Assembly (NCBI GenBank): GCA_012838795.1
Contig: DUOO01000052.1
Location: 1-42,307, forward strand
Source of the DNA: Clostridiaceae bacterium
Lineage (GTDB): Bacteria; Bacillota; Clostridia; Saccharofermentanales; DTU023
Length of the DNA: 42,307 nt
Direction of reading: 5' to 3'
Positions within the stretch are counted from its first letter, which is position 1; each line of letters begins with the position of its first letter. The translations under genes were made by a program, and so were the position numbers. The notes beneath the pieces were generated by a model that was not told the origin of the DNA, did no database searches, and was given only the letters and a program-made list of their open reading frames with translations. Shown in pieces: positions 1-42,307 of this stretch.

Positions 1-134
1 TCATTTGGTTGGCTTTGATTTTGGTCTGTGCCAATGTCGGAAGATTGATAATTCAGGAATTACAATTAATAAAGCTCACTTCGTTGAAAGATCGACTGGC
101 CGATGTCTTGCATTTCCAAACCAGGTTATTATGA
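1..134 (+). CDS. Possible 3' end of an unidentified membrane protein (partial)
   Basis: The frame beginning at base 3 is open to a TGA at 132-134. It reads as a hydrophobic stretch (WLALILVCANVG) followed by a leucine/lysine-rich amphipathic tail. That would fit the last transmembrane helix and cytoplasmic tail of a membrane protein whose body lies outside the window. The frame beginning at base 2 is also open, to about 154, but its composition looks less protein-like. About 43 codons are not enough to identify a family, so this is a guess from composition only. Confidence 0.3.
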   Translation, partial: IWLALILVCANVGRLIIQELQLIKLTSLKDRLADVLHFQTRLL

Positions 135-359
135 ATTCCGGAATAATTGTATAATTGTATATTAATTGTATATTAATTGTATAATAATTGTTTGCTCAAG
201 CCGAATTGTGTTAGAATACCAAAAAATATTTTGGTAAGTACTGATGTACGTTTCTTTCAGCCAAGACTGTTTTGGTAATATTAAAATTGATCAACATGGT
301 CACTGAGAAGAACTCGATGTAACCATGAAAAAACTTCAGTTTTTAAACAGAACGGCGTT
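135..359 (+). promoter_or_regulatory. Upstream region of the symporter gene, with AT repeat and candidate promoter
   Basis: No gene is visible here. Positions 142-193 hold an imperfect tandem repeat of an 8-11 bp unit around TAATTGTAT. A candidate sigma-A promoter follows: TTGTTT at 188-193, 18 bases, TAGAAT at 212-217. This would leave a leader of about 135 bases before the symporter. A short hairpin CCAAAA-AATA-TTTTGG sits at about 219-234. The promoter is a pattern match only. Confidence 0.35.
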
Positions 360-1958
360 ATGTACTTGGAGGAGGCTATTATTAAACCGGAATTACAAAA
401 TATTATTGCCATGTCTTTATATATGGCGATGGTCATCGGAATAGGTGTTTATTTCTTTAAGCGTTCAAATTCTTCATCAAAAGAATATTTTCTGGGCGGA
501 CGTTCTTTAGGACCTTATGTAACGGCAATGTCTGCCGAAGCCAGCGATATGTCAGGTTGGCTGTTGATGGGGTTGCCCGGAGTTGCTTATTGGACAGGTC
601 TCAGTTCAGCCTTTTGGACGGCATTCGGGCTTGCAGTAGGAACCTATATCAATTGGAAAATAGTTGCGAAACCGCTGCGGGTTTATTCTCATGTAGCGAA
701 TGATGCCATCACTATACCGGATTTCTTTTCCAATCGATTCAAAGAAAAAGGGAAAAGAAAACCGATCTTATTTTTCTCGGCGGTCTTTATTTTAGTATTC
801 TTTGTAGTGTATGCTGCTTCTTGCTATGTTACTGTGGGAAAATTGTTTTCTGCTTTGTTCGGTATGAGTTATGTTTCAATGATGATTTTAGGAGCAATTT
901 TCGTGCTGGCTTATACTTTTATCGGAGGCTTTTTGGCAGAATCTGTTTCTGACTTTATGCAAGCCCTGGTAATGGTATTTTCCTTAGTAGTAGTTCTGAT
1001 AGTTGGGATAAATCATGCCGGAGGACTAAAAGAAATTATAACTAATTTGAAGCAATTTCCCGGTTTTCTGGAATTTTTTACATCTGCTAAACCCAGTCTG
1101 AACGAAATGGGACAACAGATTCAAACGAGTGGTATTCCTCAGTTTGCTGAAGCAACTAAAGTAAGTTGGTTAGAAATTTCTACAAGTATGGCTTGGGGAT
1201 TGGGATATTTCGGAGTGCCTCAAGTATTAATTAAATTTATGGCAATAAGAGATGCAAGAGAAATTAAAATTGCGAGACGAGTTGCATCTATATGGGTAGT
1301 CATTTCATTAGCCGCTGCTGTATTTATAGGTCTAAACGGTCGTGTCTTATTTCCGACAGAGCTATTAACTCAGTCAGCTTCAGAAAATATTTTTATTATT
1401 TCTGCCCAAACTATGATGCAGCCATTTATTGCAGGAATTGTCATGGCAGGTATTTTAGCAGCAACAATTTCTTCAGCCGATTCTTATCTTTTAATCGGTG
1501 CATCATCCGTAGCGAAAAACTTATACCAAGGAATATTTAAACAAAATGCAAGTGACAAGGCTGTACTGAGGGTAACAAGAATAACATTGTTGTTAATTAC
1601 ATCTTTAGGAATTATAATTGCTCTTGATGAAAATTCAGTCATATTCAAAATTGTTTCTTTTGCGTGGGCAGGCTTTGGGGCTACTTTCGGACCATTGGTT
1701 ATCTTTTCTTTATTCTCCGGCAAGATTACCCGGGAGGGGGGAGTAGCAGGAATGATTGTTGGTGCTCTGACAGTATTTGTATGGGATTTATTCTTAGTAA
1801 AATTTGGCGGTGTATTTGAGTTGTTCTCATTATTGCCGGGTTTCCTGCTTTCCTCAATTGCCATCTGGGTAGTATCTTCAATTACATCTGTAGATAAAGA
1901 AGTTAGTGAACAACATAAAGAGTATAAAATGGAACTGGAGAAAATTACGAAAAATTGA
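360..1958 (+). CDS. putP: Sodium/proline symporter (SSS family, PutP-like)
   Basis: The predicted 532-aa inner-membrane protein takes up a small solute, most likely L-proline, with Na+. It has the length and about 12-13 hydrophobic segments of the solute:sodium symporter family. The PutP hallmarks are near the N-terminus: YFLGGRSLGP at about residues 42-51 and SAEASDMSGWLLMGLPG at about 58-74. The start is uncertain. No good ribosome binding site precedes ATG 360, but a very strong one (GGAGGAGG, 368-375) lies inside the reading frame, just before an in-frame ATT at 381. Starting there would give an N-terminus close in length to E. coli PutP. The gene is followed by the RpiB-like gene after 117 bases with no obvious terminator. 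Specificity for proline rather than another solute is inferred from the signature. Confidence 0.85.
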   Translation: MYLEEAIIKPELQNIIAMSLYMAMVIGIGVYFFKRSNSSSKEYFLGGRSLGPYVTAMSAEASDMSGWLLMGLPGVAYWTGLSSAFWTAFGLAVGTYINWKIVAKPLRVYSHVANDAITIPDFFSNRFKEKGKRKPILFFSAVFILVFFVVYAASCYVTVGKLFSALFGMSYVSMMILGAIFVLAYTFIGGFLAESVSDFMQALVMVFSLVVVLIVGINHAGGLKEIITNLKQFPGFLEFFTSAKPSLNEMGQQIQTSGIPQFAEATKVSWLEISTSMAWGLGYFGVPQVLIKFMAIRDAREIKIARRVASIWVVISLAAAVFIGLNGRVLFPTELLTQSASENIFIISAQTMMQPFIAGIVMAGILAATISSADSYLLIGASSVAKNLYQGIFKQNASDKAVLRVTRITLLLITSLGIIIALDENSVIFKIVSFAWAGFGATFGPLVIFSLFSGKITREGGVAGMIVGALTVFVWDLFLVKFGGVFELFSLLPGFLLSSIAIWVVSSITSVDKEVSEQHKEYKMELEKITKN

Positions 1959-2075
1959 CGGATTTAATTCTACATTAAATTGTTGAAATTTCAATAGTGT
2001 TTCATCAGAAAATAGTCCAAATCAGACTTTATATTTTTTAACTTAACCGTACGAAAAGGTAATAAGGAGCATGAA

Positions 2076-2738
2076 ATGAGAATTGCATACGTAAATGAAT
2101 ATAGTCAAGCACCAAAAAATCAGTTAATTTTTGATATTCTGAAGGATGTAGTTAAAGTATATGGCCATGAGATAGTTAATTATGGTCAATATAGTCCGGA
2201 AGACGATCGACTTACGTACAATGAAGTGGGGCTGATCAATGCTTTGATATTAAATGGTAAAGCTGCTGATTTTGTTATAACAACATGCGGTACGGGTATG
2301 GGCGTTATGCTGGCTTCCAATTCATTCCCCGGAGTAGTTTGCGGACATGCTCAAGATCCTTCCGATACTTTCTTGTTTTCACAAATTAATGGAGGCAATG
2401 CTATAGCAATTCCTTTGGCAAAAGGATTTGGCTGGGGCGGAGAAGAGAACGTCAGATATATGTTTGAAAAATTATTTATTAAAGAACCCGGTATCGGATA
2501 TCCGCCGGGAAATGAAAAATCTCGAAAATCACAACAGTATAATGCAAAAGTTTTAAATAAAATGAAAACGGTAACGCATCGGTCTATGCTTGAAATACTG
2601 GATGATATTGACAAAGAAGTATTGGACCACGTTTTAAGAAGAAAATCTTTCAGACAACAGTATCTGGCTGATTGTAAAGATGAAGTATTAAAAGCAAAAG
2701 TAATCGAGAAAATTCAAGAATTAAAATATGAAATCTAA
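2076..2738 (+). CDS. RpiB/LacA/LacB-family sugar-phosphate isomerase
   Basis: This 220-aa cytoplasmic protein belongs to the ribose-5-phosphate isomerase B superfamily, which interconverts aldose and ketose phosphates. The family's active-site segment with the catalytic cysteine is seen as TTCGTGMG at about residues 68-75. The protein is some 70 residues longer than classical RpiB (about 150 aa). The extra C-terminal helical part marks the longer subgroup used in dedicated sugar pathways. The start is well supported by AAGGAG at about 2063-2068. The gene lies 5 kb from the transketolase and kinase island. An RpiB-like isomerase would fit that pathway, but the link is only proximity. A strong hairpin terminator follows. 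Confidence 0.8.
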   Translation: MRIAYVNEYSQAPKNQLIFDILKDVVKVYGHEIVNYGQYSPEDDRLTYNEVGLINALILNGKAADFVITTCGTGMGVMLASNSFPGVVCGHAQDPSDTFLFSQINGGNAIAIPLAKGFGWGGEENVRYMFEKLFIKEPGIGYPPGNEKSRKSQQYNAKVLNKMKTVTHRSMLEILDDIDKEVLDHVLRRKSFRQQYLADCKDEVLKAKVIEKIQELKYEI

Positions 2739-2805
2739 TTAAATAACTGCAGGGCGTTGTGCTAACCGCTTCCGCGAGTTAATCTATGAAATCAAATTAA
2801 CAATA

Positions 2806-2853
2806 AATAGCTGTCAGAAAAACTTGGCAAGTTGACTGACAGCTATTATTTTT
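2806..2853. terminator. Bidirectional intrinsic terminator between rpiB-like gene and thrS
   Basis: A 12-bp perfect inverted repeat, AATAGCTGTCAG (2806-2817) and CTGACAGCTATT (2836-2847), is followed on the plus strand by ATTTTTGG. The loop contains a second small hairpin, AACTT-GGC-AAGTT. The element lies between convergent genes and also ends in a T-rich stretch on the minus strand (TATTGTT), so it probably serves both rpiB-like and thrS transcripts. Confidence 0.75.
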
Positions 2854-2944
2854 GGTTGAGATCAAACTATATTTCTTCAATCATCCAAATACAAATCTTA
2901 ATGATTCATAATCAATTATTATGTGAAAATACTTTTTCAACAGA

Positions 2945-4894
2945 TCAATCTTTGGCGAAAGTATCAACTTCATGTTGCAGACGTTCGATTAAATCCGATT
3001 CAATCATTGTGCCGAGATCACCGGCTTTACGTTGACGAACCGAATAATTTTTATTTTCGATTTCCTGATCGCCCATGACTAGCATATAGGGAATTTTTTC
3101 CAATTGGGCATCACGAATTTTACGTCCGACTTTTTCGTTTCTGCTATCGACTTTTACACGGAAACCGGCGGCAGTTAAACGACTTGCAGCGTCTTTGGCA
3201 CCTTGGACATGTTTTTCGGCAATCGGTAAGATAATAATTTGTTCCGGTGCAACCCATAAGGGTAAAGCTCCGGCGTATTTTTCGATTAATAAAGCAAGTG
3301 TTCTTTCATAACAGCCGATAGAGGTTCTGTGAATAATATGGGGATGTTTTTTCTCACCGTTACTGTCGATATAAACCATGTCGAAACGTTCTGCCAGCTG
3401 GAAGTCGATTTGGATTGTAATCAGTGTATCTTCCTTACCGAAGACATTTCTGATTTGAATATCTAATTTCGGACCATAAAATGCGGCTTCTCCGATGCCG
3501 GTCTCATATTCAATTCCGGTCGAATCTAAAATTGCTTGCATTGCATCTTGAGCATTTTGCCATTCTTGCGGATCACCGATGTATTTGTCTTTGTTATCCG
3601 GATCCCAAATTGAAAAACGATAACTGACATCTTGATCCAAGCCTAATGCTTCGAGCATGAAATTCGCCAGATCAAATGCCCCGAGAAATTCTTCTTTTAA
3701 TTGTTCCGGAGTCACCATTATATGTGCCTCGGAAATTGTAAATTGTCTAAGCCTGATTAAGCCGTGCATTTCCCCGGAAGATTCATTACGGAACAGAGTT
3801 GAAGTTTCATTCAAGCGGATCGGCAAGTCGCGATAACTTCTGGTTTCTGCCTTATAAATCTGATATTGGAAAGGACAGGTCATCGGTCGCAAAGCATAAG
3901 CCGTTTCACCGTCTTTTTCTTCCGGATCGCCCATGATAAACATACCGTCACGGTAATGATCCCAATGGCCGGAAATCTTAAACAAATCCGATTTGGCGAT
4001 GAGCGGTGTTTTGGTTATTTGATATCCGCGTTTTTGCTCTTCATCTTCAACAAAACGTTCTAAAATTTGTAGAGTTTTTGCGCCTTTCGGCATGAACAGG
4101 GGCAAGCCTTGACCGATAAAATCAATAGTTGTAAAGTAGCCGAGTTCGCGGCCTAATTTATTATGATCACGTTTTCTGGCCTCCTCCATTTGAACCAAAT
4201 ATTCTTTTAATTGTTTCTTATCCGGAAAACTGATTCCGTAAATGCGTTGCAGCATTTTGTTTTTCTCATCGCCACGCCAATAAGCACCTGAAACTTGTAA
4301 CAATTTGAATGCTTTGACCATACCGGTATTCATCAAGTGCGGACCGGCACATAAATCAACAAAGTTACCCTGTTTGTAAAAAGAAATCGTTTCATCAATC
4401 GGTAAATCCTCAATCAGTTCAACTTTATAGTCTTCATTAATATCTTTTGCCCATTGCAGAGCATCATCACGAGACAGCGTATAAAATTCAAGTTGCAGAT
4501 TTTCCTTTACGATATTCTGCATTTCTTTTTCGATTTTTTCTAAATCGTCGTTCGTGAAATTTTGTTCAATGTCAATATCATAATAAAAACCGTTATCGAT
4601 TGCCGGACCGATGGCCAACATTGCATCAGGATACAAACGTTTGATTGCTTGTGCCATGATATGTGAACTCGTATGCCAAAAAGCTTTTTTGCCGGCCTTC
4701 TGCTCAAATTTCAATAATTCTAAAGTATCACCGTCATTGAGTTTTGTTCTGAGATCAACATCAACTCCGTTCACTTTTGCCAGACAAACATTTCTTGCAA
4801 GATTTTCACTGATTGCCATAGCCGCATCGTATGCAGAAACATTGTTTTTTAATTGTAACGGCGAACCGTCTTTTAATTTAATTTCTATACCCAT
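2945..4894 (-). CDS. thrS: Threonyl-tRNA synthetase
   Basis: This class II aminoacyl-tRNA synthetase charges tRNA-Thr and is full length at 649 aa. Domains in order are an N-terminal TGS domain (about 1-62), the editing domain with the HxxxH zinc-type motif (H74 and H78 in HTSSHIM) and a later CAGPH, the class II catalytic core, and a C-terminal anticodon-binding domain. The core shows SGHWDHY, MTCPF with the zinc cysteine, FRNESSGEMHG (motif 2) and SIGCYERTLALLIE (motif 3). The start is supported by AGGAG about 8 bases upstream. The gene stands alone on the minus strand behind a T-box leader (about 5034-5257) and a sigma-A-like promoter, so its expression should rise when uncharged tRNA-Thr accumulates. 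Confidence 0.97.
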   Translation of the reverse strand: MGIEIKLKDGSPLQLKNNVSAYDAAMAISENLARNVCLAKVNGVDVDLRTKLNDGDTLELLKFEQKAGKKAFWHTSSHIMAQAIKRLYPDAMLAIGPAIDNGFYYDIDIEQNFTNDDLEKIEKEMQNIVKENLQLEFYTLSRDDALQWAKDINEDYKVELIEDLPIDETISFYKQGNFVDLCAGPHLMNTGMVKAFKLLQVSGAYWRGDEKNKMLQRIYGISFPDKKQLKEYLVQMEEARKRDHNKLGRELGYFTTIDFIGQGLPLFMPKGAKTLQILERFVEDEEQKRGYQITKTPLIAKSDLFKISGHWDHYRDGMFIMGDPEEKDGETAYALRPMTCPFQYQIYKAETRSYRDLPIRLNETSTLFRNESSGEMHGLIRLRQFTISEAHIMVTPEQLKEEFLGAFDLANFMLEALGLDQDVSYRFSIWDPDNKDKYIGDPQEWQNAQDAMQAILDSTGIEYETGIGEAAFYGPKLDIQIRNVFGKEDTLITIQIDFQLAERFDMVYIDSNGEKKHPHIIHRTSIGCYERTLALLIEKYAGALPLWVAPEQIIILPIAEKHVQGAKDAASRLTAAGFRVKVDSRNEKVGRKIRDAQLEKIPYMLVMGDQEIENKNYSVRQRKAGDLGTMIESDLIERLQHEVDTFAKD

Positions 4895-4955
4895 TTTATT
4901 CTCCTGTTATCCTAAAACTTTTGTCTTTAAATTTGTTATCTAAACTAATAATCTG

Positions 4956-5027
4956 AATATTTAATCCTAATATTGATGTCCTGAAATTTAATCATAATAT
5001 TTAATCCTAATAATGATGTCCTGAAAT
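4956..5027. repeat. Two direct 32-bp repeats in the thrS leader
   Basis: Positions 4956-4987 and 4996-5027 are the same 32-bp sequence with one mismatch, separated by 8 bases. They lie between the T-box terminator and the thrS start codon, and the second copy abuts the terminator T-tract. This looks like a local tandem duplication. No function is evident. Confidence 0.85.
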
Positions 5028-5033
5028 AAAAAA

Positions 5034-5257
5034 CACCTTTGAGCCTTGCCCAAGGGTGCATCACACGTTTCCACCTTGTATTTAACTTCATTATATCCTT
5101 GACGCAGATTCACGGTACTACTTAGTCCAATCGAGTTCGTAGACGGCTCCGGAGTGGTTTTCATTGAGTATCAGATAAAAAGACTCACAGCCACGATCTT
5201 TTCTCTCTGAAACCGACATTCTCAATTACTCGTTCCATCAATGCCTTTATTTAACTG
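5034..5257 (-). promoter_or_regulatory. T-box riboswitch controlling thrS (specifier ACC, Thr)
   Basis: On the minus strand, Stem I shows the features of a T-box leader. The 5' side GAGTA-ATTGAG (5231-5221) pairs with CTCAAT (5168-5163) and ACTC (5155-5152). That leaves a 3' bulge GAAAACC (5162-5156), with the AGUA/GAA loop-E signature and ACC (5158-5156) as the threonine specifier. An AGAGAG element follows the 5' arm. The conserved T-box AAGGTGGAAACGTG lies at 5077-5064; its TGGA would pair with a UCCA tRNA end. The terminator hairpin (5058-5034) has an 11-pair stem with one mismatch and is followed by TTTTTT (5033-5028). The fold was drawn by hand. Confidence 0.88.
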
Positions 5258-5263
5258 AATTAT

Positions 5264-5292
5264 ATCTTACAACTGCATAATTTTATCGTCAA
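5264..5292 (-). promoter_or_regulatory. Sigma-A promoter of thrS
   Basis: Reading the minus strand, TTGACG (5292-5287) is followed by exactly 17 bases and then TAAGAT (5269-5264). The predicted transcript would start near 5257, just upstream of the T-box Stem I. Confidence 0.7.
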
Positions 5293-5385
5293 GTGAAAAC
5301 AAATGGAAATTTGTTCAACTAAACATTTTGAGCAAAATTCTTATATGTTAGAGCCCATAAGAAATGATCATTATATTCATATTCT

Positions 5386-5561
5386 GATTTGGTGTCAAAA
5401 AAGCCGTTCCTGTGGATCTAACCCGGAAGTGCGCCCACAGATACGTAATTTTTGACACTACCATCCTTCTCTCAGACGATTTGGTGTCAAAAAAGCCGTT
5501 CCTGTGGATCTGACCCGGAAATGCATCCACATGCACGTAATTTTTGACACTACCATCCTTC
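5386..5561. repeat. Two tandem copies of a 67-bp hairpin element
   Basis: Two units (about 5386-5470 and 5478-5561, period 92) share nearly the same sequence. Each has a core of exactly 67 bp (5392-5458 and 5484-5550) bounded by perfect 10-bp inverted repeats GTGTCAAAAA and TTTTTGACAC. Inside is a second stem built on TGTGG/CCACA around an ACCCGGA loop. The right inner arms differ between copies, yet both still pair. The size, inverted ends and structure suggest a MITE- or REP-like element. The units lie directly 3' of the TRIC-family gene and could also act as its terminator. No open frame of interest is inside. Confidence 0.85.
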
Positions 5562-5565
5562 CGGC

Positions 5566-6225
5566 TTACGATTTCGGAGGCTCAGAATTGAATTTAGGTA
5601 AGCTTAATTTGAATTTTGCAGAAATAAATCTGATCAAAACGATTGTGGCTGCTGAAATCATCATCGCTACATTGCCGGGAAGAAATTTGCGTAATACGAA
5701 ATAAATCAATGCACCGATGATTGATGCCAGTCCATAGACGTGTTTTGTAAAGATATAAGGCTTTTTTGTGGTAAAGATGTCGCGCAGAACACCGCCTCCA
5801 CATCCTGTTAAAATACCGACAAATACGATTAAGAGCAGATTATCACTATGACCTGAGTTAATTGCAACGTTAGCACCTGTCATAGTAAATGCGCCTAGTC
5901 CGATTGCATCTGAGATGCTGATCAGAGCTTTTAAATGTGAAGCAATCACTTTTGGTATAGATCTGAAATGATCCCAAATCTTGATTCCGATTAAAAAAAC
6001 AATAATTGTAATGAAAGCTACGATAACATAAATAGGTTGACGAAATGCATTCGGAGGAACTATCCCTAATGTAACATCACGCATGATTCCACCACCGACA
6101 GCCGTAGTGATTCCCAAAATAGTTATGCCTAAAAGATCCATGCCGCTGTCAATTGCCGTTACGGCACCGGAAATTGAAAAGGCGATTGTTCCGAGCATCT
6201 CTAAAATAAAAAAAGTTAGCTCCAT
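5566..6225 (-). CDS. TRIC/UPF0126-family membrane protein
   Basis: This 219-aa integral membrane protein matches the bacterial TRIC (UPF0126, YicG/YadS) family, trimeric cation channels with two internal three-helix repeats. Both repeats carry the family's glycine-rich kink and charged end: GGGIMRD at about residues 44-50 and GGGVLRD at about 143-149. About seven hydrophobic helices are visible and the length is normal. The start is supported by GGAGG five bases before the ATG. The gene ends at the edge of the hairpin repeat pair and is separated from the phosphatase gene by 56 bases, so the two could share a transcript. The physiological ion or substrate in bacteria is not certain; some relatives have been proposed to move amino acids. 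Confidence 0.85.
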   Translation of the reverse strand: MELTFFILEMLGTIAFSISGAVTAIDSGMDLLGITILGITTAVGGGIMRDVTLGIVPPNAFRQPIYVIVAFITIIVFLIGIKIWDHFRSIPKVIASHLKALISISDAIGLGAFTMTGANVAINSGHSDNLLLIVFVGILTGCGGGVLRDIFTTKKPYIFTKHVYGLASIIGALIYFVLRKFLPGNVAMMISAATIVLIRFISAKFKLSLPKFNSEPPKS

Positions 6226-6281
6226 ATGGCCTCCGTTATTTTTAATTCATTTTTCAAAATAATAAATTATTTTTATAATGA

Positions 6282-7148
6282 TTAATTTAATAGCTTTTCA
6301 ATGAAAGGTAATACAAGCTTATGTAATATTGGATTTGCACTGAGAACAGAACTTACTTTGAAGATATCAATTGGTTTATTGTAAAAATCTGTCACTACTC
6401 CACCCGATTCTTGAACGATCAGAATTCCTGCAGCAAAATCCCATGGCCTAAGCTTCGATTCAAAAAATATATGATGCCGATTTGCAGCTAAATATGCTAA
6501 ATCTAAAGCTGCAGAACCATAACGCCGTATGTCTTCTGTATTATCAAAAATATCGTACAGAACTTGGAAAATGACTTTGTGATCTATCTCTGTACCACGA
6601 TCATAAGGACTTGAGCCAAAAGCAACAATGGCATTTCTTAAATCAGATAGATCATTAATAATTAATTTCATTTTTTCTAAAGCCTGAAATTCTTTAGCAC
6701 CAATTATTTGTTGTTTTGCATGTCTGATAAGATAAGATCCTTCATTTTTACTCGCTTCATATAATTCATCTAAAAAGGGATTGTAGATTAGAGCAAAAGC
6801 CAATTCTTCACCATTCCAAAAAGCCAAAGATATGCTTGAATGTTGTGCGTTTAAAATTAAATTCTTTGTCCCGTCAACCGGATCAAGAATCCAGCAAGGA
6901 ATTGATTGATCAAATTCATGTTGCTCATTTTCCTCCCCTAAGAATTGATGGTCAGGAAAAAGATTCAAGACCTGATTTTCGATATATTTTTGAACATCAT
7001 AATCAATTTTTGTTACGTAATCTGCAAAACCTTTTTGTTTGACTATATTTTTATCTTCAGGAGATTTTATTTTTGACGTTATAATATTTGAAGACTGTAA
7101 AACTATTCGGATTGCTTCAAATTTTTCTTTGTTTGTTAATTGATACAT
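6282..7148 (-). CDS. Inositol-monophosphatase-family sugar phosphatase
   Basis: This is a 288-aa Mg2+-dependent, typically Li+-sensitive phosphatase of the IMPase/FBPase superfamily. The metal ligands are seen in order: GEE at residues 71-73, DPVDGTKN at 89-96 (family form DPIDGTxNF), and WDFAAG near residue 232. The substrate could be inositol phosphate, fructose-1,6-bisphosphate, 3'-phosphoadenosine phosphate or a pathway-specific sugar phosphate; the sequence does not decide. The gene lies downstream of the DeoR regulator on the same strand, with a 17-bp inverted repeat in the 84-base gap, so it is probably co-transcribed with the regulator and may belong to the sugar island. The ribosome binding site is weak (AAGGA). 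Confidence 0.8.
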   Translation of the reverse strand: MYQLTNKEKFEAIRIVLQSSNIITSKIKSPEDKNIVKQKGFADYVTKIDYDVQKYIENQVLNLFPDHQFLGEENEQHEFDQSIPCWILDPVDGTKNLILNAQHSSISLAFWNGEELAFALIYNPFLDELYEASKNEGSYLIRHAKQQIIGAKEFQALEKMKLIINDLSDLRNAIVAFGSSPYDRGTEIDHKVIFQVLYDIFDNTEDIRRYGSAALDLAYLAANRHHIFFESKLRPWDFAAGILIVQESGGVVTDFYNKPIDIFKVSSVLSANPILHKLVLPFIEKLLN

Positions 7149-7164
7149 TATTATCTTATCCTTT

Positions 7165-7209
7165 TATTCGGTATTTTATATTGTGAATAGAAATATAAAA
7201 TACCGAATA
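7165..7209. repeat. 17-bp perfect inverted repeat between deoR-like gene and phosphatase gene
   Basis: TATTCGGTATTTTATAT (7165-7181) and its perfect complement (7193-7209) flank an 11-base loop. On the minus-strand transcript this is a long AU-rich hairpin ending immediately before the phosphatase ribosome binding site. It lacks a T-tract directly after it, so it is not a classical terminator. It may be an mRNA processing or stability hairpin, or a palindromic operator. Confidence 0.85.
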
Positions 7210-7232
7210 TAAATCAGCCAATATAAATGAAC

Positions 7233-7994
7233 TTACTTATGTTCTTTCGCGATGACAATTTTTTTCCCGAGATTTTGTAGTTTATCAACACTATCTTTAG
7301 GAACACCTTCGTCGGTGATAATGATATCAATTTCCGATAAAGTTAGACATCTTCGAAGCGATTCTATTTGCCACTTTGATGAATCAGCAAGCAGTACGGT
7401 AGTTTTGCTTTGTTTTGCCAACCACCTTTTGGTTGGAACGAGTGTATCAGTATGTTCATATGTACCAACCGGAATACGAAAAGAGCGGCATGAAATAAAA
7501 GATATATCAGCATTAATGTTATGATTAATAGCATTATCGGTAAGTTCTAATGTACGGTTATTATAATTATATATTCCTTCCGGAACTACTACTTTTACTC
7601 CTTTAATTTTTGCAACTGATTCTATAAATGGCAGACTGGGTGTGATAGCTGTGAATGTTAATCTATTATCTAACAAATCCACCATACGTTGAATGGTGGT
7701 TCCTGAATCAAAACATACAACTTGTTCATTTCTAATCATACGTGCTGCTTCAATTGCGATTAAAAATTTTTCTCTGGAATTGATATTCATTTGTTCAGAA
7801 AATTTTGTTGGTCTTGCTCTGGTGTTTAGAAAAGCACAACCATGATGTCTTTTTACTAAACCTTTAGTTTCCAATGTAACTAAATATCTACGTATAGTCA
7901 TTTCTGAACAAAGGAGTATTTGACTTAATTCTTTAACAGACAGTATCCCATTTTTTTCTAGTAATTCAACTATCAACAGATCTTTTTTTTCCAT
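7233..7994 (-). CDS. DeoR-family transcriptional regulator of the sugar island
   Basis: This is a 253-aa repressor. The N-terminal winged helix-turn-helix (about 1-55) contains ILSVKELSQILLCSEMTIRR, the DeoR signature region. The C-terminal domain is of the DeoR sugar-phosphate-sensing type, with CFDSGTTIQ and a late LADSSKW. The frame extends ten codons further to 8024, but the ATG at 7994 is preferred because it has AAGGA upstream and matches the usual family N-terminus. The gene is divergent from the split transketolase, with ACAAACGAACA at 8013-8023 between them. Repeats of the same CGAACA type sit at two further promoters in the island, making this protein the prime candidate for their regulator. 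The effector is presumably a phosphorylated sugar intermediate. Confidence 0.88.
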   Translation of the reverse strand: MEKKDLLIVELLEKNGILSVKELSQILLCSEMTIRRYLVTLETKGLVKRHHGCAFLNTRARPTKFSEQMNINSREKFLIAIEAARMIRNEQVVCFDSGTTIQRMVDLLDNRLTFTAITPSLPFIESVAKIKGVKVVVPEGIYNYNNRTLELTDNAINHNINADISFISCRSFRIPVGTYEHTDTLVPTKRWLAKQSKTTVLLADSSKWQIESLRRCLTLSEIDIIITDEGVPKDSVDKLQNLGKKIVIAKEHK

Positions 7995-8012
7995 GTTATT
8001 TTCCTTGTGTTT

Positions 8013-8060
8013 ACAAACGAACATTTAAGTTTTGATTTTGACTATTAATTACATTATATA
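8013..8060 (+). promoter_or_regulatory. Divergent promoter region with operator-like ACAAACGAACA
   Basis: ACAAACGAACA at 8013-8023 matches the repeat units found at 9991-10020 and 14129-14158. A candidate promoter for the transketolase operon is TTGATT (8032-8037), 17 bases, TATATA (8055-8060). The region is very AT-rich, so the promoter assignment is weak. Confidence 0.4.
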
Positions 8061-8113
8061 ACATATATTATAGAAAAAAAATAATGAAATTATGTGTGAA
8101 GGAGCTACATTAT

Positions 8114-8959
8114 ATGATAAGAAAATTAGATCATGAACTTGAAAAGTCATTAATTATAAAATCAGCTAATGTCAGATTAGAAACAGTAAAAAGAATACAT
8201 AAAGTAGGTGCAGGTCACACGGGCGGAGATATGTCTGCTGCTGATATTTTAATTGCATTATATACATATATGAATGTAAATCCCGAAAACATAAATTCAA
8301 AAACACGAGATTATTTTATTTTAAGTAAAGGACACTCTGCAGAAATATACTATGAAGTTTTAGCGGAGTTTGGTTTTTTTGAAAAGAAGCGGTTAGATTC
8401 TTTAGGGAAATTAGGTTCTGAGTTTGGAGGACATCCAACCAAAAACATTCCCGGAGTAGAAGCGAACACCGGATCTTTGGGACATGGATTAGGCATTGGT
8501 GTAGGTATTGCTCTGGGACTAAAACGAGACAAAATGAAGAATCAAGTTTTTGTATTAACCGGCGATGGTGAACTTGCGGAAGGAAGTAACTGGGAAGCTG
8601 CAATGGCGGCAAATAAGTTTGAACTGGACAATTTAACATTAATAATTGATCGGAATTATTTGCAAATCAGCGGGAAATCGGAAAATGTGATGCCTCTAGA
8701 ACCTTTGGATAAAAAGATGGAATCTTTTGGTTTCAAAGTATTAAAAATTAATGGTCATGATTATAGAGAAATTTTTGAAGCATTGAACTCTTCATTTGAT
8801 GGAAAACCAAAAGCTATTATTGCTGAAACAATTAAAGGATACGGAATTAGAGATGGTGAGGGAATTGCTTCATGGCATCATATGGTGCCAAACAAAGAAC
8901 AAGTTATTCAAATGGAAATTGATATGAAAAGAATTGTTGAGGAAATTAATAATGTCTAA
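8114..8959 (+). CDS. Transketolase, N-terminal (TPP-binding) subunit
   Basis: This 281-aa subunit carries the diphosphate and TPP-binding half of a split transketolase. Visible features are GHTGGDMSAADI near residue 35, the GHGLGIGVGIALG segment, the TPP motif GDGELAEGSNWEAAM and IIDRN. The frame is open from 8084, but ATG 8114 has AAGGAG nine bases upstream and is the better start. The partner subunit begins before this gene ends, overlapping by 8 bases, which indicates translational coupling and equal production. Split transketolases occur both as housekeeping enzymes and in dedicated sugar pathways. Its position next to a DeoR gene, an ABC importer and FGGY kinases argues for the dedicated role. 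Confidence 0.92.
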   Translation: MIRKLDHELEKSLIIKSANVRLETVKRIHKVGAGHTGGDMSAADILIALYTYMNVNPENINSKTRDYFILSKGHSAEIYYEVLAEFGFFEKKRLDSLGKLGSEFGGHPTKNIPGVEANTGSLGHGLGIGVGIALGLKRDKMKNQVFVLTGDGELAEGSNWEAAMAANKFELDNLTLIIDRNYLQISGKSENVMPLEPLDKKMESFGFKVLKINGHDYREIFEALNSSFDGKPKAIIAETIKGYGIRDGEGIASWHHMVPNKEQVIQMEIDMKRIVEEINNV

Positions 8960-9890
8960 ACAAAAAGCAAGAGAAGTATTCTCGAAAAAAATCTTAGAAC
9001 GAGCTAAAAAAGACTCTTCAATTTTTGTTGTTTGCAGTGATTCTATGGGATCAGCAATGATTGAAGATTTTGCCAAAGAGCTTCCTGAGCAATTTGTAGA
9101 GATGGGAATTGCTGAACAAAATGCGGTAACGGTTGCTTCAGGATTAGCTTCATTGGGGAAAAAAGTGTTTGTAATTGGACCTGCCAGTTTCTATAGTACT
9201 CGTGCAGCGGAACAAATAAAAGTGGATGTAGCTTATTCAAATAATAACGTGAAAATAATGGGTATTAGTGGAGGAATAAGTTACGGAAATCTTGGGGCTA
9301 CACATCATTCGGTTCAGGATATTGCGTTTATGAGAGCAGTTACGAATCTGGATGTTTTAATTCCGGCAGATGGCAATCAGATGGGAGCACTTGTTGATTT
9401 GCTATTAGAGAATGAAAATCCGACATATGTTCGCATAGGAAGGGGAGAAGTAGATGACATTTATGATAAATCAGAAGTATTTAAAATAGGTGGCTCAAAA
9501 GTACTTCGCAAAGGAAACGACATAGCTATATTTACATGTGGGCAACTTGTTAGCAGAGCCTTGGCATTATCTGATTTATTAGAAGTAAGAGGATATAGTG
9601 CTTCTGTTGTAGATATTTATTCAGTAAAACCCATAGACCAAGGAACAATAATAGATATTGCAAAAAAATGTGGTGCAGCGTTGACAATAGAAGAACATAG
9701 TGTGTTTGGAGGTTTGGGAGGTGCAATAGCAGAAATTTTAGTACAAGAATATCCCATACCTATGTATATAGCAGGGATTCCCGATGAAGAAATTCCAAAT
9801 GGCACAGATTTAGAAGTTTTTGATGTTATTGGTCTTAATCAGAATGAGTTACTGGAAAAAGCTCTTATTTTAATCGAAAAAAGGCTTTGA
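8952..9890 (+). CDS. Transketolase, C-terminal subunit
   Basis: This is a 312-aa partner of the preceding subunit, containing the pyrimidine-binding domain and the C-terminal transketolase domain. The pyrimidine-binding region shows FVEMGIAEQNAVTVASGLA, with the catalytic glutamate in GIAEQN. THHSVQD and the late EEHSVFGGLG are typical of the family. The frame opens at 8934, but ATG 8952 has GAGGA eight bases upstream and gives the usual MSKQKAREVF-like start. The gene overlaps the N-terminal subunit by 8 bases. No terminator is obvious after the stop. The next promoter starts about 60 bases downstream. Confidence 0.92.
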   Translation: MSKQKAREVFSKKILERAKKDSSIFVVCSDSMGSAMIEDFAKELPEQFVEMGIAEQNAVTVASGLASLGKKVFVIGPASFYSTRAAEQIKVDVAYSNNNVKIMGISGGISYGNLGATHHSVQDIAFMRAVTNLDVLIPADGNQMGALVDLLLENENPTYVRIGRGEVDDIYDKSEVFKIGGSKVLRKGNDIAIFTCGQLVSRALALSDLLEVRGYSASVVDIYSVKPIDQGTIIDIAKKCGAALTIEEHSVFGGLGGAIAEILVQEYPIPMYIAGIPDEEIPNGTDLEVFDVIGLNQNELLEKALILIEKRL

Positions 9891-10262
9891 TTAAAAGAAA
9901 GTATACGATGTGCACAAAATATACGTAAAAAATATGTTGATTACAAACCAATTGACAAATACAATAGCCTGTGTTATATTTATTACAATATCGCACAAAA
10001 TCGAACAATTACAAACAAAGCAAAGGAGAAAACATGAACATCTAGTTCGTGTTTAAAGTTATTATTAGCTGATATTGGTTAATAATAATATAGAGAGTAA
10101 ACATACGGATGCCTATTAAAATCAAAATAAACCAAATAGGCTGACAGCCATAAGGCAAATTAGCAACTTTGTAGATTTAGATTAAGTGGAGTAGAGGTAG
10201 AATAATCTGATTTTGAGCATAATGTTATTTGTTCAAATGCGAGTTGCAGAAAGGAGAAAAAG
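9891..10262 (+). promoter_or_regulatory. Promoter, operator repeats and long leader of the sugar ABC operon
   Basis: A near-consensus promoter is present: TTGACA (9952-9957), 17 bases, TATATT (9975-9980). Three 10-bp-phased operator-like units follow at the expected start point: TCGCACAAAA (9991), TCGAACAATT (10001) and ACAAACAAAG (10011). Immediately after them, AAGGAG (10023-10028) is correctly spaced before a three-codon frame ATG-AAC-ATC-TAG (10034-10045). The rest of the 240-base leader has no gene. It contains a 7-bp stem GCCTATT/AATAGGC (10111-10141) and the binding-protein ribosome site at about 10252-10258. Confidence 0.75.
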
Positions 10263-11459
10263 ATGAAAAAAGTGAAAAAAGTATTGGCGTTATTATTGAT
10301 TGTTGTTTTTGCGTTTAGTTTGTTAACAACAGGATGTGGTGATAAAGATAAGAAAGAAGAAGCTTCGGATACACCAAAAGAAGACGCTAAGGAAGAAGTC
10401 AAGGAAGAAGCGAAGGATGATGCAGAAAAGGCTAAGGACGATGATGCAGAGGAAGCCAAAGACGATGACGCAGAAGAAGTCAAGGAAGAGACTTCAGATG
10501 AAAAATTGAAAACTGATATGGCGACAGCAATATCGGTAGGTGATTATGAACCGAAAAAAGATGAGTACTATTTTGCATATACATACAAGCTTATTCATCC
10601 ATGGTATGATGCGATTAAAGTTGGTATTGATGCGGCTGTAGCTCAATATGCTGACAAAGGCGTAAAAATCACATATGATTATACTGCCCCGGTAACAGCA
10701 GATGCTGTGGAACAAATTAATATGATTGAATCTGCTGCAGCGAAAAATCCTGATGTTGTAGCGATCGATGTAAACCAAGTTGATTTGACAGTTCCAATCA
10801 TAAGTGAACTGACTGCAAATGGTGTAAAAGTTTTAACATTTTCAGGTGGTGATGCAGTAGACAGTGATAGAATTGCTTTTATCGGTAATACTGATAATAA
10901 AGGTGATGGTGCGAAATTGGCTGAGATTTTGGCAGAAGCTATCGGTTATGAAGGAGAGGTAGCTTGCCTTGATGGTACCATCGGAGCATCTTCGCATGAA
11001 GAGCGTATAGAAGGTTTCAATGAAGTAATGGCAAAATATCCTGATATTACTGTGGTCGACAGACAAAGAGATGATGATGATCTTGAAAAAGCTGTTCAAT
11101 TGACTGAAGCTTTCATACAAAAACACCCGAATCTTAAAGGTATTTGGTGAAATAATATGACTAATCCTATTGGCGCTGCACAGGCTGTAGTTGACGCAGG
11201 TAAAAAAGGAGAAATTCAAATTGTTGGAATGGATCATGATTTACGTACTTTAGAATATGTAGAAGATGGAACAATTTTGGCTGCTCAAGTTCAAAATAAC
11301 TACGACATGGGATTCTACTTAGTCACTACCTCTGTAAAGGCAGCTGACGGTGCAACTGTTGGCAACGGAATTGACGAAGAAAGATTTAATGTAGGGTCTA
11401 CAAGTGTGTTCCAAGATGAAGCGAGAAAATACATTGATTTGCTTTATGGTGCAGAATAA
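10263..11459 (+). pseudogene. Sugar ABC transporter binding lipoprotein, interrupted by in-frame TGA
   Basis: This is a RbsB-like (LacI-type fold) periplasmic/surface sugar-binding lipoprotein. A signal peptide ends in the lipobox LTTGC near residue 25. A very acidic, lysine-containing low-complexity linker follows (about 30-80), then the two-lobed binding domain. A TGA at 11148-11150 interrupts the frame after KHPNLKGIW. The same frame continues without a shift (NNMTNPIGAAQAV) to the TAA at 11457-11459 and encodes the expected C-terminal third. The gap is one codon, so a single substitution would restore a normal 398-aa protein. As written, the protein lacks its C-terminal lobe and should not work unless the TGA is read through or is a sequencing error. 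It is the first gene of the importer operon, with a strong ribosome site GAAAGGAG. Confidence 0.85.
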
Positions 11460-11501
11460 GTTTGGTAAATTGAATAATCTTTTTTCTTGAAAAGAGACTT
11501 T

Positions 11502-11526
11502 CCGCCCATAATGTTATTATGGGTGG
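11502..11526 (+). other. Intercistronic hairpin after the binding-protein gene
   Basis: CCGCCCATAAT and ATTATGGGTGG form an 11-bp stem, with one G-U pair in RNA, around a GTT loop. No T-tract follows. Such hairpins between a binding-protein gene and its ATPase gene commonly protect the upstream mRNA or reduce downstream expression. That role is inferred from position. Confidence 0.65.
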
Positions 11527-11545
11527 AAGCATTTAAGGGGGACTC

Positions 11546-13039
11546 ATGTCAAAAGTTATACTGAAACTCGATAATATCAACAAAACGTTTCCTGGAACAA
11601 AGGCCTTAAATAATGTAAGTATAGATTTAGCAGAAGGAGAAATTCTTGCTATTATCGGAGAGAACGGGGCAGGAAAAAGTACACTCATGAAAGTTTTAAT
11701 GGGTTTGTACAAAAGCGATTCAGGTGAAATATATTTAGATGATGAACGTGTTGAAATTCAAAGTCCTTATCATGCACTTCAAATCGGAATAGGAATGGTT
11801 CCTCAGGAACTTAATTTGATACCGGAATTAACTGTAGCTGAGAACATTTTTTTGGGTCATGAAATCAAGAAAAACGGTCTTTCTATTATTGATTGGAAAA
11901 AAACGAGAATTGAAGCAATTAAATTTATTGAGCAACTAAATGTAGATATCAATATTAATGAAAAAATTTCAAATCTTAGTGCTGCGTTACAACAAATAGT
12001 TTCAATAGCCAGGCTTATTGCACATGGATCTCGAATATTGATTCTTGATGAACCCACGGCATCTTTGACAAAAAACGAATCTGAAAGCTTATTTGAAACA
12101 ATAGAAATATTGCAAAAGCAGGGAAAATCCATTATTTATATTTCACATCATCTGGAGGAAATTAAACGCTTGTGTCATAGAGTAGTTATTATGCGAGATG
12201 GTTCCGTCGTAACAGAAAATCAAGTGGAAAATATCAGCATTAATGAAATGATTTTTGCGATGACGAACAGGGTTATTGATCAAGGTTCTAAACAGATAAG
12301 ACAATATAGTGACGAAACAGTACTTGAAGTAAATAATTATTCTAGAGCGGGAGAATTTAATAATATTTCTTTCGAATTAAAAAGAGGAGAGATTTTAGGA
12401 ATAGCAGGTCTTGTTGGATCCGGACGTACAGAATTAATTGAAACAATTTATGGGTTGAAAAAACCTGATGAGGGTACGCTTAAATTATTTGGCGAAGAGG
12501 TAACTTTTAAAGATACCTATGAAGCCTTAAATAATGGTTTGGGCTTAGTGCCTGAAGAAAGAAGATATCATGGTATTTTTCCGGTTCTTTCCGTTTCTGA
12601 CAATTTGATTATGCCGAGTTTAAAGCAAAATTCGCATTCAGGTTTAATAATCAACTATCCGAAAATTAAAAAAAATGTTGAAGAATTAATTGAAAAATTA
12701 TTAATAAAAACACCGTCTGATAAGACCCCGATCTTAAATTTGAGTGGCGGAAATCAGCAAAAGGTTATTCTTGCAAGATGGATAGCTCAAGGCGCGAATA
12801 TTTTATTCTTAGACGAACCTACTCGTGGCATAGATGTTAATGCAAAACAAGAAATATATAAATTAATATTTGAATTAGCTGATAATGGAGTTTCTATCAT
12901 ATTAATTTCGTCTGAATTGGAAGAAGTTATTAAATTATCGGATAGAATAATGGTTATGTTCAATGGACAAAAAAAAGGAATAATTGATTCTGTTCAAAAT
13001 GTTACAGAAGATGACATCCTAAGTGTCGCATTAAATTAA
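11546..13039 (+). CDS. Sugar ABC transporter ATP-binding protein (RbsA/MglA type)
   Basis: This 497-aa cytoplasmic protein has two tandem ABC domains, as in ribose, galactose and xylose importers. The N-terminal domain has Walker A GENGAGKST (about 37-45), a weakened signature (LSAALQQ instead of LSGGQQ) and Walker B ILILDEPTASL. The C-terminal domain has a degenerate Walker A (GLVGSGRTEL), a good signature LSGGNQQKV and LFLDEPTRGID. This asymmetry is normal for the family. The ribosome site is AAGGGGG. It would power the neighbouring permease and take sugar from the binding protein, but both of those genes carry premature stops while this frame is intact. Confidence 0.92.
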   Translation: MSKVILKLDNINKTFPGTKALNNVSIDLAEGEILAIIGENGAGKSTLMKVLMGLYKSDSGEIYLDDERVEIQSPYHALQIGIGMVPQELNLIPELTVAENIFLGHEIKKNGLSIIDWKKTRIEAIKFIEQLNVDININEKISNLSAALQQIVSIARLIAHGSRILILDEPTASLTKNESESLFETIEILQKQGKSIIYISHHLEEIKRLCHRVVIMRDGSVVTENQVENISINEMIFAMTNRVIDQGSKQIRQYSDETVLEVNNYSRAGEFNNISFELKRGEILGIAGLVGSGRTELIETIYGLKKPDEGTLKLFGEEVTFKDTYEALNNGLGLVPEERRYHGIFPVLSVSDNLIMPSLKQNSHSGLIINYPKIKKNVEELIEKLLIKTPSDKTPILNLSGGNQQKVILARWIAQGANILFLDEPTRGIDVNAKQEIYKLIFELADNGVSIILISSELEEVIKLSDRIMVMFNGQKKGIIDSVQNVTEDDILSVALN

Positions 13040-13058
13040 AATAAAGTAAGGTATTAAT

Positions 13059-14030
13059 ATGAAAACAAACAGCAAATTAAGCAATAACAAACCAATTTCT
13101 GAATTATTTAAATCCACAACATTCGCTGTATTACTTATAACTGTTCTTATAGCAGTGGTTGTTCATGTAGTGACAGGCAACTTTTTTTCAAGCTATAATG
13201 TCAGTACTGTTATAAGACAAATATCTTTTATTGCAATAGTATCTTTTGGTTAGACTTTAGTTTTGCTAACTGGTGGAATAGATCTTTCCGTTGCAAGTAT
13301 TGCAGCATTTTGCAGTATGACAACTGCTTTATTAATGACAAAAGCCAATGTCAATCCGTTTATAAGCTTGTTAGTAGCTCTTGTTTTAGGAGGAGTTTTA
13401 GGTTGTTTAAATGGATTATTGATTCATTATATTAGACTAACTCCATTTATTGTTACATTAGCTACCGGATCAGTTTTTACAGGAATTGTCTATGTAATTA
13501 CCAGAGGGATGCCTATAGTAGGAATTCCGGATTCTGTTTCAATTATCGGACAAGGGATGCTAGGTGGAGTCTTACCTTATCCAACAATTATTATGTTTGT
13601 CATTCTTATATTAATAGTATTAATGTTAAAATACACCACATTTGGCAGACATATATATGCAATAGGCGGAAATGAATATGCTTCCAGCATTGTTGGTATC
13701 AGAGTAGGCCGCGTTAAAGTTATGGTATATACATTATCAGGTTTATTAGCCAGTTTAGCAGGTATCTTAATGGTTCTAAGACTAGCTTCTTCACAAGTAA
13801 ATATAGGTGAGGATTGGAACATGCCCTCAATTACAGCTGCAGTATTAGGTGGAACTTCAATGAGTGGTGGCTCAGGTAATGTGGTAGGGTCTTTTATTGG
13901 AGCATTACTAATGGGTGTATTAAGTAATAGCATTACTTTGTTGGGAATATCGTCATATTGGAATGATATTGTAACGGGTATAGTAATTTTAGTTGCTGTT
14001 ATCATTGATGCACTTCGAGAGAAAAATTAA
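13059..14030 (+). pseudogene. Sugar ABC transporter permease (RbsC-like), interrupted by in-frame TAG
   Basis: This is a multi-pass inner-membrane permease of the ribose/xylose/AI-2 type. The reading frame is interrupted by TAG at 13251-13253, after 64 residues ending IAIVSFG, and continues in the same frame with TLVLLTGGIDLSVASIAAF to the TAA at 14030. The family segment normally reads G-[QMTL]-TLVILTGGIDLS. Glutamine is common at the position of the stop, so CAG to TAG by one C-to-T change is the simplest explanation. Without the stop the protein would be 323 aa, the normal length. Together with the TGA in the binding protein, two of three importer genes are broken as sequenced. Confidence 0.85.
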
Positions 14031-14100
14031 CAAAAAATAATCTCGTTTTAGCTTAAAAAATTCTTATAGTTGTTCATTTGTCAAATTTCGATTGTTTATC

Positions 14101-14158
14101 TTGACACAATTTAATACATGTGACATAATCAAACATAATCGAACACAGTCGAACATAA
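14101..14158 (+). promoter_or_regulatory. Promoter and triple 10-bp operator of the dehydrogenase-complex operon
   Basis: TTGACA (14101-14106), 17 bases and CATAAT (14124-14129) form a strong sigma-A promoter. Three contiguous 10-bp units follow: TCAAACATAA (14129), TCGAACACAG (14139) and TCGAACATAA (14149). They cover the transcription start, where a bound repressor would block RNA polymerase. The spacing of one helical turn and the CGAACA core match the units at 9991-10020. Opposite-orientation half sites TGTTC (14071) and TGTTT (14093) lie upstream of the -35. Confidence 0.72.
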
Positions 14159-14190
14159 AAACAACATCTACATGTTAGGAGGAAAACAAA

Positions 14191-15153
14191 TTGGAAGCGA
14201 AGATGCTATTAGAAATGTATGAACAAATGGATTTAATTCGTACATATGAGGAAACGCTGTATTATCTTTTCCTGGAAGGAATAATGCCGGGATCGATACA
14301 CCAATCTCACGGTCAAGAAGCATGTGCAGTGGGAATGCTATATGGACTCAGAAAAACAGACTATATGGCATCTACGCATAGACCTGCGGGGCATGATATT
14401 GCAAAAGGCGTATCTGTTAAAGATATGATGTGTGAGATGTTTGGTAAAGAGGATGGTTGTTGTAAAGGAAGAGGCGGTGCAATGCACACGGGAGACATTA
14501 CTGTGGGCGCGATTCCTGCCAATGCTATTGTAGGAGGCAATATTCCGATATCTACCGGTATAGGACTTTCGTTAAAAATGCAAAAACGAGATGATGTAGT
14601 AGTTTGTTTTTTTGGAGATGGTGCTTCAAATGAAGGAGCATTTCATGAAGGACTAAACGGAGCAGCAATTTGGAAATTGCCAGTGATTTTTGTATGTGAG
14701 AACAACTTGTATGGAGCATCAACATCAATCAAAAATACGCTTAATATTGAAGATATTGCTTTAAGAGCAGATTCTTACGGAATGCCCGGGGAAGTGGTTG
14801 ACGGAAACGATGTTTTAGCAGTTTATGCAGCAGCTCAAAGAGCCATCACGAGAGCAAGAAAAGGAGAAGGTCCTACATTGTTAGAATTAAAAACTTATAG
14901 AATAGCCGGACATTCAAGGAGTGATGGTTGTGCATATAGGGATGATGTTGAAGAAGCTGAATGGTTTGCCAGAGATCCTATTGAATTACTTAAAAATAAA
15001 ATATTGAAAGAAAAAATTGCTGATGAACAAATCTTGGCTGACATTCATGAAAAAAATGAGCAAATAGTTAATGAGGCTGTAGATTATGCGATTGAGGCAA
15101 AAGAGCCATCTGTTGATGATGTACTATTAAACGTTTATTGGGAAGGTGATTAG
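14191..15153 (+). CDS. TPP-dependent 2-oxoacid/acetoin dehydrogenase E1, alpha subunit
   Basis: This 320-aa subunit of a branched-chain/pyruvate/acetoin dehydrogenase-type E1 binds thiamine diphosphate. The TPP motif GDGASNEGAFHEGLN followed by ENN is clear in the middle of the protein, and HQSHGQEACAVG and KGRGGAMHT are typical of AcoA/PdhA proteins. The start is TTG at 14191. A perfect AGGAGG (14177-14182) lies eight bases before it, and the next ATG, at 14203, is too far from it. The E1 beta gene follows after three bases. The complex oxidatively decarboxylates or cleaves a 2-oxo substrate and passes the acyl group to E2. Whether the substrate is pyruvate, acetoin or a pathway-specific compound is not resolved. 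Confidence 0.92.
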   Translation: MEAKMLLEMYEQMDLIRTYEETLYYLFLEGIMPGSIHQSHGQEACAVGMLYGLRKTDYMASTHRPAGHDIAKGVSVKDMMCEMFGKEDGCCKGRGGAMHTGDITVGAIPANAIVGGNIPISTGIGLSLKMQKRDDVVVCFFGDGASNEGAFHEGLNGAAIWKLPVIFVCENNLYGASTSIKNTLNIEDIALRADSYGMPGEVVDGNDVLAVYAAAQRAITRARKGEGPTLLELKTYRIAGHSRSDGCAYRDDVEEAEWFARDPIELLKNKILKEKIADEQILADIHEKNEQIVNEAVDYAIEAKEPSVDDVLLNVYWEGD

Positions 15154-15156
15154 ATT

Positions 15157-16173
15157 ATGGCACAATTAACAATGGTCCAAGCTTTAAATAAAGCAATTGC
15201 TGACGAAATGGAAAGAGATTCGAGTGTTTTTTGTTTAGGTGAAGATATCAGCGACAAAGATGGCGGATTCGGTGGAGCTTTTGCTGTAACTAGAGGATTG
15301 TATGAAAAATTCGGTGAAGAAAGAGTTCTCAATACTCCAATTTCTGAAATACTGATTTCAGGAGCAGCTATAGGTGCTGCAATGGTGGGATCAAGACCTA
15401 TTGCTGATTTGCAATATGGAGATTTTATTTTTTGCATGATGGATCAATTATGCAACCAAGCTGCAAAGATGTGTTATATGTCTGGTGGCCAAGTGAAAGT
15501 TCCTATGGTCTTGAGAGCACCGGTGGGAGCTACTCAACGTGGTGCTCAACATGCCCAAAGTCTTGAAGGCTTTTTCACCAGAGTACCGGGACTAAAAGTA
15601 ATTTGTCCTGCAACTCCATATGATGCGGTCGGTCTTTTAAAAACAGCTATTAGAGATGACAATCCTGTTATTGTTTTTGAACATAAAAAACTTTATGGCG
15701 GAAAAAGAGTTGAAGCCGGAGCTATAGCTCCGGTCGGAGAAGTTCCTGACAAAGAATATACAATAGATTTCGGAAAAGCTGAAATTAAACGCGAGGGTAC
15801 AGATATCACAATAGTGGCAAATCTGTTAATGATGTATAGGGCAATGGAAGCAGCCAGTCACTTGGAAAAAGAAGGAATTTCTTGCGAAGTAATTGATCCT
15901 CGAACATTAGTACCGTTTGATTTTGATACTGTTATTAAATCCGTAAAGAAAACGGGAAGATTGATGATAGTACATGAAGATACTTACAGTAATGGTTGGG
16001 GAGCTGAGATTTCAGCATATGTTGCAGAACATGCTATTTACTATCTGGACGCACCGATCGTTCGTGTTACAACTTACGATACACCAATACCTTTTTCTCC
16101 TGTTTTAGAGGATTATGTAATTCCCTCGACAGAAAGAATTATTGAATCAGTACGTCAACTTATGGATAGTTGA
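15157..16173 (+). CDS. TPP-dependent 2-oxoacid/acetoin dehydrogenase E1, beta subunit
   Basis: This 338-aa partner of the alpha subunit has the transketolase-type pyrimidine-binding and C-terminal domains. Conserved family blocks are visible: VFCLGEDI near residue 25, NTPISE with the catalytic-site glutamate, ADLQYGDF and a late EDTYSNGWGAE. The length is normal. The gene starts three bases after the alpha subunit stop, with the ribosome site (GGAAGG) inside the alpha gene's 3' end, so production is coupled. E1 alpha and beta form the heterotetramer that feeds the E2 lipoyl arm encoded two genes downstream. Confidence 0.92.
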   Translation: MAQLTMVQALNKAIADEMERDSSVFCLGEDISDKDGGFGGAFAVTRGLYEKFGEERVLNTPISEILISGAAIGAAMVGSRPIADLQYGDFIFCMMDQLCNQAAKMCYMSGGQVKVPMVLRAPVGATQRGAQHAQSLEGFFTRVPGLKVICPATPYDAVGLLKTAIRDDNPVIVFEHKKLYGGKRVEAGAIAPVGEVPDKEYTIDFGKAEIKREGTDITIVANLLMMYRAMEAASHLEKEGISCEVIDPRTLVPFDFDTVIKSVKKTGRLMIVHEDTYSNGWGAEISAYVAEHAIYYLDAPIVRVTTYDTPIPFSPVLEDYVIPSTERIIESVRQLMDS

Positions 16174-16222
16174 ATAACGTTAAGCCTGTTAATAATACAT
16201 AGATTAAATAAGGTGTAAATCA

Positions 16223-17131
16223 ATGAGAATAAATTATAGAGAATTAATAGAAGATGCACAAAATAGGAGTTATGCCATAGGATACTTTGAGGCTTGGAAT
16301 ATTGAATCCCTTATCTCGATTGTCAAAGCGGCAGAAAACAAAAGATCTCCTGTTATGATAGGATTTTGTGGTGAATATTTAGAGAATGCAGAAAGAAAAT
16401 ATGAGGTTGATTTAGAGTTATTTTCTAAAATAGCAAAAGAAGTGGCTTTAAAATCAAGTGTACCGGTAATAACTTTATTAAACGAATCAAACACTGTTGA
16501 ATACACTCTAAAAGGTATAGAAGCGGGATTTGATTCTGTCATGTATGTAGATGAAAAAATAGAACTTGAAGAAATGATAATCAGACAACAAAAAATAGTT
16601 GATCAGGCACACAGAAAAGGCATTTTAGTAGAGGGGGAGATCGGTAGTTTAGGACTTGTAGATGCAAGTTCCGGTGATTTTTATGAAGGTAATAAAACAA
16701 GACCTGAAGATGCAGTTTATTTTGCAGAAAAAACAAATGTAGATTTACTGGCGATCTCTTTTGGTAATGTTCACTTATTGGAAAAGTCCAAAGCTGAACT
16801 GGATTTTGATTTGCTGAAAACAATAAATGAAAAAGTGTCCATCCCGTTAGTTTTACACGGAGGAACAGGTATTGCAGACGAAGATTTCAAAAAAACAATT
16901 GAAAATGGAATAGTAAAAGTCAATATTGGCGCAGGCTTAAAAAGAGAAGTTATCAAGAGCATTCAAAACTATTTTGAAGAATACGATGTTGATGAGATGA
17001 ATCCTAATGATGTATTAGGAAAAGGGAATCTACAAGACTTAGATTTTTATTCTCATGAAGGTTTAATTACAAAAGTAATGAACTATATGGATCTCTTCAA
17101 TAGTACGGGAAAGGCGGACAAATATATATGA
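16223..17131 (+). CDS. Class II fructose-bisphosphate aldolase homologue with altered active site
   Basis: This 302-aa TIM-barrel protein is clearly of the class II aldolase family. It keeps VEGEIG, ISFGNVH (zinc histidine) and LVLHGGTG (zinc histidine). The segment that normally reads LHLDHG, holding the catalytic aspartate and the first zinc histidine, here reads TLLNES: Asp becomes Asn and His becomes Glu. The DHAP-binding NxDTD segment is also changed, to NIGAG. Classical fructose-1,6-bisphosphate aldolase activity is therefore doubtful. It may act on another phosphoketose, or catalyse a different reaction with a Glu zinc ligand. It sits between E1 and E2 in one operon; its stop overlaps the E2 start (ATGA), which ties its function to the complex. 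Confidence 0.82.
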   Translation: MRINYRELIEDAQNRSYAIGYFEAWNIESLISIVKAAENKRSPVMIGFCGEYLENAERKYEVDLELFSKIAKEVALKSSVPVITLLNESNTVEYTLKGIEAGFDSVMYVDEKIELEEMIIRQQKIVDQAHRKGILVEGEIGSLGLVDASSGDFYEGNKTRPEDAVYFAEKTNVDLLAISFGNVHLLEKSKAELDFDLLKTINEKVSIPLVLHGGTGIADEDFKKTIENGIVKVNIGAGLKREVIKSIQNYFEEYDVDEMNPNDVLGKGNLQDLDFYSHEGLITKVMNYMDLFNSTGKADKYI

Positions 17132-18363
17132 AAAAAATAAAAATGCCTCCGGGAGGTCAGAATGTTGATGAGTTAATGATTACGACTTGGGAAAAATCAG
17201 TGGGAGATCAGGTAAAAAGAGGAGATATTCTTTTAACTGTTGAAACAGATAAAGCTGCAATGGATGTGGAAAGTTTTGCCTCCGGAACCTTGTTAAAAAT
17301 CTTTTACGAAGAAGGTGAGGTGGTAAAAATTGGTGATGTAATAGCTTTAGTTGGAAATCCGGATGAAATAGCAGAAATTAAGAAATCTGCTGAATATGAG
17401 AAATCAATTGACATTCAATCTCCAACAGTTGAAGTATCTGAAGCTATAGAGGATGAGTACCAACCTATTATGCCGACAGAAACTGACAAAGCAGAAAAAG
17501 ATTTAAAGTATGAAGATAAAAGTAGTGATGAATTTATTAGAGTATCCCCGGCAGCAAAAAAATTAATACGAGATAATAAATTAAATATTGAAGATATTGA
17601 ACCGACAAAAGGGAAAATCAGTCAAAAGGATGTAGAAGAATATATCAAGAAGAATCAAACAACACCAAAAGAAGAAAGTGATTTTAAGCGGATTCCTCTT
17701 ACTAATGCAAGAAAAACAATTTCAAAAAGATTAACAAAGAGTGTTCAAGAAAGACCTACTTTCCATGCTGAAGTTGAAATTGATTGTACTGAAATTATTA
17801 AATTACGCAAAGATCTTTTTGAAAAATATCAAGAAAAGGTATCTTATAATGACATTATTGCCAAAGCATTAGTAAATTGTATCAAAGAGTATCCATTGAT
17901 CAATGCAAAAATGACAGAGCAAGATATTATTGTTTTTAACTCCGTTAATGTGGGAATCGCTGTTGCTCTTGAAGAGAATCTAATAGTTCCTGTTGTTAAA
18001 AATGTAGAAAAATTAACAATTTTGGAAATTGCGAAAAATAATTCTGAAAATATTAATACTGTGAGATCCGGAAAGTTTAATCCGGAAATAACTCAAAATG
18101 GTACCATTACGATTTCAAATATGGGAATGTTTAATATTTCTCGATTTACGGCAATTCTTAATCCTCCTGAAGTAACAATATTAGCAATAGGAAGAATAAA
18201 TAAAGAACCGATTTGGAATGAAGAACAAGAGAAGTTTGTAGCAAAACCGTTGATGACAATAACAGGTACGTTTGATCATAGAGTTGTTGATGGTGCCTAT
18301 GGAGCGAAATTCCTTAATATGTTGAGAGAATTATTAGAAAATCCGTTGTTAATGTTGGCATAG
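17128..18363 (+). CDS. Dihydrolipoamide acyltransferase (E2) of the dehydrogenase complex
   Basis: This 411-aa core enzyme of the complex has one N-terminal lipoyl domain (about 1-78) with the lipoyl lysine in ETDKAAMD (K42), an acidic linker and a peripheral-subunit-binding domain (about 138-175; RVSPAAKKLI to KDVEEYIKK). The catalytic acyltransferase domain ends in DHRVVDG, with the active-site histidine near residue 384. It transfers the acyl group from lipoate to CoA. The lipoyl domain begins KKIKMPPGGQNV, a little unlike the usual MPKLGETV pattern. The start overlaps the aldolase-like gene stop by four bases. The E3 gene follows after 34 bases. Confidence 0.92.
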   Translation: MKKIKMPPGGQNVDELMITTWEKSVGDQVKRGDILLTVETDKAAMDVESFASGTLLKIFYEEGEVVKIGDVIALVGNPDEIAEIKKSAEYEKSIDIQSPTVEVSEAIEDEYQPIMPTETDKAEKDLKYEDKSSDEFIRVSPAAKKLIRDNKLNIEDIEPTKGKISQKDVEEYIKKNQTTPKEESDFKRIPLTNARKTISKRLTKSVQERPTFHAEVEIDCTEIIKLRKDLFEKYQEKVSYNDIIAKALVNCIKEYPLINAKMTEQDIIVFNSVNVGIAVALEENLIVPVVKNVEKLTILEIAKNNSENINTVRSGKFNPEITQNGTITISNMGMFNISRFTAILNPPEVTILAIGRINKEPIWNEEQEKFVAKPLMTITGTFDHRVVDGAYGAKFLNMLRELLENPLLMLA

Positions 18364-18397
18364 TTAACTTGGTTGATAAAGATGATTGGAGACCTTA

Positions 18398-19801
18398 ATG
18401 AAAAAATATGACCTAATAGTTATAGGTGGGGGACCTGCGGGTTATGCCGGGGCGTTAAAAGCGGCTCAATATGGAAAAAAGATTGCTCTTTTTGAAAAGG
18501 AAAAAATTGGCGGTGTATGTTTAAATGTCGGGTGTATACCGACTAAAGCTTTAAGTTCCAAAGCAGGTCTATTAGAAAACATCCGAACACAAACTCAAAA
18601 GGAAGTTCTTCGAGATGCAGGGTTATTCAGCTACAAAAAAATACAAAAACAAAAAAATGAAGTAGTTAATCGTTTGACACGCGGTGTCGACAGTTTATTG
18701 AAAGCGGCAGGCGTTGATGTATTTTTAAAAGAAGCCGAAATAATATCACCTAACGAAATAAAAGCAGGCTCGGAAGTATATTCAACAGAATATATTCTGA
18801 TTGCAACCGGTTCAAGTAATCTTTTGAATCTTTCTTTTGATAATAAGAATTTAAGTTATGACAGTACTGGATTACTTAATATTGACAGAGTTCCATCAAG
18901 AATGGTTATTATCGGCGCAGGTGTAATCGGTCTTGAAATGGCAAGCATTTTTAATTCATTTGGAACGAAGATAACGATTGTTGAACTATTACCTGAAATA
19001 TTGCCTGATTTTGATTCGGATGTTACAAAAGCATATCAAAGACAATTGGAGAAGAGAGGAATAGAATTCCAACTGGGCTCGCTGGTGAAATCAATAGATT
19101 CTATACAAGAGAATAAAAAACGTATCATTTTTACTGATAAAGACGGTCAAGAGCAAAACATAATTACGGATATAGTTTTATGTTCGATAGGAAGAAAACC
19201 TAATGTAGATAAAGCTAATGCCGAAAAATTGAATCTTAAGATTGATGAAAAAGGATTTATAGTTGTTAACAACATGATGCAAACAAACTTACCAAATATT
19301 TTTGCAGCAGGCGATATTACCGGAGCTCCTTTACTGGCTCATGTTGCAATTAAAGAAGCTGAGGTGGCAGTTAAGAATATGTTCTCAGACAAAAAAAATC
19401 ATCGTTCAACAAATTTGGTACCGTCATGTATTTATAGTTATCCTGCTTTAGCTAAAATCGGTTTAACAGCGAAACAAGCAAAAGAAAAAAATCTTGAGAT
19501 TTTGGAAGGTGTTTACAATTATATCGGGAACGGAATGGCACTTGCATTAGAAGAAACAACGGGATTTGCCAAAATAATTGTTTCAAAAAAAGACAAAAAA
19601 ATAGTAGGAGGCCAAATACTAGGTGAACAATCTGTTGAATTAATTATGCAACTGGCAGTTGTTATTGCGAATGAAATGACTGTTGATCAATGGGATGAAA
19701 AAATTATGGTTGCTCATCCGACACTTTCTGAAATTTTACATGAAGCAATTATGGATTCAGATAATAAGTCAATACATACACCTTTATCAAAGAAAAGTTA
19801 A
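18398..19801 (+). CDS. lpdA: Dihydrolipoamide dehydrogenase (E3)
   Basis: This 467-aa FAD enzyme reoxidises the E2 lipoyl group with NAD+. The FAD-binding motif GGGPAGYAGA starts at residue 10 and the redox disulfide CLNVGC is C41 and C46. A second Rossmann motif is GAGVIGLEMASIF, the second FAD motif is IFAAGDI, and the C-terminal HPTLSE (about 440-445) supplies the catalytic His-Glu pair across the dimer. All key residues are present. The frame opens with a TTG at 18386, but ATG 18398 with GGAG six bases upstream is the better start. It closes the dehydrogenase-complex gene set and is followed 41 bases later by the first FGGY kinase. Confidence 0.93.
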   Translation: MKKYDLIVIGGGPAGYAGALKAAQYGKKIALFEKEKIGGVCLNVGCIPTKALSSKAGLLENIRTQTQKEVLRDAGLFSYKKIQKQKNEVVNRLTRGVDSLLKAAGVDVFLKEAEIISPNEIKAGSEVYSTEYILIATGSSNLLNLSFDNKNLSYDSTGLLNIDRVPSRMVIIGAGVIGLEMASIFNSFGTKITIVELLPEILPDFDSDVTKAYQRQLEKRGIEFQLGSLVKSIDSIQENKKRIIFTDKDGQEQNIITDIVLCSIGRKPNVDKANAEKLNLKIDEKGFIVVNNMMQTNLPNIFAAGDITGAPLLAHVAIKEAEVAVKNMFSDKKNHRSTNLVPSCIYSYPALAKIGLTAKQAKEKNLEILEGVYNYIGNGMALALEETTGFAKIIVSKKDKKIVGGQILGEQSVELIMQLAVVIANEMTVDQWDEKIMVAHPTLSEILHEAIMDSDNKSIHTPLSKKS

Positions 19802-19842
19802 AGATATGATAAAAAAATACTTGTTATGGAAGGAGTGAGTAG

Positions 19843-21396
19843 ATGAAAAAGTATTTGTTAGGCATAGATTACGGAACCGGTGGAGCAAAAGCTTGTATCA
19901 TAGACGATGAAGCAAATGTAATTGCATATTCTTACAGAGAATATCCTATTTATACACCTAATCCTGGCTGGTCGGAACACGATCCCAATCTATATTGGCC
20001 GATAGCTTGTGACATGATTCAGGAATGTTTGGCTGAAGCAGGTGTAAATCCGAAAGACATTAAAGGTATTGCAAATTCTTCAGCACTTCCTTCAATGGTT
20101 ATGGTTGATAAAAATAATAATCCTATTAATTTTGCATATAACCTGATGGATCGTCGAGCGAGCGAGGAAGTCAGATGGATTGAAGAAAATATTGGTGGTA
20201 AAAAGATATTTGAAATTAGCTGTAATAGACTTGAAGATCATCCTTTTTTCGTAAACTTAATGTGGGAAAAGGCAAATCGTCCTGATGATTATAATTCAAT
20301 ATACAAAGCACTGACAATTGATGGCTATATTCGTTTAAAATTAACAGGAGAAGCAACAGCAAATTATTCTTCGGGAAGTTTCTTTGGCGTAGCATACGAT
20401 ATCAGAACAGACGAAATAGATCAGAATATTTTGAACAAAATCGGCATTTCAAAAGAGATATTACCTGATTTTTTCCCATGTGATCATATTGTAGGTTATG
20501 TGACTGATCAAGCCGCAAAGGAAACCGGTTTAGTTCCCGGAATACCGGTAGCCGCAGGATCTGTGGACTGTAATGCAGGTTGGATATCCGGTGGCGCAAT
20601 AGAAGTTGGAGATATGCAAGTTAATTTGGGGACGAGCGGTGTAATGGGAGTTATTCATAGAGATCCCAATTTAATGGTTGATAGTCTATTAAATTCCAGT
20701 TATACAACCGGACCGGATGATTATGTAACGATAACTGCTACGACAACCGGTGGACAAGCATTAAGATATATTCGAGATAATTTATCACAATTAGAAGTAG
20801 CTACCGAAAACCTTGTTCCCGGCTTCAATTCCTATCAAGCTCTGGACGCAGAAGCAGAGCAGATAAATATTGGTGCCGATGGTTTGATCTTTTTACCTTA
20901 TCTTATGGGAGAAAGAACTCCACTCTGGGATCCAAAAGCCAGAGGTGTATTATTCGGCTTGTCATTAAATCATACAAAAGGTCATATTGTTCGTGCTACT
21001 TTAGAAGGAGTTGCTTTTGCTCTTTATGAATCTTTTGAAATATTAAAACAACAATGTTCGAAAATCAATTATCCGATTGTAATGAATGAGGGTGGTGCAA
21101 AGAGTAAAATTTGGCGCAGAATTATTACAGATGTTTTTAATGTACCTACTGTACTATTAAAAAGCAGAACAGGAGCACCTTTAGGGGATGCAATTTTAGC
21201 CGGTGTTGCAACGGGAGTTTTCCCTTCATTTCAGATTGCGAAAGATACGGCAGAATATATCGACAGAATGGAACCGGATCAAAAAGCTCATGATAGATAC
21301 ATGCAGTATTATGAATTATATAAACAAGTATATATAAACGTGAAAGATAATTTTGCAGATTTAGAATTGATTAGAGATCAACAGATATCACTATAA
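19843..21396 (+). CDS. FGGY-family carbohydrate kinase (xylulokinase-like)
   Basis: This 517-aa ATP-dependent kinase phosphorylates a ketose or polyol. The N-terminal ATP-binding motif is GIDYGTGGAK (about 7-16). WSEHDP, a mid-protein AAGSVDCNAGW and the C-terminal NEGGAKSKIWRRIITDV and GDAILAG are typical of the xylulokinase/ribulokinase branch. The aspartate in SVDCNAG is at the position of the catalytic base. The ribosome site is GGAAGGAG. The gene follows E3 closely and probably belongs to the same long operon. The substrate cannot be read from sequence. In context it would be the ketose made by the dehydrogenase next door, or the product of an isomerase. Confidence 0.9.
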   Translation: MKKYLLGIDYGTGGAKACIIDDEANVIAYSYREYPIYTPNPGWSEHDPNLYWPIACDMIQECLAEAGVNPKDIKGIANSSALPSMVMVDKNNNPINFAYNLMDRRASEEVRWIEENIGGKKIFEISCNRLEDHPFFVNLMWEKANRPDDYNSIYKALTIDGYIRLKLTGEATANYSSGSFFGVAYDIRTDEIDQNILNKIGISKEILPDFFPCDHIVGYVTDQAAKETGLVPGIPVAAGSVDCNAGWISGGAIEVGDMQVNLGTSGVMGVIHRDPNLMVDSLLNSSYTTGPDDYVTITATTTGGQALRYIRDNLSQLEVATENLVPGFNSYQALDAEAEQINIGADGLIFLPYLMGERTPLWDPKARGVLFGLSLNHTKGHIVRATLEGVAFALYESFEILKQQCSKINYPIVMNEGGAKSKIWRRIITDVFNVPTVLLKSRTGAPLGDAILAGVATGVFPSFQIAKDTAEYIDRMEPDQKAHDRYMQYYELYKQVYINVKDNFADLELIRDQQISL

Positions 21397-21494
21397 TTCT
21401 GAAAAAGAGAATACAAGTTGGTTAGACAAAAAAGGGATAGAGTAAATATTTATATATAATAATTAGTTTTTTAAAATTTAGAATGGAGGGTTCT

Positions 21495-22541
21495 ATGGAA
21501 GGAAAAATGAAGGTTTGTGTATTGACAGGTAAAAAAGAGTTGGAATGGGTTGAGAGAGATATTCCGCAACCTGCAGAAGGGGAATTACAAATTAAATTAG
21601 AATATGTTGGTATTTGTGGTTCTGATTTACATTTCTACGAAGAAGGTCGTTTAGGTAACTGGGAATTAAACGGTCCCTTGGCTTTAGGTCATGAACCTGC
21701 AGGTGAAGTTACTGCAATTGGTAAAGGTGTGAAAGGTTTTGAAATAGGAGATAAAGTTTCTATTGAACCTGCTGTGCCATGTGGTACTTGTCCGGATTGT
21801 CGTAAGGGCCATTATAATTTATGCTCCAGTATTCAAATGTTAGCGATACCCAATGAAAAAGATGGTGTTTTTGCAGAATATTGTGTACACGAAGCAAGTA
21901 TGTGTTTCAAATTGCCGGAAGGTGTAGATACATTGGAAGGAGCAATGATTGAACCTCTGACAGTAGGTATGCACGCATGTGCTCTTTCGAATCCGACAGT
22001 TGGTGATAATGCAATTATTTTAGGTAGCGGATGTATCGGTTTAGTAACATTATTAACTCTAAAAGCAAGAGGTGTAAGTGAAATCTATGTAACCGATATA
22101 ATGCCGGCAAGGCTTGAGAAAGCCAAAGAGTTAGGAGCAACTCGTGTATTTGATTCGACAAAAGAAAATATAGTTGAATTTGCAAAAACGTTGCCGGGTG
22201 GAGGAGTAAGTCACGTATTTGAATGTGCTGGTAATAAAATAACAACTTTAGAGAGTAGTCAATTGATTAAAAGAAGTGGAAAAATTACATTAGTTGGAGT
22301 ATCCCCTGATCCTATAATGGAGATGGATTTTGCTACAATCAACGCCATGGAAGGTACAGTATATTCAGTTTACAGATATAGAAACTTACATCAAAAAGGG
22401 ATAGATGCTGTTGCAAGCGGTTCAATTCCAGTAAGAAAAGTGGTTTCACATGTATACGATTTTGATGATTGTATTCATGCAATTGAGCATAGTTCATCCA
22501 ATAAAGATGTCGTAATAAAAGGAGTAGTTAAATTTATTTAA
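21495..22541 (+). CDS. Zinc-dependent polyol dehydrogenase (sorbitol/xylitol dehydrogenase-like)
   Basis: This 348-aa medium-chain dehydrogenase/reductase oxidises a polyol to a ketose with NAD+. Catalytic-zinc residues are seen in GICGSDLHFY and GHEPAG. The four structural-zinc cysteines are in CGTCPDCRKGHYNLC. The Rossmann motif GSGCIGLV is followed by YVTDIMPARLEKAKELGA, whose aspartate suggests NAD+. The frame opens at 21483, but ATG 21495 lies 4-5 bases after GGAGGG and is preferred; ATG 21507 is also possible. Flanked by two FGGY kinases, it fits an oxidise-then-phosphorylate step in polyol use. Confidence 0.9.
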   Translation: MEGKMKVCVLTGKKELEWVERDIPQPAEGELQIKLEYVGICGSDLHFYEEGRLGNWELNGPLALGHEPAGEVTAIGKGVKGFEIGDKVSIEPAVPCGTCPDCRKGHYNLCSSIQMLAIPNEKDGVFAEYCVHEASMCFKLPEGVDTLEGAMIEPLTVGMHACALSNPTVGDNAIILGSGCIGLVTLLTLKARGVSEIYVTDIMPARLEKAKELGATRVFDSTKENIVEFAKTLPGGGVSHVFECAGNKITTLESSQLIKRSGKITLVGVSPDPIMEMDFATINAMEGTVYSVYRYRNLHQKGIDAVASGSIPVRKVVSHVYDFDDCIHAIEHSSSNKDVVIKGVVKFI

Positions 22542-22564
22542 TATTTGCTATGAGGTAATTTGTT

Positions 22565-24043
22565 GTGGCGCAATATATTTTAGCAATAGATCAAAGTACT
22601 CAAGGAACGAAAGCACTTATAATTGATCAAAACGGGGATATAGTTTGTCGAAAAACCAAAGAACATAGACAAATTATAACTCCGGAAGGATGGATAGAGC
22701 ATGATCCTATTGAAATATATGAGAATCTATTGACAATGGTTAGAGATATATTATTAGCCCAAAAGATCGCTCCCAAGGATATCAGAGTAATAGGGCTATG
22801 TAATCAAAGAGAAACTACTTTAGCATGGGATAAAAACACAGGTGAACCTCTATATAATGCGATTGTTTGGCAATGTGATCGGGCACAAATAATTACTCAG
22901 AAAATTATTGACCAAGGTTATGCAGCATATATTAAGAAGGTAACGGGTATTCCTGCATCACCTTATTACTCTGCAGCAAAAATGACATGGTTCTTTGAAA
23001 ATGTTGAAGAAATTAATATCAAGGCTAAGAATAATGAAGTGTGTTTTTCGACAATGGATAGTTGGTTATTATTTCAGATGCTTGGCGGAACTCCGAAGAC
23101 AGATTATTCTAATGCTGCGAGAACACAGTTATTCAACATCAACGAATTGAAGTGGGATGAGGAACTATGTGATATTTTTAATGTTCCGATTAATAGTTTG
23201 CCGGAGCTTTGTCCATCGAATGATTTGTTTGGATATACTGATTTGGCAGGAATTTTTCCGGAACCGATACCGATTCATTCAGTTATGGGTGATTCTAACG
23301 GAGCCATGTATGCTCAAGGTTGTCATAAATTTGGAATGGTTAAAGCGACCTACGGGACAGGTTCTTCAGTAATGATGAATATAGGAAATAAACCAATTTT
23401 CAATGAGGAAGGAGTTGTGACTTCAATTGGATGGTTTGTGGATAATAAACCCACTTATGTACTTGAAGGAAATATTAATTACACCGGAGCAGTCACACAA
23501 TGGTTAGTAGATGATCTGAAAATTCTTGAAAAAGCTTCTCTTGCCGGAACAGTTGCCGGTAGAGCCAGAGATATTGAAGGTCTCTATTTAATTCCTGCAT
23601 TCAGTGGTTTAGGTGCACCATACTGGAAAAACAACGTAAGAGCTATGATTTGTGGTATGGATAGAAATACCGGCAATGCCGAGATTGTTCGTGCAGGTGA
23701 AGAATGTATTGCATATCAAATTACGGATATTATTTCAATAATGGAAAAAGAAATCCAACAAAGAATAGAACATTTACGTGTTGATGGTGGTCCTACAAAA
23801 GATAAGTTTCTAATGCAATTTCAGTCAGATATCACTGATTCGGATGTAAGAGTTGCTCAGATTGAGGAATTGTCAGGAAGCGGTGTAGGTTTTATGGCAG
23901 GAATAGCTGTTAATTTGCTTGATGAGAATACTATTTTCAACAAAAAACCTGCAGCTGTCTACAGATCGTCCATGGCAGACCATTTAAGAACAAAAAAAAT
24001 AAAAGGCTGGAAGTCAGCATTAGAAATGTTAATAAATGGATAA
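22565..24043 (+). CDS. FGGY-family kinase, glycerol-kinase-like
   Basis: This 492-aa kinase is closest in motifs to glycerol kinase: AIDQSTQGTKALI at the N-terminus, NQRETTLAWDK and YNAIVWQCDR at about 80-105, YGTGSSVMMN, SGLGAPYWKN and LRVDGGPTKDKFLMQFQSDI. The key aspartate region GDSNGAMYAQGC replaces the usual GDQQAALFGQ. It starts with GTG at 22565 behind GAGGT. It could phosphorylate glycerol or dihydroxyacetone, or another short polyol such as a tetritol or pentitol. Having two FGGY kinases flank one dehydrogenase suggests two substrates, or two alternative entry routes. An excellent terminator follows. Confidence 0.88.
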   Translation: MAQYILAIDQSTQGTKALIIDQNGDIVCRKTKEHRQIITPEGWIEHDPIEIYENLLTMVRDILLAQKIAPKDIRVIGLCNQRETTLAWDKNTGEPLYNAIVWQCDRAQIITQKIIDQGYAAYIKKVTGIPASPYYSAAKMTWFFENVEEINIKAKNNEVCFSTMDSWLLFQMLGGTPKTDYSNAARTQLFNINELKWDEELCDIFNVPINSLPELCPSNDLFGYTDLAGIFPEPIPIHSVMGDSNGAMYAQGCHKFGMVKATYGTGSSVMMNIGNKPIFNEEGVVTSIGWFVDNKPTYVLEGNINYTGAVTQWLVDDLKILEKASLAGTVAGRARDIEGLYLIPAFSGLGAPYWKNNVRAMICGMDRNTGNAEIVRAGEECIAYQITDIISIMEKEIQQRIEHLRVDGGPTKDKFLMQFQSDITDSDVRVAQIEELSGSGVGFMAGIAVNLLDENTIFNKKPAAVYRSSMADHLRTKKIKGWKSALEMLING

Positions 24044-24057
24044 TTTTATTTAATGTA

Positions 24058-24094
24058 CTCAACTTTCCAATTTTTTGGAAAGTTGAGCTCTTTT
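24058..24094 (+). terminator. Intrinsic terminator of the catabolic operon
   Basis: A perfect 13-bp inverted repeat CTCAACTTTCCAA/TTGGAAAGTTGAG with a four-T loop (24058-24087) is followed by CTCTTTT. It lies between the glycerol-kinase-like gene and the convergent DeoR gene. It probably ends the long operon starting at about 14136. Confidence 0.8.
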
Positions 24095-24229
24095 GATGTT
24101 TAAACAAGTTAAAGCATCAAAGCAGACAGTATCACTATTGATCTCACAATATAAAACACAATAATTGTTATTCATTTTTATTATAAGAAAGCCATCGTTT
24201 GTTTTATACAGATAAAGAATGATTTCAAA

Positions 24230-25006
24230 TTAAGTTGCGATGATAGTCTCAATTCCTTGATTATTGAGACTTTTTATTATATGACTGGGTGTTTTATCGT
24301 CAGTAATTAAAATGTCAATTTCATTAATTGGCAAACCCAAACAGAGTGAAGTATGATTAAATTTTGTATAATCTGCTACGACAATTGTCGTTGCAGAAAT
24401 ATTTGAAAGAGCATTTTTTTCGTTACTATAAGTTATGTTTGCTTCAAATGTTCCTCTGGTTACATCAATTGCACGACAACAAATAAATGCAATATCTGCG
24501 GTAAAATTTCGAATAAAATTTTCTGAAGTGGAATCAAAAACAGTTTTAGACAAATTGTCTATAGTTCCTCCAACTTGAATAACACTACAATTCTGTTTCT
24601 GAGATAGAACAGATGAAGCTATTAATCCTGTAGAAATAGCAGTAAATTGCAAATGATCAGGAATAAAATTAACTATTGCTAAAGCGGTTGTTCCTCCATC
24701 GAAACAAACGATACTATCTATGGTTATATATTTGACAGCTGCTCTGGCGATTTTTCTTTTTTCTGCCCGGTTTCTTCCTATACGTTCATCAAAAGAAGGA
24801 AGGATATAATCTGGTTTCAGATAAGTTGCTCCGCCATGAAATCTGAGAACCAGTCCATTTGTTTCGAAATACTTAAGATCTCTTCTGATGGTCATTTCAG
24901 AATAGTGCAGTCTTTCTGCCAGAGAAGTAACTGATACAATTTCTTCTTCTTTTAATATATTAATTATCTTACTCTGTCTTTTGTTTTTGGCAATTGAGTT
25001 ATTCAT
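24230..25006 (-). CDS. DeoR-family transcriptional regulator (second)
   Basis: This 258-aa protein has the DeoR layout: a winged helix-turn-helix with EEEIVSVTSLAERLHYSEMT then IRRDLKYFETNGLVLRFHGGA (about 20-62), and a C-terminal effector domain with CFDGGTTALAI and VVADYTKF. It is only moderately similar to the first DeoR protein of the window, so the two may respond to different intermediates. It closes the island on the minus strand, convergent to the kinase operon. No strong ribosome site precedes the ATG. TCAAACA (25087-25093) and CGAACA (25131-25136) in its upstream region resemble the operator units of the island, hinting at auto- or cross-regulation. Confidence 0.88.
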   Translation of the reverse strand: MNNSIAKNKRQSKIINILKEEEIVSVTSLAERLHYSEMTIRRDLKYFETNGLVLRFHGGATYLKPDYILPSFDERIGRNRAEKRKIARAAVKYITIDSIVCFDGGTTALAIVNFIPDHLQFTAISTGLIASSVLSQKQNCSVIQVGGTIDNLSKTVFDSTSENFIRNFTADIAFICCRAIDVTRGTFEANITYSNEKNALSNISATTIVVADYTKFNHTSLCLGLPINEIDILITDDKTPSHIIKSLNNQGIETIIAT

Positions 25007-25292
25007 GTTAATATTTGATAAACTCCATAATCAATTAATAATTACATTATAATACTATGTTTTAAGATTTACAAAAAACAACTTTTTCAAACATTTTTTT
25101 AGAATTATATCGATTTCATTTTTTGTTTTCCGAACAACTGAAACAAGCTTATTAAATAGTCATTAGATATACGTTGTATCTTTCAGACTCCATATATATA
25201 GTAATATATATGATTTGTATGTATGTTTCTACAAAATATAAAATATATTCTTATAGATCAGTAGATGAAGAAAAGTTAAAAGAGGCAATATT

Positions 25293-26477
25293 ATGTTAAA
25301 GACTAAGTTGTTTGAAATGTTGGATTTGAAAAAAGAAGATATGCTGAGAGATCGTCGTTGGTTGCATCGGTATCCTGAACTTTCATATGAAGAGGAAAAA
25401 ACAAGCAAGTATATTCTGCAACATTATGCCGGAAAAGATGTCAAAGTAGAGTCCGACATTGGGGGCTATGGCGTTAAAGTAACAATTGACTCGGGAAAAC
25501 CGGGGAAGACATTAGCTTTAAGAGCGGATTTTGATGCCTTGCCGCTTGAAGAACAAACAGGACTTCCTTTTGCTTCCGAGAATCCGGGTGTGATGCATGC
25601 TTGCGGACATGATGCACACACGGCGTATATGATGGCACTTGCAGATTGTCTGATTGAGTTGAAAGATGAACTTGTCGGAAAGATTGTCATCATTCATCAA
25701 CCTGCCGAAGAAATGCCTCCGGGTGGAGCACTGATGATGATTCAGGACGGTGTACTTGAAGGTGTTGATAATGTTATCGGCTGCCATGTTATGAGTCAGA
25801 TGGATTGCGGAAATATTTGTTACCATGCAGGACCGACACAACTGGCGAGAGCAAAGTTCACGATCAGAGTTCAAGGCAAGGGAGGTCACGGATCTTCACC
25901 CCATGAAGCCAATGATTCGATTGTTATTGCAAGCCAATTAGTTGTTAATCTTCAGACAATCATCAGCCGTCGTCTCGACCCTTTTGAACCCGGCGTGCTC
26001 ACAATCGGTTCTTTTGACGGTAAAGGTCAGTTTAATATCATTAAAGATTCCGTTGAGCTGATTGGTGATGTGCGTTGCTTGTCTGATCAGACGAAGCAAT
26101 TGATTGAATCGGAAATCAGAAACATCTGCCATGGATTTGAAATTGCTTATTCGTGTAAGATTGATCTCGACTACAAAAACGACTATCCGGTATTAGTCAA
26201 TGATGAAAAAATTACGAGGTTTGTCGTAGATGCGATAGAATCAGCTGATATCAAAGGTATTAATCGTGTGTTGGATTATGGCCCGTTGCCATCGTCAGAA
26301 GATTTCGCGTATTATACGGAAATAGTGCCAAGTTGTTTCTTTTTTGTAGGCGCAAAGCCGCAAGGCGAAAGTTATCCGCATCATCATCCGAAATTTGATA
26401 TTGATGAAGATTCAATGATTTATGCTGCAAAAGCAATGGCAGCTGTGGTATATAAATATATGGAAGAACAGAAATAA
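25293..26477 (+). CDS. M20-family amidohydrolase (N-acyl-amino-acid or hippurate hydrolase type)
   Basis: This 394-aa metal-dependent hydrolase of the M20D group cleaves amide bonds of N-acyl amino acids or related compounds. Family motifs are RWLHRYPELSYEEE near the N-terminus, ALRADFDALPL, MHACGHDAHTA with metal ligands, HQPAEEMPPGG with the catalytic glutamate pair, the dimerisation-domain GKGGHGSSPH, and a late HHHPKFDIDE. The length is normal. The ribosome site is AAAGAGG. The 286 bases upstream are AT-rich, without a gene. The last codons (MEEQK-stop) form the first unit of a tandem repeat running into the intergenic region. Confidence 0.9.
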   Translation: MLKTKLFEMLDLKKEDMLRDRRWLHRYPELSYEEEKTSKYILQHYAGKDVKVESDIGGYGVKVTIDSGKPGKTLALRADFDALPLEEQTGLPFASENPGVMHACGHDAHTAYMMALADCLIELKDELVGKIVIIHQPAEEMPPGGALMMIQDGVLEGVDNVIGCHVMSQMDCGNICYHAGPTQLARAKFTIRVQGKGGHGSSPHEANDSIVIASQLVVNLQTIISRRLDPFEPGVLTIGSFDGKGQFNIIKDSVELIGDVRCLSDQTKQLIESEIRNICHGFEIAYSCKIDLDYKNDYPVLVNDEKITRFVVDAIESADIKGINRVLDYGPLPSSEDFAYYTEIVPSCFFFVGAKPQGESYPHHHPKFDIDEDSMIYAAKAMAAVVYKYMEEQK

Positions 26478-26573
26478 TTAATCTGGAAGAACAGAAATAA
26501 TTAATCTGAAAGAACAGAAAGAATATACTGTAAGGACAGAAAGAATATACTGAAAGAACAGAAAGAATTAATC
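26461..26573. repeat. Five-unit minisatellite (22-23 bp) grown from a gene 3' end
   Basis: Units start at 26461, 26484, 26507, 26529 and 26551. The consensus is TGGAAGAACAGAAATAATTAATC, with units 3 and 4 changed to TGAAAGAACAGAAAGAATATAC-like forms. Units 1 and 2 are identical. The first unit contains the last codons and stop of the M20 gene, so the array probably arose by slippage or unequal exchange at the gene end. Confidence 0.9.
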
Positions 26574-26635
26574 CGAAAATAATTAAATTATATTTCTCGA
26601 CCAATAATAACGGATTAAAAAACGGTTAAGGAAAA

Positions 26636-27547
26636 ATGGAAACAAATAACACAAATAAAATGGACATCAATCAAATAACGAACCATCCGCTTGCCGATTG
26701 GTTTATTCGAGTTTTTAAAGGATTTATGATCGGTTTCGGGGGTATTGTACCCGGTTTATCCGGCGGAGTGCTTTCGGTAATCCTTGGTGTTTACGACCGA
26801 ATGATGAGCTTCTTAGGTAATATAAGGAAAGACTTTTGGAAAAATGTCAGATTCTTCTTGCCGATCGGCATCGGCGGTGTACTCGGAATTGTATTTTTTG
26901 CAGGAATAATTGAAGCTGCCTTCGGTACATATGCAGCATTATTTACCGCATTATTTATCGGTTTTGTTGCCGGAACGTTTCCTTCTGTTTTTCGTACGGC
27001 CGGCAAACAGGGCAGATCAGGTTCTGATTGGCTGACACTTTCAATAGCGGCTGTATTTGTTTTTGTTATGATGTTACTGGGAGAACAAAACTTTACTCAA
27101 GTTGAGCCTAACATCGTCGTTTGGTTTTTATCCGGTGCTGTTGTAGCCTTAGGATTTATTGTTCCGGGACTGAGTCCGTCTAACTTTTTAATCTATTTCG
27201 GTTTATATGACAAAATGGCGTCAGGCATCAAAAACTTTGATTTTATGATGCTGATACCGTTTGTAATCGGAGCTGTAATCAGTATAATTCTGTTTGCAAA
27301 ATTTGTGAATTTTCTTTTCGCAAAATACTACAGCAAAATGTACCATATCATTCTCGGTTTGATTATAGGTTCGACTCTGGGAATTTTCCCGACAGTGATT
27401 TTCCCTGCCTTTACTACAGAAAATTTAGCTGCAATGAAAATGTCACTAGTTGTTGCCGTAACGGTAAGTATAGTGATGTTTATTATCGGAATAGTCATAT
27501 CTTATTTTTTCGGCAAGTTGGAAGAAAAATACAGCCCGGAAGATTAA
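26636..27547 (+). CDS. DUF368-family membrane protein (PopT-like)
   Basis: This 303-aa multi-pass membrane protein is of the DUF368 family, members of which are implicated in returning undecaprenyl phosphate across the membrane for cell-wall synthesis. The duplicated signature is visible: GFGGIVPGLSGGVLSVILGVYDR in the first half and GFIVPGLSPSNFLIYFGLYDKM in the second. At least eight hydrophobic segments are present. AAGGAAAA precedes the ATG. The gene stands between the tandem repeat and the RyR/TIR-like cassette, and is probably a housekeeping gene rather than part of that cassette. Confidence 0.87.
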   Translation: METNNTNKMDINQITNHPLADWFIRVFKGFMIGFGGIVPGLSGGVLSVILGVYDRMMSFLGNIRKDFWKNVRFFLPIGIGGVLGIVFFAGIIEAAFGTYAALFTALFIGFVAGTFPSVFRTAGKQGRSGSDWLTLSIAAVFVFVMMLLGEQNFTQVEPNIVVWFLSGAVVALGFIVPGLSPSNFLIYFGLYDKMASGIKNFDFMMLIPFVIGAVISIILFAKFVNFLFAKYYSKMYHIILGLIIGSTLGIFPTVIFPAFTTENLAAMKMSLVVAVTVSIVMFIIGIVISYFFGKLEEKYSPED

Positions 27548-27700
27548 CTTATCAATAAACCATCTGTTTGTGTGTAACTATTAACTATTTAAAAATGACG
27601 GATGTAGAAACAGTTTAGAAATCTGATGAAATCAGTAATATGGATCATGTTTTACGGAGAATCATCAGCAGATCTTATTTTAGTGAGGTGGAATAGTTGT

Positions 27701-27985
27701 ATGTATGATCCAAAACCGATAGATACCAGTGATGTGGTTTTGCCGGAGGAATTACTTTCTCTTACGGAAAAAATAGCTGAAAATGTACATGATGTGTGGG
27801 CGGAAGGAAGAATATCCGAAGGCTGGACGTATGGAGCAGAACAAGATACAGAAAAGAAGACCACCCCCTTATTGGTTCCATACAATAAATTGCCTGAAAG
27901 TGAGAAAGACTATGACAGGAATACCGCACTGGAGACATTAAAATTCATTGTCAGCTTGGGATATGAGATTGTAAAGACAGAATAG
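27701..27985 (+). CDS. RyR-domain protein (bacterial ryanodine-receptor repeat domain)
   Basis: This 94-aa protein consists of almost nothing but a RyR domain: YDPKPIDTSDVVLPEELL, NVHDVWAEGRISEGWTYG, LLVPYNKLPESEKDYDRNTA and ETLKFIVSLGYEI all match the domain's pattern. In bacteria such domains are found near or fused to predicted nucleotide-sensing and conflict-system proteins, where they are thought to bind a small ligand or another protein. The frame opens at 27626, but ATG 27701 gives a clean domain start, with GAGGTGG 9-12 bases upstream. It is followed after 14 bases by a TIR/DUF4062-like gene and then a TPR protein, so it looks like the first gene of a small defence-type operon. Confidence 0.85.
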   Translation: MYDPKPIDTSDVVLPEELLSLTEKIAENVHDVWAEGRISEGWTYGAEQDTEKKTTPLLVPYNKLPESEKDYDRNTALETLKFIVSLGYEIVKTE

Positions 27986-27999
27986 ACGAGGCGAAAGAA

Positions 28000-28641
28000 G
28001 TGATAAATAAAAACATTAAAATATTTTTCGGATCGTCGATTGTCGATTTTAAAAAAGAACGAATAAGTGTTGAACTATTTATCAGGCGCATCAGTGTTTT
28101 ATCAGAAAATAGGCATGGCATAAAACTCACTCCTGTTTTTTGTGAAAATTTTGATGACGCTGTCGCGCTACTTCGAAAGCAAGATGAATACAATCAGAAA
28201 TTGCGCGACAGTGATTTAAGCTTTTTTATATTTTTTACTCGTGCCGGGCAATTCACTGTTGAGGAATTCGAAATTGCGATGGAATCCTATAGAGAGCGAA
28301 GCAAGCCGAGAGTGTATGTCTATTTCAAAAATTTATTGGCTGAAGATGAGATAGACCAAAGTCTTGTGGATTTCAAAAAAAGATTGGCAGAAACGGATAA
28401 TTATTACAGTGGAAATTTCACTCACATTGATACGGTAAAGTTTAGAATACTTTTGGCATTGAAACAATTGCTGAAGGAAAAAATTGAAATAAAAATTGAT
28501 TCCGGTAATTGTTTAATTTACGGAGAAAAACATTTGTCACTTTCTAACATAGACGAGTTTACGCACAATGAAAATTTACAGAAAATAAGATCAGAACTCG
28601 AAGAAGATATCAAGTTGATTTCATCATCAATGGACGAATAA
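28000..28641 (+). CDS. Stand-alone TIR/DUF4062-like domain protein
   Basis: This 213-aa protein starts with GTG behind GAGG. I recognise no precise family with certainty. The N-terminal half reads as a Rossmann-like fold: IKIFFGSS (strand 1), a helix with KKERISVELF, SFFIFFTRAG (about 75-83) and TVEEFEIAMESYRERSKPRVYVYFK (about 86-110). This resembles TIR and DUF4062-type domains, in which the EF/EE region after the central strand is functionally important. A C-terminal part of about 100 aa follows (GNFTHIDTVKFRILLALKQ). It is paralogous along its whole length to the first 190 residues of the next gene. It carries 13 or so extra residues around 54-70 (ALLRKQDEYN) and lacks TPR repeats. It could be an effector, or a subunit that assembles with the large protein. 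Confidence 0.65.
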   Translation: MINKNIKIFFGSSIVDFKKERISVELFIRRISVLSENRHGIKLTPVFCENFDDAVALLRKQDEYNQKLRDSDLSFFIFFTRAGQFTVEEFEIAMESYRERSKPRVYVYFKNLLAEDEIDQSLVDFKKRLAETDNYYSGNFTHIDTVKFRILLALKQLLKEKIEIKIDSGNCLIYGEKHLSLSNIDEFTHNENLQKIRSELEEDIKLISSSMDE

Positions 28642-28669
28642 AAAAGAATATAATAAGGGGATACACTAT

Positions 28670-31600
28670 ATGGGAGATAAGGCTAAAGATATCAAAATAT
28701 ATCTGGGTTCATCACTTCTGGAATTTGAAGATGAGCGAGACGAGATAGAACTATTTATACATCGTATCAGTGGAGATTTTGAGAAAAGATACGAGATACG
28801 CCTTCTTCCCATGTTTATTAAGGGTGTTGGAGATATAGAAACTGTCTGTGAAAGTGATTTGAGTTTTTTCATCATTTTTACGCGAGCCGGTGAGGATACA
28901 TTTAATGAATTTAAAAATGCAGTAACTGCTTATAGAGAGTCAGGCAAACCAAAGATCTATGTATATATTAAAGAAATATCAGATAAAACAACCGTAGAAC
29001 AGAGTATTAAAGATTTTTTATCAGAATTAGAAAATACATACCAACATTATTATGGCTATTTTAGTCATATCGATACGATAAAATTACGTATACTCTTGGC
29101 CCTTAAATTTTCGGAGGCAAGTTTCTTTGAGGTAAAGGTAGAGTCCGGAAAGTGTATGGTAGATGGTGAGGAGGTTTTCTCTCTTTCGGGAGTATCGGAA
29201 TTTGCCAATAATAAAAATCTCCGGAATTTGAGAGAAGAGCTCAAAGAAATCAATCGTGAATATTATTTAGAAAAACCAAAGTATGTGTCCGATAAACTCG
29301 ACGATAGGGGAAAGAGTAAATATGCAAAGCTTGCTTCCAGAAGAGCTTTCTTGCTCGAGGAAATTGAGAAGCTGGAGGAAGAGATCTTTAAAATGACACT
29401 CGGGATGAGTCGTGAAATAGCAAGAGGAGGAGTAACCGAACGTCAAAAAGTTGCCTATGCATTATTTGAACAGGGCGATTATGAGGGCTGTCTACATGTC
29501 TTAGATACTGATGAAATGGATGATGAATTTGAAAGAGAAATCAGAAATCTGGAGAGGCAAGAACAGCAGATTCAAAATAAAAAAAAGGCGGTTTCTTCAC
29601 GCTACATTCGTGAATATAGGACGCGTATAGAAGTTCTTGAGGTGATGCTGGATTATAACAAGCGCTTTGAAGAAATAACCGACTGTTATGAGAAGATTGT
29701 TAAAATAGCTTTTGAGTATAAGATAGAGTTAGATTCGGTATATGAATATGTAGAATTTCTTTATAATCAAAATAGAACGCAAGAAGCAATTCAAGTCGCC
29801 GGAGAGCTTGATAGAATGTATATCTCAAATAAATCATTATTAGAGAATCGTGCAGCATTATATAATCTTCTTGGGATATTACATGATCACATAAATCAAC
29901 AAGATAAAGCTGAAAAATATTTTTTACAATCAAAAGAAATTGTAGAGCGTCTATATGAAAAGAATCCGGAGAGATACGAAGTTGGTTTAGCAGGTACATA
30001 TAATAGTTTGGGAGTATTATATAAAGATCAAGGTCAGCCGGATAAAGCAGAGAAGTATTTTCTAAAGTCAAAGGAAATCCATGAACTTTTATCAGAAAAG
30101 AATCCGGAGAGATACGAAGGAGTTTTAGCCAGTGTTTATAATAATCTGGGAGCTTTATATTTTAATCAAGGTCAACCGGACAAAGCAAAGAAGTATTTCC
30201 TAAAGTCGAAAGAAATCAGAGAACGTTTATGTGATAAGAATCCGGATCGATATGAAGGTGATTTAGCAAGGATTTATAAAAACCTAGGAGCTTTTTATAA
30301 ATATCTAAGTCAAGCGGATAAAGCAGAGAAGTATTATATTAAGTCAAAAGAACTTTATAAAAATCTATGTGAAAAGAATTCGGAAAGATATGAAGGTGAA
30401 TTAGCTAGTGTTTATAATAACCTGGGAACTTATTATAAAGATCAAGGTCAACCAAACAAAGCAGAAGAGTATTATTTGAAGTCGAAAGAAATAAAGGAAC
30501 GTTTATGTGGAAAGAATCCGGATCAATATGAAGGTGAATTAGCTAGTGTTTATGATAACCTGGGAACTTATTATAAAGATCAAGGTCAACCGGACAAAGC
30601 AGAGAAGTATTTTCTAAAGTCGAAAGAAATCAGAGAACTTTTATGTATTAAAAATCCGAAACGATATAAAGATGACATAGCTAGTGTTTATAACAACCTA
30701 GGAAATTATTATACAGATCAAAGTAAAGCGGATAAAGCAGAGAAGTATTATATTAAGTCACGGGAAATTCATGAACTTTTGTCGGAAAAGAATCCGAAGA
30801 GATATGAAGGTAGTTTAGCTAGTGTTTATAATAACCTGGGATTTTTCTATTTCAATCAAGGTCAACCGGATAAAGCAGAGAAATATTATCTAAAGTCGAA
30901 AGAAATAAAGGAACGTTTATGTGAAAAGAATTCGGAAAGATACGAAGGTGAATTAGCTAGTGTTTATAATAACCTGGGATTTTTCTATTTTAATCAAGGT
31001 CAACCGGACAAAGCAGAGAAGTATTATCTTAAAGAAATCGAGCTCTATGAACGTATAGCTGGGAATAATCCTGAACGCTACGAAAATGATTTAGTTGAGG
31101 TTTATTATAACCTAGGAAAATTATATGGAAACCAAGGTAAACTAGAGAACGCAAAGAAGTATTTTCTTAAGTCAAGGGAACTCTTTAAATTGTTATCAGA
31201 GAAGAATCCGGGACGATATGATGAGGATTTAGCAGGGGTCTACAATAACTTGGGGAAAATATATGGAAACAAAGGTGAATTAGACAAAGCAGAGAAGTAT
31301 TTTCTTAAGTCTAAGAAACTCTTTGAATTACTATCAGAGAAGAATTCGGGACGCTATGAAGAGGATCTAGCTTTAATTTATAATGTTCTGGGAAATATAT
31401 ATGTCAATCAAGGTCAATCGGACAAAGTGAAGAAGTATTATCTAAAAGCAATTGAGCTCTATGAACGAATATCGGAAAATAATCCGGAACTCTATGACGG
31501 TGATTTAGCTTTTGCTTATCTCACTATGGGAGTTTTTTATGAAGAGCAAGATCAACCGGACAAAGCCGAGAAGTATCATCTAAAGTCAAAAGAACTCTAT

Positions 31601-32026
31601 GAACGTATCTGGGAAAAAGATCCGGACCTATATGAAGACGATTTAGCCAGAGCTTATAGTTCCCTCGGAAATTTTTATTATGATCAAGAGCAACTGGACG
31701 AAGCTGAGAAGTATTTTCTTAAGGCAACAAAACTCTTTGAATTGTTATCAGAAAAAAATCCTGGACGATATGAGGAGGATTTAGTCATAATTTATAAAGT
31801 TCTGGGAAGTATTTATATAAATCAGGGTCAACCGGACAAAGCAGAGAAATATTTTCTTAAGTCAAAGGGAATATATGAACTACTATCAGAAAAAAATCCG
31901 GAACGCTATGACGGTGATTTAGCTTTGTTTTATCTTATTCTGGGAATTTTCTATGACGATCAAGGTCAACCGGATCAAGCTGAACAATATTATCTAAAGT
32001 CAAAGAAAATAAAGAAACGTCTGTAA
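28670..32026 (+). CDS. TIR/DUF4062-like domain fused to about 16 TPR units
   Basis: This 1118-aa protein is the core of the cassette. Residues 1-190 are the same domain as the preceding protein (IKIYLGSS at 8-15, SFFIIFTRAG at 65-74, TFNEFKNAVTAYRESGKPKIYVYIK at 77-101). Residues 190-310 are highly charged and probably coiled coil, and 310-390 helical. From about residue 395 to the end come 16 tandem 46-aa TPR-type units, with consensus LASVYNNLGxxYxDQGQPDK then AEKYFLKSKEIxExLxEKNPxRYEGD; the last unit is cut short. The repeats are of kinesin-light-chain-like TPR type and should form a superhelical scaffold for ligand or partner sensing. The ribosome site is AAGGGG. No signal peptide or membrane segment is seen, so it is cytoplasmic. 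The N-terminal effector, C-terminal sensor reading is an inference. Confidence 0.82.
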   Translation: MGDKAKDIKIYLGSSLLEFEDERDEIELFIHRISGDFEKRYEIRLLPMFIKGVGDIETVCESDLSFFIIFTRAGEDTFNEFKNAVTAYRESGKPKIYVYIKEISDKTTVEQSIKDFLSELENTYQHYYGYFSHIDTIKLRILLALKFSEASFFEVKVESGKCMVDGEEVFSLSGVSEFANNKNLRNLREELKEINREYYLEKPKYVSDKLDDRGKSKYAKLASRRAFLLEEIEKLEEEIFKMTLGMSREIARGGVTERQKVAYALFEQGDYEGCLHVLDTDEMDDEFEREIRNLERQEQQIQNKKKAVSSRYIREYRTRIEVLEVMLDYNKRFEEITDCYEKIVKIAFEYKIELDSVYEYVEFLYNQNRTQEAIQVAGELDRMYISNKSLLENRAALYNLLGILHDHINQQDKAEKYFLQSKEIVERLYEKNPERYEVGLAGTYNSLGVLYKDQGQPDKAEKYFLKSKEIHELLSEKNPERYEGVLASVYNNLGALYFNQGQPDKAKKYFLKSKEIRERLCDKNPDRYEGDLARIYKNLGAFYKYLSQADKAEKYYIKSKELYKNLCEKNSERYEGELASVYNNLGTYYKDQGQPNKAEEYYLKSKEIKERLCGKNPDQYEGELASVYDNLGTYYKDQGQPDKAEKYFLKSKEIRELLCIKNPKRYKDDIASVYNNLGNYYTDQSKADKAEKYYIKSREIHELLSEKNPKRYEGSLASVYNNLGFFYFNQGQPDKAEKYYLKSKEIKERLCEKNSERYEGELASVYNNLGFFYFNQGQPDKAEKYYLKEIELYERIAGNNPERYENDLVEVYYNLGKLYGNQGKLENAKKYFLKSRELFKLLSEKNPGRYDEDLAGVYNNLGKIYGNKGELDKAEKYFLKSKKLFELLSEKNSGRYEEDLALIYNVLGNIYVNQGQSDKVKKYYLKAIELYERISENNPELYDGDLAFAYLTMGVFYEEQDQPDKAEKYHLKSKELYERIWEKDPDLYEDDLARAYSSLGNFYYDQEQLDEAEKYFLKATKLFELLSEKNPGRYEEDLVIIYKVLGSIYINQGQPDKAEKYFLKSKGIYELLSEKNPERYDGDLALFYLILGIFYDDQGQPDQAEQYYLKSKKIKKRL
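29849..32023 (+). repeat. 138-bp coding tandem repeat (TPR array)
   Basis: About 16 in-frame units of 138 bp encode the TPR array. Several neighbouring units are nearly identical at DNA level, for example the stretch TTAGCTAGTGTTTATAATAA repeated in several units and AATCAAGGTCAACCGGA in most. Units 8 and 9 share long identical runs, including synonymous positions. This indicates recent unit duplication or gene conversion, so the copy number probably varies between strains. Confidence 0.88.
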
Positions 32027-32254
32027 TAAACAAAACTGTATGGGAAGAGTATGCGTAATTTTTTACATATTTCACATTTCCCTGTCATTGTTGGATTAAG
32101 GTGCTGATGTTAAAGAAATTATATGATAAACAGGTTAACTAAATATAAGGACATTAAATATTGATAGATTGTGGCATCCTATAATTTTGGAAAGTCATTA
32201 AAATTTAAATAAAAAACTGCACAAAAGTTTTGATTTGCTGAGAAATAAACGCAT
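32027..32254 (+). promoter_or_regulatory. Gap before the TIR-like gene, possible internal promoter
   Basis: The 228 bases hold no gene. A consensus TATAAT at 32180-32185 lies about 75 bases before the next start, but no good -35 element is at the right distance. The following gene could therefore be transcribed independently of the TPR operon. No terminator hairpin was seen. Confidence 0.3.
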
Positions 32255-32773
32255 ATGAAAAACAAACACATTATTTTATTTTCATCCGGTATCTCTGAAG
32301 AAAAAGGGATCTTAGACAGCTTGGTAAGTACTTTGGAAGTAAAAGGATATATGTGCTCCTATTGGCGGGATTTGTTCAGCGGAGCCAATGATTCCGATAA
32401 TATTGCAATTCTCCCGATGCTGATAAAAAAGATACCGACATTTGATTATGCTATTCTGGTATGTGAAGGTCACGATATTACGACAATTCAAAGACAAGGA
32501 ACACTGGAACAAGTATATACCATGCGTGATAATGTTCTGTTTGAGATCGGTCTTTGTGTAATGGCTCTCGGCTTGTCAAAAACTATTTTGGTGACGGATG
32601 CTTTAGTTCGAAAACTGTTTGTGGCAACGGTAAAATCACTGCTGCATGAAACTTTTTTTGAACAAACGATCACGGAAAATTATTCTTTGCTTGATCCGGA
32701 AGAAAGAAAAAGAATGCAAGATGATGTCATGGATGTTGTACGAAATCGTTTGACAATAGAATATGTTGATTAG
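32255..32773 (+). CDS. TIR-like predicted nucleotide-binding protein (PF10137 type)
   Basis: This 172-aa protein matches the TIR-like family found in CBASS/Pycsar effectors and other conflict systems. The decisive motif is MRDNVLFEIGLCVMALGLSK at residues 90-109, equivalent to the family's RDNVxFExGLxxGxLG, whose glutamate is the presumed NADase or nucleotide-binding residue. The N-terminus IILFSSG fits the first strand and FDYAILVCEGHD (63-74) the strand before the motif. There is no fused sensor domain, so activation would need a partner, plausibly the TPR or RyR protein upstream. The ribosome site is weak. A degenerate 17-bp direct repeat (about 32778-32794 and 32829-32845) follows in the convergent gap. 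Confidence 0.75.
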   Translation: MKNKHIILFSSGISEEKGILDSLVSTLEVKGYMCSYWRDLFSGANDSDNIAILPMLIKKIPTFDYAILVCEGHDITTIQRQGTLEQVYTMRDNVLFEIGLCVMALGLSKTILVTDALVRKLFVATVKSLLHETFFEQTITENYSLLDPEERKRMQDDVMDVVRNRLTIEYVD

Positions 32774-32868
32774 CGAAAATCTTGGAATAGCAAACGTTTC
32801 AGAATTGCAAATATCATAGATCAACAAGAATCCTGGCATAGCAAAATCTTATATTAGTAATTACAAGC

Positions 32869-34308
32869 TTATTCCTTTTCTTTCGGGGCAAACGTACCGG
32901 AAGGATAAGAAGGATTTACATTCCAGAGAATCCATTCGTCGAACCCCGAATCATAGACAGCTTCCATTTGTTTGCGAATTACCGGTCCGTTATATTCCAT
33001 CCAATATCCCTGTGGCAGATAACTGGCGGTGAAAGCTTGCAGATAAGGTCTGACGTGAGCATAGCCTTCCTGATCAATTGCTTCCCGGCCGTCGATAATG
33101 GCATCGGTTACGACACCGTATGGCTCCAGGTCGGGTGCCGTATAGCGATTATCACCTAAATCAGTTCCTACTCCATTCGCCATGGCATAACCTACCGGAG
33201 CACCATTCGCATAGTGCGAAGGATAAATCATCGGACAAATATTATCAATTCCGGTCAAGCCGATACTCTTCCAATCCTGACCGATTGCATGACCATCTAA
33301 ATCGCTGGTCATGACAATGGAGAAAAGGTCAGCTCCAATCGGTATATTATCTTTGTCTTGAATTTGAATTGCAGCAGTTTGCAGAAAGCGATTGATTGCA
33401 CTGAGTTTTTTCGGTACCGTATCGGGTTCGCCGTAATATGCCGCTGAACCGTCAAGTGAACCGCCTGCCGGAAATCTGATATAGTCGAATTGAATTTCAT
33501 CGACTCCCAAATCAATTACTTCTTCCGCAACATCGATTAAATATTGCCAGACTTCCTGATTATAGGGATTTGCCCATGTTGCATTACCCTCGTGAGGAAA
33601 TTGGATCGGTATTCCGTCTTCGTTTTGGATGCATAAATCCGGTCGTACCAATGCAAAAGTTTCATCCTTAAAACTTACTATTCGGGCGATTACTCTGATT
33701 CCGTTTGCATGACATTTCTCGGTTATTCCTTTAATATCCCGGTTGGCAATAATACAATTTAACTCTTTGACCAAAGGAATTTTACTATCGTATAATACTC
33801 CGTAGCTTTCTTTGACATCGATCACAAGCGCGTTAACTTCTGTTCCTTTCACTTCCTCCAATAATGAATCCAAATAATCTGTATCATAAATATAAACGCC
33901 GCGAATCTTTTGATGTTCAAAATCCGCTTTATGTTCAGACTCCGGCAGAGGACCGAAATAATCTTCCACCTTTTCATTTTCTTCCGGATCAAAATCTTCA
34001 GTTACTTGATGGACAACGCCTTTTTTATCAATATAGGTAGGCAGAGTTGTTTCATAAATAAAAGCATAAGGATCAGTTTCTTTTGTAGTTAGTTCACTGG
34101 TTATCAGAGTGTCGGATGGATCTTTAACATTTTCAGGTGCTTTATCTGATTCGGCTTTTTGTTGCTTGTAATAATAAAATAAAAACCCGGCCAATAAGAG
34201 AACAATAATTATGCATAAAATAATGATTGTTTTCTTTTGTTTATCTTTTTTGCTGCTTTCCAATTTGATCAGAATCGGTTGCGGCTTTCTGTTTTCTCCA
34301 TTTTCCAT
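32869..34308 (-). CDS. Membrane-anchored putative glycoside hydrolase (DUF4015)
   Basis: This 479-aa protein has a short cytoplasmic N-terminus, one membrane segment (about 27-46, IIILCIIIVLLLAGFLFYYY), a charged linker and a large extracellular domain of the DUF4015 type (PF13200), a TIM-barrel glycosyl-hydrolase-like fold. Recognisable blocks are KIRGVYIYD, NALVIDVKESYG, the acidic VDEIQFDYIRFPAGG and the late FDEWILWNVNPSYPSG. It probably acts on a cell-wall or extracellular polysaccharide, but no substrate is known for the family with certainty. It lies downstream of the MurE-like gene on the same strand, with 92 bases between, which fits an envelope role. Confidence 0.82.
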   Translation of the reverse strand: MENGENRKPQPILIKLESSKKDKQKKTIIILCIIIVLLLAGFLFYYYKQQKAESDKAPENVKDPSDTLITSELTTKETDPYAFIYETTLPTYIDKKGVVHQVTEDFDPEENEKVEDYFGPLPESEHKADFEHQKIRGVYIYDTDYLDSLLEEVKGTEVNALVIDVKESYGVLYDSKIPLVKELNCIIANRDIKGITEKCHANGIRVIARIVSFKDETFALVRPDLCIQNEDGIPIQFPHEGNATWANPYNQEVWQYLIDVAEEVIDLGVDEIQFDYIRFPAGGSLDGSAAYYGEPDTVPKKLSAINRFLQTAAIQIQDKDNIPIGADLFSIVMTSDLDGHAIGQDWKSIGLTGIDNICPMIYPSHYANGAPVGYAMANGVGTDLGDNRYTAPDLEPYGVVTDAIIDGREAIDQEGYAHVRPYLQAFTASYLPQGYWMEYNGPVIRKQMEAVYDSGFDEWILWNVNPSYPSGTFAPKEKE

Positions 34309-34400
34309 AAAAAGATTTATCCTTAATGTTGTGAATTAACCTCCGGTTTTTTGATTATATCAACGCATTGCATAAAATATAACTAAAAAATTGTTTTTCA

Positions 34401-35909
34401 TTAATTCTTAATCTTTTGATTATAATCAGAAACCAGCTTTGATGCCACATCAACGTCGGAATTAATCGGTACAGGTGTATTGCCGATCATTTGATAATGT
34501 TCGGAACCCTTGCCGGCAATAAAAAGTAAAGATTTTCGGTCTGACTTAGTTGCTGATGCAAAAGCTTCTTTGATGCCGTCTTCTCTTTGTTCAGCAATTT
34601 TGTAGGGACAACCGGCTTCAATCAAATGTTCAGCCATGGCAGAAGCGATTTCCGAATGCTTACGGAAACCCGGATCATCCGGAATTAAATAAACAAAATC
34701 CGCATGTTTGGCGGCTGATTGAGGCAAATCTTCAATCCTGTTAAGTCCTTTGCTGCCGCTGGCGCCGAATAAAGCAATCAATTGATAATCGGGAAAATGT
34801 TGTTCGATTGTTGCGAAACTTTTATCAAAGCTCAGGCTGGTATGGGCATAACTGACATGGCAGATAATTTTTTTATCATGAGTAATATAAAGATTGTCAC
34901 GCCCGAGTGTTTCGATATTATTTAATGCTGCAGCAGATTCCGATTTGGGAATTCCGAAAAATTCTGTTAATGCGATTGCACATAGTGCATTTTCAATATT
35001 ATAGGATCCGATTCCCGGCAAGGAATATGCAGTAGAATTGACCGTGAAATGATTACTGCCGGAATAAAATTCGATTTTGTCAGCATAATAATCACAATTA
35101 TCAGATTCGGCAGAATAAGAAATGGCCCGGATTCCTAATTTATCAATTTCCTGCTCAACTAAATCAAGGTTTTCCATATCTTTGGAAAATACGGCAGTAT
35201 CGGACATTTGAAAAATCCGTAATTTAGACTCCACATAATCTTCGTAGCTCGGATGTTCCAATGGACTGATATGGTCACGTCCCAGATTGAGTAAACTGAC
35301 AATATCAAATTCGACCCCGGTTACACGATCGTATTTCAAAGCTTGGGAAGATACTTCGAGGACCATATATTCAAGACCGGATTGAACCGCATTCGCTAAA
35401 TGGCTGAATAAATCCAAAGCTTCCGGTGTGGTGATGGTTGATTCTTCATTAATAATTCCGTCAAAGGTTTCAATCGTAGAAATAATACCGCAAGGTTGTT
35501 TCTTTCGCTTTGTTAACCAATGATCGAGAATAGCTTTTACATAAGAAACCGTAGTAGATTTTCCTTTTGATCCGGTGACGCCGATCAATTTCAATTTGCG
35601 ATCCGGTTGATCATAGAATTCTTTACCGAGATATGACATTGCCAAGCGAATATCTTTGACAATTATATGTGGTAAATCGATTTGGTAATCAACTTCGGAA
35701 ATATAAACCACAGCACCTTTGGCTTGTGCGTCCAGTAAATACTGCTTTTTGAAATTAGCTCCCTTACAGAAAAACAGAGTACCCGGTTCAACCTGACGTG
35801 AATCAAAAGTAATTTTTTTGACAGACGTATTTATGACATTTGAATCAATTAATAATTGTTTTGCCTTTAATACGTTTAATAAATCATCTGTGTTTTTGGT
35901 ATACAGCAT
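34401..35909 (-). CDS. MurE-like UDP-MurNAc-tripeptide ligase
   Basis: This 502-aa ATP-dependent Mur ligase adds the third amino acid to UDP-MurNAc-dipeptide in peptidoglycan synthesis. The N-terminal domain shows TFDSRQVEPGTLFFC, the P-loop is GVTGSKGKSTT (about residues 110-120), and STITTPEALDL, the NLGRDHISPLEH block and the ESKLRIF lysine region follow. The specificity motif, DNPR in enzymes that add meso-diaminopimelate, here reads DDPGFRKHSEI, and GASGSKGLNRIED precedes it. That pattern recalls the DDPN-type lysine-adding enzymes of streptococci. VSYAHT and GKGSEHY are also modified versions of VDYAHT and GKGHE. It may be the only MurE or a paralogue. The ribosome site is AAAGGA. Confidence 0.83.
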   Translation of the reverse strand: MLYTKNTDDLLNVLKAKQLLIDSNVINTSVKKITFDSRQVEPGTLFFCKGANFKKQYLLDAQAKGAVVYISEVDYQIDLPHIIVKDIRLAMSYLGKEFYDQPDRKLKLIGVTGSKGKSTTVSYVKAILDHWLTKRKKQPCGIISTIETFDGIINEESTITTPEALDLFSHLANAVQSGLEYMVLEVSSQALKYDRVTGVEFDIVSLLNLGRDHISPLEHPSYEDYVESKLRIFQMSDTAVFSKDMENLDLVEQEIDKLGIRAISYSAESDNCDYYADKIEFYSGSNHFTVNSTAYSLPGIGSYNIENALCAIALTEFFGIPKSESAAALNNIETLGRDNLYITHDKKIICHVSYAHTSLSFDKSFATIEQHFPDYQLIALFGASGSKGLNRIEDLPQSAAKHADFVYLIPDDPGFRKHSEIASAMAEHLIEAGCPYKIAEQREDGIKEAFASATKSDRKSLLFIAGKGSEHYQMIGNTPVPINSDVDVASKLVSDYNQKIKN

Positions 35910-36012
35910 ACAGTTTTCCTTTTTTGATATTTCAGTGTATCCTGATTGAATGATAACTAAAATAAAGCTTGAAAAGCAACTATACAGCTTTTAAGTAAAT
36001 AGAAAGTGAATT

Positions 36013-36849
36013 ATGAAAACAATTTATTTTGTTAACAATTATTCCGGTGTTCATGTTCCGGGATTGAAAAACAGTGTTTATGTATTGCGCGAAGAACTGA
36101 ATTCAGATGGTATAGTCTTGGAAGAACAAGATTTTGCAATAAATAAATTAAATAACATGAAGAATTATGCTGCAGTTTTTGACATATGTGCCCGCTGCAA
36201 AACATATGCCGGTGAGATTTTTGCTCAAGGCAATACGCCGGTAATGATTGCCGGTGATCATAGTATCGGTATGGCAAGTGTGGCGGCTACCGCAGCAAAC
36301 TATAATAATTTGGGCTTGGTTTGGGTTGATGCTCACGCCGATATTAATACCGACACAACCAGTGTCACGGGCAATATTCATGGGATGCCGATAGCTTCAT
36401 TGCTTGGTCTGGGCTCGCAAGAATTAACTGCAATTTCCGGTGATCAGCCTTGTCTTAAACCGGAAAATATTCTCTATCTGGGTTTGCGGGACTTGGACCC
36501 GGCGGAAACTGATTTTTTGCAGGATTTATCAATTAAAGCCTATTACTATGATGAAATTAAGACACGGGGATTAAATGCAGTGTTGTCGGAAATCGAAACT
36601 AGTTGGCAAATAGAAGATATTCATCTCAGTTTTGATTTTGATTCAATGGATCCCCGAATTATGCCCGGAGTTTCCGTTCCGGTGCCCGGCGGTTTTACCG
36701 AGGATGATGCATTGACCATACTTAATTTTTTTAATAATAACTTCCAATGTCGTTCTTTTGATTTTGTTGAGTATAACAGGACAAATGATATAGCTGATCA
36801 ATCCTTGCAGATATGTCTTAAACTGATCAAATCTATCTTAGATGACTAA
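36013..36849 (+). CDS. Arginase/agmatinase-family ureohydrolase
   Basis: This is a 278-aa dinuclear manganese enzyme. The family motifs are all present: GDHSIGMAS, WVDAHADIN, NIHGMPIA and SFDFDSMDP, followed by VPVPGGFT. These supply the metal-binding His and Asp residues. The pattern DAHAD ... NIHGMP ... VPGG is closer to arginase (RocF) than to agmatinase, so arginine hydrolysis to ornithine and urea is the best guess. A formiminoglutamase-like role is possible. The gene is divergent from the murE-like gene and starts a run of plus-strand genes. No strong ribosome site precedes its ATG. Confidence 0.87.
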   Translation: MKTIYFVNNYSGVHVPGLKNSVYVLREELNSDGIVLEEQDFAINKLNNMKNYAAVFDICARCKTYAGEIFAQGNTPVMIAGDHSIGMASVAATAANYNNLGLVWVDAHADINTDTTSVTGNIHGMPIASLLGLGSQELTAISGDQPCLKPENILYLGLRDLDPAETDFLQDLSIKAYYYDEIKTRGLNAVLSEIETSWQIEDIHLSFDFDSMDPRIMPGVSVPVPGGFTEDDALTILNFFNNNFQCRSFDFVEYNRTNDIADQSLQICLKLIKSILDD

Positions 36850-36926
36850 TATCTGTTAAAATAATGTAATATTTAGTAGAAGTGTATTATTTGCTGATTT
36901 TATTAGCACTGAATGGAAGGATTTAT

Positions 36927-37358
36927 ATGTTAATTCGAGACTGTTCAGGCGGTATAGTTTTTTGCAGAGATCAAGTTTTATTGATTCAAAACGAAAAAGA
37001 AGAATGGAGCTTTCCGAAAGGTGTTATTCGTGGTGATAATGAAGCGGATGACATTGCAATTTGGCGTGTCAAAGACGAAAGTGGAGTTGATGCGAGAATC
37101 ATTGCTTTAGCAGGAAAAACCAGTTATGAATTCTATTCTATAACCAGAAAAAAACCGGTTGCCAACCGAATAAAATGGTACATCATGGTTTGCGATGATG
37201 TGAAAGCTACGCCGAATACGGAACAGGGATTTCTTGCCGCCGAATTTTTTCCGATTGATGAAGCGATCAAAACAGTAACCTACAGTCAAGACAGATCTTT
37301 GTTAATCTTAGCCAGTCAAAAATACAAAGAACTGAATGAGGGTTTTGATGAGTTCTGA
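36927..37358 (+). CDS. Nudix-domain protein with degenerate Nudix box
   Basis: This 143-aa protein has the Nudix fold pattern: GGIVFCRDQVLLIQN, WSFPKGV and a helix carrying the Nudix box region. The box normally reads Gx5Ex7REUxEExGU. Here, read from PKG, it aligns as GVIRGDN, EADDIAI, then WRVKDESGV. The first Glu is Asn, the Arg is Trp and the next Glu is Arg, one of the metal-binding pair is Asp and one Glu remains. Hydrolase activity is therefore doubtful. The frame opens at a GTG at 36882, but ATG 36927 has GGAAGG upstream and is preferred. It overlaps the yigZ gene by 11 bases. Confidence 0.75.
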   Translation: MLIRDCSGGIVFCRDQVLLIQNEKEEWSFPKGVIRGDNEADDIAIWRVKDESGVDARIIALAGKTSYEFYSITRKKPVANRIKWYIMVCDDVKATPNTEQGFLAAEFFPIDEAIKTVTYSQDRSLLILASQKYKELNEGFDEF

Positions 37359-37989
37359 TTTCCGATCAATTAAGAAATATGCAGAGATAGAATTTGAAGA
37401 AAAGAGATCCCGTTTTATCGGAATTGCCAAACCGCTGGAAAATCCTGCTGAAGCGGAAGAGTTTATTGCAGAGCAAAGATCACGGTTTCCGGATGCTACA
37501 CATCATGTTTATGCCTGGATTCTCAATAAGCCTCAACATTTGCAACGCTATTCCGATGACGGCGAACCTCAAGGCACAGCCGGTTTGCCTGTCTTGGACG
37601 TTTTACAAAAACAAAATTTAGTTCAGGCCGGCATAGTTGTGATTCGCTATTTCGGTGGAGTGAAACTCGGTGCAGGCGGATTGGTCAGAGCTTACAGTAA
37701 ATCAGCATCTTTGGCGATAGAGACGGCGGAACCGATAATTTGGCTGACCCATCGCATGTACAAATTAAGATGTGATTACTCAAATGCTGAAAGAGTACGA
37801 TTTCAATTAAATCAATTGAAGTATAATCAAACCGATCCGGAATATACAGTGGATGTAAGCTGGGAAGTTGCAGTCAGACCGGAAAATGAAGAAAGTTTTA
37901 TTATATTATTGAAAGACTTAACCAGCGATAATATTAATTATCAGAGAGGGAAACTGCAATTATTTCCCTCAGCAATTAGTAAAGATTAG
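37348..37989 (+). CDS. yigZ: YigZ/IMPACT-family protein
   Basis: This 213-aa cytoplasmic protein has the UPF0029 N-terminal domain: KRSRFIGIAKPL, ATHHVYAWIL, RYSDDGEPQGTAGLPVLDVL, VVIRYFGGVKLGAGGLVRAY. A short C-terminal domain (DUF1949-like) follows. The family is related to eukaryotic IMPACT and is linked to translation or ribosome-associated control, but its biochemical role in bacteria is not settled. ATG 37348 follows GAGGG and gives the normal start. The gene overlaps the end of the Nudix-like gene, which indicates coupling. Confidence 0.9.
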   Translation: MSSDFRSIKKYAEIEFEEKRSRFIGIAKPLENPAEAEEFIAEQRSRFPDATHHVYAWILNKPQHLQRYSDDGEPQGTAGLPVLDVLQKQNLVQAGIVVIRYFGGVKLGAGGLVRAYSKSASLAIETAEPIIWLTHRMYKLRCDYSNAERVRFQLNQLKYNQTDPEYTVDVSWEVAVRPENEESFIILLKDLTSDNINYQRGKLQLFPSAISKD

Positions 37990-38052
37990 AAATAATATTT
38001 AATTTTATAATTGATAATGTGATGCAAATTAGACAGTATGTTTGGAGGATAT

Positions 38053-38784
38053 ATGGCAGGTCATTCTAAATGGAATAACATTAAACGCAGAAAAGAAGCA
38101 GTCGATGCGAAAAGAGGTAAAATTTTCACCAAGATCGGACGTGAAATTTCCGTAGCGGTAAAAGAAGGAGGTCCTGATCCCGCTATGAATTTTGCCTTGC
38201 AATCAGCAATTGAGCGGGCTCGTTCCTATAATATGCCGAATGATAATATCAAACGCTCAATCGAAAATGCTTCGGGTGCAGGCGGAGGTTCTGATTATAC
38301 GGAAATTACGTATGAAGGTTACGGTGCAGGCGGAGTTGCCGTAATGGTCAGAGCTCTGACCGATAATCGCAATCGTACGGCCGGTGAAGTACGTCATCTT
38401 TTTGAAAAATTCGGAGGCAATCTGGGCAAGGATGGCAGTGTTGCTTTTCAATTTGAAACAAGAGGCAGTTTAATTTTGGCCAAAGTTACATATCCCGATG
38501 AAGATCAAGTAATGATGGATGCTTTAGACGCAGGCTGCGAAGATGTGGAAATTTCAGATGATTTTTATGAAGTAATAACAGCACCGAACAATTATCACCG
38601 GGTGATGCAGACTTTATCTAAAGCCGGATATAATTTTGAAGATGTTTCTTTAGGACCTGAACCGATTACTTTTGTAGAATTAACCGAATCAGAACAAATT
38701 GAAAAAGTAGAGAAGTTAATCGAAAACCTGGAAGACATCGATGATGTTCAAGATGTATACCATAATTTGGCAGAAACAGAATAA
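38053..38784 (+). CDS. yebC: YebC/PmpR-family regulator or translation factor
   Basis: This 243-aa protein starts with the family's signature MAGHSKWNNIKRRKEAVDAKRGK and continues with FTKIGREISVAVKEGG, NMPNDNIKRSIENASG, YEGYGAGGVAVMV and ALTDNRNRTAGEVRHLF. The family was described as transcriptional regulators, and members have since been linked to translation of proline-rich stretches. The length is normal. The start at ATG 38053, four to five bases after GGAGG, is chosen over the in-frame ATG 38038 because it matches the universal N-terminus. Confidence 0.95.
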   Translation: MAGHSKWNNIKRRKEAVDAKRGKIFTKIGREISVAVKEGGPDPAMNFALQSAIERARSYNMPNDNIKRSIENASGAGGGSDYTEITYEGYGAGGVAVMVRALTDNRNRTAGEVRHLFEKFGGNLGKDGSVAFQFETRGSLILAKVTYPDEDQVMMDALDAGCEDVEISDDFYEVITAPNNYHRVMQTLSKAGYNFEDVSLGPEPITFVELTESEQIEKVEKLIENLEDIDDVQDVYHNLAETE

Positions 38785-38807
38785 GATAAATAAACAAAAT
38801 AATTGAG

Positions 38808-39881
38808 ATGTTTGATTTTTTATTTGGTAAACGCAGAAAAAATCGGGAAGAAAGAAAAGCTGAACGCGAAACTAAGCGAAGGCGTATTTTGGAGATTCCG
38901 AAACCGGACGGTGACGTGCCTCTTCGTCCCGGAAAATTGATTTTTAATCCTTTCGGAAGATTTGCGGAAGCTGTAAAAACAACGGTACAGGAAGCAAATT
39001 TAAGGGATAAAATCGAAACGGAGCAGGATGAGCGGGAATTTCTGTCGCAAATTGCAGTTGTTGCATTTATCGGAACATCAGGAACGGGCAAGAGCACCAG
39101 GGCTTTATCGATAGCTGCAGAACATAAAATTCAATATCTTATTGATGACGGATTATTGATTCACGGAAGTAACATTGTTGCCGGAACTTCTGCCAAAACT
39201 GCGGATACACAATTGGAATCTGTTCGCCAAGCCTTATTCATGGACCCGACCAGAGCTGCTAATATGCGACGGGCCTTATTGGATGAAAACCCTCCGATTG
39301 TGATGATTCTCGGTACATCGGACAGAATGTTGAAAAAAATATGTGATAATTTGTGGTTAAATCAACCATCAATGTTAATCAGGATTGAAGATGTAACGAC
39401 GGAAGAAGAACGCCAGATTGCCAGAACAACCAGATTGTCTGCCGGCACTCATACGATTCCGGTGCCGAGCATGGAAATTAAACATGATTTTTCCGGTTAT
39501 TTTTTAGAGCCATGGCAAAAATTAAAAAGAAGATGGGATCGTTCTGCTGATCGTATCGACTATTCACTCGACGGAGAAAAAACAGTTGTCAGACCGACCT
39601 TTTCCACGATAGGGAATTACTCAATATCGGATGAAGCTTTGGCGATGTTAGTTGAGCAAATCTTAATTCGTTTAAAGGGAATTTCGGACCTGACAGAATT
39701 TATGGTATTTAAAGAAGCTTATGGTGCAATTTTCAATTTGGGAGTTTCATTGTATTATGGATATAATGCCCAGGAAATATTAAGTCAAGCGCAGAGCAGT
39801 TTGAATAAAGATGTGGAACACTATACGGCAATCAATGTCTTGGCAATCAATATTCGTGCTACACGCTTGGTACACAAATAA
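38808..39881 (+). CDS. P-loop protein with Asp23-like C-terminal region, function unknown
   Basis: This 357-aa protein begins with a highly basic stretch (KRRKNREERKAERETKRRR, about 8-26). A clear Walker A, GTSGTGKST, lies near residues 89-97, inside a strand-loop-helix context (VVAFIGTSGTGKSTRALSIA). The middle part (GSNIVAGTSAKTADTQLESVRQAL, IVMILGTSDRMLKKI) is consistent with a P-loop kinase or ATPase. The last 100 residues (NYSISDEALAMLVEQILIRLKGISDL) resemble Asp23/Gls24-type domains. I do not know a characterised homologue. It starts 24 bases after yebC without a strong ribosome site and is followed after 16 bases by a membrane protein gene, so the two may act together. Confidence 0.6.
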   Translation: MFDFLFGKRRKNREERKAERETKRRRILEIPKPDGDVPLRPGKLIFNPFGRFAEAVKTTVQEANLRDKIETEQDEREFLSQIAVVAFIGTSGTGKSTRALSIAAEHKIQYLIDDGLLIHGSNIVAGTSAKTADTQLESVRQALFMDPTRAANMRRALLDENPPIVMILGTSDRMLKKICDNLWLNQPSMLIRIEDVTTEEERQIARTTRLSAGTHTIPVPSMEIKHDFSGYFLEPWQKLKRRWDRSADRIDYSLDGEKTVVRPTFSTIGNYSISDEALAMLVEQILIRLKGISDLTEFMVFKEAYGAIFNLGVSLYYGYNAQEILSQAQSSLNKDVEHYTAINVLAINIRATRLVHK

Positions 39882-39897
39882 GAGGGGAGCTCGAGAA

Positions 39898-40929
39898 ATG
39901 ACTAATTATACTTTTGATCGAAACTCAGACAACTATTCCGATGAGTATCAATCAGACAAACAAACATCCGATCGGTATGCAGAAGCTGCCAGACAAGCAA
40001 ATTTGCAGAATCAAATCAACTTTGATCCCGATTATCGCAGAGTTGAATTTGAACAGGCTGATTATGCTGATTATAATGAACAGAATGAAGATATTTTAGC
40101 AAGAGAAGAAGCCTTCCGTGCCAGTCTTGCCGGAGCCGGTTATAACGGTCAAAGACCTGTTCAAAATCAAGGTTCTCAAGATTTAGATGAATTAAATGAA
40201 ATGGAACAAACAAATCCTTATGGTGCCGGAGGAAGCGTTGAACGTTCAGGCAGAGCTGAGCAGTTGCAACCCAGACGAACAGCAGGTCCTGAATCTGCTC
40301 GTGCTCGCAGACCGCAACGTAAAAGTACCGGACCGGCTCGTGATATTGTCAGCGGTTTATTACAAGCCTTGGTTTTATCTTTTTCCAAAAGACCGATGCA
40401 GGCTTTCCATTTGAACTTACATTGGGGCAGTTTGGGTATTTTGACTTTACTGAATGTTTTATTTGTAGCCGGATTAAATACAGTGGTTATCAATAAACTT
40501 TTGAAGGCGGCATTGGGTGGTGTAAGCTCGCTGGTTCCGGGAAATACCGGTTTTGGTCTGGGCAAAGTTTTCTATATGTCCTTATTGAGTCAATTGGCTA
40601 CATTGATTGCAATTATTCTGATGATACTTTTCCTGACATTGATTTTAGGCAGTGAGAAAAAGCCGTTTAAGCAGTATGTACAGACAGCGACCCTCTCTAC
40701 TTTACCGTACACTTTTGTTTTATTTATTGCTTTGATAGTTTCTTTTTTCCTGCCGCAAATAGGTATGATCTTGGCATTCACCGGAAAAATACTTGCTTTT
40801 ATCTATTTGTATGCCGGATTCCAAAAAGGACATCCGACTAAGAGAAACAGTCCGTTCTGGTTTTTTGTATTATTGATAGCTGCTGTATTGGTTATCCAAT
40901 ATTTATTTATCGGATGGACTATATCCTGA
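39898..40929 (+). CDS. Membrane protein with long disordered N-terminus (Yip1-like topology)
   Basis: I do not recognise a specific family for this 343-aa protein. The first 150 or so residues are polar and probably disordered, rich in Asn, Gln, Tyr and acidic residues and then Arg. Five hydrophobic segments follow (SLGILTLLNVLFVAGL, LLSQLATLIAIILMILFLTLI, TFVLFIALIVSFFLPQIG, a fourth around MILAFTGKILAFIYLYAGF and a last at FWFFVLLIAAVLVIQYLF). This layout is like Yip1-domain proteins of Firmicutes. The frame is open from 39811, but ATG 39898 has GAGGGGAG upstream. It is probably co-transcribed with the P-loop gene. Confidence 0.65.
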   Translation: MTNYTFDRNSDNYSDEYQSDKQTSDRYAEAARQANLQNQINFDPDYRRVEFEQADYADYNEQNEDILAREEAFRASLAGAGYNGQRPVQNQGSQDLDELNEMEQTNPYGAGGSVERSGRAEQLQPRRTAGPESARARRPQRKSTGPARDIVSGLLQALVLSFSKRPMQAFHLNLHWGSLGILTLLNVLFVAGLNTVVINKLLKAALGGVSSLVPGNTGFGLGKVFYMSLLSQLATLIAIILMILFLTLILGSEKKPFKQYVQTATLSTLPYTFVLFIALIVSFFLPQIGMILAFTGKILAFIYLYAGFQKGHPTKRNSPFWFFVLLIAAVLVIQYLFIGWTIS

Positions 40930-40941
40930 TAAAAAAGACTT

Positions 40942-42069
40942 ATGAAGTTTTTTCATTTGGCAGACTTACATTTAGGGAGAACCTTACATAAATATTCCTT
41001 AATTGAGGATCAAAAATACTTTCTGGATTTTGTGATCGAGCAAACAGATCAATATAATCCGGATGCAATTGTGATTGCCGGCGATATTTATGATCGGGCA
41101 ATTCCCTCTGCAGAAGCAACTCAATTATTTGATTATTTTTTGACGGAATTGAGTAAGCGAGATTGTTTGTTGCTGATTATCTCGGGCAATCATGACTCGG
41201 CAACCAGACTGAGTTATGCCCGAGATTTTTTTCGGGAATTTAACATCTATATTGCAACCGAAGCCAAGGAACAGGCAGAAACAATAGCTTTAACTTCAGA
41301 TCAAACATATTATTTCCATTTGATTCCTTTTTTTAAGCCCGCAACTATTAAAAATATATATCCGGAAGCTGAGATTGAGACTTATTCACAAGCTCTGACA
41401 CAAATAATAAGCTCAATTGATTTGTCTTTATCCGGCAAACATATACTGGTAGCACATCAATTTTTTGTCAATCAATCCGGTGCAGCTATAGTATCAGATT
41501 CAGAACAGTTATCTGTCGGCGGTTTGGATCAAATACAGGCTGAATTGGTTAAAGATTTTGACTATGTGGCTTTAGGACATTTACATCAACCCCATCATGT
41601 ACAGTATGAAAATATCAGATATAGCGGATCGCCTTTAGTCTATTCAGCATCGGAATTAGCCCGGCCAAAGTTTTTAAGCATGATTGAAATGAATGGTGAT
41701 CCGGGATTCAAATTACATAAAATTCCTTTTGAGCCTTTACATCCTGTGTGTTTAATAGAAGGGAATTTTACTGATTTAATTAACTCAGCCAGAGAAAATC
41801 CGAGTGAAGATTATGTTTATATCAGTTTATCGGACTACGAACCGATCCCGGATTTGGCGATACGCTTCAAGAGATTTTATCCCAGACTTTTGGAAGTCAG
41901 AACACCTCATTTTAATCGTTCAGCAGATAGTTTCAATGCTTTGAGCACGGCTCCGAGTGAATTGAGTATCAGCCAGCTTTTTGCCTTGTTTCATGAAGAA
42001 GAAACGGGTAAAGCGATTTCTGATACTGATCAGAAAATCATTCGGAAACTTGAAGAAAAGGTGGAGTAA
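40942..42069 (+). CDS. sbcD: Exonuclease SbcD (Mre11-type nuclease subunit)
   Basis: This is the 375-aa manganese-dependent phosphoesterase subunit of the SbcCD complex, which trims hairpins and blocked DNA ends. The phosphoesterase motifs are complete: HLADLHLGR (about 5-13), IVIAGDIYDRA, ISGNHDSATR, ILVAHQFF and ALGHLHQPHHV. A C-terminal capping region follows. The length is normal for the family. It starts 12 bases after the membrane protein gene with a weak ribosome site, and sbcC begins one base after its stop, the usual sbcDC arrangement. Confidence 0.95.
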   Translation: MKFFHLADLHLGRTLHKYSLIEDQKYFLDFVIEQTDQYNPDAIVIAGDIYDRAIPSAEATQLFDYFLTELSKRDCLLLIISGNHDSATRLSYARDFFREFNIYIATEAKEQAETIALTSDQTYYFHLIPFFKPATIKNIYPEAEIETYSQALTQIISSIDLSLSGKHILVAHQFFVNQSGAAIVSDSEQLSVGGLDQIQAELVKDFDYVALGHLHQPHHVQYENIRYSGSPLVYSASELARPKFLSMIEMNGDPGFKLHKIPFEPLHPVCLIEGNFTDLINSARENPSEDYVYISLSDYEPIPDLAIRFKRFYPRLLEVRTPHFNRSADSFNALSTAPSELSISQLFALFHEEETGKAISDTDQKIIRKLEEKVE

Positions 42070-42070
42070 T

Positions 42071-42307
42071 ATGAAACCGATCAGACTTTGTTTAGCGGCA
42101 TTCGGACCTTTTGCGGATGAAATTGAAATTGATTTTCAACCGTATCAAAACGGTTTGTTTTTAATTTCCGGTGATACAGGTTCCGGCAAAACGACAATTT
42201 TTGATGCTTTTATGTTCGCTCTCTACGGGGATACGACTCAGTCTGAACGTGATGCAGGGCAAATGCGCAGTGATTTTGCTTCTCCCGATACCAAGACTTA
42301 TGTTGAA
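42071..42307 (+). CDS. sbcC: Exonuclease subunit SbcC (partial, runs off the window)
   Basis: The first 79 codons are present and the frame is open to the last base. The N-terminus MKPIRLCLAAFGPFADEIEIDF followed by the Walker A GDTGSGKTTIFDAFMFALYG is the SbcC/Rad50 signature. The start is supported by GGTGGAG ending five bases upstream, inside the sbcD 3' end. The coiled coil and the C-terminal ATPase half lie outside the window. Confidence 0.93.
   Translation, partial: MKPIRLCLAAFGPFADEIEIDFQPYQNGLFLISGDTGSGKTTIFDAFMFALYGDTTQSERDAGQMRSDFASPDTKTYVE

Follow-up and report, generated by a model that had tools for sequence, protein, structure and literature searches.

A class II aldolase homologue with a changed active site, encoded beside a thiamine-dependent dehydrogenase complex, suggests an undescribed breakdown of sugars or sugar alcohols

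Here, we analysed a 42,307-nucleotide stretch of DNA from a Clostridiaceae bacterium (the window), in which a gene for a class II aldolase homologue lies between the E1 and E2 genes of a dehydrogenase operon. The changed active site that a preliminary description had read from this gene was confirmed at the level of sequence: the catalytic Asp is replaced by Asn and one zinc His by Glu. Homologues carrying this Asn-Glu pair (N-E proteins) form, by alignment and phylogeny, a rare, well-conserved bacterial family that shares the same changes. The best explanation, which we hold with a confidence just short of an even balance, is that the window protein belongs to a distinct N-E clade and is an active metalloenzyme with altered chemistry, which would act on a ketose phosphate in the service of a dedicated ThDP/lipoyl complex.

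Results

The gene and its genomic setting

The N-E gene is an intact reading frame of 302 amino acids with an ATG start, and its stop codon shares the letters ATGA with the start of the E2 gene at 17128, as the preliminary description had noted. The genes around it are as follows.

8084-9890, plus strand: split transketolase, N- and C-terminal halves; outside the set conserved in relatives
10263-14030, plus strand: sugar ABC transporter (binding protein, ATPase, permease)
14191-15153, plus strand: E1 alpha of the N-E-linked E1 clade, ThDP motif GDGASNEG...CENN intact
15157-16173, plus strand: E1 beta with clade-specific insertions
16223-17131, plus strand: N-E class II aldolase homologue (PF01116) with N87/E88, E23, W25, N182 and G236
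17128-18363, plus strand: E2, with lipoyl ETDKA and catalytic DHRVVDG motifs recognised by eye
18386-19801, plus strand: E3 dihydrolipoyl dehydrogenase (TIGR01350, above cut-off)
19843-21396, plus strand: FGGY sugar kinase, xylulokinase-like, below cut-off
21483-22541, plus strand: zinc-dependent polyol-type dehydrogenase
22565-24043, plus strand: glycerol-kinase-like FGGY kinase
24230-25006, minus strand: DeoR-family regulator

In-frame stops were seen in the sugar-binding-protein gene (TGA, about 11148-11150) and in the permease gene (TAG, about 13252-13254), and in both the frame runs on beyond; these two different codons may represent nonsense mutations, recoding or assembly error. The same genome also encodes pyruvate:ferredoxin oxidoreductase (PFOR) and an ordinary class II aldolase, and therefore neither function depends on this operon. 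The ThrS encoded on this contig shares 97% identity with that of a congener, and we judge the contig to be native to the genome. Since the contig is native and the N-E gene was not found in any of 187 further genomes of the order, lateral acquisition of the gene appears likely.

The window protein has a changed aldolase active site

PF01116 was the sole Pfam match of the window protein and covered its full length (residues 4-297, E 1.7e-62). Among all NCBIfam aldolase models none reached its curated cut-off, the best score for a fructose- or tagatose-bisphosphate aldolase being 189.9 bits against a cut-off of 343.05. An AlphaFold2 model of the protein showed a confident class II aldolase fold (mean pLDDT 94), and fold comparison gave Z 36.7 to a class II SFP aldolase.

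In class II aldolases the zinc is held by three His, with an additional Glu in the resting site; a loop Glu deprotonates DHAP, and the Asp exchanges a proton with the evolving C4 hydroxyl (PMC11194214). Alignment of the window protein with solved aldolases and 61 homologues bore out the claim that LHLDHG had become TLLNES: where the family has VxxHLDHG the window protein reads VITLLNES, with His changed to Leu, N87 at the position of the catalytic Asp (Ec Asp109) and E88 at that of a zinc His. The other two zinc His regions are kept as described, with H184 in GNVH and H212 in LHGGTG, and the glutamates of VEGEIG are retained; the three-His zinc site is thus incomplete, its third position being E88. 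The possibility of an Asp-His pair elsewhere in the active site does not apply, as the strand is gap-free in the alignment and modelled there with a pLDDT of about 97. At the position of the mobile-loop carboxylate (Ec Glu182), in an uncertain part of the alignment, the window protein has D147, and the N-E clade is variable. The argument drawn from a change of NxDTD to NIGAG turned out to be mostly wrong: the Asn is kept, and the D position varies (D/A/N/F) in ordinary members. N-E proteins carry N-[VIY]-G-T at this site, and only the change of T to A (A237) is confined to the window protein.

Compared with class II fructose- and tagatose-bisphosphate aldolases of PF01116 (GatY/KbaY, FbaA, class II SFP aldolase and YdjI), the N-E protein keeps the whole-length fold, two zinc His, the VE[AG]E glutamates and the Gly phosphate loop, but differs in Asp to Asn, zinc His to Glu, Asn to Glu (E23), Thr to Asn (N182), Trp25 and Gly236, and in the linkage of its gene to E1 and E2.

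N-E proteins form one clade across many phyla

A single-protein scan of 84,980 genomes returned no relative of the window protein, and protein searches of 59 genomes of relatives, 391 of the class and 398 of the phylum found no homologue at the level of the N-E clade; the homologues that they did return scored well below the N-E relatives, and those aligned were all Asp-His. We then searched with a DNA pattern encoding P-[VI]-x4-N-E-x48-E-[GA]-E-x-G, taking exact matches to this one pattern only. It matched 52 stretches in 84,980 species, 46 of which encode homologues, with up to 42% identity to the window protein (E 7e-87). A match on a viral contig encoded no aldolase and was discarded. The Asp-His version of the pattern matched 55 of 72 loci, of which about 64 encode an ordinary aldolase, and was present in 82 of 101 phylum genomes. 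Given exact matching to a single pattern, the N-E clade is probably larger than sampled. The 46 loci belong to at least seven phyla, and their lineages include Bacteroidota, Lentisphaerae, Opitutae, Chthonomonas, Spirochaetes, Latescibacterota, Actinomycetota and Anaerolineae.

In trees built by fast methods with limited outgroups, 31 non-redundant N-E proteins fell into one clade apart from 37 ordinary aldolases (support 1.0). While the invariance of P81, N87, E88, E137, E139 and G141 is a consequence of the search pattern, Y21, E23 (previously N), W25, S29, N182 (previously T), G236 and K240 are clade-specific residues outside it, and they sit in conserved motifs at the barrel mouth. The window protein is a member of the clade by its N-E pair, by the motifs GYFE[AS]W, GN[VMI]H and K-x-N-x-G, and by its position in the tree. 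Between close N-E pairs dN/dS was 0.03-0.20, which indicates that the genes are under purifying selection.

Some Spirochaete paralogues are intermediate, among them one with Asp-Glu (L177:6112-7005); another Spirochaete paralogue (L176:5890-6915) has N-E together with GQVH and adjoins UPF0261 and PEP-hydrolase-like genes.

N-E genes are linked to a separate clade of E1 subunits

An E1 gene lay at most 1.5 kb away from 28 of the 46 N-E genes versus none of 64 ordinary aldolase genes (p = 3e-14, kinship ignored and the ordinary loci all from the phylum of the window). At 14 of the 46 N-E loci, some of them on short contigs, there was no E1 or E2 within 5 kb; gene calls in the N-E relatives were crude, and many loci are short contigs. 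The order E1 alpha-E1 beta-N-E-E2 seen in the window recurs in Bacteroidota and Lentisphaerae, where the next genes encode a lyxose/mannose-isomerase-like cupin (PF07385) and a PfkB kinase. Other arrangements were PfkB-N-E-E1 alpha-E1 beta-E2; a set of GlpD-like dehydrogenase, N-E, fused E1 and FGGY kinase; and, in Spirochaetes, FucI-like isomerase, FGGY, N-E and cupin. The neighbours of N-E genes include PF07385 isomerases, PfkB and FGGY kinases, and polyol or GlpD-like dehydrogenases, a gene content that suggests a ketose phosphate intermediate.

The E1 subunits linked to N-E genes form one clade (support 0.985/0.999), and an E1 of this clade was present in all 25 N-E genomes examined, including three where it does not lie beside the N-E gene. 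Members of the E1 clade that do not adjoin an N-E gene all come from N-E genomes with an unlinked gene, plus one further member from the phylum search (genome G446). E1 beta of the clade has a GG insertion and an extra segment, which in the window protein lie at residues 36-37 and around R184, respectively. Genome G446 carries the clade's E1-E2-E3 next to a zinc polyol-type dehydrogenase and genes for a galactitol-type PTS, and the search of this genome detected no N-E protein. This argues that the E1 complex would take a polyol- or ketose-derived substrate, and that it could do without the N-E protein as a subunit.

The window E1 alpha/E1 beta/E2/E3 share the architecture and the intact ThDP motif of acetoin and pyruvate dehydrogenase complexes, but differ from them in the separate E1 clade, the E1 beta insertions and the setting with sugar or polyol genes and an N-E protein. 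E1 alpha and E2 scored below the pyruvate-dehydrogenase equivalog cut-offs (333 versus 393.85 and 302.8 versus 445, respectively).

Several further loci were recorded. Genes resembling uroporphyrinogen decarboxylase (PF01208) were repeatedly seen next to N-E or E1 genes (L130, L140, L206 and L211). An ordinary Asp-His PF01116 gene adjoins E2 and E3 at L183:1-2942, in a genome that also has an N-E/E1 operon. At L185:3-5026, in the Anaerolineae genome of L086, the genes after E1 alpha and E1 beta encode three EutN/CcmL shell-vertex proteins and a PF01116 protein with Asp-His retained but seemingly no second zinc His, which hints at a microcompartment version. The genome of the window itself encodes a second, fused E1-type protein (G000:C6:52087-52965, L214), about 40% identical to the window E1 beta.

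Discussion

In the altered chemistry that we favour, the metal would be held by E88, H184 and H212, so that, as the alignment implies, a 2-His-1-Glu site would replace the usual three His. A probable substrate is a ketose phosphate, which a polyol dehydrogenase or an isomerase, together with a kinase, would produce upstream. With the Asp lost, normal cleavage should fail and a metal-bound enediolate be left; most likely, then, the N87 variant would still form this enediolate and not complete the normal retro-aldol reaction. Epimerisation, isomerisation or elimination could then yield a ketone or acyloin for the dedicated ThDP E1 to cleave, and E2 and E3 would convert the fragment to acyl-CoA with formation of NADH, in the way that acetoin dehydrogenase processes acetoin. 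The exact reaction and sugar are speculative; phosphate elimination to a 1-deoxy-diketone is one possible chemistry that we considered. A precedent for class II aldolase-like chemistry turned to epimerisation without net cleavage is the tagaturonate epimerase UxaE, which is metal-dependent and works by retro-aldol and aldol steps (PMC11194214), but its residues differ from those of the N-E protein. No entry named UxaE occurred among the best 60 of 65 profile matches. The preliminary description had argued for a changed reaction that feeds or drains the E1 complex. A changed reaction tied to the complex gained strong comparative support from the conserved clade with the same substitutions, the repeated linkage to one E1 clade across phyla (28/46 versus 0/64) and the ketose-phosphate gene set; the loss of aldolase activity is a prediction from the residues. 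As counterpoints to altered chemistry, A237 sets the window protein apart from its own clade, the mobile-loop carboxylate varies among N-E proteins, 14 of the 46 loci have no nearby E1 or E2, and gene linkage says nothing about the order of the reactions.

A rather unlikely alternative, though the strongest, is that the N-E protein is still a retro-aldolase that splits a ketose-1-phosphate into DHAP and an aldehyde, with E23 or E88 replacing the lost Asp and E1 processing a downstream product. E88 could act as acid/base, aldol cleavage thereby surviving; the retained fold, VE[AG]E glutamates, two zinc His and phosphate-site Gly fit this reading, as do neighbours that would produce ketose phosphates and GlpD-like and FGGY partners that suit ketose-1-phosphate. 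However, the Asp (PMC11194214) and the zinc His are replaced in all members found, partly by search design, and an ordinary Asp-His aldolase, a common enzyme, would suffice. For the D83A mutant of the Giardia enzyme, a crystal form containing FBP also suggests, as far as the title of entry 3gb6 indicates, that cleavage is lost without the Asp.

It is less probable still that the protein is a pseudoenzyme, present in the E1/E2 complex as a scaffold or a regulatory subunit. The loss of catalytic residues and the place of the gene between E1 and E2, overlapping the latter, would agree with such a role. Among known systems, GatZ/KbaZ are non-catalytic relatives that work with a catalytic class II aldolase; unlike the window protein, which matches PF01116 only, they belong to another Pfam family. 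Against the pseudoenzyme reading, conservation is strictest in the active-site motifs, 18 of the 46 N-E genes lie more than 1.5 kb from E1, and genome G446 has the same-clade operon with no N-E gene detected.

We consider it improbable that the operon encodes an ordinary pyruvate dehydrogenase complex, with the aldolase homologue as a mere passenger among sugar genes: E1 and E2 are indeed nearest to pyruvate dehydrogenase models and structures, but E1 alpha and E2 fall under the equivalog cut-offs, the E1 clade is separate with its own insertions, the genome has PFOR, and the linkage is repeated across phyla. A decayed gene, assembly error or misbinned contig, as the stops in two adjoining transporter genes and the absence from 187 other order genomes might imply, is very improbable in view of the intact frame, the clade common to many unrelated genomes, the purifying selection and the ThrS match.

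A literature search on the N-E/E1 gene combination found nothing relevant. Beyond the altered chemistry of the N-E protein, we tentatively propose, while thinking it doubtful as a whole, a new catabolic route in which polyol- or sugar-derived ketose phosphates would be readied by the N-E metal-enediolate enzyme and the acyloin bond split by the dedicated ThDP/lipoyl complex into acyl-CoA and a shorter aldehyde or acid, a route laterally spread over many phyla. The label 'class II fructose-bisphosphate aldolase', which at least one N-E homologue (from Arthrobacter) bears in its annotation, is probably an error. The N-E clade is a natural experiment on the rewiring of an aldolase active site. 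Together, the N-E clade and the E1 clade mark a likely new carbon-splitting pathway, testable in cultured relatives (Arthrobacter, Cryobacterium and Pollutibacter), and the aldolase homologue beside a thiamine-dependent complex suggests an undescribed breakdown of sugars or sugar alcohols.
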